NCBI GenBank assembly: GCA_934307695.1
Contig: CAKRCS010000013.1
Location: 1 to 53,969, forward strand
DNA from: an uncultured Agathobacter sp.
Lineage (GTDB): Bacteria; Bacillota; Clostridia; Lachnospirales; Lachnospiraceae
Direction of reading: 5' to 3'
Length of the DNA: 53,969 nucleotides
Positions within the stretch are counted from its first letter, which is position 1. Each line of letters opens with the position of its first letter. Shown piece by piece: positions 1 through 53,969 of the stretch. Under the pieces are notes generated by a model. That model saw only the letters and a program-made list of their open reading frames with translations. It ran no database searches and was not told the DNA's origin. The position numbers and the translations under genes are program-made.

Positions 1-72
1 GCGATAGACGGGGCTCGAACCCGCGGTCTCGACCTTGGCAAGGTCGCGCGTTACCAACTACGCCACTATCGC
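1..72 (-). tRNA. tRNA-Gly (anticodon GCC)
   Basis: On the minus strand the sequence folds into a full cloverleaf. The acceptor strands GCGATAG and CTATCGC pair, the D arm closes with GCGT/ACGC, the anticodon stem CGACC/GGTCG encloses the loop TTGCCAA, and the T arm is GCGGG-TTCGAGC-CCCGT. The central GCC anticodon reads glycine GGC/GGU codons. The 3' end coincides with the window edge, so the discriminator base and any encoded CCA lie outside the window. Confidence 0.97.
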
Positions 73-104
73 ATTTCATTAAGCTGTTCTCGCGAACAAA
101 TGAT

Positions 105-133
105 ATGTTATCAGAAGATGATTTGCTTGTCAA
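105..133 (-). promoter_or_regulatory. promoter of tRNA-Gly
   Basis: On the minus strand a perfect TTGACA (128-133) is followed after 17 bases by TAACAT (105-110), about 30 bases upstream of the tRNA 5' end. This is a good sigma-A promoter. Confidence 0.7.
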
Positions 134-254
134 CAAATTTTTGGATTTTAATTTGAGTTTTTTCTGAATGCTTTTTCAGCACGAAGTTTTTTCAGTGTCA
201 TTTTTGCGTTTGGACTGTCATATAGTATAGAAACACATCCTGGAGGTAAATCGG

Positions 255-704
255 ATGAGCGCAAAAACAAAGATTGTTGTATTACACATGAAGGAACTTA
301 TTATGGTTGGAGCATTGGCGCTGTTTGCAATTCTACTTATCGTCCTTTTCGTTACATTCTCAGACCCAAAATCAAAACCAGAGGAAGCTCCAAGCGAGAC
401 CACAGAGACTATGGCTTATACTCCGGGAATCTACACATCAAATGTAAAGCTGAGTGATTCTGTTATCGAAGTACAGGTGACGGTCGATGCAGACCATATC
501 AATTCCATCGAACTGGTCAACCTCGATGAGACGGTCGAGACGATGTACCCGCTTGTCACACCGGTACTGAATGACCTGTCTGCGCAGATATTGGAGAAGC
601 AGTCCATTGAGGGAATCACTTACAATCCGGATAACCAGTACACTTCTGTTGTGCTTTACAATGCGATCGCTGCGGCATTGGAAAAGGCGACAGTATCAAA
701 ATAA
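255..704 (+). CDS. membrane-anchored protein with degenerate FMN-binding-like domain
   Basis: A 149-residue protein. The start is fixed by TGGAGGT eight bases upstream. Residues about 13-35 form one hydrophobic segment, followed by a charged/proline-rich linker (about 37-52). The extracytoplasmic part (about 55-148) has the layout of an FMN_bind domain: a GIYTSNV opening, a VQVTVDADHINSIELV strand pair, and a helix with YNAIAAALEKA at the end. The SGAT threonine that carries covalent FMN in true family members is not seen; the equivalent stretch reads YNPDNQYTS. It may therefore bind no flavin, or bind it non-covalently. Membrane anchoring is directly supported; the fold is inferred from the pattern. 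Function is unknown. Confidence 0.7.
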   Translation: MSAKTKIVVLHMKELIMVGALALFAILLIVLFVTFSDPKSKPEEAPSETTETMAYTPGIYTSNVKLSDSVIEVQVTVDADHINSIELVNLDETVETMYPLVTPVLNDLSAQILEKQSIEGITYNPDNQYTSVVLYNAIAAALEKATVSK

Positions 705-798
705 AAGTAAAAGACATTCAGTTGCAAATACAAGACAGGTGCGGTATCATTTATCTAAATTTGTGAAACTATTACCTATAAAAAGGAGAAGCACTGTT

Positions 799-1371
799 AT
801 GGCGGATTTACAAAAGATCTATGGGGACTGCTGGGGCGGAGAAGCCGGTGAGTGGAATACGTCTTTGCAGAACAAATATCTGGAGTATATGTTTGCCCGG
901 TTTCTGGAAGAGAATTTCGTTATCCGAAAGGACGATCACATTTTAAATATAGGCATCGGTGCCGGTTATTGGGATCGGTATCTGTCCTACAAAGTCCCGG
1001 ATGGCGCTTTGACCTCGATCGACATCGACAGAAGCTGTGCAGATAATTTTGCCGCCTGCCTCAAAAACGAAAACAACAACACGGTCGAGGTAATCTGCGC
1101 GGATGCGATCACATACGATTTTGGAAAGCAATTCGATCTGGTGACAATGGTTGGCTCTGCGGTGGCGGAATCCTGCAAGACAGATGCTATCATAAAGAAA
1201 GCAATTTCGATTCTGAAGGACACGGGAGCTTTGTATTTGCAGATACTACATAAGGATGCGGATTTCGATATAGACAGATTTTGTCGGGAAAATAAGGCAT
1301 CCATTACTGATCGATTTATCGATGATACTTACGATATCCACAGCGAATACTACCGTATCGTTAAATTGTAA
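799..1371 (+). CDS. class I SAM-dependent methyltransferase-like protein
   Basis: A 190-residue protein. The longer open frame from 571 overlaps the previous gene in a different frame. The start at 799 is preferred because AAAAGGAGA lies eight bases upstream. Motif I of class I methyltransferases is visible as ILNIGIGAGYW (about 47-57), then the acidic motif II SIDIDRS (about 73-79), and the motif IV region DLVTMVGSAVAES. Substrate cannot be predicted from sequence. The gene sits alone between an unrelated membrane protein and a terminator at 1386-1423. Family assignment is good; the target (small molecule or macromolecule) is unknown. Confidence 0.8.
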   Translation: MADLQKIYGDCWGGEAGEWNTSLQNKYLEYMFARFLEENFVIRKDDHILNIGIGAGYWDRYLSYKVPDGALTSIDIDRSCADNFAACLKNENNNTVEVICADAITYDFGKQFDLVTMVGSAVAESCKTDAIIKKAISILKDTGALYLQILHKDADFDIDRFCRENKASITDRFIDDTYDIHSEYYRIVKL

Positions 1372-1385
1372 ACAATCAATTTCCG

Positions 1386-1423
1386 GAGGGATATGTTTTA
1401 AACGACATACCCTCTTTTATTTT
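1386..1423 (+). terminator. rho-independent terminator after the methyltransferase
   Basis: GAGGGATATGT (1386-1396) pairs with ACATACCCTC (1405-1414), with one bulged A, and is followed by TTTTATTTT. Confidence 0.75.
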
Positions 1424-1525
1424 GCGGAGGATATTGTGCAGGAAACGTTTCTTAAACTCTGGCAGGGCAGATCCTATCAGGAGACCGGGAAAGAACTGAT
1501 GTATCTGTATGTGATCGCGAGATAA
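1424..1525 (+). pseudogene. remnant of an ECF-type sigma factor (region 2)
   Basis: About 34 codons read AEDIVQETFLKLWQ, then a short spacer, then MYLYVIAR and a stop. This is the region 2 signature of ECF sigma-70 factors (normally D-x-E-D-hydrophobic-x-Q-E-x-F-x-x-x-W, followed by the ...YLYxIARN helix). No region 1 or region 4 sequence is present. The fragment begins in the T-tract of the preceding terminator and has no ribosome-binding site. It is best read as a decayed piece of a gene lost from this place. Homology is recognised by motif only. Confidence 0.65.
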
Positions 1526-1539
1526 CCGCGTGTCTGCCA

Positions 1540-1568
1540 TTGACAAATACGTTTCCTTTCGTTATAAT
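1540..1568 (+). promoter_or_regulatory. sigma-A promoter of the duplicated ABC importer operon
   Basis: Perfect consensus: TTGACA (1540-1545), 17-base spacer, TATAAT (1563-1568). It drives the lipoprotein gene starting at 1699 and probably all six downstream genes, since no later promoter or terminator is seen before 7298. Confidence 0.9.
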
Positions 1569-1639
1569 CTACTGGTACAATTTAAGAAACTAAAGCGTTG
1601 GTGTGGAAAAGCGCGGGCGCGCAAAAAAAGAAGCCGCGA

Positions 1640-1676
1640 GGAAGCGATGAGCCGCATTGGTTTTGTCGCTTTTTTG
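1640..1676 (+). promoter_or_regulatory. possible attenuator hairpin in the ABC operon leader
   Basis: In the roughly 130-base leader, GGAAGCGA can pair with TCGCTTTT across an 18-base loop, directly followed by a T-rich run. It resembles a weak intrinsic terminator upstream of the first gene. No T-box or known riboswitch was recognised in this leader. Confidence 0.35.
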
Positions 1677-1698
1677 CTTTATTCAGGAGGAAAAATGT

Positions 1699-2685
1699 AT
1701 GAAAAAGAAAATCGTTTCAATGGTCATGGTTGCCGCAATGGCAATGGGACTGGCAGCATGTGGAAGCTCTGCAGCAGATGATCAGGCAGGCGCAGATGCA
1801 GACGGAAAGACCTATAAGGTTGGTGTGTGCCAGCTGGTACAGCATCCGGCGTTAGACGCTGCAACCGAGGGCTTTCAGGCAGCCCTTACGGAGAAGCTTG
1901 GAGATTCTGTAACGTTTGAGGTACAGAATGCATCCGGCGAGAGCACGAACTGCCCGACAATCGTAAACGGACTGATCTCCGATGGTGTGGATCTGATCCT
2001 TGCAAATGCGACAGCTCCGCTTCAGGCAGCAGCTTCTGCAACCGCAGATATCCCGGTTCTTGGAACCTCTGTAACCGATTATGCTACCGCACTTGAGATC
2101 GAGGACTGGACAGGTACAGTCGGCAACAACATTTCCGGTACATCCGATCTTGCACCGCTTGACCAGCAGGCAGCAATGCTTAACGAGCTGTTCCCGGATG
2201 CAAAGAGCGTTGGACTGTTATATTGCTCAAGTGAGCCGAACTCCGTATATCAGTGCTCCGTGATCGAGGGATACTTAAAGGATTACGGATATGAAGTTAC
2301 CTGGTATGCATTTACCGATACCAACGATGTTACTTCTGTCGCACAGTCAGCAGCAGATGCAAGCGATGTCATCTACATCCCGACCGACAACACCGCAGCA
2401 TCCAACACCGAAGCGATTGCAAACGTTGTGATCCCGGCAGGTGTTCCGGTTATCGCAGGCGAGGAAGGTATCTGCAAGGGCTGTGGTGTCGCAACCTTAA
2501 GTATCAGCTACTATGATCTTGGATATGCTACCGGCGAGATGGCATACGACATTTTGGTAAACGGGGCAGATGTTTCAACAATGGCAGTCAAGTATGCTCC
2601 GAATGTTACCAAGGAATACAATGCAGCAAACTGCGAAGCGTTAGCAATCACCGTTCCGGATGACTATACCGCGATCGCTGAATAA
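1699..2685 (+). CDS. ABC importer substrate-binding lipoprotein (ABC_sub_bind / TrpX type), copy 1
   Basis: A 328-residue lipoprotein. AGGAGG precedes the ATG at 1699, which makes this start better than the upstream in-frame one. The signal peptide MKKKIVSMVMVAAMAMG ends in a lipobox LAAC (Cys about 20). The mature part has two Rossmann-like lobes typical of ABC_sub_bind proteins, with ISDGVDLILANAT and GTSVTDY in lobe 1, NISGTSDL at the hinge, and YIPTDNTAAS and YYDLGYATG in lobe 2. It delivers a small solute, in characterised relatives often tryptophan or another amino acid-like ligand, to the permease at 2699 and ATPase at 3639. Ligand is not predictable here. The same scaffold recurs at 4446-5498. 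Confidence 0.88.
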   Translation: MKKKIVSMVMVAAMAMGLAACGSSAADDQAGADADGKTYKVGVCQLVQHPALDAATEGFQAALTEKLGDSVTFEVQNASGESTNCPTIVNGLISDGVDLILANATAPLQAAASATADIPVLGTSVTDYATALEIEDWTGTVGNNISGTSDLAPLDQQAAMLNELFPDAKSVGLLYCSSEPNSVYQCSVIEGYLKDYGYEVTWYAFTDTNDVTSVAQSAADASDVIYIPTDNTAASNTEAIANVVIPAGVPVIAGEEGICKGCGVATLSISYYDLGYATGEMAYDILVNGADVSTMAVKYAPNVTKEYNAANCEALAITVPDDYTAIAE

Positions 2686-2698
2686 TCAGGAGGTTTTT

Positions 2699-3646
2699 AT
2701 GGAATTTCTTATCGGTCTGTTAAATGCCATGCCCGGTGCATTAGCACAAGGCTTGATCTGGGGAATCATGGCAATCGGCGTATACATAACCTATAAGATC
2801 TTAGATGTCGCAGATCTGACCGTGGACGGCTCCCTTTGTACAGGGGGAGCGGTCTGCGTTATCCTGACGATCAACGGGGCTCCGGTCGGAGTCGCTTTTC
2901 TGATGGCTTTTGCCGCAGGACTTCTGGCGGGAATGATCACAGGTATTTTTCACACGAAGTTTGGTATTCCGGCAATCCTTGCAGGAATTTTGACGCAGCT
3001 TGCACTTTATTCCATCAACCTGCATATTATGGGCTGGGGAACGGACAACGGAAGCAAGTCCAATCTTCCAATCAGTGTGGATAAATACAAGCTGCTGGTA
3101 TCTGCGCGCTATGTGCGTGAGTTATCCTTGCGCAATCCGCTGGTGCTGCTTGCAATCTTTCTGGTGGTGATCATTGCGATCCTGTACTGGTTCTTCGGAA
3201 CAGAGCTTGGTGCGTCTTTGCGTGCGACCGGTGCAAACAGCAACATGGCAAGAGCACAGGGAATCAATACGAACACGACAAAGGTGCTCGGACTCATGCT
3301 CTCAAACGGACTTGTCGCTTTAAGCGGTGCACTTCTGGCGGAATATCAGGGATTTTCCGATGTCAATATGGGACGTGGCGCGATCGTTATCGGTCTTGCG
3401 GCGGTTATCATCGGAGAGGTTGTGTTTGGTAAGATCTTCCGCAATTTCAGTCTGAAGCTGTTATCCTGTGCTTTCGGTGCAGTGATCTATTACATCGTGA
3501 TCCAGTTCGTGCTTCGCCTCGGTTTGTCTACCGACGACCTGAAGCTGCTTTCTGCTCTTGTAGTGGCAATGTTCCTCGCGGTTCCATACTGGAAGAACAA
3601 ATATGTCGGCGGCAGGCGCAAGAAAGGAGGCAATGCAGATGCTTGA
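2699..3646 (+). CDS. ABC importer permease (BPD_transp_2 / TrpY type), copy 1
   Basis: A 315-residue, highly hydrophobic protein with about eight to nine membrane segments. The start at 2699 follows CAGGAGG, 13 bases after the lipoprotein stop. Conserved features of LivH/BMP-type permeases are visible: ILDVADLTVDGSLCTGGAV near the N-terminus, GILTQLALYSINL, LGASLRATGANSNMARAQGI (the cytoplasmic coupling region), and GLAAVIIGEVVFG. It forms the membrane pore of the first importer. The last eight bases overlap the ATPase gene, indicating translational coupling. Confidence 0.9.
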   Translation: MEFLIGLLNAMPGALAQGLIWGIMAIGVYITYKILDVADLTVDGSLCTGGAVCVILTINGAPVGVAFLMAFAAGLLAGMITGIFHTKFGIPAILAGILTQLALYSINLHIMGWGTDNGSKSNLPISVDKYKLLVSARYVRELSLRNPLVLLAIFLVVIIAILYWFFGTELGASLRATGANSNMARAQGINTNTTKVLGLMLSNGLVALSGALLAEYQGFSDVNMGRGAIVIGLAAVIIGEVVFGKIFRNFSLKLLSCAFGAVIYYIVIQFVLRLGLSTDDLKLLSALVVAMFLAVPYWKNKYVGGRRKKGGNADA

Positions 3647-4433
3647 GATTTCAAACATTTACAAAACATTCAATAAAGGCACGGTAAATGAAAAGACGGC
3701 ATTAAACGGGCTTTCCTTAAAGCTTGAGGAGGGCGACTTCGTGACCGTCATCGGCGGCAACGGTGCAGGAAAATCAACCATGTTAAACGCAGTAGCCGGT
3801 GTGTGGCCGGTGGACAGCGGCAGGATCATGATCGATGGTGTGGATGTGACGGCACTCCCGGAGCATAAGCGCGCAAAGTACATCGGACGCGTTTTTCAGG
3901 ATCCGATGACCGGAACGGCTGCAACCATGCAGATCGATGAGAATCTGGCACTGGCAAAGCGGCGTGGCAAAAAGCGCGGGCTCCGCACGAATCTGTCGAA
4001 GGCGGAGACCGCTGAGTTTAAGGAGCTGCTTAAGATTCTTGATCTGGGACTGGAGGATCGCCTCACCTCAAAGGTAGGTCTGTTGTCCGGCGGACAGCGG
4101 CAGGCACTTACCCTTTTGATGGCGACACTCGAAAAGCCGAAGGTGCTTCTTTTAGATGAGCATACGGCGGCACTCGATCCAAAAACGGCAGCGAAGGTGC
4201 TTGACGCGACGGAGCGTATTGTCGGGGCAAACCAGCTTACAACCCTGATGATCACACACAACATGAAGGACGCGATCACACACGGCAACCGCCTTGTGAT
4301 GATGAACGAAGGTCATATTATTCTGGATATCCGGGGTGAGGAAAAGGCAAAGCTTACGGTGGAGGAGCTTCTTCACCAGTTTGAGAAGGTAAGCGGTCAG
4401 GAGTTCACCTCAGATAAGGCAATTTTGGGATAG
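3639..4433 (+). CDS. ABC importer ATPase (TrpZ type), copy 1
   Basis: A 264-residue nucleotide-binding subunit. The ATG at 3639 is chosen over 3603 and 3633 because AAGGAGG lies eight bases upstream, and because it gives the same eight-base overlap with the permease as in the second copy. Walker A is GGNGAGKST (about 38-46), the Q-loop lies around GRVFQDPM, the signature is LSGGQRQAL, Walker B is VLLLDEHTAALDP, and the H-loop is MITHNM. It powers the permease at 2699-3646. Its N-terminal 40 residues are nearly the same as those of copy 2 (shared YKTFNKGTVNEK). Confidence 0.93.
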   Translation: MLEISNIYKTFNKGTVNEKTALNGLSLKLEEGDFVTVIGGNGAGKSTMLNAVAGVWPVDSGRIMIDGVDVTALPEHKRAKYIGRVFQDPMTGTAATMQIDENLALAKRRGKKRGLRTNLSKAETAEFKELLKILDLGLEDRLTSKVGLLSGGQRQALTLLMATLEKPKVLLLDEHTAALDPKTAAKVLDATERIVGANQLTTLMITHNMKDAITHGNRLVMMNEGHIILDIRGEEKAKLTVEELLHQFEKVSGQEFTSDKAILG

Positions 4434-4445
4434 GAGAGATGTTTT

Positions 4446-5498
4446 ATGAAAAAGAAAATAGTAGCTGTTTTATTAACTGCTGTGATGGCAATGGGGCTTG
4501 CAGCCTGCGGCTCCGGTACAGATGCCGGCGCAGACGCCAATACAGATGATGCGAAGGTATATAAGGTTGGAATCATCCAGTTTGTAGATGATGCTTCCTT
4601 AAACCAGATCGAGAAGAATATTGAAACAGAGCTTGATAAAAAGGGCAAGGAGCTTGGTGTGACGTTTGATTATGCGGATTACACCTTTAATGGTCAGGCA
4701 GATGCGACAACGCTCAACCAGATCACAACACAGCTGATCTCCGATGAGGTTGACGTTATCATCCCAATCGCTACACCGACTGCGCAGATCGTTCAGGCAG
4801 CAACGGAGGACAACCCGATTCCGGTTGTATTTTCCGCAGTATCCGATCCGGTCGGAGCAAGTCTTGTCGCTTCCATGGATGCACCGGGATCTAACATTAC
4901 AGGTACATCCGATGCACTTAACACCAACACGATCATGGATATGATCTTTGCAGCAGATCCGGATGCAGATTACATCGGATTGCTTTATTCAAAGAGCGAG
5001 GATGCTTCCACGCAGGCAATCGCAGATGCCAAGGCATATCTGGATGCCAAGGGCGTCGCATACATAGAGAAGACCGGAACAACAACAGATGAGGTTTCCT
5101 CCGCGGCAGATGCATTGGTGGCAGAGGGTGTAGATGCAATCTTCACACCGACCGACAACACGATCATGACCGCAGAGCTTGCAATCTATGAGAAGCTGGC
5201 AGATGCCAAGATCCCGCACTATACCGGAGCAGACTCCTTCGCGTTAAACGGTGCATTTTTAGGCTATGGTGTTGACTATGCAAATCTCGGTGTCGAGACA
5301 GCGGATATGGTCGTTGAGATTCTTGTTGACGGCAAGAATCCGGCAGAGATGGCAGTTAAGACCTTTGATAACGGCCTTGCAACCATCAATACACAGACCT
5401 GTGCTGCAATCGGCTATGATCTGGAGACGGTAAAGGCTGCACTTGCAGATTACTGCACTCAGATTTCCGAGATTGAGACAGCGGAAGAGTTTGAGTAG
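4446..5498 (+). CDS. ABC importer substrate-binding lipoprotein (ABC_sub_bind / TrpX type), copy 2
   Basis: A 350-residue lipoprotein beginning 12 bases after the first ATPase gene, with TAGGAGAG as ribosome-binding site. The signal peptide MKKKIVAVLLTAVMAMG leads to lipobox LAAC. The mature protein carries the same family landmarks as copy 1 (VYKVGIIQFVDD, ISDEVDVIIPIATP, NITGTSDA, FTPTDNTIMT, YGVDYANLG). Residues around the expected cleft differ clearly from copy 1, so the two proteins probably bind different but related ligands. It pairs with the permease at 5511 and ATPase at 6469. Confidence 0.88.
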   Translation: MKKKIVAVLLTAVMAMGLAACGSGTDAGADANTDDAKVYKVGIIQFVDDASLNQIEKNIETELDKKGKELGVTFDYADYTFNGQADATTLNQITTQLISDEVDVIIPIATPTAQIVQAATEDNPIPVVFSAVSDPVGASLVASMDAPGSNITGTSDALNTNTIMDMIFAADPDADYIGLLYSKSEDASTQAIADAKAYLDAKGVAYIEKTGTTTDEVSSAADALVAEGVDAIFTPTDNTIMTAELAIYEKLADAKIPHYTGADSFALNGAFLGYGVDYANLGVETADMVVEILVDGKNPAEMAVKTFDNGLATINTQTCAAIGYDLETVKAALADYCTQISEIETAEEFE

Positions 5499-5510
5499 GA
5501 GGAGCTACCG

Positions 5511-6476
5511 ATGTTTATTACCCCTGCAATTTTGCAGACTGCACTGGAAGTAGGACTTATCTACTCGCTGGTTGCATTATCCTTATATCTGAGTTTTTCC
5601 ATATTGAATTTATGTGATCTGTCCACGGACGGATGCTATACATTGGGATGTGCGGTCGGTGCAGTGGTGACGATTGCAGGGCATCCGATCCTTGCGTTGT
5701 TTGCGGCAATGCTTGCCGGTATCTGCTCCGGATTCATCACGGCATTTTTGCAGACACGGCTTGGCGTGGAGAGTATCCTTGCTGGAATCATTGTAAATAC
5801 GGGCTTGTATACGATCAACCTGATGGTCATGGGATTGTCCTCAAATATTTCTATCTTTGGCGTGGATACCGTATTTTCACTGTTCAAGGGACTGAGTGAT
5901 TCTGCCTTTTGGCTGAACTGGTACAAATTGATCCTGATTGCCGTGATCGTAGCAATCATGTGCATTCTGATGATCATTTTCCTAAATACGAGACTGGGAC
6001 TGTCCATCCGTGCAACAGGTGACAACCCGGCGATGGTCAAGTCATCCTCCATCAATCCGGCATTTACGATCACGGTCGGACTTTGCGTATCAAATGCATG
6101 TACCGGACTTGCGGGATGCCTGATCGGACAGTACAACAAGAGCTGTGACATCAATCTTGGAACCGGCATGGTCACGATCGCACTTGCTTCCTTAGTTATT
6201 GGGGAGACGCTGCTTGGAAAGCACGGAAGTGTCAAAAAAGGCATACTCGGAGTCCTGATCGGCTCCTGCCTGTATCGTCTGATCGTAGCAATCGCGCTTC
6301 GCTTAAATGTGCCGACAGAGGCATTTAAGCTGGTATCCGCGATCATCGTTGCGCTTGCGATCGCAATGCCGAAGCTGAAAGAATATGCAAGCCTTAAGCG
6401 CACGCAGGCACAGGCTATCGCACATCACAAAGCGGAGAACGCCGCCCTAAGAAAAGGAGACGATATCGATGCTTAA
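5511..6476 (+). CDS. ABC importer permease (BPD_transp_2 / TrpY type), copy 2
   Basis: A 321-residue polytopic membrane protein preceded by AGGAGGAG. It has the same family features as copy 1: FSILNLCDLSTDGCYTLGCA, GIIVNTGLYTINLMVMG, LGLSIRATGDNPAMVKSS and LASLVIGETLLG. A C-terminal basic, alanine-rich tail follows the last membrane segment. It forms the pore of the second importer, and its end overlaps the next ATPase gene by eight bases. Confidence 0.9.
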   Translation: MFITPAILQTALEVGLIYSLVALSLYLSFSILNLCDLSTDGCYTLGCAVGAVVTIAGHPILALFAAMLAGICSGFITAFLQTRLGVESILAGIIVNTGLYTINLMVMGLSSNISIFGVDTVFSLFKGLSDSAFWLNWYKLILIAVIVAIMCILMIIFLNTRLGLSIRATGDNPAMVKSSSINPAFTITVGLCVSNACTGLAGCLIGQYNKSCDINLGTGMVTIALASLVIGETLLGKHGSVKKGILGVLIGSCLYRLIVAIALRLNVPTEAFKLVSAIIVALAIAMPKLKEYASLKRTQAQAIAHHKAENAALRKGDDIDA

Positions 6477-7284
6477 ATTGGTAGATGTTTATAAGACCTT
6501 TAACAAGGGAACGGTAAATGAAAAGAAAGCGTTAAACGGGCTTTCCCTTGAACTGAACGAGGGCGATTTTGCAACGATCGTCGGCTCAAACGGTGCCGGA
6601 AAATCAACGATGTTCAACGCAATCGCAGGTAACTTTTTCGTGGAGAAGGGCTGCATTGAACTGGATGGGGAGGATATCACCTTCTCCCGCGAGCATCAGC
6701 GCGCAAAGCTGATCGGTTATCTGTTTCAGGATCCGATGAAGGGAACCGCGCCGAATATGACAATCGAGGAGAATCTTGCAATCGCATATCTGCGTGCAAG
6801 CACAGAGCGCCACCAGTATTTCAGCCGGATATCCAAGAAGGACAAGGAGATGTTCCGCGAGCATCTTGCATTGCTTGGCATGGATCTGGAGAACCGGATG
6901 AAGAACCCGGTAGGCTTATTGTCCGGTGGACAGCGGCAGGCACTTACGCTTCTTATGGCAACGATCGTGACACCGAAGCTGCTTTTACTGGATGAGCACA
7001 CGGCGGCACTTGATCCGGGAACCGCGGAGAAGGTTCTGACGCTTACGAGGAATATCGTTGCGGAGCGCAGCATCACCTGCCTGATGGTCACTCACAATAT
7101 GAATCAGGCATTAAGTCTCGGCAACCGTACCCTGATGATGGATAGCGGACGCATTGTGCTTGATATCAGTGGGGAAGAGCGAAGCCGCATGACGGTGGAG
7201 AATCTGCTTGAGAAGTTCTCCGTCGGTGCAGGCAAGGAATTTGATAATGACAGGATACTGCTTTCTTCTGTAAAGAATGAGTAG
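6469..7284 (+). CDS. ABC importer ATPase (TrpZ type), copy 2
   Basis: A 271-residue ATPase, last gene of the six-gene operon. The ATG at 6469 follows AAAAGGAGA. Walker A SNGAGKST, Q-loop YLFQDPMKG, signature LSGGQRQAL, Walker B LLLLDEHTAALDP and H-loop MVTHNM are all present and intact. It differs from copy 1 mainly in the helical domain, consistent with each ATPase having its own permease partner. A hairpin terminator follows at 7298-7327. Confidence 0.93.
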   Translation: MLKLVDVYKTFNKGTVNEKKALNGLSLELNEGDFATIVGSNGAGKSTMFNAIAGNFFVEKGCIELDGEDITFSREHQRAKLIGYLFQDPMKGTAPNMTIEENLAIAYLRASTERHQYFSRISKKDKEMFREHLALLGMDLENRMKNPVGLLSGGQRQALTLLMATIVTPKLLLLDEHTAALDPGTAEKVLTLTRNIVAERSITCLMVTHNMNQALSLGNRTLMMDSGRIVLDISGEERSRMTVENLLEKFSVGAGKEFDNDRILLSSVKNE

Positions 7285-7297
7285 AGCATAAAATGAA

Positions 7298-7327
7298 ATC
7301 TCCGGGAAAAGCTATTTTCCCGGAGAT
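7298..7327. terminator. bidirectional terminator between ABC operon and dus
   Basis: A perfect 13-bp stem, ATCTCCGGGAAAA with TTTTCCCGGAGAT, and a four-base GCTA loop sit between two convergent genes. The AT-rich flanks suit termination from both sides. Confidence 0.8.
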
Positions 7328-7333
7328 AACTGT

Positions 7334-8260
7334 TTAATCCCGGAACATCTCATCGACAAGGATTTTGTATTCTGCGTAGTTCTGGCACTTGCGGATCTTT
7401 TTTAACGTCTTTTCCCGTCCGGGAAAGCTATTTCCAAGAAATCCCCATATTTCCTTCATGTGCATAACGGCATCCTTCTCGCCGGAGAAAATGGAAAGAT
7501 AGCCGCAGTAGATCTCGTCGCAGAAGGCGCGGAGCTTTTCCTTCTGGGCAGAAACAGATAAGGTTTCACCTTTGATCTGCGCGGCAAGCCATGGCGTGGC
7601 TAGAAGTCCCCGCCCGATCATGATGTTATCCAGACGCGGGAAACGTCCGGTGATCGCGTCATAGCTTTCCAGGGAGACGACATCCCCATTATAGCACAGC
7701 GGAACATGAACCGTATCGTATGCCTGTTCAAAGCAGTCGAGATGCGGAACACCGTTGTAGAACTCAGCGCGTACACGCGGGTGGATGATAAGCTCGTCGA
7801 TCGGGTATTTGCGGTAAATATCAAGAATCGCACCCCATTCCGCAGCGGAGTGAAAGCCGATGCGCGTCTTTACGGATACACGGAAATCCGCGCGGCTGTA
7901 CACCTCATAGAGAAAATGATCCAGTTCCTCCGGATAGAGAAGGAGACCGGAACCACGCTTCTTGGAGGAGACGGTGCCGGAAGGACAGCCAAGGTTGATG
8001 TTGACGGTGTCGTAGCCGAACGCTGCGAGCTGATGCCCCATGTTGATGACTTCCTCTGCACGGTTGGACATAAGCTGAGGAATCAGGCGAAGCCCCTCGT
8101 TATTTTCCGGGGAAATATCCCGGAGGATCTTTTTGTTAAAGTTCTTTCCGGCGGGAATGAACGGCGTGTAGTAGGTATCGATACCACCGAAATTATGTAA
8201 AAAAGCGTTGCGGACAATATATCCGGTAATTCCCTCCAAAGGGGCGAGACTGATATGCAT
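7334..8260 (-). CDS. tRNA-dihydrouridine synthase
   Basis: A 308-residue flavoenzyme that reduces uridines in the tRNA D-loop using FMN and NAD(P)H. Family landmarks appear in order: APLEGITGYIVRN at the N-terminus (FMN site), NLGCPSGTV with the catalytic cysteine (about residue 95), KTRIGF, the IIHPRVR segment, CYNGDV, and MIGRGLLATPW. A C-terminal helical domain of about 70 residues completes the usual length. It is transcribed alone on the minus strand. Which D-loop position it modifies cannot be decided. Confidence 0.93.
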   Translation of the reverse strand: MHISLAPLEGITGYIVRNAFLHNFGGIDTYYTPFIPAGKNFNKKILRDISPENNEGLRLIPQLMSNRAEEVINMGHQLAAFGYDTVNINLGCPSGTVSSKKRGSGLLLYPEELDHFLYEVYSRADFRVSVKTRIGFHSAAEWGAILDIYRKYPIDELIIHPRVRAEFYNGVPHLDCFEQAYDTVHVPLCYNGDVVSLESYDAITGRFPRLDNIMIGRGLLATPWLAAQIKGETLSVSAQKEKLRAFCDEIYCGYLSIFSGEKDAVMHMKEIWGFLGNSFPGREKTLKKIRKCQNYAEYKILVDEMFRD

Positions 8261-8361
8261 GGTAAACTCCTAAATTGTTTATGGTTTTATAGGAAAATAT
8301 TTCCGTTAAAATGCGCCAGTTCCTATTATACAGAAGTTCGGTTATCTGGAAAGAGTTTTTG

Positions 8362-8390
8362 TTGTGTTTTCGGAAGAAAAAAGATATACT
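8362..8390 (+). promoter_or_regulatory. promoter of thyA
   Basis: TTGTGT (8362-8367), 17 bases, TATACT (8385-8390), 44 bases upstream of the thyA start. Confidence 0.6.
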
Positions 8391-8433
8391 TTTAAACATA
8401 GATCGTCCAGCGGCGATATGAGGAGGAAAATTC

Positions 8434-9369
8434 ATGAGCTACGCAGATCAGGTATTTGTATGCATGTGCAGAGATATTTTAGAGGAAGGAACCAGCACGG
8501 AGGGAGAAAAGGTCCGCCCGCACTGGGAGGATGGCACAAGTGCCTACACGATCAAGCGCTTCGGAGTGGTCAACCGCTATGACCTGTCAAAGGAGTTTCC
8601 TGCAATCACGCTGCGCAAGACCTACATCAAATCTGCCACCGAGGAGATGCTTTGGATCTATCAGCGAAAGTCCAACAATATCCATAATCTGCAAAGCTCG
8701 GTATGGGATGAATGGGCGGACGAGAACGGTTCGATCGGTAAGGCTTACGGCTACCAGATCGGATCGGCGTATATCCATCACACATCCGACGAGGCGGACG
8801 AATCACTAAAAGAGAAATATCCGTCCATCCGCTTTACGGAGAATGTGAGCGGACGCGGGAAAAAATATAATGTCTGGCTGGATCAGATGGATGCGGTCAT
8901 CTGGGATCTGCGCAATACACCGTTTAGCAGAAGAATCATCACGACTACATGGAATGTGGCAGAGCTGCATGAGATGAACCTGCAGCCATGTGCGTACAGC
9001 ATGACCTACAATGTAACCCAGAAGAAGGGTGATGACAAGCTGACGCTCAATGCTGTTTTGAACCAGCGTTCCCAGGACGTGCTTGCGGCAAACAACTGGA
9101 ATGTCTGCCAGTATGCGGTGCTTTTGCACATGGTCGCACAGGTGTGTGACATGAAGGTTGGGGAGCTGGTACATGTGATCGCGGACGCGCATATTTACGA
9201 CCGCCATGTTCCGATCGTGGAGGAGCTGATCCAAAGAGAACAGCACCCGGCACCAAAGTTCTGGCTCAATCCGGAGATAAAGGATTTCTACAAATTTACG
9301 AAGGACGACATCAAGATCTCGGACTACGAGACCGGGGAGCAGATCAAGGATATTCCGATCGCAATTTAA
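8434..9369 (+). CDS. thyA: thymidylate synthase
   Basis: A 311-residue ThyA. It methylates dUMP to dTMP with methylenetetrahydrofolate, yielding dihydrofolate that the adjacent DHFR recycles. The start follows GAGGAGGAAA. The active-site cysteine lies in LQPCAYSMTYNV. The phosphate-binding RSQD and the conserved NVCQYAVLLHM follow, and DAHIYDRHV near the C-terminus matches the nucleotide-binding segment. The protein is somewhat longer than E. coli ThyA (264), mainly through insertions before the active site, as in other Firmicutes. The pairing with folA 80 bases downstream is a classical operon. Confidence 0.97.
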   Translation: MSYADQVFVCMCRDILEEGTSTEGEKVRPHWEDGTSAYTIKRFGVVNRYDLSKEFPAITLRKTYIKSATEEMLWIYQRKSNNIHNLQSSVWDEWADENGSIGKAYGYQIGSAYIHHTSDEADESLKEKYPSIRFTENVSGRGKKYNVWLDQMDAVIWDLRNTPFSRRIITTTWNVAELHEMNLQPCAYSMTYNVTQKKGDDKLTLNAVLNQRSQDVLAANNWNVCQYAVLLHMVAQVCDMKVGELVHVIADAHIYDRHVPIVEELIQREQHPAPKFWLNPEIKDFYKFTKDDIKISDYETGEQIKDIPIAI

Positions 9370-9449
9370 AGGGCAAAGCCGGCGGGGAATGCCGTGGCAT
9401 GAAATGAAAAAATACAGCAACAGAAACTAACAAGAGAGAGGCTTATACT

Positions 9450-9941
9450 ATGAACTTAATCGCAGCAGTGGATGAGAACTGGGCAATCGGAAAAAACAAC
9501 GAATTGCTGGTAAGGATTCCGATGGATCAGAAGTTTTTCCGGGAGACTACGACGGGAAAGGTTGTGGTAATGGGACGAAAGACGTTAGAGAGCTTTCCGA
9601 ACGGTCTGCCGCTTAAGAACCGGACGAACATCGTATTGACACACAACCCGAATTACAAGGTAAAAGATGCGATTGTGGTGCATTCTTTAGATGAACTGCA
9701 TGACGAATTGAAAAAATATAACAGCGAAGATATCTATGTGATCGGTGGAGAAAAGATCTACGCACAGCTTTTGGATGAGTGTGATGTCGCACATATCACG
9801 AAGATCAATTACTCTTATGATGCGGATGCGTATTTCCCGAACCTCGATGAGAAGCCGGAGTGGGTGATCACCGGGGACAGCGAGGAGCAGACGTATTTTG
9901 ACCTTGAATTTTTCTTTTACCGGTACGAGCGGAAGAAGTAA
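9450..9941 (+). CDS. folA: dihydrofolate reductase
   Basis: A 163-residue DHFR that reduces dihydrofolate to tetrahydrofolate with NADPH. The N-terminus MNLIAAVDENWAIGKNNELL is typical. VVMGRKTLESFP contains the NADPH-binding loop, and YVIGGEKIYAQLL is the conserved GG motif. The usual acidic substrate-binding residue lies in the MDQKFFRETT helix. It follows thyA and its stop overlaps the start of the AEC transporter gene by one base, so the three are very probably co-transcribed. Confidence 0.97.
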   Translation: MNLIAAVDENWAIGKNNELLVRIPMDQKFFRETTTGKVVVMGRKTLESFPNGLPLKNRTNIVLTHNPNYKVKDAIVVHSLDELHDELKKYNSEDIYVIGGEKIYAQLLDECDVAHITKINYSYDADAYFPNLDEKPEWVITGDSEEQTYFDLEFFFYRYERKK

Positions 9942-10894
9942 TGAGCAACTTTTTATTTAGCCTGAACGTCACGATGCCGATATTTCTTGTCATGGTCATC
10001 GGATGGTTTTTAAGGCAAATGGGAATGCTGGACGAACATTTTGTCGATGTGTCCAACAAGTTTAATTTCAAAGTGACACTTCCCTTTATGGTATTTCGGG
10101 ATCTGTCCTCGGTTGATATACGGGCGGAGTTTGATGTGCGCTTTGTGCTGTTTTGTGCGATCGCGACCAGTATCTGCTTCTGGGTAATCTGGGGTGCGGC
10201 CAGACTCTTTTTGAAGGATAAGAGTCTTCGCGGAGCCTTCGTGCAGGCATCCTTCCGCAGCAGCGCGGCGGTCATGGGACTGGCGTTTATCAACAATATC
10301 TATGGCGTGTCTGCGATGGGACCGATGATGATCATCGGTGCGGTGCCGCTGTACAATATTTATTCCGTGCTGGTGCTTACGTTTGAGGGTGAGCAGGAGA
10401 CAGAAGGAAAGCGGGATACCACCAAGCTTAAGGCGGCGTGTGTCAATATCATAAAGAATCCGATCATTATCTCTATTGTGCTTGGCGTTATTGTGGCGCT
10501 GATTGGCATTGATTTCCCGACGATCGTGGATAAGACGGTCAACTCGGTTGCACAGCTTGCAACACCGCTTGCGCTGATCGGACTGGGTGCCGGCTTTGAG
10601 GGCAGAAAAGCACTTGCAAAGATCCGCCCGACCTTGTGGGCATGTATGGTCAAGCTGGTCATACAGCCGCTTATCTTTCTTCCGGCGGCGGTCGCACTGG
10701 GCTTTCGCGGAGAGAAGATCATCGCGATACTGATCATGCTTGCAGCCCCGGCAACACCGAGCTGCTACATAATGGCTAAGAATATGAAAAATGATGGTGT
10801 GCTGACTGCCAGCATTATCGTAATGACAACTTTACTTGCAGCATTTACACTGACGGGCTGGATCTTCCTTTTGCGGTCATTCGGACTGATCTAA
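9941..10894 (+). CDS. AEC-family transporter (auxin efflux carrier-like permease)
   Basis: A 317-residue membrane protein with about ten hydrophobic segments in two halves, as in the AEC/BASS-like fold. The start ATG shares one base with the folA stop. Conserved family features include a broken helix with NKFNFKVTLPFMVFRDL in the first half and the proline/glycine-rich AAPATPSCYIMAKNM in the second. Members export or exchange organic acids and amino acids such as malate; the substrate here is unknown. The location between folA and ilvB gives no clear hint. Confidence 0.87.
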   Translation: MSNFLFSLNVTMPIFLVMVIGWFLRQMGMLDEHFVDVSNKFNFKVTLPFMVFRDLSSVDIRAEFDVRFVLFCAIATSICFWVIWGAARLFLKDKSLRGAFVQASFRSSAAVMGLAFINNIYGVSAMGPMMIIGAVPLYNIYSVLVLTFEGEQETEGKRDTTKLKAACVNIIKNPIIISIVLGVIVALIGIDFPTIVDKTVNSVAQLATPLALIGLGAGFEGRKALAKIRPTLWACMVKLVIQPLIFLPAAVALGFRGEKIIAILIMLAAPATPSCYIMAKNMKNDGVLTASIIVMTTLLAAFTLTGWIFLLRSFGLI

Positions 10895-10941
10895 GGGAGC
10901 ATCGGATGCCTTACAACTACGAATAGATCGAGGAAAACAGT

Positions 10942-12663
10942 ATGGATATCACAGGTAGAAAATTATTTGTAAAAGCGCTTCAGGAAGAGGGAGTAGACAC
11001 GATCTTCGGTTATCCGGGAGGTACGGTTACGGATCTTTTTGACGAGCTGTATAAGACGGAAAATATCGATCTTGTTCTGCCGCGGCATGAGCAGGGACTT
11101 ATCCATGAGGCGGAGGGCTATGCAAAGTCTACCGGGCGCGTGGGCGTGTGTCTGGTAACGAGCGGACCGGGTGCAACGAACATCATAACAGGTCTTGCCG
11201 ATGCGCATTATGACAATGTTCCGCTTGTCTGCTTTACGGGACAGGTTCCGTTATCCCTCATTGGAAATGATGCATTTCAGGAGGTAGATATTGTCGGGAT
11301 GACGCGCAGCGTCACAAAGTACGGTGTGACCGTCAGAAACCGCGCGGATCTTGGACGCATCATCAAGATGGCATTTTACATCGCGCAGACCGGAAAGCCG
11401 GGACCGGTGTTGATTGATATCCCGAAGGACATCCAGACCGCGTCCGGATCATCCGAGTATCCGCAAAAGGTGGATATCCGTGGCTATAAGATCAACGATA
11501 CGGTGCATGTCGGTCAGCTAAAGCGCGCATATAAGCTCTTAAAGAGCGCGAAGAAGCCGCTGATCCTAGCCGGTGGCGGCATCAATATCGCGCATGCGAA
11601 TGTCAATCTGCTGAAGTTTGCAGAGATTTTGGATGTACCGGTGGTTACTACGATCATGGGAAAAGGCGCGATACCGACAAAGCACGCTCTTTATATCGGC
11701 AACTGCGGAATGCACGGAAAATATGCAGCCAACAAGGCGGTCAGCGAATGTGACGTCCTTTTTTCAATCGGAACGAGGTTTAACGACCGTATTACCGGAG
11801 ACTTGAATGAATTTGCACCGAAGGCAAAGATCGTGCATATCGATGTGGATACCGCATCCATTTCCAGAAATGTCGTTGTAGATATTCCGGTTGTTGCGGA
11901 TGCGAATACAGCTCTGGAAAAGCTGCTTGAATGGGCGGAGCCGAAGAACACACAGAGCTGGCAGAACCAGATCAAGATATGGGAGAATGAGAATCCATTA
12001 GCCATGCGAAGAGACCGCGGACTGACACCGCAGATGATCATGGAGCATATCAACTCCAACTTCCCGAAGGCTGTCTATGTCACGGATGTAGGACAGCATC
12101 AGATGTGGGCAACGCAGTACCTTGAGCTGGACGAGGACAGCAAGCTATTGACCTCCGGCGGACTCGGAACGATGGGCTTCGGACTTCCGGCTGCAATCGG
12201 AGCCAAGATCGCAAATCCGGACAAGGATGTTATCTGCATCAGCGGGGATGGCGGATTACAGATGAACATTCAGGAGCTGGCAACTGCGGTAACGCAGGAG
12301 GCAGGCGTTATCATCTGCGTTCTGAACAATTATTACCTTGGCATGGTACGGCAGATGCAGCAGCTATTTTATGGGAAGCGCTACTCTGCAACCTGTCTTC
12401 GCAGAAGAAAGGGCTGCCCGGCAGAGTGCAAGGGACCGAACGAAGCCTGCCCGCCGTACACACCGGATTTTGTCAAGCTGGTGGAAAGCTATGGCGGTAC
12501 GGGAATCCGTGTGGAGAAGGAAGAAGATATCGATGCTGCTTTTACGGAGGCAAGAAAGCACAAGGATACGCCAACGCTTATTGAGTTTATGATCGCAACG
12601 GACGAGATTGTTCTTCCGATGGTAAAGAGCGGTAATCCGATGAGTGAAATGATTTTGAAGTAG
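10942..12663 (+). CDS. ilvB: acetolactate synthase large subunit, with four-cysteine insertion
   Basis: A 573-residue ThDP-dependent catalytic subunit making acetolactate or acetohydroxybutyrate for branched-chain amino acids. The N-terminal ThDP glutamate lies in PRHEQGLIHEAEGYA and the FAD-binding region in the middle third. The C-terminal ThDP/Mg motif is SGDGGLQMNIQELA followed by NNYYLGMVRQ. An unusual short insertion follows FYGKRYSAT: cysteines at residues 485, 492, 496 and 503 (C-x6-C-x3-C-x6-C) with several arginines and prolines, next to the substrate channel. The regulatory subunit gene ilvN follows 11 bases downstream. Confidence 0.96.
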   Translation: MDITGRKLFVKALQEEGVDTIFGYPGGTVTDLFDELYKTENIDLVLPRHEQGLIHEAEGYAKSTGRVGVCLVTSGPGATNIITGLADAHYDNVPLVCFTGQVPLSLIGNDAFQEVDIVGMTRSVTKYGVTVRNRADLGRIIKMAFYIAQTGKPGPVLIDIPKDIQTASGSSEYPQKVDIRGYKINDTVHVGQLKRAYKLLKSAKKPLILAGGGINIAHANVNLLKFAEILDVPVVTTIMGKGAIPTKHALYIGNCGMHGKYAANKAVSECDVLFSIGTRFNDRITGDLNEFAPKAKIVHIDVDTASISRNVVVDIPVVADANTALEKLLEWAEPKNTQSWQNQIKIWENENPLAMRRDRGLTPQMIMEHINSNFPKAVYVTDVGQHQMWATQYLELDEDSKLLTSGGLGTMGFGLPAAIGAKIANPDKDVICISGDGGLQMNIQELATAVTQEAGVIICVLNNYYLGMVRQMQQLFYGKRYSATCLRRRKGCPAECKGPNEACPPYTPDFVKLVESYGGTGIRVEKEEDIDAAFTEARKHKDTPTLIEFMIATDEIVLPMVKSGNPMSEMILK

Positions 12664-12674
12664 GAGGTGGGAAC

Positions 12675-13184
12675 ATGTCTGATATGAAAAGCCGCTGGAT
12701 AGCGTTGTATGTAGAAAATGAAGTCGGTGTTCTTGCAAAGGTTTCCGGTCTTTTTTCCGGGAAGTCCTACAATCTGCAGTCACTGACGGTTGGCACGACG
12801 GAGGACGAGACGGTCTCCCGTATGACCATCTGCGTAAAGAGTGATGATATTACGTTTGAGCAGATCAAGAAGCAGCTCAACCGCATGGTGGAGGTCATCA
12901 AGGTCATTGACCTTACGGATGTTCCACTTCACATGAAGGAGATCCTGTACGCGAAGGTGGAGCGGATCGATAAGGATGAGATCGCGCAGGTATTCCAGAT
13001 CGCGCAGGTGTTCCGCATCGATGTGGTTGATATTGGCGAGAATGCGGTTATTCTGGAGAGCAAGCTGACGGAGCACCGCAACAATGAACTGATCGCGCTG
13101 CTTAAGGCAAAGTTTAAGAACAAGATCTCAATCGTGCGAGGCGGTGCGGTGGCGATAGAGTCCATAAGCACCGGATGCAGATAA
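12675..13184 (+). CDS. ilvN: acetolactate synthase small (regulatory) subunit
   Basis: A 169-residue ACT-domain protein that activates IlvB and usually confers valine feedback inhibition. The start follows TAGGAGGTGG. The N-terminal ACT domain shows LYVENEVGVLAKVSGLFSGK and YNLQSLTVG, typical of the family. The C-terminal domain begins around LHMKEILYAKV, and DIGENAVILE and ALLKAKFKNK end it. The stretch DEIAQVFQIAQVFRID carries a small internal repeat (IAQVF twice). The terminator at 13205-13263 closes the ilvBN unit. Confidence 0.95.
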   Translation: MSDMKSRWIALYVENEVGVLAKVSGLFSGKSYNLQSLTVGTTEDETVSRMTICVKSDDITFEQIKKQLNRMVEVIKVIDLTDVPLHMKEILYAKVERIDKDEIAQVFQIAQVFRIDVVDIGENAVILESKLTEHRNNELIALLKAKFKNKISIVRGGAVAIESISTGCR

Positions 13185-13204
13185 GGCGCGTGCCATGATA
13201 TAAG

Positions 13205-13263
13205 AAAAGACGTCAATGGAGCAGATTCCACAAGGGAAATGGTGTTCCGGAGACGTCTTTTTT
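13205..13263 (+). terminator. terminator after ilvBN
   Basis: AAAAGACGTC (13205-13214) pairs with GACGTCTTTT, followed by more T residues. The 37-base apical region can fold further. Confidence 0.8.
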
Positions 13264-13309
13264 GTGTTATAGGAAACTTTGTCCTCTCATAGGAAAATTC
13301 TTTTACAAA

Positions 13310-13816
13310 TTATCTTGCCAGTACATCTAAAATCTCTCCGACATACATGGTGTGCATATCGTGATCACTGTACCATTTTCCGTTGATCTCGGAATCGATA
13401 AAGCTGTCCTCGGTGATCGGGACCGTAGCCATTTTACGGCAGAGCAGTACCAGCTTCGATTCATCCGGGTAAACCACTCCGTCAGAAAAAGCAGGGGTCA
13501 GACCGGCATCGTTCCACTTGTCGGTTCCTCGCCCGCTGTGACCGCCGCAGTATTTGAGAGCATCGTGGTGCTCCTCATCGAGAAAGGCGAGCGAGAAGGT
13601 ATCTCCCTGATCAATAAATTCCTTGGTATAGCGTGAATCACGGATAAAGATGTAAGCGACATTTTTGCCCCACAGGACACCGACACCACCCCAGCTTACG
13701 GTCATGGTATTGCTCTTTTCCGGAGTGCCGGCGCTTACCAATGCCCAGTCTTTGCTTAAGCTGGTAAATGGGTTAAACGTAAGGGCTTCGATTGGCTGAT
13801 GTGTAAATGTATGCAT
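13310..13816 (-). CDS. flavin reductase-like protein (FMN-binding split barrel)
   Basis: A 168-residue protein with AGGAG seven bases before the start on the minus strand. It resembles the flavin_reduct family: NTMTVSWGGVGVLWGKNVAYIFIR covers the FMN phosphate and isoalloxazine strands (kept here in two parts, NTMTVSWGGVG and VLWGKNVAYIFIR), followed by SRYTKEFI and FSLAFLDEEHH. The C-terminal half has the expected beta strands ending in HTMYVGEILDVL. Such proteins bind FMN and transfer electrons from NAD(P)H or act as small oxidoreductases. Partner unknown; the gene stands alone, divergent from the next. Confidence 0.85.
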   Translation of the reverse strand: MHTFTHQPIEALTFNPFTSLSKDWALVSAGTPEKSNTMTVSWGGVGVLWGKNVAYIFIRDSRYTKEFIDQGDTFSLAFLDEEHHDALKYCGGHSGRGTDKWNDAGLTPAFSDGVVYPDESKLVLLCRKMATVPITEDSFIDSEINGKWYSDHDMHTMYVGEILDVLAR

Positions 13817-13884
13817 AAAAATGCTCCTTTCTTTGAAACTCTTGGTTCGTTATCATATTATACACCTTTTGGAAAGGTGGTGCA

Positions 13885-13890
13885 TATACT
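13885..13890 (+). promoter_or_regulatory. possible -10 element upstream of the SpoIID-like gene
   Basis: TATACT lies 28 bases before the start at 13918, just after a small hairpin (CACCTTTTGGAAAGGTG). No good -35 at 17 bases is seen, so a non-housekeeping sigma factor is possible. Confidence 0.3.
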
Positions 13891-13917
13891 TTAACGAGGG
13901 AACATAAAGGGTATTTT

Positions 13918-15183
13918 ATGAAAAATTTGAGATATTTACAGGAAGATGCCATTGATCAGGGAACATTGCGCATCCGTGTAAATGGCAGATCGGAGGGAAA
14001 TCCGGTCGAGGATGCGCGCATTTCCATTGGCTATACCGGTGATCCGTCGCAGCCGATCGAGGAGGTGATGACCGATGCATCAGGAAACACAGATACGCTT
14101 ACACTTAATGCTCCGCCGGTCGAATACTCCATGGAACCGGGGGAGACACAGCCGTATGCCGAGTATACCATTACAGTGTCCGCGCCGGGGTACCGTTCCA
14201 TCAATATTTCCGGTATTGAAGTCATGTCGGGGCAGTTGTCCATCCAGAAGGTGGAACTCGAGGCGGAGGATGCCGCGGGCAATGAGAAAGCCAATATTGC
14301 CATTCCGGATCATACCCTGTGGGGGAATTTTCCTCCCAAAATTCCGGAGGATGAGATAAAAACGGTTGCGGAGACGGGAGAGATCGTACTTAGCCGGGTG
14401 GTAATCCCGGAGTATGTGGTTGTGCATGCCGGCGGTCCGAATGACAACACCGCACCAAACTATTATGTGCGATACCGCGACTACATCAAAAATGTCGCGT
14501 CCAGTGAGATCTACGCGACCTGGCCGGATGCAACTATCCGTGCGAACGTGCTTGCCATTATGTCATTTACACTTAACCGGGTGTACACGGAGTGGTATCG
14601 GGGCAAAGGCAAAAATTTTACGATCACGAATTCTACCGCTTACGATCACGCCTTCACTTATGGAAGAAATATATTCCAGAGCATCTCAAATGTCGTAGAT
14701 GAGATGTTTGAGAACTATCTGTCCCGCCCGAATGTGCGGCAGCCGATCCTGACGCAGTATTGTGACGGACAGAAGGTATCATGCCCGAACTGGATGACGC
14801 AGTGGGGATCAAAATACCTCGGCGATCAAGGCTATTCCGCGATCGAGATTCTGCGCTACTATTATGGAAGCGACATGTATATCAATGTGGCGGAGGAGAT
14901 CTCCGGTATTCCGGCATCCTGGCCGGGCTATAACCTGACGGTCGGATCAACGGGAGCAAAGGTGCGCCAGATGCAGGAGCAGCTTGCCCGGATTTCCAAG
15001 AGTTATCCGGCAATCCCGACAATCCGTGCAGATGGTATCTACGGCAACAGAACCAAAGAAGCTGTCGAAGCTTTTCAAAGAGTGTTTGGACTTCCGGTGA
15101 CAGGCGTGGTAGACTATAAGACATGGTATGAAATTTCCGCGATCTATGTGGCGGTAACACGCATTGCGGAATTGAACCAGTAG
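13918..15183 (+). CDS. SpoIID-like / peptidoglycan-binding protein of clostridial type
   Basis: A 421-residue protein without a signal peptide. The N-terminal ~110 residues form a beta-rich carboxypeptidase-regulatory-like domain (GTLRIRVNGRSEGNPVEDAR ... APGYRSINISGIEV). The middle (about 160-320) resembles SpoIID/LytB-type domains: IRANVLAIMSFTLNRVYTEW, NSTAYDHAFTYGRNIF, ILTQYCDGQKVSCPNWMTQW and SAIEILRYYYG. The last ~75 residues are a PG_binding_1 domain (LTVGSTGAKVRQMQEQL, RADGIYGNRTKEAVEAFQ, GVVDYKTWYEI). Relatives are found widely in spore-forming Clostridia, so a role in spore cortex or coat processing is plausible but inferred. The lack of a signal peptide fits action inside the mother cell. 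Confidence 0.75.
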   Translation: MKNLRYLQEDAIDQGTLRIRVNGRSEGNPVEDARISIGYTGDPSQPIEEVMTDASGNTDTLTLNAPPVEYSMEPGETQPYAEYTITVSAPGYRSINISGIEVMSGQLSIQKVELEAEDAAGNEKANIAIPDHTLWGNFPPKIPEDEIKTVAETGEIVLSRVVIPEYVVVHAGGPNDNTAPNYYVRYRDYIKNVASSEIYATWPDATIRANVLAIMSFTLNRVYTEWYRGKGKNFTITNSTAYDHAFTYGRNIFQSISNVVDEMFENYLSRPNVRQPILTQYCDGQKVSCPNWMTQWGSKYLGDQGYSAIEILRYYYGSDMYINVAEEISGIPASWPGYNLTVGSTGAKVRQMQEQLARISKSYPAIPTIRADGIYGNRTKEAVEAFQRVFGLPVTGVVDYKTWYEISAIYVAVTRIAELNQ

Positions 15184-15258
15184 AGTACAAAGGGATAGAT
15201 CAGCGGTGTGCCGAAGCTGCAAAGGCAGTCAGGCGCGCCGCAACAGGAGGATAGATCT

Positions 15259-16041
15259 GTGAAAAACTATCGAATCACAGTGGAATATGACGGAACGAGA
15301 TACCGGGGATGGCAGGTACTCAAAAACAGTGATGCCACGATCCAGGGCAAATTGCAAAACGTGCTTGCCACGCTTGCGGGCTGCGAGATTGATGTGATCG
15401 GCTCCGGAAGGACGGATGCAGGGGTACATGCTATCGGGCAGGTGGCGAATTTTCATATACCGGAAGTGAAAAAGGAAGATGGGACAAGCTGCACCAGGGA
15501 GGATATCCGGGAGTATCTGAACCGTTATCTGCCGGAGGATATTGCGGTGACTGCGATCGACGAGGTGGACGAGCGTTTCCACAGCCGCTATCATGCCGAG
15601 GCAAAGACCTACCGCTACCGCATCCACACCAGCACGACTCCGAATGTGTTTGAGCGCAAATATGTATACACTTATCTGGATGCACCGCTTGACGTAGAGC
15701 GGATGAAAAAGGCAGCCGCGTATCTGGTCGGAACCTATGATTTCGCGTCCTTTTGTGGTAACCGGAAGATGAAAAAATCGACAGTCCGGACAATTTTTGC
15801 AATCGATATCCGATCCGATGAGCGGGAGATCGTGATCGACTATACCGGTGACGGATTTTTGCAAAACATGATCCGGATCATAACCGGGACGCTGATCGAG
15901 ATTGGAAGCGGACGGCTCGCACCGGAGGATATGGAGCAGATAAGAGACGCAAGGGATCGCGCAAGCGCCGGATATACAGCACCGCCACAGGGGCTGATGC
16001 TGATGGAGGTAACGTATGGAAAAATGGGTAGTTGTAAATAA
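15259..16041 (+). CDS. truA: tRNA pseudouridine(38-40) synthase
   Basis: A 260-residue TruA. The GTG at 15259, preceded by AGGAGGATAGATCT, is chosen over the ATG at 15208 because homologous sequence begins at KNYRITVEYDGTRYRGWQ. The catalytic aspartate lies in GSGRTDAGVHAIGQVANF. RYHAEAKTYRYRI and the C-terminal DGFLQNMIRIITG complete the family pattern. It isomerises uridines 38-40 in the anticodon arm. The last 26 bases overlap recJ. Confidence 0.95.
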   Translation: MKNYRITVEYDGTRYRGWQVLKNSDATIQGKLQNVLATLAGCEIDVIGSGRTDAGVHAIGQVANFHIPEVKKEDGTSCTREDIREYLNRYLPEDIAVTAIDEVDERFHSRYHAEAKTYRYRIHTSTTPNVFERKYVYTYLDAPLDVERMKKAAAYLVGTYDFASFCGNRKMKKSTVRTIFAIDIRSDEREIVIDYTGDGFLQNMIRIITGTLIEIGSGRLAPEDMEQIRDARDRASAGYTAPPQGLMLMEVTYGKMGSCK

Positions 16042-17773
16042 AGGGGCGGACTTTGCAGGAATCGGCAAACGGTTCGGCATTGATCCGGTCACGGCACGCG
16101 TGATACGCAACCGGGGGCTGACGGACGAAGCGGAGATTGAACGGTACTTAAATGGAACGCTTGGGGATCTTTGTAATCCGCACCTGCTAAAGGACGCCGA
16201 TCTGCTTGTGGATATTTTGCTGGAGAAAATCAAGGAGCACGCGCCGATCCGCATCATCGGGGACTACGATATCGACGGCGTGATGTCCTCCTATATTCTG
16301 GTGAAGGCGCTGCGGCGCGCCGGGGCAGAGGCGAGTGTGCGTATCCCTGACCGCATTGCGGATGGGTATGGTCTGAATGAGCATCTGATCACACAGGCGC
16401 GGGATGAGGGGATGGATACGATCCTGACCTGTGATAACGGAATTGCCGCGCTGGATGAGATCGCGCTTGCAAAATCGCTCGGAATGACGGTGCTTGTGAC
16501 CGACCACCATGAGATTCCGTTTACGGAGGAAAACGGGGTAAAAATTGAAAAGAAAAGTCTGGCGGATGCCATTGTAAATCCGCATCAGGCGGCGTGTACA
16601 TATCCAAACAAAAACCTGTGCGGAGCAGCAGTTGCGTGGAAGGTGGTCTGTATCCTTTTTGAACGCCTGCATATTGCAAAGGAGGAAGCGGAGAGCTTTC
16701 TGGAGCATGTTGCGTTTGCAACGGTGGGCGACATCATGAGCCTGACCGGGGAGAACCGCATACTGGTAAAGGAAGGCTTAAAGCGGATACACCACACCCA
16801 AAACATCGGGCTTCGTGCACTGATCGCGCAGTGTGGTCTGGAACCGGCGCAGATCGAGGCGTATCACTTTGGCTACGTTTTGGGACCGTGCATCAACGCG
16901 AGCGGCAGACTGGATACCGCCAAGCGGGCGTTGGAGCTTTTGCTTTCGGATTCGATGGATGCGGCGGTCGTGGCGGCAAATGAGCTGGTCAGCTTAAACG
17001 CGGAGCGCAAGGAACTGACGCTTGAGGGTGTGGAGCTGGCAAAGCGGCTGTATGAGGAAGAGGGCTATGAGAAGGACGCTGTGCTTGTGATGTATCTTCC
17101 AGAGGTTCACGAGAGCATCGCCGGGATCATCGCCGGAAGAATCCGGGAGACCTATTATAAGCCGACCTTTATCCTGACAAAGGGTGCGGAGGGAGTCAAA
17201 GGCTCCGGGCGCTCGACGGAATGCTATTCCATGTATGAGGAGCTTTGTAAGTGCGAGCAGCTGCTGACCAAGTTCGGAGGTCATCCGATGGCGGCGGGGC
17301 TGTCTTTACCGGAAGAAAATGTGGCATTGCTGCGGCAGCAGCTCAACGCAAATTGCAGCCTGACAAAGGAACAGCAGATTCCGAGAATACGGATCGATGT
17401 TCCGATGCCGGTGGATTATGTGAGCATGGATCTGATACGGGAGCTTCATATCTTAGAGCCTTTCGGGAAGGACAATGAGCAGCCTGTTTTTGCGGACAAG
17501 CATCTGCATGTTGTGCGGATGTGGCTGGTCGGGAAAAATCAAAATGTTCTCCGGCTGACCTTGCAGACGCAGCAGAGTAAGATAAATGCCATCTACTTTG
17601 GCGATATTAAGGCGTGGGAGCAATTTGTAAACGAGCGGTTCGGAAATGAACAGTTAAAAGCCGCTTATGCGGGGCGGGAGAACTGTATCGAGATTTCCGC
17701 GGTATACCGCCCGAAGATCAACGAGTTTCACGGACAGGAAAGTATTCAGTTTGAAATCCGAAACTATTGCTAA
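16016..17773 (+). CDS. recJ: single-strand-specific DNA exonuclease RecJ
   Basis: A 585-residue DHH-superfamily 5'-3' exonuclease for recombination and repair. Metal-binding motifs are visible: GDYDIDGVMSSYILVKA, TCDNGIAALDEI, VTDHHEI (the DHH triad) and the C-terminal DHHA1 segment SGRSTECYSMYEEL ... FGGHPMAAGLSL. The OB-like C-terminal region follows (about 450-585). The start overlaps truA by 26 bases and has GGAGG nine bases before it. Length matches the family. Confidence 0.95.
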   Translation: MEKWVVVNKGADFAGIGKRFGIDPVTARVIRNRGLTDEAEIERYLNGTLGDLCNPHLLKDADLLVDILLEKIKEHAPIRIIGDYDIDGVMSSYILVKALRRAGAEASVRIPDRIADGYGLNEHLITQARDEGMDTILTCDNGIAALDEIALAKSLGMTVLVTDHHEIPFTEENGVKIEKKSLADAIVNPHQAACTYPNKNLCGAAVAWKVVCILFERLHIAKEEAESFLEHVAFATVGDIMSLTGENRILVKEGLKRIHHTQNIGLRALIAQCGLEPAQIEAYHFGYVLGPCINASGRLDTAKRALELLLSDSMDAAVVAANELVSLNAERKELTLEGVELAKRLYEEEGYEKDAVLVMYLPEVHESIAGIIAGRIRETYYKPTFILTKGAEGVKGSGRSTECYSMYEELCKCEQLLTKFGGHPMAAGLSLPEENVALLRQQLNANCSLTKEQQIPRIRIDVPMPVDYVSMDLIRELHILEPFGKDNEQPVFADKHLHVVRMWLVGKNQNVLRLTLQTQQSKINAIYFGDIKAWEQFVNERFGNEQLKAAYAGRENCIEISAVYRPKINEFHGQESIQFEIRNYC

Positions 17774-17825
17774 AAACCGAAAATCATTGTAAAATCATAA
17801 TGTATGTGTTCGGGAGGCTTAACGA

Positions 17826-18800
17826 ATGTTTGGAAAGAAAAAATTTAGCAGAGAAGAACTGGAACAGGCAGAAAAGAATATTGAACAGGGCAACCAGCTG
17901 ATTTTGGAATTTTCCGGAAAAAAGGATTGGGTTAATTCCAATTATGATAGAATCAGCCAGTCAAGACAGCAGATGGAGTCCGATATGGACCGGATTCTGG
18001 AGCATATCAACTCTGCCTCCGAGGAAGCAAAGAATGCGAGCGAGGTCACGATAGCGCTGTCACAGGATCTGGATGCGCTGTATGAGCGTATGCAGACGGC
18101 AGAATCGGATTACCGCAAGACCAAGGAGCGCATCGGGGAACAGTTGACCGAATGTCAGAATCTGGTGGAGGAGAACAAGCACTTTACGACTCCTTCCAAG
18201 TATTTAAGCGAGCTGCCGAACCAGCTGCGCACCTGCAATAGCGGCTATCGCGCAACCCTTTCAACGATGAGCGAGCAGGGAAAGCAGATGGGTGTGCTTG
18301 CGCTTAACGCAGCGATCGAAGCGGGAAGAATGGGGGAGCAGGGGCGGCAGTTTGTCACCGCAGCGGAGGAAATCCGCAACTACTCGAAGCACTATGAGGA
18401 GTCTGCAAAGGAATTGCAGGAGCAGCTTGCCGCATCCGATGCAAAGATCGCAGAGATGGAGGAGGTCATCCACCATCTGATCGGACTGCTCAAGGAGAGC
18501 AATATGGGAAGCGCCCACATATTAAAGGAGCTTTCGGGCTTGCAAAAGCATGTGGAGCAGTGTGCGGATATTGATTTTTCCAACGATGTCAAACAGATGC
18601 GCCAGACGGTTACACAGCTTCGGAACAGCTCTGAGGAGATTATCAAGTCGGAGGAGCGCAGCCGGATGCAGATGGAAGATATCGCAGAGGAAGTGGAGAG
18701 CCAGAAGAAGAGCGAACAGGAAGTGGTTGGGGAACTGCAGAAGCTGTTTTATGCGACAGGCTTATATGTTGAGCTCTTGAACAAGGGGGAGGAACAATAA
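17826..18800 (+). CDS. soluble methyl-accepting chemotaxis-like protein
   Basis: A 324-residue, almost wholly helical protein with no membrane segment or sensor domain. The N-terminal ~110 residues and the C-terminal ~130 form long coiled coils that flank the signalling hairpin tip. The tip reads MGVLALNAAIEAGRMGEQG followed by FVTAAEEIRNYS, clearly the MCP signalling consensus (LLALNAAIEAARAGE...FAVVAEEVR). It should therefore bind CheA/CheW-type partners or act as a structural mimic. No flagellar or che genes are nearby. The stop is one base from the next start. Confidence 0.8.
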   Translation: MFGKKKFSREELEQAEKNIEQGNQLILEFSGKKDWVNSNYDRISQSRQQMESDMDRILEHINSASEEAKNASEVTIALSQDLDALYERMQTAESDYRKTKERIGEQLTECQNLVEENKHFTTPSKYLSELPNQLRTCNSGYRATLSTMSEQGKQMGVLALNAAIEAGRMGEQGRQFVTAAEEIRNYSKHYEESAKELQEQLAASDAKIAEMEEVIHHLIGLLKESNMGSAHILKELSGLQKHVEQCADIDFSNDVKQMRQTVTQLRNSSEEIIKSEERSRMQMEDIAEEVESQKKSEQEVVGELQKLFYATGLYVELLNKGEEQ

Positions 18801-18801
18801 G

Positions 18802-19737
18802 TTGAGAACAGAGAATTTTACTTTTTTATCCACAGATAAAAAGACAAATATCCATGCGGTGAAGTGGACACCGGATTCCGGTGAGTACCATGCGATCTTA
18901 CAGATCACACATGGGATGATAGAGTATATCGAGCGCTATGCACAGTTTGCCGAGTTTTTGACGGAGCAGGGGTATATGGTAGTCGGACACGATCATCTCG
19001 GTCACGGGCAGTCGGTTGCGACACAGGAGGACTGGGGATATGTGGGACATCCGAAGCCGAGCGACCTGCTGGTGGAGGATATGCACAAGCTGCGCACGCT
19101 GATCCAGGGAGAGAATGCGGAGGTGCCATATTTCATGCTGGCACACAGTATGGGCTCTTATATGCTGCGCAAGTATCTTACCATCCACCCGGAGAAGCTA
19201 AAGGGTGCGATCATCATGGGAACCGGAATGGTGCCGGATTCCACGACACGGATCGGGATGTTTACGGTAAAGTTTCTCTCTATTTTCAGAGGCTGGCATT
19301 ACCGGAGCAAGTTTGTTGCAGACGCGGCGTTCGGAAAGCCGTACCGCCGGTATGACCTGACAGGAAAGACGCTTTCCAATAGCTGGCTTACCAAGGACGA
19401 GGACATTGTGAAGTCGTACTATTCAGATCCGAGATGTACCTTCCGGTTTACAATCAACGGCTATCAGGCGCTTTTCGAGGCGGTACTTTATGATGGACAG
19501 CCGGAAAATGCTGCCAAGATCCCGAAAGACCTGCCACTGTTTATTGTGTCCGGGGAGGATGATCCGGTTGGGGATCTCGGAGTTGGTGTTAAGAAGGTGT
19601 ACGATCTGTACAAGGATGCCGGGATCGAGGACATCACCTATAAGCTGTACGAGAAGGATCGGCATGAGATCTTAAACGAGCTGGACAAAAAGACGGTCTA
19701 TGCAGATATCCTTTCGTGGATGAATATCCGGATGTAG
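18802..19737 (+). CDS. alpha/beta hydrolase (monoacylglycerol lipase-like)
   Basis: A 311-residue serine hydrolase starting with TTG at 18802, preceded by GGGGGAGGAA. The nucleophile elbow is LAHSMGSY, with Ala in place of the first Gly of GxSxG. The oxyanion region is QITHGMIEYIERYAQFA, the acid lies in IVSGEDDPVGD, and the catalytic His is in EKDRHEILNE. HDHLGHGQS is typical of monoglyceride lipase/lysophospholipase relatives. No signal peptide, so it acts in the cytosol on lipid esters or similar. It is probably co-transcribed with the MCP-like gene. Confidence 0.88.
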   Translation: MRTENFTFLSTDKKTNIHAVKWTPDSGEYHAILQITHGMIEYIERYAQFAEFLTEQGYMVVGHDHLGHGQSVATQEDWGYVGHPKPSDLLVEDMHKLRTLIQGENAEVPYFMLAHSMGSYMLRKYLTIHPEKLKGAIIMGTGMVPDSTTRIGMFTVKFLSIFRGWHYRSKFVADAAFGKPYRRYDLTGKTLSNSWLTKDEDIVKSYYSDPRCTFRFTINGYQALFEAVLYDGQPENAAKIPKDLPLFIVSGEDDPVGDLGVGVKKVYDLYKDAGIEDITYKLYEKDRHEILNELDKKTVYADILSWMNIRM

Positions 19738-19748
19738 CAAAATAAAAG

Positions 19749-19787
19749 AGCCTGAACACTTGAAAAATAGAAGTGTTCAGGCTTTTT
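19749..19787 (+). terminator. terminator after the hydrolase
   Basis: A perfect 13-bp stem AGCCTGAACACTT/AAGTGTTCAGGCT with a loop of nine bases is followed by TTTT. Confidence 0.9.
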
Positions 19788-19826
19788 AACATTATGGAAA
19801 ATATATCCAAAGTCACTTTTGATCTT

Positions 19827-20528
19827 TTATGCCTGCGGCAGACGGTCGCGGAAGCTTGAGGTACGTTTTGCCGCTCTGCGGGTAACCTTTACCGTGTCGC
19901 GCAGATAAATAACCCGGTACATAACGGCACTCAACAGAAGCGCGGTCAGCACATCGAAGGTAGAGTGCTGCTTGATGAACATCGTGGATAAAATGATGGA
20001 GAACATCAAAATAAATGAGATGGTCTTTACCTTTTTATCCTTGCCGAAGCGCTCGCTGTTTACGACTGCGAGGTGGACACCAACGGAGTTGTATACATGG
20101 ATGCTCGGAAACAGATTGGTGGCGGTGTCTGTGCTGTACAGGAACGCACACAATCTTGTGAAAATGTTATCGCGCTCAAAGGTGGTCGGCCGTAAGTAAT
20201 GACCGTTTGGATACAGCGTGGAGATCAGCAGGAAAAGTGTCATTCCGGTGAAGAGGAATGCACATAACCGGTTGAAGTCACGCTTGTTATGTAACGCAAA
20301 GTATGTAACACCCCATGCCACATAGCCAAACCAAAGAAAATACGGGACAACGAAAACCTCGCAGAACGGGATCAGGTCGTCCAGATGGGTGTGGATCACA
20401 TGAAAATGCGACGTGACAGCTGTCTCAACATACTTAAACCAGATCAGGTACACAATAAAGTACGATAAGATCCATAAATGCTTATTCTTTTGACAAAAGG
20501 TTTTTATACGCGTGATGATGTTTTGCAT
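19827..20528 (-). CDS. PAP2-family membrane phosphatase / phosphotransferase
   Basis: A 233-residue protein with about five to six membrane segments. The PAP2 motif is recognisable in its second half: NLFPSIHVYNSVG (the PSxH part) and STMFIKQHSTFDVLTA (the part with catalytic His and Asp). The KxxxxxxRP motif is not obvious, although YLRPTTFER precedes it. Members remove phosphate from lipid phosphates such as undecaprenyl pyrophosphate or transfer inositol phosphate. The C-terminal tail is basic. It is divergent from the L,D-transpeptidase gene, so an envelope role is likely. Confidence 0.82.
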   Translation of the reverse strand: MQNIITRIKTFCQKNKHLWILSYFIVYLIWFKYVETAVTSHFHVIHTHLDDLIPFCEVFVVPYFLWFGYVAWGVTYFALHNKRDFNRLCAFLFTGMTLFLLISTLYPNGHYLRPTTFERDNIFTRLCAFLYSTDTATNLFPSIHVYNSVGVHLAVVNSERFGKDKKVKTISFILMFSIILSTMFIKQHSTFDVLTALLLSAVMYRVIYLRDTVKVTRRAAKRTSSFRDRLPQA

Positions 20529-20680
20529 AATCTACCTCCTATTCAAATCTGAATGGATTATAGCACTGTGTTATTTTATTCACAATGCCTTTTGGCGTAT
20601 CTTAATAAATCTTATGAATTTCTTAATAAATCAGGCTTTTCCGGAAAGGTAGTTTGTGCAAAAAAACAATGGCATTTTGT

Positions 20681-20708
20681 TTGACATTATTTCAGCGGCT
20701 TGTATAAT
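20681..20708 (+). promoter_or_regulatory. promoter of the L,D-transpeptidase gene
   Basis: TTGACA (20681-20686), 16 bases, TATAAT (20703-20708). Confidence 0.85.
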
Positions 20709-20782
20709 AGAAAAGGTATGCATAGATAGGATATAGGATGATATGCAGTCGGCATATCTTGGTGAAAGGATTGTTACATATT

Positions 20783-22549
20783 ATGAAAAGTAAGGCACGA
20801 AAGAAGATAATCGGAATTGTTCTGTTGATTCTCCTTTTGCTTCTGGCAGCGGGATATATCGCGGTATCTGTTTATTACAGAAGCCATTTTTATAACGGAA
20901 CAACGATCAACGATATTGACGTATCCAATTATTCCATCGAGGACGTCAAGAACGTGATCACCTCCGGGACAGATACATATGCCCTTACATTGGAAGGAAG
21001 AAACGGTGTATCGGAAGTGATCGAAGGCTCCGCGATCGATCTGAAGCCGGTGTGGAACGGCGAGGTTGAGAGTCTTTTGGAGCAGCAGAGCGGATTCGCA
21101 TGGCTGGTCAAGGAATTTCAGCCGGATGCTTACAAGCTTGAGACGATGATTGGGTTTGATTCGGAAAAGTTAAAGAGTGTTCTGGAATCGCTTCCATTTA
21201 TGAAGCCGGAGAACCAGGTGGCACCGCAGGATGCTGCAATATCTGAGTACATTCCGCAAAAGGGATATGAGCTTATTCCAAGTCAGGAAGGCACAACGCT
21301 CAAGGAGGAGGTTCTGCTTGCGGCGATGGATGAAGCGATCGATAGTCTGGCAGCCACCCTTAATATCGAGGAGACGGGCTGCTACGATGAACCGGCAGTC
21401 TTGGACGATGACGCGGCACTTAACAGCCGCATTGATACGTTAAATGAATATTGTCAGGCGAAGATTACATATACGGTCGGAGACGATGTCTTTGATCTGG
21501 ACGCAGATACCTACCATGAGTGGTTTATCATCGGTGATGATGGAAGCATCACGATCGATGGCGGGCTGGCAAGGGATTATGTGAAGTCGCTCGGACACAA
21601 GTACAATACCTGTTACTCTACGCGCAACTTTGAGACTTCTTACGGACAGACCGTAAAGATCGACAATAGTGATTATGGCTGGAAGGTTGACTATGATACC
21701 GAGACGGCGCAGGTGATCGAGGAGATCAATTCCCATACGGTGACAACAAGAGACTTGAATTACCTTATGGTTGCAAATTCGCACAACAGCCCGGACTATG
21801 GGGACTCTTATGTCGAGATTAACCTCACCTCACAGCATCTGTTCTTATATAAGGATGGGGAACTTGTGATCGAGACGGATTTCGTATCCGGGCGCGTGAT
21901 CCGTGGCAATGCGACACCTTGCGGAATCTTCGGGCTTACCTATAAGACAAAGGACGCGACGCTCCGTGGTTCTACCTATGAGTCGCATGTAGACTACTGG
22001 ATGCCATTCAACGGCAATATCGGAATGCATGATGCGACCTGGCGATCTACGTTTGGCGCGGCGATCTACATCAGAAATGGTTCGCACGGATGCATCAATC
22101 TGCCACACAGCGCGGCGGAGACGATCTACAATGCGATCGAGAAGGATTACCCGGTTATCGTATACGAGCTTCCGGGAACTGAGAGTGAAAAGGGCAAGGC
22201 GCAGATCGCCGCTTATGACGTGATCGACCTGATCGATGCGATCGGCACTGTGACGAAGGAGTCCGGCGACAAGATCGAAGCTGCAAGAACTGCTTACGAT
22301 GCGCTTACCGACCTTGGCAAGGGCTACGTCAAGAACAAGGATACCTTGACTGCGGCGGAGACGGCTTACAAGAAGCTTGTCAAGGATGACGGCAAGAAGA
22401 CTGACAAGTCCGACAGCAAGAAGGACAATAAGAAGGAAGAGACAAAAGAAGACAAGAACAAGGATAAGTCGGTAGCCGATGATAAAACGACCGACGATAA
22501 AGCAACCGAGACAGATGCCGAGGAAGGCGAAGGCGCGGACGAATCCTAA
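20783..22549 (+). CDS. L,D-transpeptidase (YkuD) with PG_binding_4-like N-terminal domain
   Basis: A 588-residue protein. The start at 20783 (MKSKARKKIIG) puts a basic cap before the single membrane anchor (about 9-32), although the spacing to GAAAGGA is long. An alternative ATG at 20738 would add 15 residues. The extracellular part has two weak repeats of a peptidoglycan-binding-like domain (about 40-330), then YkuD (about 345-470) with the catalytic cysteine in GSHGCINLPHSAA. The C-terminal ~50 residues are a Lys/Asp/Glu-rich low-complexity tail. It forms 3-3 crosslinks in, or anchors proteins to, peptidoglycan. Confidence 0.92.
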   Translation: MKSKARKKIIGIVLLILLLLLAAGYIAVSVYYRSHFYNGTTINDIDVSNYSIEDVKNVITSGTDTYALTLEGRNGVSEVIEGSAIDLKPVWNGEVESLLEQQSGFAWLVKEFQPDAYKLETMIGFDSEKLKSVLESLPFMKPENQVAPQDAAISEYIPQKGYELIPSQEGTTLKEEVLLAAMDEAIDSLAATLNIEETGCYDEPAVLDDDAALNSRIDTLNEYCQAKITYTVGDDVFDLDADTYHEWFIIGDDGSITIDGGLARDYVKSLGHKYNTCYSTRNFETSYGQTVKIDNSDYGWKVDYDTETAQVIEEINSHTVTTRDLNYLMVANSHNSPDYGDSYVEINLTSQHLFLYKDGELVIETDFVSGRVIRGNATPCGIFGLTYKTKDATLRGSTYESHVDYWMPFNGNIGMHDATWRSTFGAAIYIRNGSHGCINLPHSAAETIYNAIEKDYPVIVYELPGTESEKGKAQIAAYDVIDLIDAIGTVTKESGDKIEAARTAYDALTDLGKGYVKNKDTLTAAETAYKKLVKDDGKKTDKSDSKKDNKKEETKEDKNKDKSVADDKTTDDKATETDAEEGEGADES

Positions 22550-22564
22550 AAAGTACAGAATGGA

Positions 22565-22819
22565 ATGAATTTGAAGGGCGTTCGTCTGGATGGAAAAGCG
22601 AAAATGCTGATTGAACGAATGAAAGAGAACCCTTTTCAAAATCCCCCGCCATACGAGGCTCTAGTCGGAAATTTACAGGGCGTATATTCTAGGCGAATCA
22701 ACATACAGCATCGGTTGGTTTACCAGGTGTATGATGATCCTGTCGAATTGGACGGCATCATGTATGAGGGAACGGTAAAGATTATCAGAATGTGGACGCA
22801 TTATGACGGAGTGCGTTAA
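22565..22819 (+). pseudogene. N-terminally truncated YoeB/Txe-family toxin, no antitoxin
   Basis: Eighty-four residues. From KAKMLIERMKENPFQNPPP through YSRRINIQHRLVYQVY to IIRMWTHYDGVR the match to Firmicutes Txe/YoeB mRNA interferases is plain. The usual first 20-25 residues (first strand and part of helix 1) are missing, and there is no good ribosome-binding site. No YefM/Axe antitoxin gene precedes it; the L,D-transpeptidase stop is 15 bases upstream. About eight extra residues lie between VYDD and VKII. Probably a decayed remnant, but a small expressed protein cannot be excluded. Confidence 0.6.
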
Positions 22820-22825
22820 AGACAA

Positions 22826-22871
22826 CAAGCACCAGCGGAAAGAAGCATCTTTCTGCTGGTGCTTGTTTTTT
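22826..22871 (+). terminator. strong terminator after the toxin remnant
   Basis: CAAGCACCAGCGGAAAGA pairs with TCTTTCTGCTGGTGCTTG (one G-T pair), loop AGCA, followed by TTTTTT. Confidence 0.9.
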
Positions 22872-22904
22872 GTTGCGCGCCGGCAGGCGCACAACCTTGA
22901 CCGG

Positions 22905-24917
22905 TTATTCCCCATCAATTTCCAATATTGCAAGCCCCCACGGATCTAGCGTAACCGCCTCTTTTGCGGCAACGGCTGTATCGGAGAGCAGTTCGGTTGC
23001 AGGCTGGCCGATATTGGTGACCGTCTGCTCCTTGGCGGAGTAGTTCAGCAGATAGACGATATGCTTTCCAAGGTCATTGATTCCCTGCTTGATGCTGACC
23101 GGGTAGGTGGCATCGAAGGAGAGCTTTGCTGTCTCGGAAAGCCGGATCTTGCGGAAGAAGCCGTCAAGCATCTGAATCAGCACCGCCTCGTCAAATAGTG
23201 TGGCAAGGTAGAGCGTATGACCGTCGCCGTAGCTGTTTTCTGCCGCTGCGGCATAGCGGTTCCACACCGGATGCCCGTAGGCCGCAACAGGAGAAGCCTC
23301 ATCACAGGTGATAAGCTCCATCCATTCTCTGGCATTTCCGGTTACACCATTGCAGCTTACCGTCACGTCCTTCGGGTACGTAAACTGGTCGTAGTGTAAG
23401 CCGAAGGTCTTGTGCAGGATATGCGGCTGTGTGTCATGGTAGATCTTAAGGTGCGCATCGGAAAAAGCGCTCTTGTAGGTCATGACCAGATTGCCGCCGT
23501 CCCTGACATAGGCATCCATCGCCGTAAGCAGGGATTCCGGAGCGCTGTACAGCGCCGGGACAAGCACACAGTCATATTCTTTGAGCAGTGAGGCATCCGC
23601 AGGAATGACATCGTACTCGATATTCATGCGGAAAAGTGCGTCGCACAGCCAGCGGAAAACGGTATTGTAGCTATGCTCTTTCAAGGTCTCCGTCGGGAAG
23701 TTGGTAAGTGCGGTCAGGGACGAATTATCCGCCATGACGGCAACACGGTTGACTTTTTTCAGGTTCTTTATGTGGGCACCAATGCGCTTCCACTCATTTC
23801 CGACAATGCTGCACTCGCGGTAGGTCTCATTCTCGGAAAAGTCGTGGGAGAGGACACCCTTCCAGTAGCTCTCCAATGAATTGTGGATGGAATGCCAATG
23901 CCAGTATTCCACGCAGTTAGCGCCGTTTGCAATGTGGCTGTATGCCTGAAGGCGGAGCTGCCCCGGATAAGGAAGCCAAGCCTGATTGCCCTGCGCCTCG
24001 GTCTCAAGGACAAAGTAGTTGTCGCGCATGAGGCTGCGGGAGATATTTCCACAAGCCGTGATCTCACAGCCGGTCAGAGCATCCTGTGATGGGTGATAGA
24101 TGTCGCAGCCCGCAACATCCATACATTTGCAAGCCTGCCACTGATCAACCTCCGGCTGAATGCCAAAGGAGGTGCCGACCCACGAATAGTCAAAGTTCTG
24201 GGTGATGAACTGGTCGGGACGCTTATAGCTGGCTACGATATCCGCCTGCCACTGCAGAAAATCAGTTACCAGCTTGCGCTGGAAGCGGGAGTATTCTGCG
24301 GCAAGGCTTGCGTTGATGGTTCCGCGGATGTCCGGGAAATCCTCCCAGCTGTCTACGCGGTTGCTCCAGTAATCCAGTCCAAATTCGTGGTTGAACTCGG
24401 AAATATCCGGGAACTTTTTCTTAAGCTCCTCCACGAACATCTGCTGTGCGTGTACACCGCAGGTATCGTAGGATTTTGTCTCATTATCGAGCTGGAAGCC
24501 GATGACATGCGGTTCATCTCTGACTTCCTGCATCAGCTTCTCGATGATGATCTTCGCGTGCTCCAAATAAACCGGGTTGGTGATGTCCATATTCTGGCGG
24601 CGTCCGTAACGCTCCGGACCGTTGTGCGTGACGGCGAGAATGTCGTCCGACTTTTTGGCAAGCCAGCTTGGAATCGCGTAGGTAGGTGTGCCGACGATGA
24701 CCGAGATATTATGGCGCCTGGCAGCGTCCAACATACGGTGAAGGCTGGTAAAATTGAATACCCCCTCCTGTGGCTCCCAGGTGCTCCAGGTGGATTCTGC
24801 GATACGGATGAGATTCATTCCGGCACGCTCCATCATCTCCATATCCGTCTCGATGCGGTCATACGGAATGTATTCGTCATAGTAGGCTGCCCCATAGAAC
24901 AGTTTATCTGTTTTCAT
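22905..24917 (-). CDS. GH42 beta-galactosidase
   Basis: A 670-residue glycoside hydrolase of family 42, the normal length. The TIM barrel starts at YGAAYYDEYIPYDRIETDM. The acid/base Glu146 lies in GFQLDNETKSYD and the likely nucleophile Glu305 in YFVLETEAQG. The trimerisation domain (about 400-600) and the short C-terminal beta domain ending LDPWGLAILEID follow. There is no signal peptide, so it acts on imported galactosides or galacto-oligosaccharides. AGGAGG precedes the start. Its promoter and a TTGCGCAA operator lie in the gap shared with the LacI-type gene. Confidence 0.93.
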   Translation of the reverse strand: MKTDKLFYGAAYYDEYIPYDRIETDMEMMERAGMNLIRIAESTWSTWEPQEGVFNFTSLHRMLDAARRHNISVIVGTPTYAIPSWLAKKSDDILAVTHNGPERYGRRQNMDITNPVYLEHAKIIIEKLMQEVRDEPHVIGFQLDNETKSYDTCGVHAQQMFVEELKKKFPDISEFNHEFGLDYWSNRVDSWEDFPDIRGTINASLAAEYSRFQRKLVTDFLQWQADIVASYKRPDQFITQNFDYSWVGTSFGIQPEVDQWQACKCMDVAGCDIYHPSQDALTGCEITACGNISRSLMRDNYFVLETEAQGNQAWLPYPGQLRLQAYSHIANGANCVEYWHWHSIHNSLESYWKGVLSHDFSENETYRECSIVGNEWKRIGAHIKNLKKVNRVAVMADNSSLTALTNFPTETLKEHSYNTVFRWLCDALFRMNIEYDVIPADASLLKEYDCVLVPALYSAPESLLTAMDAYVRDGGNLVMTYKSAFSDAHLKIYHDTQPHILHKTFGLHYDQFTYPKDVTVSCNGVTGNAREWMELITCDEASPVAAYGHPVWNRYAAAAENSYGDGHTLYLATLFDEAVLIQMLDGFFRKIRLSETAKLSFDATYPVSIKQGINDLGKHIVYLLNYSAKEQTVTNIGQPATELLSDTAVAAKEAVTLDPWGLAILEIDGE

Positions 24918-24943
24918 AAAAACCTCCTGACATTTAAGCTCAG

Positions 24944-24951
24944 TTGCGCAA
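24944..24951. promoter_or_regulatory. TTGCGCAA operator at the GH42 transcription start
   Basis: A perfect palindrome 16 bases downstream of the GH42 -10 element, so a bound repressor would block initiation or early elongation. It is the same word as at 25091, 26273 and 26401. Confidence 0.75.
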
Positions 24952-24967
24952 GTATTCTGCTAGGTTA

Positions 24968-24995
24968 AGTATAGCATGAAAAGCACCTGTGACAA
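24968..24995 (-). promoter_or_regulatory. promoter of the GH42 gene
   Basis: On the minus strand: TTGTCA (24990-24995), 16 bases, TATACT (24968-24973), about 50 bases before the start codon. Confidence 0.65.
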
Positions 24996-25057
24996 GGCAA
25001 AAAAGCAAGATTGACGGAATATGCAAAAAATGCGGTATTTTTTGGTAAAAAAACCGA

Positions 25058-25118
25058 TTGACATTTCTGCGCAAAACTATGAAAATGTAATTGCGCAACA
25101 TGCCGATATATTGCGCAT
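25058..25118 (+). promoter_or_regulatory. lacI-type gene promoter with three operator copies
   Basis: TTGACA (25058-25063) with a poor -10 GAAAAT 17 bases later. Operator-like words are CTGCGCAA (25067-25074, inside the spacer), TTGCGCAA (25091-25098) and TTGCGCAT (25111-25118). The last two are exactly 20 bases apart, about two helical turns. This suggests autoregulation. Confidence 0.55.
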
Positions 25119-25161
25119 AAAATGGGTTTAGACGAAAACGAGAAAGATGGGGAACTGCAAA

Positions 25162-26157
25162 ATGAGTAAAAACATTACGATATCAGATGTCGCGGAGGCA
25201 CTTGGGGTATCGAAAACAACGGTCAGCCGCGCAATCTCCGGCAAGGGAAGGATCGGCGAGGCTACGCGGCAAAGGGTAATGGAATATATCACGGAGCATG
25301 ACTACAAGCCGAATGTCATCGCAAAGGGGCTTGCGCAGTCAAAGACGTACAATATATGTGTGGTGATGCCGGGCAATTATGCGCTGGTGGATCTTCCGTT
25401 CTTCCAGGAGGCAATCATGGGGATTCAGGAGATCGCGGGAATGATGGAGTACGATATCCTGCTCTGCATCTCGCAGGAGAATGATGTCAGCAGCCTGGAG
25501 CGCATTTTGTCCAATCGCAAGGTGGACGGCGTGATCCTGCTTCGAACCTTTGTGAAGGATGCACAGATCGAGCTGCTGTCCTCCAGAAACATTCCGTTTG
25601 TGACGGCAGGAAGCACCGAGTACAAGAACGTCATACAGATCGACCATGATCATAGAAATGCGTGCCGGGAGCTGACCTCCATCATCTTAATGCGGGGGAT
25701 GGAGCGCATCGCACTGCTTGGGGGCAATGAGAGCTTTGTCGTAAACAGGAGCCGTTTTCAGGGCTTTGAGGAGGCATATGCCCAGATGGGAAAGCAGTGC
25801 GAGCCGGATCTTATCTATATGAATCTGGAGAGCAAAGCGTTTATGGACCGGGCGGTGGAGTCTGCTATGGATCAGAAGGTGGACTGCATTCTGTGCATGG
25901 ATGATGCAATCTGCAGCCAGGTGCTTCGCAAGCTGCGTCAGGAGCATATCAAGGTGCCAAGAGATGTGAGGGTTGCTTCCTTCTACAACAGCTCTGTCCT
26001 TGAGAACAACATTCCGTCGATCACTTCACTGTCATTTGATGCGCGGGAGCTTGGAAGCGCTGTCTGCAAAAATCTGCTCGCGCAGATCGAGGAGGAAAAT
26101 GTGAAGGAGCGGACGTTACTTTCTTATGAAGTCGTTCTGAAGGAGTCCACGAAATAA
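25162..26157 (+). CDS. LacI-family transcriptional regulator of the galactoside locus
   Basis: A 331-residue repressor. The ATG at 25162 is preferred over 25147 (GGGGA eight bases before). The N-terminal HTH reads ITISDVAEALGVSKTTVSRA followed by ISGKGRIG, then the hinge helix HDYKPNVIAKGLAQ. The periplasmic-binding-like effector domain runs from about 60 (YNICVVMP) to 320, with VDGVILLR, IDHDHRNACRE, RIALLGGNE, VDCILCMDD and SLSFDARELG. It is divergent from GH42 and upstream of the 624-residue gene, both of which carry TTGCGCAA at their promoters. It is the natural candidate for binding them. Effector unknown. Confidence 0.92.
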   Translation: MSKNITISDVAEALGVSKTTVSRAISGKGRIGEATRQRVMEYITEHDYKPNVIAKGLAQSKTYNICVVMPGNYALVDLPFFQEAIMGIQEIAGMMEYDILLCISQENDVSSLERILSNRKVDGVILLRTFVKDAQIELLSSRNIPFVTAGSTEYKNVIQIDHDHRNACRELTSIILMRGMERIALLGGNESFVVNRSRFQGFEEAYAQMGKQCEPDLIYMNLESKAFMDRAVESAMDQKVDCILCMDDAICSQVLRKLRQEHIKVPRDVRVASFYNSSVLENNIPSITSLSFDARELGSAVCKNLLAQIEEENVKERTLLSYEVVLKESTK

Positions 26158-26172
26158 GAAAAAGACGCAAAT

Positions 26173-26305
26173 TCGCGCAAACGGGCGCAAAGGCGTGCTA
26201 TAATGCCTGAAAATGCGCGGAATGACAACCTAAAATACAATAAAAACCTTTATTTTTAAGGAAAACAACCGGTTGCGCAAAAGAAAACGGATTGCGCAGC
26301 CGGTT
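26173..26305. promoter_or_regulatory. operator array downstream of lacI-type gene
   Basis: TCGCGCAA (26173-26180) and GGGCGCAA (26183-26190) precede a TATAAT (26199-26204) without clear -35. A 14-base inverted repeat follows: AACCGGTTGCGCAA (26267-26280) against TTGCGCAGCCGGTT (26292-26305), 13 of 14 bases complementary, with an 11-base centre. No T-tract follows, so a double operator is more likely than a terminator. Confidence 0.5.
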
Positions 26306-26352
26306 TGTGAATTCCTAACAAAAAAAAGAAACAAAAATATCCAAAATTACCA

Positions 26353-26408
26353 TTGACAATCGAAAGACGTGTTGCTATACTGAGACCATAGAACAACCGA
26401 TTGCGCAA
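26353..26408 (+). promoter_or_regulatory. strong promoter plus TTGCGCAA operator for the 624-residue gene
   Basis: TTGACA (26353-26358), 17 bases, TATACT (26376-26381). A perfect TTGCGCAA (26401-26408) lies about +13 to +20 from the expected start of transcription, the same arrangement as at the GH42 promoter. Confidence 0.8.
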
Positions 26409-26512
26409 AGTGATGAGCAATAAAAGCTGTATATGGAACGACATACAGGGCAGGCACCGGTTGCAAACAAACATAATCTACAACACACAATTACCACATG
26501 GAGGGAAAGAAG

Positions 26513-28372
26513 ATGGACAAATTTGTTGTCAACATTATCCATCGTCCAGAGATGGTTCCGGAGTATTCCGCAACTGTTACCGGACAGGGCAAGGAAGAGG
26601 ATATCGGAGACAAGAAGCTGATTTCTGAATCACTTGACATTTTCAAGACGCAGCAGAGACTGGCACATGAGAACGGACTTAAGGTTACGATCCAGATGAC
26701 CTACGCAGCTCTTTTTAATCAGGAAGCTGTTGAGATCGCAAAGCATGACCATGAAGTATACGGCGATGAGATCGCACTTTCTTTGCTCGGACTTCCTTGC
26801 GAGGAGTTCCGTGAGAAGTATAAGACCAAGGATTTCTGTATCTGGATGTTCTCGATGGAGGACAAGAAGGCGATCGTCAATGACGTTTTCGAGAAGTTCC
26901 ATGACGCATTCGGATTTTATCCGGAATCAACCGGTTCTTACTACATGGACGCAGATCTGACCAACTACATCAAGGAGCAGTACCCGATGGTTAAGTGTGC
27001 GGTTGCTACCTGCTGGGAAGAAGGACCGAAGGCATACCACACCTGCAACAACTCCTGGTACACATTATTCGATGGCGGCCCATGGGCACCGTGGATCCCT
27101 TCTAAGCAGAATACACATGCACCGGCTGCAAACGCAGCAGAGGACAGCGGAATCGTTGCAATCCCGCATCTTTCCCGTGACCTTATCGCATGCTACGACG
27201 GAAATGGCTCCAACTTCGGAACACATCCGCAGAACGTACTCCGTGGTATGATCTATGATACAAAGACCTGGGAGTATCCATACCTTTACAACCTGATCGA
27301 CCAGTATCGTGATCTTGAGAAGTATAACAACGGATATTCCTACAACATGATGTTCGTAGGACCGGGCTGGATGAACAAGATGGGACGCTGGGAGCAGCCG
27401 TATGAGCTTCTTCTTAAGTCTTATTCCGATGGCTGCGCTTACTACGGCAAGCTCAAGAAGGAAGGCAAGCTCGTTGATATGACCATGTCTGAGTTTGCAG
27501 ATTATTACAGAGAGAAGAAGGGCGTAAATGCCGGCAACTACAACGAGCCGGAGTGCGCACCTTGGAGAGATATCCTTTACGGATCTGACAAGCAGTTATT
27601 CTGGTACTGCGATCCATACATGAGAGCGTGTGTCAACATGGATCAGGGCGGTGCGATCGTAGATCTTCGTCCTTATGTTGCCAAGCTTGAGTGGCCGGTA
27701 GGAATCGGAACAAAGCATGTACAGGATGCTTCTTATCCATTCCTGATCCAGGAGAAGTACCGTGCAGGATACTTCACACACTACGCAGGAGCAGGTACTG
27801 TCCGCTCTGCTAAGCTCTCTTATCAGGGAGAGGAAGTTGACCTTTGCCTCTGCCCGACACACTGCCACTTCTCAGAGGAGATGATCGATGGCAAGAAGAA
27901 CCGTGTCCTTACCCTTGATCCGGTAGAGATCCAGTTCTACGGCGTAACCGTTAAGCTTCAGACAAAGGAATACTTTGAAGAAGGATCTTCCAGCATCAAG
28001 ATCGAGCGTAACATCTTAGAGATCAGTGATCCAAATGCAGAGATCTATCTTGATGAGTACATTACCGCATGCTACGGTACAACCGAGTATCCGGAGGATA
28101 TGACCGGCATCACCTTAAAGTGCGAGGGAGAGAACGAGCAGACCATCAATTACGAGTACAAGTGCCGCGATGCCAAGGTAGAGGGCGCAAGTGCAGTAAG
28201 TGCAGTGATCCCGGCGATCCAGACTAAGGTTTCCCTTACTCCGTCCGCAAAGGCATTGGGTTACGTTGAAGAGGGATATGCATTCTCACCAATGTTTAAG
28301 TTGGGATACAAGAAGAAGATTTCTGATAAGGAGGTATTTGCAACATGGCTCAACTTGGAAAAGGCAAATTAA
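26513..28372 (+). CDS. uncharacterised barrel protein of the galactoside locus (candidate new carbohydrate-active enzyme)
   Basis: About 619 residues if the ATG at 26513 (MDKFVVNIIHRPEMV, after GGAGGGAAAGA) is used; the upstream in-frame ATG at 26498 would add MEGKK. I do not recognise a named family. The first ~350 residues look like a (beta/alpha) barrel related in pattern to NodB deacetylases and GH38/GH57-type enzymes. Candidate active-site features are HDHEVYGDEIALS, YPESTGSYYMDADLTNYIKE and IPHLSRDLI. Aromatic-rich stretches (WYTLFDGGPWAPWIP) suit sugar binding. From about 390 to the end the sequence is beta-rich. No signal peptide, so cytosolic. Codon use suggests high expression. The promoter/operator at 26353-26408 ties it to GH42. 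Confidence 0.8.
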   Translation: MDKFVVNIIHRPEMVPEYSATVTGQGKEEDIGDKKLISESLDIFKTQQRLAHENGLKVTIQMTYAALFNQEAVEIAKHDHEVYGDEIALSLLGLPCEEFREKYKTKDFCIWMFSMEDKKAIVNDVFEKFHDAFGFYPESTGSYYMDADLTNYIKEQYPMVKCAVATCWEEGPKAYHTCNNSWYTLFDGGPWAPWIPSKQNTHAPAANAAEDSGIVAIPHLSRDLIACYDGNGSNFGTHPQNVLRGMIYDTKTWEYPYLYNLIDQYRDLEKYNNGYSYNMMFVGPGWMNKMGRWEQPYELLLKSYSDGCAYYGKLKKEGKLVDMTMSEFADYYREKKGVNAGNYNEPECAPWRDILYGSDKQLFWYCDPYMRACVNMDQGGAIVDLRPYVAKLEWPVGIGTKHVQDASYPFLIQEKYRAGYFTHYAGAGTVRSAKLSYQGEEVDLCLCPTHCHFSEEMIDGKKNRVLTLDPVEIQFYGVTVKLQTKEYFEEGSSSIKIERNILEISDPNAEIYLDEYITACYGTTEYPEDMTGITLKCEGENEQTINYEYKCRDAKVEGASAVSAVIPAIQTKVSLTPSAKALGYVEEGYAFSPMFKLGYKKKISDKEVFATWLNLEKAN

Positions 28373-28563
28373 ATTACAGATGTCCATCCTGCTTTATGCG
28401 AGACCTCGACATCGATATGTTCTATAACAAAGACACCGGTATTTACAGCTGCATCCGCTGCCAGTTCAGAGGAGACGAGGCGAAGGTACTTGAGTGGAAT
28501 GAAAAAGTAAGAGAGCGTTATGGCGCTATGTACGAGAGATTCGACAAGTTCGATTTCGATTAA
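28345..28563 (+). CDS. small zinc-ribbon protein overlapping the barrel gene
   Basis: Seventy-two residues. AAGGAGG lies upstream of the ATG, inside the last codons of the 624-residue gene, and the reading frames overlap by 28 bases, so translation is coupled. Four cysteines form a zinc ribbon: YRCPSCFMRD and YSCIRCQFRG, spaced by about 19 residues. The C-terminal third is a charged helix (KVLEWNEKVRERYGAMYERF) ending in an acidic/aromatic tail. It resembles short primase/RNA-polymerase-type ribbons only by cysteine spacing. Function unknown; the coupling suggests a partner or regulator of the barrel protein. Confidence 0.8.
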   Translation: MAQLGKGKLNYRCPSCFMRDLDIDMFYNKDTGIYSCIRCQFRGDEAKVLEWNEKVRERYGAMYERFDKFDFD

Positions 28564-28574
28564 ATTGAAGCAGG

Positions 28575-28618
28575 AAAGAGGCAGCCAGGCTGAAAAAACG
28601 CGGGACTGCCTCTTTTTT
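28575..28618 (+). terminator. terminator after the zinc-ribbon gene
   Basis: AAAGAGGCAG (28575-28584) pairs with CTGCCTCTTT, followed by a run of T. Confidence 0.85.
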
Positions 28619-28672
28619 TACTCTATACTTTAGAAGAAACCTTTGAATGCTAAGAAATGGAGATTCACTTTT

Positions 28673-32714
<4,042 letters not shown>

Positions 32715-32757
32715 TATGACCTTTTGAATACGATATAAATGAGACGAGGGAGAAAAT

Positions 32758-33867
32758 ATGAGTAAGTTTATCAAAGGAATGGATTTATCAACCTTACTTG
32801 AAGTTGAGCGCTGCGGCGGCAGGTTCTATGATCACGGCAGGGAGCGCGATCTGCTCGATATTATGAGAGACTATGACGTTGACACCATCCGGCTCCGTCT
32901 GTGGAATGATCCGAAATCCGAAGCCGGAGAGCCGTATGGAGCGGGCAACAACGATCTTTCCGAGACGATCGCGCTCGGAAAGCGTGTATCGGATGCGGGC
33001 TTTGGCGTGCTGCTCAATTTCCATTACAGCGATTTCTGGGCAGATCCGGGCAAGCAGATCAAGCCAAAGGCATGGGCTTCCTACGGTGTGGAGGAACTGG
33101 AGCAGGCAGTTTATGACTACACGAAGGATTCTCTTGTAAAGGTGCTGGATGCCGGTGTGAATGTCACCATGATCCAGGTCGGCAACGAGCTGTCAAACGG
33201 ACTGCTCTGGCCGGAGGGACAGGTGCCGAACTATGACAACATTGCACGTTTTGTAAGTGCCGGAATCCGCGCATGCCGCGAGGTAAAGGCAGATATCCCG
33301 CTTATGATCCATCTGGATAACGGCGGCAACAACGAGCTGTACCGCAGATGGTTTGACAATTATATGGAGCGTGGGGAGGACTTTGATTATATCGGAATGT
33401 CCTATTATCCGTTCTGGCACGGAAGTCTGGACCAGCTCGAATATAACATGAACGACATTGCCGCACGCTACGGCAAGGATATTATCGTAGCCGAGGTATC
33501 CATGGGCTTTACGATGGAGGACTACAAGGACTACGAGAAGCTGTCCGACAGTGAGCGTAAGGGCTATGCAACCCGCCCGGCACTTGTCGAGAAGATCGAT
33601 TATCCAATGACGATCGAAGGTCAGACCGATTTTACCAAGGACTTTTTGAACCGTGTGGCAAATGTCTGCGGCAATCACGGCGTGGGCTTCTTCTGGTGGG
33701 AGCCGGCATGGATTCCGGTACCGGGAAGCGGATGGGCGACACCGGCTTCCTTAGAGTATATGAAAGATCCGGGACCGTGTGGTAATGAATGGGCGAATCA
33801 GGCGCTGTTTGATTACGATGGAAATATCCTTCCGGCGTTTGATGTGATCCGCGATTTTAAGAAGTAA
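32758..33867 (+). CDS. GH53 endo-beta-1,4-galactanase, apparently cytosolic
   Basis: A 369-residue GH53 enzyme. The barrel begins MSKFIKGMDLSTLLEVERCG. Landmarks are VDTIRLRLWNDP, LNFHYSDFWADPGKQ, the acid/base Glu144 in MIQVGNELSNGLL, the nucleophile Glu246 in IIVAEVSMGF, and FFWWEPAWIPVPGSGW near the end. GH53 normally cleaves arabinogalactan I backbones outside the cell, but no signal peptide is present here. It likely trims imported galacto-oligosaccharides for GH2 and GH42. It follows GH2 by 43 bases and ends the operon at the terminator 33872-33917. Confidence 0.93.
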   Translation: MSKFIKGMDLSTLLEVERCGGRFYDHGRERDLLDIMRDYDVDTIRLRLWNDPKSEAGEPYGAGNNDLSETIALGKRVSDAGFGVLLNFHYSDFWADPGKQIKPKAWASYGVEELEQAVYDYTKDSLVKVLDAGVNVTMIQVGNELSNGLLWPEGQVPNYDNIARFVSAGIRACREVKADIPLMIHLDNGGNNELYRRWFDNYMERGEDFDYIGMSYYPFWHGSLDQLEYNMNDIAARYGKDIIVAEVSMGFTMEDYKDYEKLSDSERKGYATRPALVEKIDYPMTIEGQTDFTKDFLNRVANVCGNHGVGFFWWEPAWIPVPGSGWATPASLEYMKDPGPCGNEWANQALFDYDGNILPAFDVIRDFKK

Positions 33868-33871
33868 TGCG

Positions 33872-33917
33872 AAGGCAGGGAGTGCAGGACAAATGGTTTT
33901 GCACGCCCTGCCTTTTT
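33872..33917 (+). terminator. terminator after GH53
   Basis: AAGGCAGGG plus TGCA pairs with TGCA plus CCCTGCCTT, ending in TTTTT. The stem is interrupted by small mismatches. Confidence 0.85.
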
Positions 33918-33918
33918 A

Positions 33919-34248
33919 CTTTATAGGATTAGGGTGTCAAAAGGTGGTTTTACATTTTTTGATTGGCAAATTGCACAAAGCTGAACCTTGTTTTGTTCCG
34001 ATGTCCGAAAATAAGAAAATCTAAGTCTGCCTGAGTTAGGTTGTATCAGAGGAACGTGTACGCCTTAAACGCCCCGTCCATGGGGCGTTAAGACTTTTGC
34101 TGCCGTCCTTGGCAGCAAACCACTATGCATTGACAGGCAGATTAAGATTTACTAATTTTCTCCCAAAGTCACAAAAAAGGTTCTGCTTTGTGCAATTTGC
34201 CAGCCATTAAGTTTTGAATCACCTTTTGATACCCTAATCTTTATAGGA
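33919..34248. mobile_element. foldback MITE-like element with 10-bp flanking repeats
   Basis: A 310-bp element (33929-34238) is flanked by the direct repeat CTTTATAGGA (33919-33928 and 34239-34248). Its ends are inverted: TTAGGGTGTCAAAAGGTG on the left and CACCTTTTGATACCCTAA on the right, 17 of 18 bases. The inversion continues inward imperfectly for about 110 bases on each arm (GGCAAATTGCACAAAGC on the left against GCTTTGTGCAATTTGCC on the right, and TCTGCCTG against CAGGCAGA). No open reading frame of note is inside. It fills the gap between the galactan operon and the metal operon. This is the expected structure of a non-autonomous transposable element with target duplication. Confidence 0.75.
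34064..34119. repeat. twin hairpins with shared CCGTCCWTGG loop at the element centre
   Basis: AACGCCCC-GTCCAT-GGGGCGTT (34068-34089) and TTTGCTGCC-GTCCTT-GGCAGCAAA (34096-34119) are adjacent perfect hairpins. Stems differ in sequence but loops are nearly identical, which suggests selection on structure plus loop. Confidence 0.7.
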
Positions 34249-34322
34249 AATTTCTTGACCGGTTATGTTGGCGCACCTTTTTTAAGAAAGAAAAGATTTT
34301 TTAGAAATCTCAGTTTTATGGA

Positions 34323-34380
34323 TTGACAATCGATACAGGAGTGCTATACTACAATCAAACATATGAATAAATGCTCATAT
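34323..34380 (+). promoter_or_regulatory. metal operon promoter with ArsR/SmtB-type operator
   Basis: TTGACA (34323-34328), 16 bases, TATACT (34345-34350). ATATGAATAAATGCTCATAT (34361-34380) is an imperfect palindrome of the ATATGAn(8)TCATAT form bound by ArsR/SmtB/CadC sensors. It lies just downstream of the start of transcription. The ArsR gene at 36709 is the natural binder. Confidence 0.75.
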
Positions 34381-34414
34381 ATTGTAGAAAGAATAGAAAA
34401 AGGAGACTGCTATT

Positions 34415-34633
34415 ATGAAGAAATCTTATGAAATCGAAGTTGACTGCGCAAATTGTGCAAACAAAATGGAGGAGGCTGCTGCCAACACACCGGGCGTTAA
34501 GAGCGCAAATGTAAACTTCATGGCACTTAAGATGAACGTTGAGTTTGAGGACGGACAGGATCCGAAGAAGGTTATGGAAGCTGTACTTGCGAACTGCAAG
34601 AAGGTTGAGGATGACTGCGAGATCTTCTTCTAA
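34415..34633 (+). CDS. stand-alone heavy-metal-associated (HMA) domain protein
   Basis: A 72-residue ferredoxin-like metallochaperone. AAAAGGAG precedes the start. The metal loop is VDCANCANKME with Cys11 and Cys14, replacing the GMTCxxC of copper chaperones; an acidic residue before the first Cys is typical of Zn/Cd-handling domains. Two further cysteines lie near the C-terminus (LANCKKVEDDCEIFF). The downstream P-type ATPase lacks the N-terminal HMA domain most relatives carry, so this protein probably supplies that domain in trans. Confidence 0.88.
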   Translation: MKKSYEIEVDCANCANKMEEAAANTPGVKSANVNFMALKMNVEFEDGQDPKKVMEAVLANCKKVEDDCEIFF

Positions 34634-34725
34634 GATAAGAAGATTCCGTTTCTGATCGACAGGAACTAATTTGGTTATGAAAAAAAGCCTGCTTCTAGCT
34701 GAATGCAGGCATGAGGTGAACCACT

Positions 34726-36633
34726 ATGAACAAGAAGCAAAAAAAGATGTTCAAACGTATCATTGCAGCGACGGTCATGATGATCGTGCTGAAGATAGCT
34801 GGCAGCTTTATTTCATTTGATAAGATCCCGCTCGGCAATTTCTTGCTATTTGCCCTGTATATGGTGCCATATCTTACGATCGGACACGATATCCTAAGAA
34901 AGGCATGGAAGGGAATACGCAACCATCAGGTATTCGACGAGAACTTCCTTATGGCAGTCGCAACCGTTGGCGCGATCATTGTAGCGCTTGTCGAAAGCGG
35001 CGATTATACAGAAGCGATCGCGGTTATGCTGTTCTACCAGATCGGCGAGCTGTTCCAGAGCATTGCGGTCGGAAAGAGCCGCAAGAACATCAGCGAGCTT
35101 ATGGATATCCGCCCGGACTACGCCAATATCGAGGTTGACGGACAGTTACAGCAGGTAACACCGGATGAGGTTGCCATCGGTTCTGTTATCGTGGTTCAGC
35201 CGGGTGAGAAGGTTCCGATCGACGGCGTGGTGGAGGAAGGTACTTCCACCTTAAATACAAGTGCCTTGACCGGAGAGAGTCTTCCGCGTGAGGTGCAGGC
35301 GGGGGATGAGATCATCAGCGGCTGCATCAATATGTCCGGACTTTTACGCATCCGTACCACCAAGGCGTTTGGCGAGTCGACCGTATCCAAGATACTGGAT
35401 CTGGTTGAAAATTCCAGCTCCAAGAAATCACGTTCCGAGAACTTTATCTCAAAATTTGCAAAGTATTATACCCCGGCAGTATGTTATTCCGCACTGGTGT
35501 TAGCTTTTTTGCCGCCGATCGTAAATCTGTTCATCGGCAATTCACCGGAGTTTGGAACGTGGGTATACCGTGCGCTTACCTTTCTTGTAACAAGCTGTCC
35601 GTGTGCGCTGGTCATCAGTATTCCACTTAGCTTTTTCGCAGGAATCGGTGGAGCAAGCCATGAGGGCGTGCTGATCAAGGGATCGAATTATCTGGAGACA
35701 CTGGCACAGACCAAGTATGTGGTCTTTGACAAGACCGGTACAATGACGCAGGGCGTTTTTGAGGTGAGCGACATTGCAAGCAGGGATCTGCCGGATGAGC
35801 AGGTGCTTGCGTATGCAGCGCTTGCGGAGAGCTTTTCTTCACATCCGATCAGCAAGAGCTTACAGAAGGCATATAAAAAGCCGATCGACCAGAACCGTGT
35901 GACCGAGGTGGAAGAAATCAGCGGTCATGGTGTTACGGCAAAGGTTGATGGCGTACCGGTTGCTGTCGGTAACGACAAGCTGATGCGAAGCCTTGGACTT
36001 TCCTATGACATCTGCGACAAGACCGGTACGATCGTGTATGTGGCAGTCAACGGAAAATACGAGGGCTACATCCTGATCTCAGATCTTTTGAAGCCGACCG
36101 CTAAGGATGCGATCCGCGCACTTCACAAGGGTGGTATCAAGAAAACGGTTATGCTTACCGGTGACCGTGCAGCAGTTGCCAATCAGGTTGCAGGCGAGCT
36201 TGGTGTCGATGAGGTATATAGCGAGCTGCTTCCGGCGGATAAGGTAGCAAAGGTTGAGGAGCTGATAGACAAAAAGGGCGCGAAGGAGAAACTTGCGTTT
36301 GTCGGTGACGGTATCAATGACGCGCCGGTACTTTCTCGCGCAGATATTGGTATTGCGATGGGAGCGCTTGGCTCGGATGCCGCGATCGAGGCTGCGGATA
36401 TCGTGCTTATGGATGATGATCCGCTTAAGATCTCAAAGGCGATCAGGATTTCCCGCAAATGCTTGCGCATCGTCTACGAGAACACCTACTTTGCAATCGG
36501 AATCAAGCTGCTTTGCTTAGTGCTCGTTGCACTTGGATATGCAAACATGTGGTTCGCAATCTTTGCGGATGTCGGAGTAATGGTTATTGCAGTTGTCAAT
36601 GCGATCCGCGCACTTTTTGTTAAGAAGCTCTGA
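34726..36633 (+). CDS. P1B-type heavy metal-exporting ATPase (Cd/Zn/Pb type)
   Basis: A 635-residue pump without an N-terminal metal-binding domain. Features in order: TGES (182-185, actuator), CPC (291-293, intramembrane metal site), phosphorylation site DKTGT (335-339), HP locus SSHPIS (372-377), MLTGDR and GDGIND (527-532). The C-terminal membrane pair carries the DVGVMVI segment seen in Zn/Cd pumps. It expels divalent soft metals using ATP. A second DKTGT occurs at 431-435 in the nucleotide-binding domain, by sequence coincidence. It lies between the HMA gene and the ArsR sensor. Confidence 0.94.
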   Translation: MNKKQKKMFKRIIAATVMMIVLKIAGSFISFDKIPLGNFLLFALYMVPYLTIGHDILRKAWKGIRNHQVFDENFLMAVATVGAIIVALVESGDYTEAIAVMLFYQIGELFQSIAVGKSRKNISELMDIRPDYANIEVDGQLQQVTPDEVAIGSVIVVQPGEKVPIDGVVEEGTSTLNTSALTGESLPREVQAGDEIISGCINMSGLLRIRTTKAFGESTVSKILDLVENSSSKKSRSENFISKFAKYYTPAVCYSALVLAFLPPIVNLFIGNSPEFGTWVYRALTFLVTSCPCALVISIPLSFFAGIGGASHEGVLIKGSNYLETLAQTKYVVFDKTGTMTQGVFEVSDIASRDLPDEQVLAYAALAESFSSHPISKSLQKAYKKPIDQNRVTEVEEISGHGVTAKVDGVPVAVGNDKLMRSLGLSYDICDKTGTIVYVAVNGKYEGYILISDLLKPTAKDAIRALHKGGIKKTVMLTGDRAAVANQVAGELGVDEVYSELLPADKVAKVEELIDKKGAKEKLAFVGDGINDAPVLSRADIGIAMGALGSDAAIEAADIVLMDDDPLKISKAIRISRKCLRIVYENTYFAIGIKLLCLVLVALGYANMWFAIFADVGVMVIAVVNAIRALFVKKL

Positions 36634-36708
36634 TACCGGAAAAGGTCATTAAATGCAGGCAGAGCCGGAATGCAAAATGTGTAAAAAGGATAGGCAGGAC
36701 GAGATTAG

Positions 36709-37095
36709 ATGGAGAACGTAAGTATGAGAGAGGATAATTATGCGGACGTAGAGTGCTGCGAGACAACCGAGACACATGCAGAGCTTTTAAAGATCGTAAG
36801 AGATACGCTGCCGGAGGAGACGCAGCTTTATGATCTGGCGGAGCTGTTTAAGGTATTCGGAGATTCCACCCGGATCCGTATTCTGTTTGTACTGTTTGAG
36901 GCAGAGGTCTGTGTGTGCGATCTCGCGGAGGCGCTTAACATGACGCAATCAGCGATTTCCCACCAGCTTCGTATCTTAAAGCAGAGCAAGCTGGTAAAGA
37001 GCCGCAGGGAAGGAAAATCAATTTTCTATTCCCTTGCGGATGACCATGTAAGGTCCATCATCAATCAGGGACTGGAGCATGTGGAAGAGGATTAA
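36709..37095 (+). CDS. ArsR/SmtB-family metal-sensing repressor (CadC-like)
   Basis: A 128-residue winged-helix regulator. The N-terminal extension has a cysteine pair (Cys16-Cys17 in DVECCETTE) and the alpha-3 helix has the metal motif EVCVCDLAEAL (Cys68, Cys70), as in CadC-type Cd/Pb/Zn sensors. The DNA-recognition helix is MTQSAISHQLRILKQ, followed by the wing KSRREGKSIFYSL. Metal binding would release the operator at 34361-34380 and derepress the HMA-ATPase-arsR operon. Confidence 0.93.
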   Translation: MENVSMREDNYADVECCETTETHAELLKIVRDTLPEETQLYDLAELFKVFGDSTRIRILFVLFEAEVCVCDLAEALNMTQSAISHQLRILKQSKLVKSRREGKSIFYSLADDHVRSIINQGLEHVEED

Positions 37096-37113
37096 GATTT
37101 CAAAAAATAAAAA

Positions 37114-37155
37114 GGAAAGCCGCAGAACCAAGGAACACTTGGAACTGCGGCTTCC
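37114..37155 (+). terminator. hairpin after the arsR gene
   Basis: GGAAAGCCGCAG pairs with CTGCGGCTTCC and an inner CCAAG/CTTGG extends it. The T-tract is poor (TTCCTG), so termination may be partial. Confidence 0.6.
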
Positions 37156-37166
37156 TGTGCTATAAT
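37139..37166 (+). promoter_or_regulatory. promoter of the lipoprotein gene, embedded in the hairpin
   Basis: TTGGAA (37139-37144), 16 bases, TATAAT (37161-37166). The -35 and spacer form the 3' arm of the preceding hairpin. Confidence 0.55.
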
Positions 37167-37249
37167 AAATCATTAGATGGATGTTGTGATTTCGGGAGTT
37201 CGCAGAACGGAGAAATCACGATTATATATATAAGGGGGAGGTTCAGTAT

Positions 37250-38140
37250 ATGAACGGAAGAAACAAAGCATATGCCGTGCTTGTGGTGGGAGCGATGATA
37301 CTGTCGTTGATGGCATGTGCAGACAGCGATTACGACTTTGCTGCTTATGACGATTCGCTTGGATCTGCAAACAGGCTGGAGGGTACGACCATGATCGTAT
37401 CTGTTTTTGCGGATGACATTCATTACAAGTGGGATCAGGAGTTGGAAGCGGATCAACAGACGATCGCGGATATTGATACCTATCTTGGCATTGCAACCGA
37501 TTATCTGACAGGGGCGGCAGCGGAATATGGAAAGGAAGCCGACTTTGTATATGATTTCAAGGAGCATGAGGATCTGGCGTATTTTACCACGTTTGATGTG
37601 GATACGACGCTGGAGGGATGTGCTGATGCGGAAGATTCGATGAACCGGTTTATATCGGAGCAGGTTGACTCCGATGCGCTGCGACGCAAATATAAGGCGG
37701 ATAATATCATCTATTTTATGTTCATCAATACGGATGAAGAGAGCACAGGATACTCCTGTACGCGCAATTTTTACGAGGGAATGCCGTATCCTTATGAGGT
37801 CGTGTTCATGTACAATATTGATTCTGGTGTTAAGAATTGCCCTGCGGTATACGCGCATGAGATGCTGCATGCCTACGGTGCGCCGGATCTGTATTACGAG
37901 GATACGGAGTATGGGCTTAGCGCTGAATTTTTAGATTACGTCAGCACGGATATGGCAAACGATATCATGTACTATTGCAGCGATATGGAGACCGGTGAGT
38001 ATGTGTACGACAGGGTTACGAATGAACTGAGTGAGCTGGATGCGTATTATGCCGGGCTTACGGACGAATGCCCGCTTGTGGAGCAGTTTCATCTGAAGGA
38101 GAGCCAGCACATTACACATGCGAGGGAACTGGCAGAATAA
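37250..38140 (+). CDS. putative metzincin-like metalloprotease lipoprotein
   Basis: A 296-residue lipoprotein. The signal peptide ends in lipobox LMAC (Cys23), so the protein is anchored outside the membrane. The zinc motif is HEMLHAYGAPD (His203, Glu204, His207, then Asp213), matching HExxHxxGxxD, the metzincin-type motif with aspartate as third ligand (as in snapalysin). An aspartate/tyrosine-rich segment follows. Several cysteines (about 124, 170, 197, 243) could form disulfides. AGGGGGAGG precedes the start. I do not recognise the family; a secreted protease role is inferred from the motif. The polysaccharide deacetylase gene follows. Confidence 0.7.
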   Translation: MNGRNKAYAVLVVGAMILSLMACADSDYDFAAYDDSLGSANRLEGTTMIVSVFADDIHYKWDQELEADQQTIADIDTYLGIATDYLTGAAAEYGKEADFVYDFKEHEDLAYFTTFDVDTTLEGCADAEDSMNRFISEQVDSDALRRKYKADNIIYFMFINTDEESTGYSCTRNFYEGMPYPYEVVFMYNIDSGVKNCPAVYAHEMLHAYGAPDLYYEDTEYGLSAEFLDYVSTDMANDIMYYCSDMETGEYVYDRVTNELSELDAYYAGLTDECPLVEQFHLKESQHITHARELAE

Positions 38141-38195
38141 AATACAGAGTGACATACAGAAAAAATATCCGCATAAAGTATTATGAAGTATAAAT

Positions 38196-38867
38196 GTGAT
38201 GGTAAATGCATTGAAGTGGCAAAAAATGCTTTGTATTGCGGTGTGCGGGGTGCTTCTGTGGTATGGAGGGAGAACAATGGCAGCAGTGACAACAGGCAAA
38301 GAATATATTGAGGCAAAAAAGGTTGCGATCACATTCGATGACGGGCCGAATCCGCTGTACACCGAAAAGCTCTTAGATGGCTTGAAAGAGCGGAATGTAA
38401 AGGCTACTTTTTTCCTGATCGGGAAAGAGGTAAAGGAATATCCGGACATTGTGAAGCGGATGTATGAGGAAGGGCATCTGATCGGCAATCATACTTATGA
38501 GCATGTAAACCTGTGTGAGGTGGATGCAAAGCAGGTCAAGTGGCAGGTCGAGCAGACGAACGACCTGATCTATGAGGTGACCGGGGAGCGACCGGTGTAC
38601 ATAAGACCGCCATACGGCTGCTGGAACAAGCAGATGGGGGAGGCAACGGGGATGTTAGAAATCCTCTGGAGCGTCGATCCGAGAGATTGGGAGTGCAATG
38701 ACACCGATGTGCTGATCAGCCGTGTACTAAAGCAGGTGGATGATGAGGGAATCATTCTGTTTCACGATGCATCGCAGTCCTCCGTGGATGCAGCACTTAC
38801 GGTCATTGACATATTGCAGGAGCGCGGGTACGAATTTGTGCTGGCGAGCGAAGTCCTGTATGAATAG
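38196..38867 (+). CDS. polysaccharide deacetylase (NodB domain)
   Basis: A 223-residue enzyme with an N-terminal membrane or signal segment (about 8-30). Catalytic motifs of carbohydrate esterase family 4 are complete: TFDDGP (Asp48-Asp49), GNHTYEHVNL (metal His pair), RPPYG, DPRDWE and ILFHDA. It removes acetyl groups from peptidoglycan or another N-acetyl polymer outside the membrane. The start is uncertain: GTG 38196 and ATG 38199 are adjacent and neither has a good Shine-Dalgarno. Confidence 0.9.
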   Translation: MMVNALKWQKMLCIAVCGVLLWYGGRTMAAVTTGKEYIEAKKVAITFDDGPNPLYTEKLLDGLKERNVKATFFLIGKEVKEYPDIVKRMYEEGHLIGNHTYEHVNLCEVDAKQVKWQVEQTNDLIYEVTGERPVYIRPPYGCWNKQMGEATGMLEILWSVDPRDWECNDTDVLISRVLKQVDDEGIILFHDASQSSVDAALTVIDILQERGYEFVLASEVLYE

Positions 38868-38940
38868 CGGGAACAAAAATACAAATATGTAATTTTGTTG
38901 CATGATTGGACTTTTAATGTTGCAAGTTCGACCGAGCCTA

Positions 38941-38968
38941 TTGCAAAGAAAAATTCGCACGCTATAAT
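38941..38968 (+). promoter_or_regulatory. promoter of galKT
   Basis: TTGCAA (38941-38946), 16 bases, TATAAT (38963-38968), 66 bases upstream of galK. Confidence 0.65.
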
Positions 38969-39033
38969 AAAAATAGACAAGGCAGTTAGGACTTTTGATA
39001 CAAGTACAAATGTTTTATAAAAGGAGAAGGATA

Positions 39034-40200
39034 ATGGAACAGAAATTACTCGAAAAATTCATCGAACTTTTTGGAAACGAAGGCGAAGCACATGTATACT
39101 TTGCACCGGGACGTGTAAATCTGATCGGTGAGCATACCGACTATAACGGCGGACACGTTTTCCCATGTGCGCTGACGATCGGTACTTACATGGCGGCAAG
39201 AAAGAGAGCAGACAGAAAGCTTAATTTCTATTCTATGAACTTTGAGGAGCTTGGCGTATTGGAGTCATCCCTTGACGACCTGACACCGAAGGCAGACGGA
39301 GAATGGACAAACTATCCGAAGGGTGTGATCTGGGCATTTGAAGGCCGTGGCATGAAGCTTAACTGCGGACTGGACATTGCATTGTACGGCAATATTCCAA
39401 ACGGCTCCGGTCTTTCCTCTTCAGCGTCCCTTGAGGTCGTAACCGGATATATGCTCCGCGATCTGTTCGGATTTGATGTGACCAATCAGGATCTTGCACT
39501 GATCGGTCAGTATTCCGAGAACAACTTTAACGGCTGCAACTGTGGAATCATGGATCAGTTCGCATCCGCAATGGGTAAGAAGGACAATGCAATCTTTCTG
39601 GATACCTCTGATCTTTCCTTTGAGTACGCTCCGATCGTGCTTGACGGTGCAAAGATCGTTGTGACAAACAGTATGGTAAAGCACAGTCTTGTAACCTCTG
39701 CATACAATGACCGCCGCAACGAGAGCGCACAGGCGCTTAAGGATCTGCAGCAGGTATGCGGCATCAAGACACTCGGAGATCTGACCGAGGAAGAATTTGA
39801 GACTTACAAGTCCGCGATCAAGGACGATATCAACCGTGCGCGTGCAAAGCATGCGGTATACGAGAACCAGCGTACCATCAAGGCGGTAAAGGCACTCAAG
39901 GATCAGGATCTTGAGACATTCGGCAAGCTGATGAACGCTTCCCATGTATCACTCCGCGATGATTATGAGACCTCCTGCGAGGAAGTGGATGTGCTTGTCG
40001 ATGAGGCTTGGAAGATTCCGGGCGTGATCGGATCAAGAATCACCGGAGGCGGATTCGGCGGCTGCACCGTCAGCATCGTAAAGGACGAGGCAATCGACAC
40101 CTTCAAGGAGAAGCTTACCGCTGCTTATGAGGAAAAGGTTAAAAAGACACCGGAATTCTATGTCGTTTCCGTGGGAGACGGTCCAAGCAAACTGGTCTAA
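39034..40200 (+). CDS. galK: galactokinase
   Basis: A 388-residue GHMP kinase that phosphorylates galactose to galactose-1-phosphate. The ATG at 39034 follows AAAAGGAGAAGG; the longer frame from 38995 lacks such a site. The galactose signature is GRVNLIGEHTDYNGGHV, the ATP-binding loop is NGSGLSSSASLEV, and motif 3 is TGGGFGGCTVSI. Length matches the family. It is the entry step of the Leloir pathway for galactose released by GH42, GH2 and GH53, and is followed by galT after 27 bases. Confidence 0.97.
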   Translation: MEQKLLEKFIELFGNEGEAHVYFAPGRVNLIGEHTDYNGGHVFPCALTIGTYMAARKRADRKLNFYSMNFEELGVLESSLDDLTPKADGEWTNYPKGVIWAFEGRGMKLNCGLDIALYGNIPNGSGLSSSASLEVVTGYMLRDLFGFDVTNQDLALIGQYSENNFNGCNCGIMDQFASAMGKKDNAIFLDTSDLSFEYAPIVLDGAKIVVTNSMVKHSLVTSAYNDRRNESAQALKDLQQVCGIKTLGDLTEEEFETYKSAIKDDINRARAKHAVYENQRTIKAVKALKDQDLETFGKLMNASHVSLRDDYETSCEEVDVLVDEAWKIPGVIGSRITGGGFGGCTVSIVKDEAIDTFKEKLTAAYEEKVKKTPEFYVVSVGDGPSKLV

Positions 40201-40227
40201 GAACAAGAAAGAGCGAGGAGAACGAAA

Positions 40228-41763
40228 ATGATTCAGGAAAGAATATTAGAGCTGGCTGATTATGGCGTAGTTACCGGACTGGTTGAGCCGGAGGACCGCA
40301 TTTATACCATCAACCGGCTGATGGAGCTTCTTGAAGTAGAAGATATCGATGACGCTGTTTTTGAAGCACATAGCGCGCGCACTCCGATGACGCAGGAGAG
40401 TGCGGAGGCTGCACTTGAGGGAATCCTTGAGGATATGATGGCATACGCGTATGAGCAGGGAATCATGAAGGAGAACAGCATTGTATACAAGGATCTTTTC
40501 GACACGAAGATCATGGGCTGCCTTGTGGCACGTCCAAGCGAGATCCGCGCGAAGTTTAAGGATCTGTACGAGAATGTCTCCGCTCAGGCGGCTACCGACT
40601 ATTTTTACAAATTAAGCTGTGACAGCAACTATATCCGCCGCCAGCGTATCAAGAAGGATCAGAAGTGGACAACGGACACCGAGTACGGCACACTCGACAT
40701 TACCATCAATCTGTCAAAACCGGAAAAGGATCCAAAGGCGATCGCGGCAGCGAAGAACGCAAAGCAGAGTGCGTATCCGAAGTGCCAGCTCTGCAAGGAG
40801 AATGAGGGATATGCAGGCCGTGTGAACCATCCGGCAAGACAGAATCACCGCATCATCCCGGTAACCATCAACAACAGCGAATGGTTTTTCCAGTATTCAC
40901 CATATGTATACTATAACGAGCACTGCATCGTGTTCAATTCCAAGCATACACCGATGAAGATCGAGCGTGCGACCTTTGGAAAGCTGCTTGATTTTGTGAC
41001 CGATTTTCCACATTATTTCGTAGGCTCCAATGCAGATCTTCCAATCGTCGGAGGCTCCATTTTAAGCCATGACCATTTCCAGGGCGGACATTACACCTTC
41101 GCAATGGCAAAGGCACCGATCGAGAGGGAGATTACCTTTACCGGATTTGAGGACGTAAAGGCAGGCATTGTAAAATGGCCGATGTCCGTGATCCGTATCA
41201 GCGCACCGGACAAGGAGCGCCTGATCGAGCTTGCAGACAAGATCCTGCTTACCTGGCGCGGATACACCGATGAGGCAGCGTTTGTATATGCGATGACTGA
41301 TGGCGAGCCGCACAATACGATCACCCCGATCGCAAGAAGAAGGGGAGACGATTACGAGCTTGATCTGGTGCTGCGCAACAACATCACAACGGAGGAGCAT
41401 CCGCTCGGTGTTTACCATCCACATGCAAAGCTTCATCATATCAAGAAGGAGAACATCGGTCTGATCGAGGTTATGGGACTTGCGGTTCTTCCGGCAAGAC
41501 TTAAGGATGAACTGGCAGAGCTTGCAGATGCGCTTGTTACAGGAAAGGATCTTCATTCCACCCCGACGCTGGAGAGCCATGCAAAGTGGGTAGAGGAATT
41601 TCTGCCGAAATACAGTGAAGTAAACGCGGACAATGTGATGGACATTCTCCGCACAGAGGTCGGACATGTGTTTAGCGAGGTGCTTGAGGATGCCGGTGTA
41701 TACAAGTGCAACGAGCAGGGAAGAGAGGCCTTCGCCCGCTTTATCGCCGCTGTAAACGAATAA
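40228..41763 (+). CDS. galT: UDP-glucose--hexose-1-phosphate uridylyltransferase (Firmicutes type)
   Basis: A 511-residue GalT of the long Firmicutes class, unlike the ~350-residue E. coli type. It swaps UMP from UDP-glucose to galactose-1-phosphate. The N-terminal segment is LADYGVVTGLVEPEDR. The nucleotide site region is SAYPKCQLCKENEGYAGR and the active-site histidine region is GGSILSHDHFQGG. HPHAKLHHIKKENIGLIEVM follows near the C-terminus. Together with galK it forms the Leloir unit; galE is not in this window. Confidence 0.96.
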   Translation: MIQERILELADYGVVTGLVEPEDRIYTINRLMELLEVEDIDDAVFEAHSARTPMTQESAEAALEGILEDMMAYAYEQGIMKENSIVYKDLFDTKIMGCLVARPSEIRAKFKDLYENVSAQAATDYFYKLSCDSNYIRRQRIKKDQKWTTDTEYGTLDITINLSKPEKDPKAIAAAKNAKQSAYPKCQLCKENEGYAGRVNHPARQNHRIIPVTINNSEWFFQYSPYVYYNEHCIVFNSKHTPMKIERATFGKLLDFVTDFPHYFVGSNADLPIVGGSILSHDHFQGGHYTFAMAKAPIEREITFTGFEDVKAGIVKWPMSVIRISAPDKERLIELADKILLTWRGYTDEAAFVYAMTDGEPHNTITPIARRRGDDYELDLVLRNNITTEEHPLGVYHPHAKLHHIKKENIGLIEVMGLAVLPARLKDELAELADALVTGKDLHSTPTLESHAKWVEEFLPKYSEVNADNVMDILRTEVGHVFSEVLEDAGVYKCNEQGREAFARFIAAVNE

Positions 41764-41798
41764 TATTTGTACCTGATTTCATACAACAGCTACGAACC

Positions 41799-41827
41799 TT
41801 GACAACAACCGTCGCGTATGCTATTTT
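41799..41827 (+). promoter_or_regulatory. promoter of the riboswitch-cation transporter unit
   Basis: TTGACA (41799-41804), 17 bases, TATTTT (41822-41827). TATAAT (41827-41832) overlaps but gives a 22-base spacer. Confidence 0.6.
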
Positions 41828-41858
41828 ATAATTACTCTTTGCACTGCATACAAACTAC

Positions 41859-41977
41859 AGTACAAACTGAGCAGGCCGTGACGGTTGTCATGGGGTCGGG
41901 TCACTGATGTGACAGTGGAAGCTTTTTCATCCACGGGACAGTAGATACTTACATACTGGTTCGTGGGTGTTTTTTTA
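41859..41977 (+). promoter_or_regulatory. NiCo (czcD) riboswitch with terminator platform
   Basis: The conserved NiCo segments AACTGAGCAGGC (41865-41876) and GGGACAGT (41935-41942) are present. They join a four-way junction: P1 (AGTA/TACT and ACTG/CAGT), P2 (CGTGAC/GTCATG), P3 (GTCAC/GTGAC) and P4 (GTGGA/TCCAC). The expression platform is a terminator: ATCCACG and CAGTA (41929-41943) pair with TACTG and CGTGGGT (41954-41968), followed by seven or more T. Terminator pairing uses the P1 and P4 3' strands, so Ni/Co binding should turn the downstream CDF transporter gene on. This agrees with known riboswitches of this class. Confidence 0.9.
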
Positions 41978-42053
41978 TTCTCTTCTAGGAATCTAAATTA
42001 TCCCCACAAGTTTATGAGTGCCATAGAGCTATCTTTTTTGGGAGGTAACTGAT

Positions 42054-42977
42054 ATGGAGAAAAACAAAATAAGTCAAAAGAACGTTTCTGAGAATCAGTT
42101 TCAGAAGGTGGCAAACAAGGTATCGCTTGTTTCAATCGCAGGAAATGTGGTGTTGTCTCTAATGAAGCTGCTCGCGGGAATCGTGGCACATTCAAATGCG
42201 ATGATCAGCGATGCGGTTCATTCGGCATCGGATGTGTTCAGCACGATCATCGTGATCATCGGAATCCGGCTGGCATCTAAAGAATCCGACAAGGAGCATC
42301 CTTATGGACATGAAAGGCTGGAATGTGTTGCTGCAATCGTGCTTGCAATGGTACTGCTGATCACCGGAATCGGGATCGGGTATACCGCAGTCAGCAACAT
42401 CGCAAGGGGAAATTACGGGGAACTGTCGGTACCGGGAATACTCGCATTGATCGCCGCGATCGTTTCCATCGTGAGCAAGGAAGCAATGTACTGGTACACA
42501 CGGTTTTATGCGAAAAAAATCGATTCGAGCGCGCTGATGGCAGACGCATGGCATCATCGTTCGGACGCATTTTCCTCTGTCGGCGCATTGATCGGTATCG
42601 CGGGCGCAAGAATGGGGTATCCGATCATGGATTCGATTGCCAGCTTAGTTATTTTCGTGTTTATCGTGAAAGCCGCGTATGATATTTTTAAAGATGCGGT
42701 GGATAAAATGGTGGATCACTCCTGTGACGAGCAGACACAGAATGAGATCTATACATGTGTAAAAAATCACAAGGATGTGTTAGGGGTGGATCTGCTGCAG
42801 ACGCGTATTTTCGGAAATAAGATCTATGTGGATGTGGAAATCGAAGTGAACGCATCCTACTCACTGCGCGATGCACATCATATTGCAGAAAGCGTTCACG
42901 ATATGATTGAACAGACATTCCCGAAGGTAAAACACATCATGGTGCATGTGAACCCGAAGGAGATAGAGAAAGTTTAG
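42054..42977 (+). CDS. cation diffusion facilitator (Co/Ni/Zn exporter)
   Basis: A 307-residue CDF transporter with six membrane segments and a cytosolic C-terminal domain. GGGAGG lies about ten bases upstream. Metal-site residues are HSASD in TM2 and DAWHHRSDAF in TM5. The C-terminal domain (about 215-305) has the histidine/aspartate pattern typical of CDF dimer domains. The NiCo riboswitch upstream implies export of cobalt or nickel, though CDF proteins often also move zinc. It ends head-on with the MATE gene; their stop codons overlap. Confidence 0.95.
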   Translation: MEKNKISQKNVSENQFQKVANKVSLVSIAGNVVLSLMKLLAGIVAHSNAMISDAVHSASDVFSTIIVIIGIRLASKESDKEHPYGHERLECVAAIVLAMVLLITGIGIGYTAVSNIARGNYGELSVPGILALIAAIVSIVSKEAMYWYTRFYAKKIDSSALMADAWHHRSDAFSSVGALIGIAGARMGYPIMDSIASLVIFVFIVKAAYDIFKDAVDKMVDHSCDEQTQNEIYTCVKNHKDVLGVDLLQTRIFGNKIYVDVEIEVNASYSLRDAHHIAESVHDMIEQTFPKVKHIMVHVNPKEIEKV

Positions 42978-44359
42978 GCTTCAGCCGCTGGTGGAGCTGC
43001 TGCGGGCTGGGGCTTTACCTGCCTCTCCAGCTTATGCAGGCAGTGGTAAAACGCCGGGATCAGGAAGATGTCGGCGAAAATCCATGCGAGCGGGCTTGCG
43101 TAGCAGGCTGCGGTAAATCCGAAGAGCGGCACAAAAACAGCGCCGACAAGGGTTCGCGCAGCCATCTCGAACACGCCGGCAAATACAGCAAATCCGGAAA
43201 AGCCCATTCCCTGGATCATAAAACGCACGACATTGACGTACACAAGCGGAATGTAGAATGCAGCATTGATGATCAGAAACTGGCGTGCCTGCTCAATGAC
43301 CACAACCTCATCCGCGGAGACGAATAGGTATACAAGATACTGTCCCCACAGCATGAGCACTCCGAGGATGACCAACGAATAGATGGTGCCGAGCATTCCG
43401 GCGGTCCAGATACCTTTGGACAGACGGTTTAACTTGCCGGCTCCGACATTTTGACCGCCGTAGGTTGCCATTGTAGAGCCGAGAGCGTCAAACGGACATA
43501 CCACGAACATGGAGATCTTGCTTGCGGCAGTCATTGCAGCGACTGCGACAGATCCTAAGGTATTGACGGAGGCCTGTAAGATAACGCTTCCGATCGCGGT
43601 GATGGAATACTGGAAGCCCATCGGGAGTCCCATATTAAGCAGTACCTTTACATAAGTTCCGTCCAGCTGCCAGTCGCTTTTCTTTAAGTGCAGGATCTCA
43701 AACTTGCGGATGATAACAACAAGGCAGAGGATTCCGGATACTGCCTGCGAGATGATCGTCGCGTATGCGGCACCTGCAACACCCATCTGGAAGGTCAGGA
43801 TAAATAAGAGATCCAGACCGATATTGATGCAGGAGGACAGTACCAAAAAGACGACCGGTGTTACGGAATCACCAAGCGAACGCAGGTAGCTTGAGAGGAT
43901 ATTGTAAAGAACCGTAAACGGTATTCCTGCAAATATGATAACAATGTATGCGTAGGCGAGATCAATGATATCGTCCGGCGTCTGCATAAGGATCAGAATA
44001 TTGCGGCAGAGCAGTACCGTAGAGACTGCCATGACGATCGCGATGATCGCGGATAAAATAGCAGAGTTGCCGACATATTTGCGAAGTCCGTCATAGTCCT
44101 TGGCTCCGAAGCGCTGGGCAACAGGCAGGGCAAAGCCGCTGCATACGCCGAGGCAGAAGCCAACGATCAGAAAGTTAATGCTTCCGGTTGCGCCAACGGC
44201 GGCAAGTGCAGAGACACCAAGAAACTGTCCAACGATGATCGTGTCAACGAGACTGTACACCTGCTGAAAGATCAGTCCCATCAGCATAGGAACTGCAAAT
44301 CCGAGTATTAACTTGAGCGGAGAACCGACAGTCATATCCTTTGTTGCGTTTTTTGCCAT
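42974..44359 (-). CDS. MATE-family efflux transporter
   Basis: A 461-residue exporter with twelve membrane segments in two homologous halves. The N-terminal half begins MAKNATKDMTVGSPLKLILG, followed by GLIFQQVYSLVDTIIVGQFL and LAAVGATGSINFLIVG, which are characteristic of the NorM/DinF-like bacterial group. The middle contains ASVNTLGSVAVAAMTAASKI, where the second repeat begins. It exports organic cations or drugs in exchange for H+ or Na+. GAGGT precedes the start. The gene overlaps the CDF gene by four bases at their ends. Confidence 0.94.
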   Translation of the reverse strand: MAKNATKDMTVGSPLKLILGFAVPMLMGLIFQQVYSLVDTIIVGQFLGVSALAAVGATGSINFLIVGFCLGVCSGFALPVAQRFGAKDYDGLRKYVGNSAILSAIIAIVMAVSTVLLCRNILILMQTPDDIIDLAYAYIVIIFAGIPFTVLYNILSSYLRSLGDSVTPVVFLVLSSCINIGLDLLFILTFQMGVAGAAYATIISQAVSGILCLVVIIRKFEILHLKKSDWQLDGTYVKVLLNMGLPMGFQYSITAIGSVILQASVNTLGSVAVAAMTAASKISMFVVCPFDALGSTMATYGGQNVGAGKLNRLSKGIWTAGMLGTIYSLVILGVLMLWGQYLVYLFVSADEVVVIEQARQFLIINAAFYIPLVYVNVVRFMIQGMGFSGFAVFAGVFEMAARTLVGAVFVPLFGFTAACYASPLAWIFADIFLIPAFYHCLHKLERQVKPQPAAAPPAAEA

Positions 44360-44511
44360 AATGTTTACCTCATAAATAAATTGCCTCTATAGTAAGTAAC
44401 TGTTTGCGTGATTAGCGTATCAATGATAGCATAATTTTAAAAAGGTGCAAGAGGATTTTTGCTTAAATTTTAGGCAGAAATCCTCTTTGTTTATGAGCAT
44501 TCTTTCTAATA

Positions 44512-44519
44512 TTGCGCAA
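44512..44519. promoter_or_regulatory. isolated TTGCGCAA site upstream of hisC/MATE
   Basis: The word lies in the 252-base gap between the divergent MATE and hisC genes, within TTGCGCAAACGGTTGCAA. It is identical to the LacI-type operators of the galactoside locus 18-20 kb away. Confidence 0.35.
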
Positions 44520-44611
44520 ACGGTTGCAAAAACGATGTGAGGTTACGGCTTTACTTTGACAGGAAAATGCGGTAAAGTTGTGATAAATACGATTGAAAAG
44601 AGGAGACCGAC

Positions 44612-45673
44612 ATGAGTAAATGGGAAGAAAATGTGCGCAAGGTCATTCCATATACACCGGGTGAACAGCCGAAAAAAAGCCATATGATCAAGCTGAATAC
44701 CAATGAGAATCCATATCCGCCAGCCCCGGCGGTGGCCGAGGTGCTAAAGCATTTTGATGCGGATATGCTTCGCATGTACCCGGATCCGACGATCGGAGAT
44801 CTGGTGGCAGGAATCGCCGATTTCTATCAGGTAGGTAAGGATGAAGTGTTTGTCGGAGTGGGCTCGGATGATGTGCTTGCCATGATCTTTATGACGTTTT
44901 TTAACAGCAGCAGACCGGTCCTGTTTCCGGACATCACCTATTCTTTTTATGATGTATGGGCAGATATGCTTCGCATTCCATATGAGGCGATCCCGCTGGA
45001 CGATAACTTCTGTATCCGCCCACAGGATTATAAGCGGGAGAACGGCGGCGTGATCTTTCCGAATCCGAACGCTCCGACCGGAGAGCTTTTGCCGCTTGCA
45101 GCGGTAGAATCGATCATTCAGGCAAATCCGGATGTCATTGTTGTCGTGGATGAAGCGTATATTGATTTTGGGGGAGAAAGTGCGCTACCGCTCATCCACA
45201 AGTATGACAATCTGATCGTGGTGCAGACCTTCTCAAAGTCCCGCTCCCTCGCAGGATCGAGAATCGGGTATGCCATTGCAAATGCAACGCTGATCAGGTA
45301 TCTGAACGATGTGAAGTATTCCTTCAATTCCTACACGATGGACCGCATCACTATCGAGGTCGGCACGAAGGCAATCGCAGACCGGGCGTACTTTGCGGAG
45401 ACGACGCAGAAGATCATTGCAACGCGCGAATGGACGAAAAAGGAGCTTAAAAAGCTCGGCTTTGTATTCGGGGATTCCAAGAGCAATTTCATTTTTGCCA
45501 CGCATCCGGATATCGATGTGGTGAAGCTCTTTGAGGATATGAAGCAGGCAGATATTTATGTCCGGCATTTCAATAAACCGGAGCGCATCCGCCCGTATCT
45601 GCGGATCAGTATAGGAACAGATGAACAAATGCAGGAAATGATTGCATTTTTGAAAAAGTATCTGGGAAAATAA
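44612..45673 (+). CDS. hisC: histidinol-phosphate aminotransferase family protein
   Basis: A 353-residue PLP enzyme of fold type I. AGAGGAG precedes the start. KLNTNENPYPPAP is the N-terminal substrate loop and FPNPNAPTGELLP binds the cofactor. DEAYIDFG carries the aspartate that contacts the PLP pyridine nitrogen, and the Schiff-base lysine lies in FSKSRSLAGSRIGYA. The C-terminal arginine is in RPYLRISIG. It catalyses the seventh step of histidine synthesis, and related members also transaminate aromatic amino acids. It is outside any his operon here, so another amino acid substrate cannot be excluded. Confidence 0.88.
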   Translation: MSKWEENVRKVIPYTPGEQPKKSHMIKLNTNENPYPPAPAVAEVLKHFDADMLRMYPDPTIGDLVAGIADFYQVGKDEVFVGVGSDDVLAMIFMTFFNSSRPVLFPDITYSFYDVWADMLRIPYEAIPLDDNFCIRPQDYKRENGGVIFPNPNAPTGELLPLAAVESIIQANPDVIVVVDEAYIDFGGESALPLIHKYDNLIVVQTFSKSRSLAGSRIGYAIANATLIRYLNDVKYSFNSYTMDRITIEVGTKAIADRAYFAETTQKIIATREWTKKELKKLGFVFGDSKSNFIFATHPDIDVVKLFEDMKQADIYVRHFNKPERIRPYLRISIGTDEQMQEMIAFLKKYLGK

Positions 45674-45700
45674 TAAAGGAAAAGAGAAAGGATTTTTGTA

Positions 45701-46183
45701 ATGTTAAAAAAGTATCTGATCGTGTTTTTTATCTCCATGGTGCCGCTTGTTGAATTAAGAGGGGCAATGCCGTTTTCGCAGACACCGCTGTTTGGACCGG
45801 CACTTCCGGTCATCCCGGCATTTATTGTGAGTATCCTTGGCAATATGATCCCGGTTCCGATCATCTATCTGTTTGCAAGAAAGGTGCTGGAGTGGGGTGC
45901 AGATAAACCGGTGATCGGCAAATTCTTTACATTTTGCCTGGAAAAAGGAGAGAAGGGTGGAAAGAAGCTGCAGGCGAAAGCTGGAAAAGGCTTGTTTATC
46001 GCATTGACATTGTTTGTCGGAATCCCGCTTCCGGGAACCGGCGCATGGACGGGAACGCTGGCTGCCAGCATTCTTGATATGGATTTCAAGTCAACGGTTG
46101 CGGCATCCATGCTCGGTGTTTTGTTAGCGGGTGTTATTATGATGACCGTCAGCTTTCTTGGCTTTGGAGTCTTTTTACAGTAA
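45701..46183 (+). CDS. small multidrug export-type membrane protein (COG2426-like)
   Basis: A 160-residue protein with about four to five membrane segments. ELRGAMPF near the N-terminus and GIPLPGTGAWTG in the middle are hallmarks of the Sm_multidrug_ex group, where re-entrant loops resemble DedA proteins. GAGAAAGGA lies upstream. The last 35 bases run under the end of the CPBP gene on the other strand. Function is poorly known in the whole family despite its name. Confidence 0.85.
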   Translation: MLKKYLIVFFISMVPLVELRGAMPFSQTPLFGPALPVIPAFIVSILGNMIPVPIIYLFARKVLEWGADKPVIGKFFTFCLEKGEKGGKKLQAKAGKGLFIALTLFVGIPLPGTGAWTGTLAASILDMDFKSTVAASMLGVLLAGVIMMTVSFLGFGVFLQ

Positions 46184-47021
46184 GCGATTTCTGAACCTGA
46201 CCGCGGTGGAACAGGATTCCACCCGCAATCAGGGAAATAACCATTGTGACTAAGAACAGAATTCCGAGTACGACTTCGTTCATCTGTAATCCGCTTAAAA
46301 GGTTGGATATCACAGTACCCCACAGATTGTAGAGAATGTGGAAGAACATGGACAGATAGATGCTGCCCCCTTTTTCACATACATATCCGAGTACAAGGCC
46401 AAATACTGCGGCGTAGCAGCCTTGCAGCCAGTTCATGTGGTAGATGCCGAACAGGACAGCCTGGAAGATATTGGCAAGCCAGAACGGGAATACTCTGCGG
46501 ATGCTGCGCAGCGTCAGACCTCGGAAGATCAGCTCCTCGGCAATCGGTCCAATGATTACCGCGTAGAGCAGTAAAAGCGGGGCGAGCTGCTGGCTCAGTC
46601 CGGCAGTATCAAGGAGCTGTTCGTACTGCTCCAGCCATGATGGAAAGATCAGCGACAGGATCGAGATCAGATAGCTGGTGGAAAACTGCATTCCCGGAAC
46701 CAGCACAAGCAGACCGACAAACTGCAGCGGATGGAAGGTGGTCTTTAGCTTCGGGAGGAAGCAGCCGCCAAGATTGCGGTAATACAGCAGTCCGTAGATG
46801 CAGATGACGGTGAGCGAGTAGATCAGCATGATGCATGCGTTAAATTCGCTGTCGGATAACATCGCAGAGAACAGCGTGCGGAAGGTTACGCTGTTTGAGG
46901 TCTGGTTTATCAGTGAATAGAGAGCACCGACACCGATCATAAGAAACATGATCGCAAATTGTATGCCAAGTGCAACAAGCATTGGCAGGAAACTTAAAAA
47001 GAAATAGCCTAGTTTTTTCAT
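46149..47021 (-). CDS. CPBP-family intramembrane protease-like protein
   Basis: A 290-residue polytopic protein, start at 47021 chosen because CGGAG lies seven bases upstream; a longer frame to 47060 lacks one. Signature motifs of CAAX/Abi proteases are present: EELIFRGLTLRSI, FGIYHMNWLQG and SMFFHILYN. Members process prenylated or other membrane proteins and often give immunity to bacteriocins. No bacteriocin genes are nearby. Its 3' end overlaps the facing gene by 35 bases. Confidence 0.9.
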   Translation of the reverse strand: MKKLGYFFLSFLPMLVALGIQFAIMFLMIGVGALYSLINQTSNSVTFRTLFSAMLSDSEFNACIMLIYSLTVICIYGLLYYRNLGGCFLPKLKTTFHPLQFVGLLVLVPGMQFSTSYLISILSLIFPSWLEQYEQLLDTAGLSQQLAPLLLLYAVIIGPIAEELIFRGLTLRSIRRVFPFWLANIFQAVLFGIYHMNWLQGCYAAVFGLVLGYVCEKGGSIYLSMFFHILYNLWGTVISNLLSGLQMNEVVLGILFLVTMVISLIAGGILFHRGQVQKSLTVKRLQSQES

Positions 47022-47070
47022 GTGTTTACTCCGTGTCTTAATTATTAGAAGTACATGCAAGCATTCATGT

Positions 47071-47194
47071 GCAGTGCCAGCTCAAAAAGCCTTGCTTTTT
47101 TCGCTGACGGGCAGTCGCCCTATCAGCCGCAAAGTAAGAGCCATCTGCCTTGTGCAAGCACAGGCTTCGGCTCTTGCTTTTCGGCTGGCACTGC
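47071..47194. repeat. cloverleaf-like palindromic element of unknown nature
   Basis: A 124-base unit is closed by a perfect 11-bp stem, GCAGTGCCAGC (47071-47081) with GCTGGCACTGC (47184-47194). Inside are three hairpins: AAAAAGC/GCTTTTT (47084-47100), GCTGA-C-GGGC/GCCC-TA-TCAGC (47103-47127), and AAGAGCC...GGCTCTT with inner GCC/GGC and TGTGC/GCACA (47136-47175). Both strands can form the structure. It sits in the gap between divergent CPBP and yerC genes. It could be a MITE/REP-type repeat or a structured RNA; I do not recognise it. Confidence 0.7.
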
Positions 47195-47260
47195 TCGTTG
47201 CTAAACACATTATATCATACCATTTCCAATATTCAAATTTTTTCATAAAACGTGTTTACT

Positions 47261-47289
47261 TTATGACTTTAATATGCTAAAAATATAAT
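47261..47289 (+). promoter_or_regulatory. promoter of yerC
   Basis: TTATGA (47261-47266), 17 bases, TATAAT (47284-47289). Confidence 0.5.
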
Positions 47290-47322
47290 AGACGATTAAA
47301 ATACGAATGAGGGGAGAAATCT

Positions 47323-47634
47323 ATGGGCAAAAATTTAAAAACAGATGCAGTTGATCAGTTATTTGACGCAATTATGTGTTTGAAAGATAGAGAAGAATGC
47401 TATATATTTTTTGAGGATTTGTGTACTGTGAATGAGCTGATGTCATTGTCACAGAGGTTCGAGGTTGCTAAGATGCTGCGGGAACAGAAAACATATCTGG
47501 ATATAGCTGAGAAGACCGGTGCTTCCACCGCAACGATCAGCAGGGTAAACCGATCCTTGAATTATGGCAACGATGGATATGATATGGTGTTTGGACGCCT
47601 TGAGGCAGATGCAGGCTCCAAGCCGGAAGAATAA
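47323..47634 (+). CDS. YerC/YecD-type TrpR homologue
   Basis: A 103-residue helix-turn-helix protein preceded by GAGGGGAG. It contains the TrpR-superfamily segment LMSLSQRFEVAKMLREQKTY followed by LDIAEKTGASTATISRVNRS, where the second part is the recognition helix region. YerC proteins are widespread in Firmicutes and are TrpR-like in fold, but their ligand is unclear. There is no trp gene nearby; the TrpXYZ-like importers are 40 kb away in this window. Confidence 0.92.
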   Translation: MGKNLKTDAVDQLFDAIMCLKDREECYIFFEDLCTVNELMSLSQRFEVAKMLREQKTYLDIAEKTGASTATISRVNRSLNYGNDGYDMVFGRLEADAGSKPEE

Positions 47635-47641
47635 AACGAAA

Positions 47642-47686
47642 GCCGATGTGATTGTAATATTAAACGCAATCACACCGGCATTTTTT
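47642..47686. terminator. bidirectional terminator between yerC and the DUF1836 gene
   Basis: GCCGATGTGATTG (47642-47654) pairs with CAATCACACCGGC (47667-47679) and is followed by ATTTTTTATT. Confidence 0.85.
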
Positions 47687-48296
47687 ATTCTTCTGAGGCA
47701 GTATTCTTTTTGCGGTTCAGGTCATCGATCAGCTTTTCGATGATCATTTTTTTGATGTAGACATCATAGCTTAGCTGGCAGATAAAGCTGAATGCGTGCA
47801 AAAGCTCCTGATCCTCCTCCGGGAAATCGTTGAAGGTGTTGTTGGCAATCACATATTTCTTGCCGAGATCCTTTAACAGCTTCTGGGATTCCTCCTGCTC
47901 TAAGGCGAATACCTCGTTGTAGATATCCTGCATGTTGTAGCCTTCTTTGCTGCCGAAGTAGCGATCCGTGATCGGATTGAGGATGGACTGGATATCGCTG
48001 ATGCTTAAAATATTCTTGAAGTAGTAGATGAACAGCAGCGTAAGCACATGCTCTCTGGAGTATTTCTTTTTCTCCGGCGGTGGCAGGAGATTGTTTTTCG
48101 CATAGTTGTTGATCATGGTCTTGGTCAGGATCTTGTCGTCATCGTAACGCTTGGACGCCGCAAGCTGCTCGTCCATGAAGGTAGTAACCTGATCCATATA
48201 TAATGCAATATTCGGAATATCTTCCGGCTTAACATAATCAATATTTCGTAAATCATGCAAAAGTGTTTCTAAAAATTCGCGAACAGTACTTTCCAT
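47685..48296 (-). CDS. DUF1836 protein
   Basis: A 203-residue protein. The ATG at 48296 (MESTVREFLETLL) with GAGGTG upstream is preferred over a GTG at 48305. The central region ILTKTMINNYAKNNLLPPPE followed by KKKYSREHVLTLLFIYYFK is the DUF1836 hallmark and looks like a MerR-type winged HTH. ISDIQSILNPI follows, then a helical C-terminal half. A transcription-regulator role is likely by fold, unproven. The stop lies beside the bidirectional terminator, so the gene is a single unit. Confidence 0.88.
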   Translation of the reverse strand: MESTVREFLETLLHDLRNIDYVKPEDIPNIALYMDQVTTFMDEQLAASKRYDDDKILTKTMINNYAKNNLLPPPEKKKYSREHVLTLLFIYYFKNILSISDIQSILNPITDRYFGSKEGYNMQDIYNEVFALEQEESQKLLKDLGKKYVIANNTFNDFPEEDQELLHAFSFICQLSYDVYIKKMIIEKLIDDLNRKKNTASEE

Positions 48297-48471
48297 AATA
48301 ATCACCTCATATCACATTATATAGTTTTTAAAACCACATGACAAGCTTTTTCGTAGAAAATTTGAAGGTGTATGCACAATTACGATATTTTACACACATG
48401 GACTTGGAATTTTTATGGTGGGAAGGGGAAAAAAGCGTCGTCATTTTTGGAAAACAAAAAGCGGTTTGGGG

Positions 48472-48500
48472 TTGGAAGGAACAGGGGATTATGGTATGAT
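48472..48500 (+). promoter_or_regulatory. promoter of pcrA
   Basis: TTGGAA (48472-48477), 17 bases, TATGAT (48495-48500). Confidence 0.6.
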
Positions 48501-48550
48501 GAGATACATCACGAAAGAGCGAACGAGGAAAAGCATAGAAGGAAAAAGAT

Positions 48551-50893
48551 ATGTACGAAATTTTAAATAAAGAACAAAAAGAGGCGGTATTTTGCACAGA
48601 GGGTCCGCTTTTGATACTTGCAGGTGCGGGGAGCGGCAAGACGCGAGTGCTGACCTTCCGGACGGCACATCTTATTGAAAACGGCGTCAGTCCGTACCAG
48701 ATCCTTGCAATTACGTTCACCAACAAGGCAGCAGGAGAGATGCGCGAGCGAATTAACGACATGGTAGGAATGGGAGCGGAGAGCATCTGGGTATCCACGT
48801 TCCACTCTACCTGTGTGCGGATTTTACGGCGCTATATCGACCGTCTAGGCTATTCAACGAATTTTACCATATACGATGCAGACGACCAGAAAACACTCAT
48901 GAAGGATATCTGCAAGCGTCTGGAGATCGATACCAAGATCTATAAGGAAAAGATGTTCCTTGGCGCAATTTCCTCTGCGAAGGACGAGCTGATCGACCCG
49001 GTAGAATTTGAGAACAGAGCGGCGGGGGATTACAACAAGAGGCGCCAGGCACAGGTCTACCGCGAGTATCAGATGGAGCTGAAAAAGAATAACGCGCTGG
49101 ATTTTGACGATCTGATCTTTAAGACGGTAGAGCTTTTCCGGCTGGATAAGGAAGTTCTGATGTCATATCAGGAGCGTTTCCGCTACATTATGGTGGACGA
49201 GTATCAGGACACCAACACGGCGCAGTTCGAGCTGATCCGGCTGCTGGCAATGAAATATAAAAATCTCTGCGTGGTCGGCGATGATGACCAGTCCATCTAT
49301 AAGTTCCGCGGTGCCAACATCTATAATATTTTAAACTTCGAGAAGCATTTTCCGGATGCAAAGGTGATCAAGCTTGAGCAGAATTACCGCTCCACACAGA
49401 ACATTCTGGACGCGGCGAATGCCGTGATCGCAAACAATGTCGGGCGGAAGGACAAGGCGCTCTGGACGGATAACGGAGCCGGTGACAAGATCGACTTTGA
49501 ACAGCTGGATACCGGATACGAGGAAGCAGACTATGTTGCAAGGAATATCGCCGCGGGCATAAGAAAGGGAGCGTACCACTATAAGGATTATGCGGTTTTG
49601 TACCGCACGAATGCACAGTCACGATTGTTCGAGGAGCGTTTCCTGCTGGCAAATATCCCATACAAGATCGTTGGAGGAGTTAACTTCTATTCGCGTAAGG
49701 AGGTTAAGGATATCCTCGCTTACCTAAAGACGATCGATAACGGTCAGGATGACCTTGCGGTAAGGCGTATCATCAACATTCCAAAGCGAGGGATCGGCGC
49801 TGCCACGATCGGAAAGGTGCAGGCATTTGCAGACAACAATGACCTTGACTTCTACATGGCGCTCGAACATGTGCAGATGGTTCCGGGAATCGGAAAGGCG
49901 TATGCAAAGATCAGTCCTTTTGTCGAGTTTATCGAAGGGCTGCGGGAAAAGGCAAAGACGCTTCCGGTTGAAGAACTTATCGAGGAGATCATCGAGAAAA
50001 CCGGATATGTGCGGGAGCTTGAAGCCGAAAACGATGAGGAGGCGGAGGCACGCATCCAGAATATCGATGAATTGATCAGCAAGGCTGCGGCATACACAGA
50101 AGCTGCGGAGGAGCCGTCGCTGAGCGGATTTTTGGAGGAAGTGGCACTTGTCGCGGATATTGACAGTCTGGACAATGATACAGATTATGTGGTGCTGATG
50201 ACCTTACATAGCGCAAAGGGTCTGGAATTTCCAAACGTATTTCTGGTTGGCATGGAGGACGGTCTGTTTCCGAGCTACATGTCCATCACCAGCGATGAGA
50301 TCAGTCCAAACGGTGTCAACAGCGAGATTGAGGAGGAGCGGCGTCTGGCATACGTCGGGATCACGCGCGCGAAGGAGCATCTTACCATCACTTCGGTAAG
50401 AATGCGTATGATCCGCGGGGAAACGCAATATAATAAAGTATCGCGTTTTGTAAAAGAAATTCCACAGGAGCTGTTAAAGGGAGAAATCTTTGAGCAGGAC
50501 CGCCATGATGATGAGGACTTTAACCGAAGCTCATTCCAGCGCGCAAAGCAGGCATTTAAGGCGGCACCGACACAGTACGGGACTGCAAGACCTGCGTTTG
50601 GAAGCAACGCGCAGAGCGAGATGGAGAGGCAGGATATATTCGGACTTGGGCGTGCTGCAAAAAAAGCTCCCGTGTATACACCGGTTTCCAACCAGCGCCC
50701 GTTTGCAAGCGCATCCACACAAAAGACTTCTCTAAGCTATGAAACCGGGGATCGTGTGCGCCACATCAAGTTTGGAGAGGGCGTGGTAACTGCCATTGTT
50801 GAGGGTGGAAGAGATTATGAGGTCACCGTCGATTTTGACAAGGCGGGCACGAAAAAAATGTTTGCTTCTTTTGCAAAACTTAAAAAAGTATAA
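48551..50893 (+). CDS. pcrA: ATP-dependent DNA helicase PcrA/UvrD
   Basis: A 780-residue superfamily 1A helicase that unwinds DNA 3'-5' in repair and plasmid replication. Walker A is AGAGSGKT (24-31), motif Ia ITFTNKAAGEMRERI, motif II DEYQDTNTAQ, motif III VVGDDDQSIYKFRGA, motif IV QNYRSTQNILDAA, motif V LMTLHSAKGLEFPNVFLVG and motif VI EERRLAYVGITRAKEHL. The C-terminal ~110 residues form the loose linker and Tudor-like end (GDRVRHIKFGEGVVTAI), which binds RNA polymerase in Firmicutes. AAGGAAAAAG precedes the start. Confidence 0.97.
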   Translation: MYEILNKEQKEAVFCTEGPLLILAGAGSGKTRVLTFRTAHLIENGVSPYQILAITFTNKAAGEMRERINDMVGMGAESIWVSTFHSTCVRILRRYIDRLGYSTNFTIYDADDQKTLMKDICKRLEIDTKIYKEKMFLGAISSAKDELIDPVEFENRAAGDYNKRRQAQVYREYQMELKKNNALDFDDLIFKTVELFRLDKEVLMSYQERFRYIMVDEYQDTNTAQFELIRLLAMKYKNLCVVGDDDQSIYKFRGANIYNILNFEKHFPDAKVIKLEQNYRSTQNILDAANAVIANNVGRKDKALWTDNGAGDKIDFEQLDTGYEEADYVARNIAAGIRKGAYHYKDYAVLYRTNAQSRLFEERFLLANIPYKIVGGVNFYSRKEVKDILAYLKTIDNGQDDLAVRRIINIPKRGIGAATIGKVQAFADNNDLDFYMALEHVQMVPGIGKAYAKISPFVEFIEGLREKAKTLPVEELIEEIIEKTGYVRELEAENDEEAEARIQNIDELISKAAAYTEAAEEPSLSGFLEEVALVADIDSLDNDTDYVVLMTLHSAKGLEFPNVFLVGMEDGLFPSYMSITSDEISPNGVNSEIEEERRLAYVGITRAKEHLTITSVRMRMIRGETQYNKVSRFVKEIPQELLKGEIFEQDRHDDEDFNRSSFQRAKQAFKAAPTQYGTARPAFGSNAQSEMERQDIFGLGRAAKKAPVYTPVSNQRPFASASTQKTSLSYETGDRVRHIKFGEGVVTAIVEGGRDYEVTVDFDKAGTKKMFASFAKLKKV

Positions 50894-50941
50894 CATTCAT
50901 AAAAATTGTAATTTCCCATAGGCATTTTGGATAAAATATGC

Positions 50942-51055
50942 TATAATGAGCCCAAACGAAAGCCGGGGTTGCCGAAGGCTGGAAAAAGCTGGCGGACATG
51001 GCGTGCCGGCAGCTGATCTGACTCTTTATTAACGATGAAATATATAAAGGAGATG
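50942..51055 (+). promoter_or_regulatory. promoter -10 and structured leader of the acidic-tailed membrane protein
   Basis: TATAAT (50942-50947) has a weak TAGGCA 17 bases upstream. The following ~100 bases contain GC-rich, weakly self-complementary stretches (GCTGGCGG against CCGGCAGC) and then AAGGAG. I recognise no riboswitch. Confidence 0.35.
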
Positions 51056-51061
51056 AATATT

Positions 51062-51412
51062 ATGAATAAGATGGAAGAATTTTTGAACGCATCAAAACTC
51101 AATGAGGTCATCAATTCCGAGAAGCTGAATGAGATCATCAAGAAGCTCGACAAGAAGGAGACACCGAAAAAGACCTCCAAAACGGTCGTTGTTTTTGCAG
51201 TGATCGGTGTTGTGGTTGCAGTAGCTGCTGCCGCTTATGGTATCTACCGTTTCTTCACACCGGATTATCTGGACGATTTCGAGGATGACTTCGAGGACGA
51301 TTTCGACAATGACTTCTTCGAGGACGAGGATGAGGACGCTTCACAGGCAAAGAAGGAAGATGCTCCGGAAGAGAAGGAAGAGGATGCTTCCGAGGATAAG
51401 ACCGAAGAGTAA
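51062..51412 (+). CDS. small single-pass membrane protein with extreme acidic tail
   Basis: A 116-residue protein. The ATG at 51062 is chosen because AAGGAG lies ten bases upstream; two earlier in-frame ATGs are too near or lack a site. The N-terminal ~40 residues are amphipathic/charged with a repeated LNEVI/LNEII element. Residues about 47-68 form the single membrane segment (VVVFAVIGVVVAVAAAAYGI). Then follows DDFEDDFEDDFDNDFFEDED and a Glu/Asp/Lys tail. The repeating [DE]DF units are striking. Function unknown; acidic tails may bind cations or basic proteins. Confidence 0.8.
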   Translation: MNKMEEFLNASKLNEVINSEKLNEIIKKLDKKETPKKTSKTVVVFAVIGVVVAVAAAAYGIYRFFTPDYLDDFEDDFEDDFDNDFFEDEDEDASQAKKEDAPEEKEEDASEDKTEE

Positions 51413-51437
51413 GTTCAAACTGAACAGACGAAATTCC

Positions 51438-51467
51438 GGGGACTTGAGACTCAAGTCCCCATTTTTT
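51438..51467 (+). terminator. terminator after the acidic-tailed protein
   Basis: A perfect 10-bp stem GGGGACTTGA/TCAAGTCCCC with a three-base loop is followed by ATTTTTT. Confidence 0.92.
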
Positions 51468-51605
51468 CTTTTATGAAAACGCTGCAAGGATATAGGAGGG
51501 GCGGAGTGGAAGCTGTGCTTGGGTGTTCGGGTAGAGTCGATAATGCATTTGCGTGTCGGTGTAGAATAGGAAATGTGATTAAGAAGAAAGACGAGGAATA
51601 GTTTC

Positions 51606-53036
51606 ATGAAAAAAGGACAGCACGGAGAAGGCATCGTACAGAAGGTCGTATTTCCGAATAAGGGTGTTGCGCTTACCGAGGAGGGCGAGCGCGTCATTGT
51701 AAAAAATACGATTCCGGGACAGAAGGTTGCCTTTGTTGTCAATAAAGCGAGGAAGGGAAAATGCGAGGGACGACTTTTGGAAACGCTGGAGAAGTCGCCG
51801 CTTGAGATAGAACCGGAATGCCCGCACTTCGGGCTGTGTGGCGGCTGTACATATCAGAGCCTGCCTTATGAGAAACAGTTGGAGCTGAAAGAAGGTCAGG
51901 TGCGCGAGCTTATGGCAGATGCGATCAAGGACAACTGCCAGTACGATTTTTTGCCGATCAAGCGAAGCCCTCGCCAGTATGAGTACCGCAACAAGATGGA
52001 ATTTTCCTTCGGGGACGAGTATAAGGACGGACCGCTTGCACTTGGAATGCATAAAAGAGGCAGCTTTTACGACCTAGTCACTGTAAGCGATTGCAAGATT
52101 GTGGACGGAGATTTCCGGCTTATTCTTTCCGCAACGCTTGATTTCTTTACAAAGCGGGATGTGCGCTATTATCATCGTATGAATCATGAGGGATACCTTC
52201 GGCATCTGCTTGTGCGAAAGGCGGTACGGACAGGGGAGATCCTGTTGGATCTGATCACGACATCCCATGATATTCCGGGGACACCATCTGAGCAGGAGGA
52301 GAAGGAACTGCTTGCAGGCTGGTGTGACTGCCTGCGCAGTTTAGAACTGCAGGGATCGATCAGGGGAATCCTCCATACAAAAAATGACAGTATCGCAGAT
52401 GTGGTAAAGGATGAGGGCACGGAGGTCTTATTCGGGGAGGACTACTTCTACGAAGAACTCTTGGGACTTCGTTTCCGGATCTCACCGTTTTCCTTTTTCC
52501 AGACTAATTCCCTCGGTGCGGAGGTGCTCTACCAGACCGCGCGTGACTTCATCCTCGATGGGGATGAGCATTCTCTCGGCGGCAAGGTCGTATATGATCT
52601 GTACAGCGGCACGGGCACGATCGCACAGATGATGGCACCGGTCTGCAAGGAAGTGGTCGGCGTTGAGATCGTGGAGGAGGCAGTGGAAGCCGCAAAGAAA
52701 AATGCGCAGTTAAACGGACTGGACAACTGCAGCTTCCTCGCAGGCGATGTGTTAAAGGTACTCGATGAGATCAAAGTCAAGCCGGATTACATCATTCTTG
52801 ATCCGCCGCGCGACGGCATCCATCCGAAGGCTCTTGAGAAGATCATCGCCTATGGCGTGCAAAACATGGTCTACATCTCTTGCAAACCGACCTCGCTTGC
52901 GCGGGACCTTGAGGTGTTCATCGCAAGAGGGTATGAGGTCAAAAGGGTGCAGTGCGTGGATATGTTTCCGGGGACGGTGCATGTGGAGACGGTTGTTTTA
53001 CTTTCCAAGGGCGCTAAAGGTCCGGTGAACCTTTGA
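51606..53036 (+). CDS. 23S rRNA (uracil-5-)-methyltransferase, RumA/RlmCD family
   Basis: A 476-residue enzyme that methylates uracil C5 in 23S rRNA with SAM. GACGAGGAA precedes the start. An N-terminal TRAM-like domain (about 1-60) is followed by the iron-sulfur cysteines CPHFGLCGGC (72, 78, 81), with a fourth probably in VSDCKIVD. The methyltransferase core has DLYSGTGTIAQMM (SAM), LDPPRDGIHPKAL and the catalytic cysteine in YISCKPTSLARDL. The usual C-terminal extension of Lachnospiraceae relatives is not part of this protein; it lies in the same frame after one TGA (53034-53036). Confidence 0.95.
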   Translation: MKKGQHGEGIVQKVVFPNKGVALTEEGERVIVKNTIPGQKVAFVVNKARKGKCEGRLLETLEKSPLEIEPECPHFGLCGGCTYQSLPYEKQLELKEGQVRELMADAIKDNCQYDFLPIKRSPRQYEYRNKMEFSFGDEYKDGPLALGMHKRGSFYDLVTVSDCKIVDGDFRLILSATLDFFTKRDVRYYHRMNHEGYLRHLLVRKAVRTGEILLDLITTSHDIPGTPSEQEEKELLAGWCDCLRSLELQGSIRGILHTKNDSIADVVKDEGTEVLFGEDYFYEELLGLRFRISPFSFFQTNSLGAEVLYQTARDFILDGDEHSLGGKVVYDLYSGTGTIAQMMAPVCKEVVGVEIVEEAVEAAKKNAQLNGLDNCSFLAGDVLKVLDEIKVKPDYIILDPPRDGIHPKALEKIIAYGVQNMVYISCKPTSLARDLEVFIARGYEVKRVQCVDMFPGTVHVETVVLLSKGAKGPVNL

Positions 53037-53063
53037 TCAGCGCGGACCGAAGCGGAACGGAGA

Positions 53064-53345
53064 ATGGTCGATAGCAGAAAAGTGAAGGTGGACTTCTCTC
53101 TGGAGGATATGGATTTATCTGAATTTAAGGGAAAAGCAACTTATGAGCAGATAAAGGCATATGTACTTGAAAAGACAGGACTTAAGGTTTCATCACTGTA
53201 TATCGCACAGATTAAGAAGAAGTGTGGATTAGATGTTGGTGAGAACTTCAATTTGGCAAAATCAGAGAATGCGAGACAGCCACAGTGTACACCGGAGAAG
53301 GAAGATGCGATTATGCAGGCGTTTAGGCATTTTGGAATCATATAG
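53064..53345 (+). CDS. detached C-terminal extension of the RumA-family methyltransferase
   Basis: Ninety-three residues in the same frame as the methyltransferase gene and separated by one TGA. The ten codons from 53037 read as a polar linker. It begins MVDSRKVKVDFSLED. ATYEQIKAYVLEKTGLKVSS and LYIAQIKKKCGLDVGENF form a helix-turn-helix-like domain, and QPQCTPEKEDAIMQAFRHFG ends it. Similar domains are fused to RumA in other Clostridia and may contact rRNA or DNA. GGAG is only two bases before the ATG at 53064, a poor site, so expression may depend on readthrough or reinitiation. Confidence 0.65.
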   Translation: MVDSRKVKVDFSLEDMDLSEFKGKATYEQIKAYVLEKTGLKVSSLYIAQIKKKCGLDVGENFNLAKSENARQPQCTPEKEDAIMQAFRHFGII

Positions 53346-53392
53346 GTTGTGGATAAACAGCATCATGTGTTAAAAATATAGTGAAGTATGGG

Positions 53393-53444
53393 AAAAAGGA
53401 CATTCCAGAACTGTAGATTTTACAGGTCAGGGGATGTCCTTTTT
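53393..53444 (+). terminator. terminator after the RumA unit
   Basis: AAAAAGGACAT (53393-53403) pairs with ATGTCCTTTTT (53434-53444). Confidence 0.8.
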
Positions 53445-53611
53445 GCTGATATGGAAGTGTTCAAGGGACAAGGTAATGATACTGAACTAATTTAGACTGA
53501 TTATAGTTATACTTATCGTATCGTATCATTTAGGAAATATTTGGTACAAAATAAAAAGATTGTGTGGTTTAAGGGGGGTGAGTATAAATTTCCTTGATTC
53601 ATCTGCGAATA

Positions 53612-53640
53612 TTGTAATTTGTTGGGTTTTGCAGTATAAT
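53612..53640 (+). promoter_or_regulatory. promoter of the small HTH gene
   Basis: TTGTAA (53612-53617), 17 bases, TATAAT (53635-53640), in an AT-rich stretch. The rest of 53445-53611 shows nothing I can support. Confidence 0.65.
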
Positions 53641-53696
53641 AAATTATCTTATTTGTGTTAGAACCAACAAGGGCTACGAGTAGGAGCGGCAAATAT

Positions 53697-53909
53697 ATGA
53701 TTAAGAACAATATTGAAGTAGATGTAAAAGTCAAATGTATAGAGAATGGAACCACCCAGGCACAGCTTGCGGAAACAATTGGAACAACAGGTCAGTATGT
53801 CAACCGCATCATCAAAAAGCAGGATGGCGTTGTGAATAAGACCTTCGTGCAGATGCTTGAGGCTTTGGGATACGATATTGAACTGACCTATATAAAGAGA
53901 GAAGATTAG
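53697..53909 (+). CDS. small XRE-like helix-turn-helix protein
   Basis: A 70-residue protein, start at 53697 with AGGAG ten bases upstream (a longer frame from 53655 lacks one). An HTH of the Xre/Cro type is seen: NGTTQAQLAETIGTTGQYVN followed by RIIKKQDGVVNKTFVQMLEA. Such mini-regulators commonly belong to toxin-antitoxin pairs or mobile elements. The surrounding DNA is clearly more AT-rich than the rest of the window, consistent with acquired material. What it controls lies off the right edge. Confidence 0.8.
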   Translation: MIKNNIEVDVKVKCIENGTTQAQLAETIGTTGQYVNRIIKKQDGVVNKTFVQMLEALGYDIELTYIKRED

Positions 53910-53935
53910 TTTGATTCCTGATGGGGTAAAGGTTA

Positions 53936-53969
53936 TGGATATGAGTTTTGATGTTAGGAAAGTATTTCA
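53936..53969 (+). CDS. possible start of a gene running off the right edge
   Basis: ATG at 53936 opens MDMSFDVRKVF and continues to the window end. GGGGTAAAGG lies upstream, 27 bases after the HTH gene. Too short to identify. Confidence 0.3.

Follow-up and report, generated by a model that had tools for sequence, protein, structure and literature searches.

An uncultured Agathobacter sp. carries, among genes for galactan use, a gene (26513 to 28372, + strand) for a 619-residue protein of no named family that is genetically paired with a small, overlapping zinc-ribbon gene. Unless another locus is named, all coordinates refer to the whole 53,969-nucleotide stretch of DNA that was analysed (the window). 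We propose, with a probability of about 0.52, that the pair encodes a cytosolic glycosidase with a zinc-ribbon subunit, which acts on galactan oligosaccharides and is produced from a two-gene unit switched by a repressor. The genetic pairing, the link to galactan genes, and the loss of the NodB His ligands are observed and the fold is predicted; the repressor, the complex, its catalysis, its substrate, the residues involved, and the bond cleaved are the parts of this proposal that we infer.

The target gene and its zinc-ribbon partner

The open reading frame of the target (26498 to 28372, +) encodes 624 amino acids from its first ATG, as a preliminary description of this DNA had it (619 to 624 residues). 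The ATG at 26513, with GGAGG just 5' of it, is the probable start and gives the 619-residue form, and most tblastn matches begin at residue 1 of this form. Codon bias is strong, with an effective codon number of 39.3 that is the second lowest of the 22 window reading frames computed. No Pfam or NCBIfam model matches the protein at E ≤ 1, in line with the earlier statement that no family could be recognised, and 2421 proteins are sequence relatives at E ≤ 0.001. Plasmid records yield a single match (25% identity over 35% of the protein, from Parabacteroides), and in a phylum-wide draw the target occurs in 1 of 398 genomes, which is the centre genome itself.

The preliminary description overlooked a second gene (28345 to 28563, +) and the terminator after it. 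This gene encodes a 72-residue zinc-ribbon protein (CPxC...CxRC), overlaps the target by 28 nucleotides in another frame, and has its Shine-Dalgarno sequence AAGGAGGT (28328 to 28335, +) inside the target coding sequence. A gene this short that starts within another is easily missed by annotation. Among the best 80 of at least 573 target matches, the 28-nucleotide overlap is identical in all 79 testable loci, and the same 79 have an AGGAG/GGAGG Shine-Dalgarno core for the ribbon gene. The remainder of the ribbon gene is unreadable in one of these, and in the 80th locus the contig ends 61 nucleotides after the target and no ribbon reading frame was called. Because translation of the ribbon begins within the target gene, both proteins would be synthesised side by side and would most likely assemble into one complex.

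The 80 loci are the best matches rather than a random sample, which skews target identities upward, and a draw of 391 Clostridia genomes offers a fairer test of the pairing. Target matches occur in 24 of the 391 genomes. Nine of these carry members of the target clade (61 to 88% identity), seven carry members of sister clade A1 (32 to 39%), and seven carry only the distant clade A2 (25 to 30%), where there is no ribbon match. The target clade and A1 together account for 17 intact places in 16 genomes, and a search with the ribbon likewise yielded 17 places in 16 genomes, every one of them immediately adjacent to one of these 17 members, and none elsewhere in the 391 genomes (Fisher p of about 1e-28 for co-occurrence by genome). 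One further match (L097), a fragment with three stops and no ribbon match, was set aside as not intact.

Four ribbon cysteines (C13, C16, C36, and C39) are invariant in 25 of 25 aligned sequences (alignment A4) whose identity falls as low as 19%. They form the two CxxC knuckles of a zinc ribbon, from which metal binding is predicted. The ribbon model (pLDDT 80) consists of a hairpin and a C-terminal helix and has no significant fold match in the PDB (best E 0.59), and no Pfam or NCBIfam model scores above its cut-off. Among relatives P0001 to P0242 we found no fusion of target and ribbon; only one exceeds 625 residues, and its end is not a ribbon. Five target residues (R417, H423, D443, E515, and E525) are kept in both ribbon-bearing clades and not in A2, and they constitute a candidate docking site for the ribbon.

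Galactan neighbourhood and proposed control of expression

Pfam searches bore out all of the neighbours named in the preliminary description: a GH42 beta-galactosidase (22905 to 24917, -), a LacI-family regulator (25147 to 26157, +), an AraC-family regulator (28670 to 29611, +), a GH2 LacZ-type beta-galactosidase (29628 to 32714, +; NF052611 at 1384.7 bits, cut-off 999), and a GH53 endo-beta-1,4-galactanase (32758 to 33867, +) in which no signal peptide was seen by eye. Further along the window lie a cis-regulatory TwoAYGGAY RNA (34000 to 34167, -; RF01731, 121.9 bits) between the GH53 gene and a P-type ATPase gene, the ATPase itself (34726 to 36633, +; of the heavy-metal type by eye, and also present in L001), and a NiCo riboswitch (41857 to 41943, +; RF02683, 74.2 bits).

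Co-occurrence with carbohydrate genes, which the preliminary description had put forward as a check, was assessed in 49 loci chosen only by flank length (8 kb or more upstream and 5 kb or more downstream), with neighbours labelled from the Pfam names of cluster representatives. All 49 contain one or more genes for galactan or galactose. The counts, which are limited by contig ends and include some weak glycoside hydrolase matches (down to 23 to 30% identity), are GH53 43, GH2 33, LacI 32, AraC 31, ABC permease 26, GalT 25, GalK 17, and GH42 10. Among the best 80 of at least 573 matches, 33 of 76 loci have a GH53 gene that begins on the same strand no more than 600 nucleotides past the ribbon. 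Upstream, within 700 nucleotides, the closest labelled gene was scored in 75 loci: it is GH2 in 22, LacI in 17, and an ABC permease in 14, and 16 loci have none.

The link of the target clade to galactan genes extends to whole genomes. GH53 is found in 51 of the 391 Clostridia genomes at E ≤ 0.001 (50 over the cut-off), namely in 9 of 9 genomes with the target clade, 0 of 7 with A1, and 42 of 375 others (9 of 9 versus 42 of 382 remaining genomes, p 5.7e-9). It is also present in 10 of 10 further target-clade genomes that were picked partly because no GH53 was seen at the locus. Three loci (L048, L049, and L060) have no GH53, GH2, or GH42 in the stretch around them, and GH53 and GH2 are present elsewhere in these genomes. 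The gene pair of L048 and L060 comes after two ABC permeases, a binding-protein-like lipoprotein, and GalK/GalT/GalE-like genes.

Other glycan genes occur around A1 and A2 relatives, including GH31 and GH78 (L119), GH36-like genes (L121 and L122), uronate genes (L121), GH78-like genes (L123 and L126), and a galactokinase-like gene (L125). In one target-clade locus (L113), GH2 and GH35 accompany an arabinose pathway. From this mixture, the wider family spans several plant-glycan settings, of which the clade of the window is the galactan one. No glycosidase is among the neighbours scanned at the A1 locus L118, where an HMGL-like/LeuA protein and a xylose-isomerase-like/AMP-binding fusion (11639 to 15491) adjoin a member with a ribbon, an odd setting for a glycan gene. 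At L122 (10862 to 18598), the A1 member lies beside a raffinose-synthase-like gene, and glycyl-radical enzymes and activases are discernible by eye. An A2 relative (L099, 127 to 2571, -) has C-terminal Fn3-associated, chitobiase-like, and F5/8 type C domains and adjoins a gene that by eye resembles those for solute-binding proteins, which points to a wider glycan family.

The near-consensus promoter ascribed to the gene is present as a sigma-70-type sequence (26353 to 26381, +; TTGACA-17-TATACT) that matches the consensus at 11 of 12 positions and has an extended -10 (TG before the -10); its assignment is by consensus match. It ranks first among 16 promoter-like sites in 9.4 kb, a class that is itself near chance (10.4 expected in shuffles). 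The operator also reported at this promoter corresponds to the palindrome TTGCGCAA, found at 26273 to 26280 (+) and again at 26401 to 26408 (+), where it begins 20 nucleotides past the -10 and is a probable LacI-family site. Other copies are located at 24944 and 25091, beside the GH42 and LacI genes. The window holds six exact copies versus 1.9 expected, and none of 100 shuffles reached six. Among the best 80 of at least 573 matches, 26 of 79 orthologous loci have an exact copy in the 260 nucleotides before the gene and 53 have none there, compared with 53 of 4000 random 260-nucleotide stretches (1.3%). A LacI-family protein, the presumed repressor, probably switches the two-gene unit at TTGCGCAA.

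In the window, an intrinsic terminator (28572 to 28622, +; -21.5 kcal/mol, z -4.17, with a T-run) follows the ribbon gene, so that here the two genes appear to be transcribed as one unit and to be translationally coupled. A T-run 3' of the ribbon gene is seen in 41 of 78 loci (from the best 80 of at least 573). Transcription as a unit of its own is particular to the window and not general among the loci.

Predicted fold, constraint, and candidate active site

The structure model of the target (pLDDT 91, pTM 0.92) displays both halves that had been anticipated as barrel-like and beta-rich: a NodB/GH57-like barrel (residues 1 to about 345) and a galactose-mutarotase-like sandwich (about 346 to 619). 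The predicted barrel has the NodB form and the incomplete TIM-barrel form of GH57. Neither PF03065 (GH57) nor PF01522 (NodB/CE4) matches the target at E ≤ 1, and the scores of relatives P0165 and P0123 for PF03065 (13.1 and 12.6 bits) fall below its cut-off of 21.2. A profile comparison with GH57, based on six sequences of low diversity, was not significant (probability 1.9). For the likeness to GH38 that had also been suggested, Foldseek gave a match to 7UFU (E 3.8e-8) with a TM-score of 0.25, and a profile comparison with six GH38-like sequences was not significant (probability 0.2).

The nearest solved fold is PDB 3LM3 (BDI_3119 of Parabacteroides distasonis), a DUF3863-type protein whose function is likewise not known; the target is predicted to share its fold. 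Searching the PDB with the target sequence alone gave no match, and profile searches matched 3LM3 weakly (E 0.31, 0.038, and 0.0014). One of these searches ranked 8PRJ above 3LM3, and we rejected it as a designed repeat protein in which no single stretch matches. DUF3863 (PF12979) does not match the target at E ≤ 1, and relative L100 scores 14.0 bits against a cut-off of 27. This model is precomputed on 6 of 120 relatives listed, and none of the five that we rescanned matched at E ≤ 0.5.

The median amino-acid identity to the window, among the best 80 of at least 573 matches, is 88% for the target (80 loci), 70% for GH53 (65), and 62% for GH2 (46), with the target above GH53 in 65 of 65 and above GH2 in 46 of 46 paired loci, a contrast inflated by the choice of loci for similarity to the target. 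Recent transfer was rejected as the cause of this identity, since fourfold-degenerate sites are nearly as diverged in the target as in its neighbours (0.435 versus 0.356 for GH53 and 0.367 for GH2), which indicates constraint on the target.

Two His/Asp/Glu-rich motifs had been singled out, and each was conserved in part. Within HDHEVYGDEIALS, G84 and E86 are conserved in the target clade and A1 and the other polar, Gly, and Pro residues are not; of these residue types, only E86 is conserved across all three clades. Within IPHLSRDLI, the target clade and A1 conserve P218, H219, R222, and D223; conservation extends to A2 only at L220 and D223. Three conserved acids lie near strand ends of the predicted barrel, and D146 is Asp in 94 of 95 sequences (alignment A3). 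The active site is probably at the mouth of the barrel, with E86, D146, and D223 as its carboxylates and no catalytic metal.

The catalytic Glu of GH57 is placed at strand beta-4 in a published account (PMC6037648), and the target does not have this Glu, its nearby acid being Asp146. In an ungapped GH57 register, from the alignment that was not significant, D146 falls two residues beyond the catalytic Glu. No carboxylate was found in the target clade at the place of the GH57 beta-7 Asp, where VGPGW follows strand 276 to 282 without an acid; D263 is in the preceding helix.

Proposed function and relation to known systems

We picture the target and ribbon genes as a two-cistron unit, which in the window would have its own promoter and terminator. 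Its products would reside in the cytosol (no signal peptide is seen by eye), and galactan-derived oligosaccharides would enter through ABC importers. The large subunit would act on glycosidic bonds of these oligosaccharides next to the GH53 galactanase and the GH2 and GH42 beta-galactosidases, with products feeding the Leloir pathway. D146, in a [WY]xxD motif, would be close to the place of the GH57 catalytic Glu, and judging from its residues the enzyme is probably metal-independent. Our best reading of the ribbon protein is an obligate subunit, structural or regulatory, in a complex that we infer. A broader version, to which we give somewhat less than even odds, is a new two-subunit class of glycoside-cleaving enzymes, and a new CAZy family, in which the barrel is active only with the zinc ribbon and paralogous clades serve galactan, rhamnose/uronate pectin, and alpha-galactosides.

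Several observations weigh against a glycosidase. 3LM3 has Ser at the place of D146, D146 is offset in the GH57 register, no carboxylate was found at the beta-7 place in the target clade, and GH2, GH42, and GH53 are on paper already enough to convert galactan to galactose. Some A1 loci such as L118 have no glycosidase among the scanned neighbours, and the genomes of L048, L049, and L060 hold GH53 and GH2 elsewhere. A lyase, phosphorylase, transglycosidase, or 3-keto-type eliminase acting on galactosides would suit the conserved acids and the glycan context, which are compatible with several chemistries, and a phosphorylase making galactose 1-phosphate would fit L048 and L060, where Leloir-type genes are present and no galactosidase is in reach. 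However, the absence of any family match means that there is no cofactor or phosphate signature either, and we know of no phosphorylase of this fold, so we regard this group of activities as unlikely.

The carbohydrate context and the NodB/GH57-like barrel uphold part of the preliminary interpretation, but the deacetylase that it also entertained, an esterase with NodB-like chemistry on acetylated galactan oligosaccharides, fares worse. The stretch aligned to the NodB HxxxH metal ligands (residues 86 to 96) has no His, and its conserved residues are acidic, which makes such chemistry improbable; metal-free NodB relatives such as the PuuE allantoinase exist, so other hydrolyses would still be possible. 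We give a similarly low probability to a mutarotase or epimerase whose C-terminal half carries out the aldose 1-epimerase step between beta-galactosidase and galactokinase, a likeness to aldose 1-epimerase (GalM) that is drawn by fold alone. Zinc ribbons often bind nucleic acids or proteins, and the presence of one, together with the unusual conservation of the target (in loci chosen for similarity to it), could indicate a sugar-binding pseudoenzyme that signals through the ribbon to nucleic acid or polymerase. We find this sensor or scaffold very doubtful given that LacI and AraC regulators already adjoin the target in the window and that three acids are conserved near the barrel strand ends; the ribbon's lack of a Pfam, NCBIfam, or significant fold match is silent on the matter.

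Butyrate-forming Lachnospiraceae such as Roseburia can use the galactan side chains of pectin, which are a dietary fibre. A family that has no Pfam or NCBIfam model and is more conserved than the adjoining galactanase points to a missing step or means of performing one, and to a so far unstudied two-part enzyme in fibre digestion. Through the ribbon partner, one could learn whether such enzymes depend on a second subunit. The literature searched, which includes few subscription papers, holds no mention of DUF3863, and its mentions of 3LM3, BDI_3119, or PF12979 appear unrelated. Searches of this literature for galactan loci, GH57 and deacetylase folds, and zinc-ribbon partners of glycosidases found no description of such a gene.

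Compared with known systems, the target shares its predicted fold with 3LM3 and differs from that 434-residue chain at D146. GH38 alpha-mannosidases give a Foldseek match (7UFU) and no profile similarity. From GH57 enzymes (4-alpha-glucanotransferase, amylopullulanase, and alpha-galactosidase), it is set apart by the Asp of [WY]xxD in place of the catalytic Glu and by its zinc-ribbon partner gene, and from NodB/CE4 deacetylases (PF01522) by the missing metal-binding His and the extra C-terminal sandwich. To our knowledge, glycosidases seldom have a zinc-ribbon subunit, a further point against the proposed function. The regulatory chain of aspartate transcarbamoylase, a small subunit that binds zinc and docks on the enzyme, serves us as a working analogy for the ribbon, to which its fold match is non-significant (1PG5_B, E 0.83). 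The fold and the pathway are of known kinds, and the dedicated zinc-ribbon partner and the missing motifs are new.
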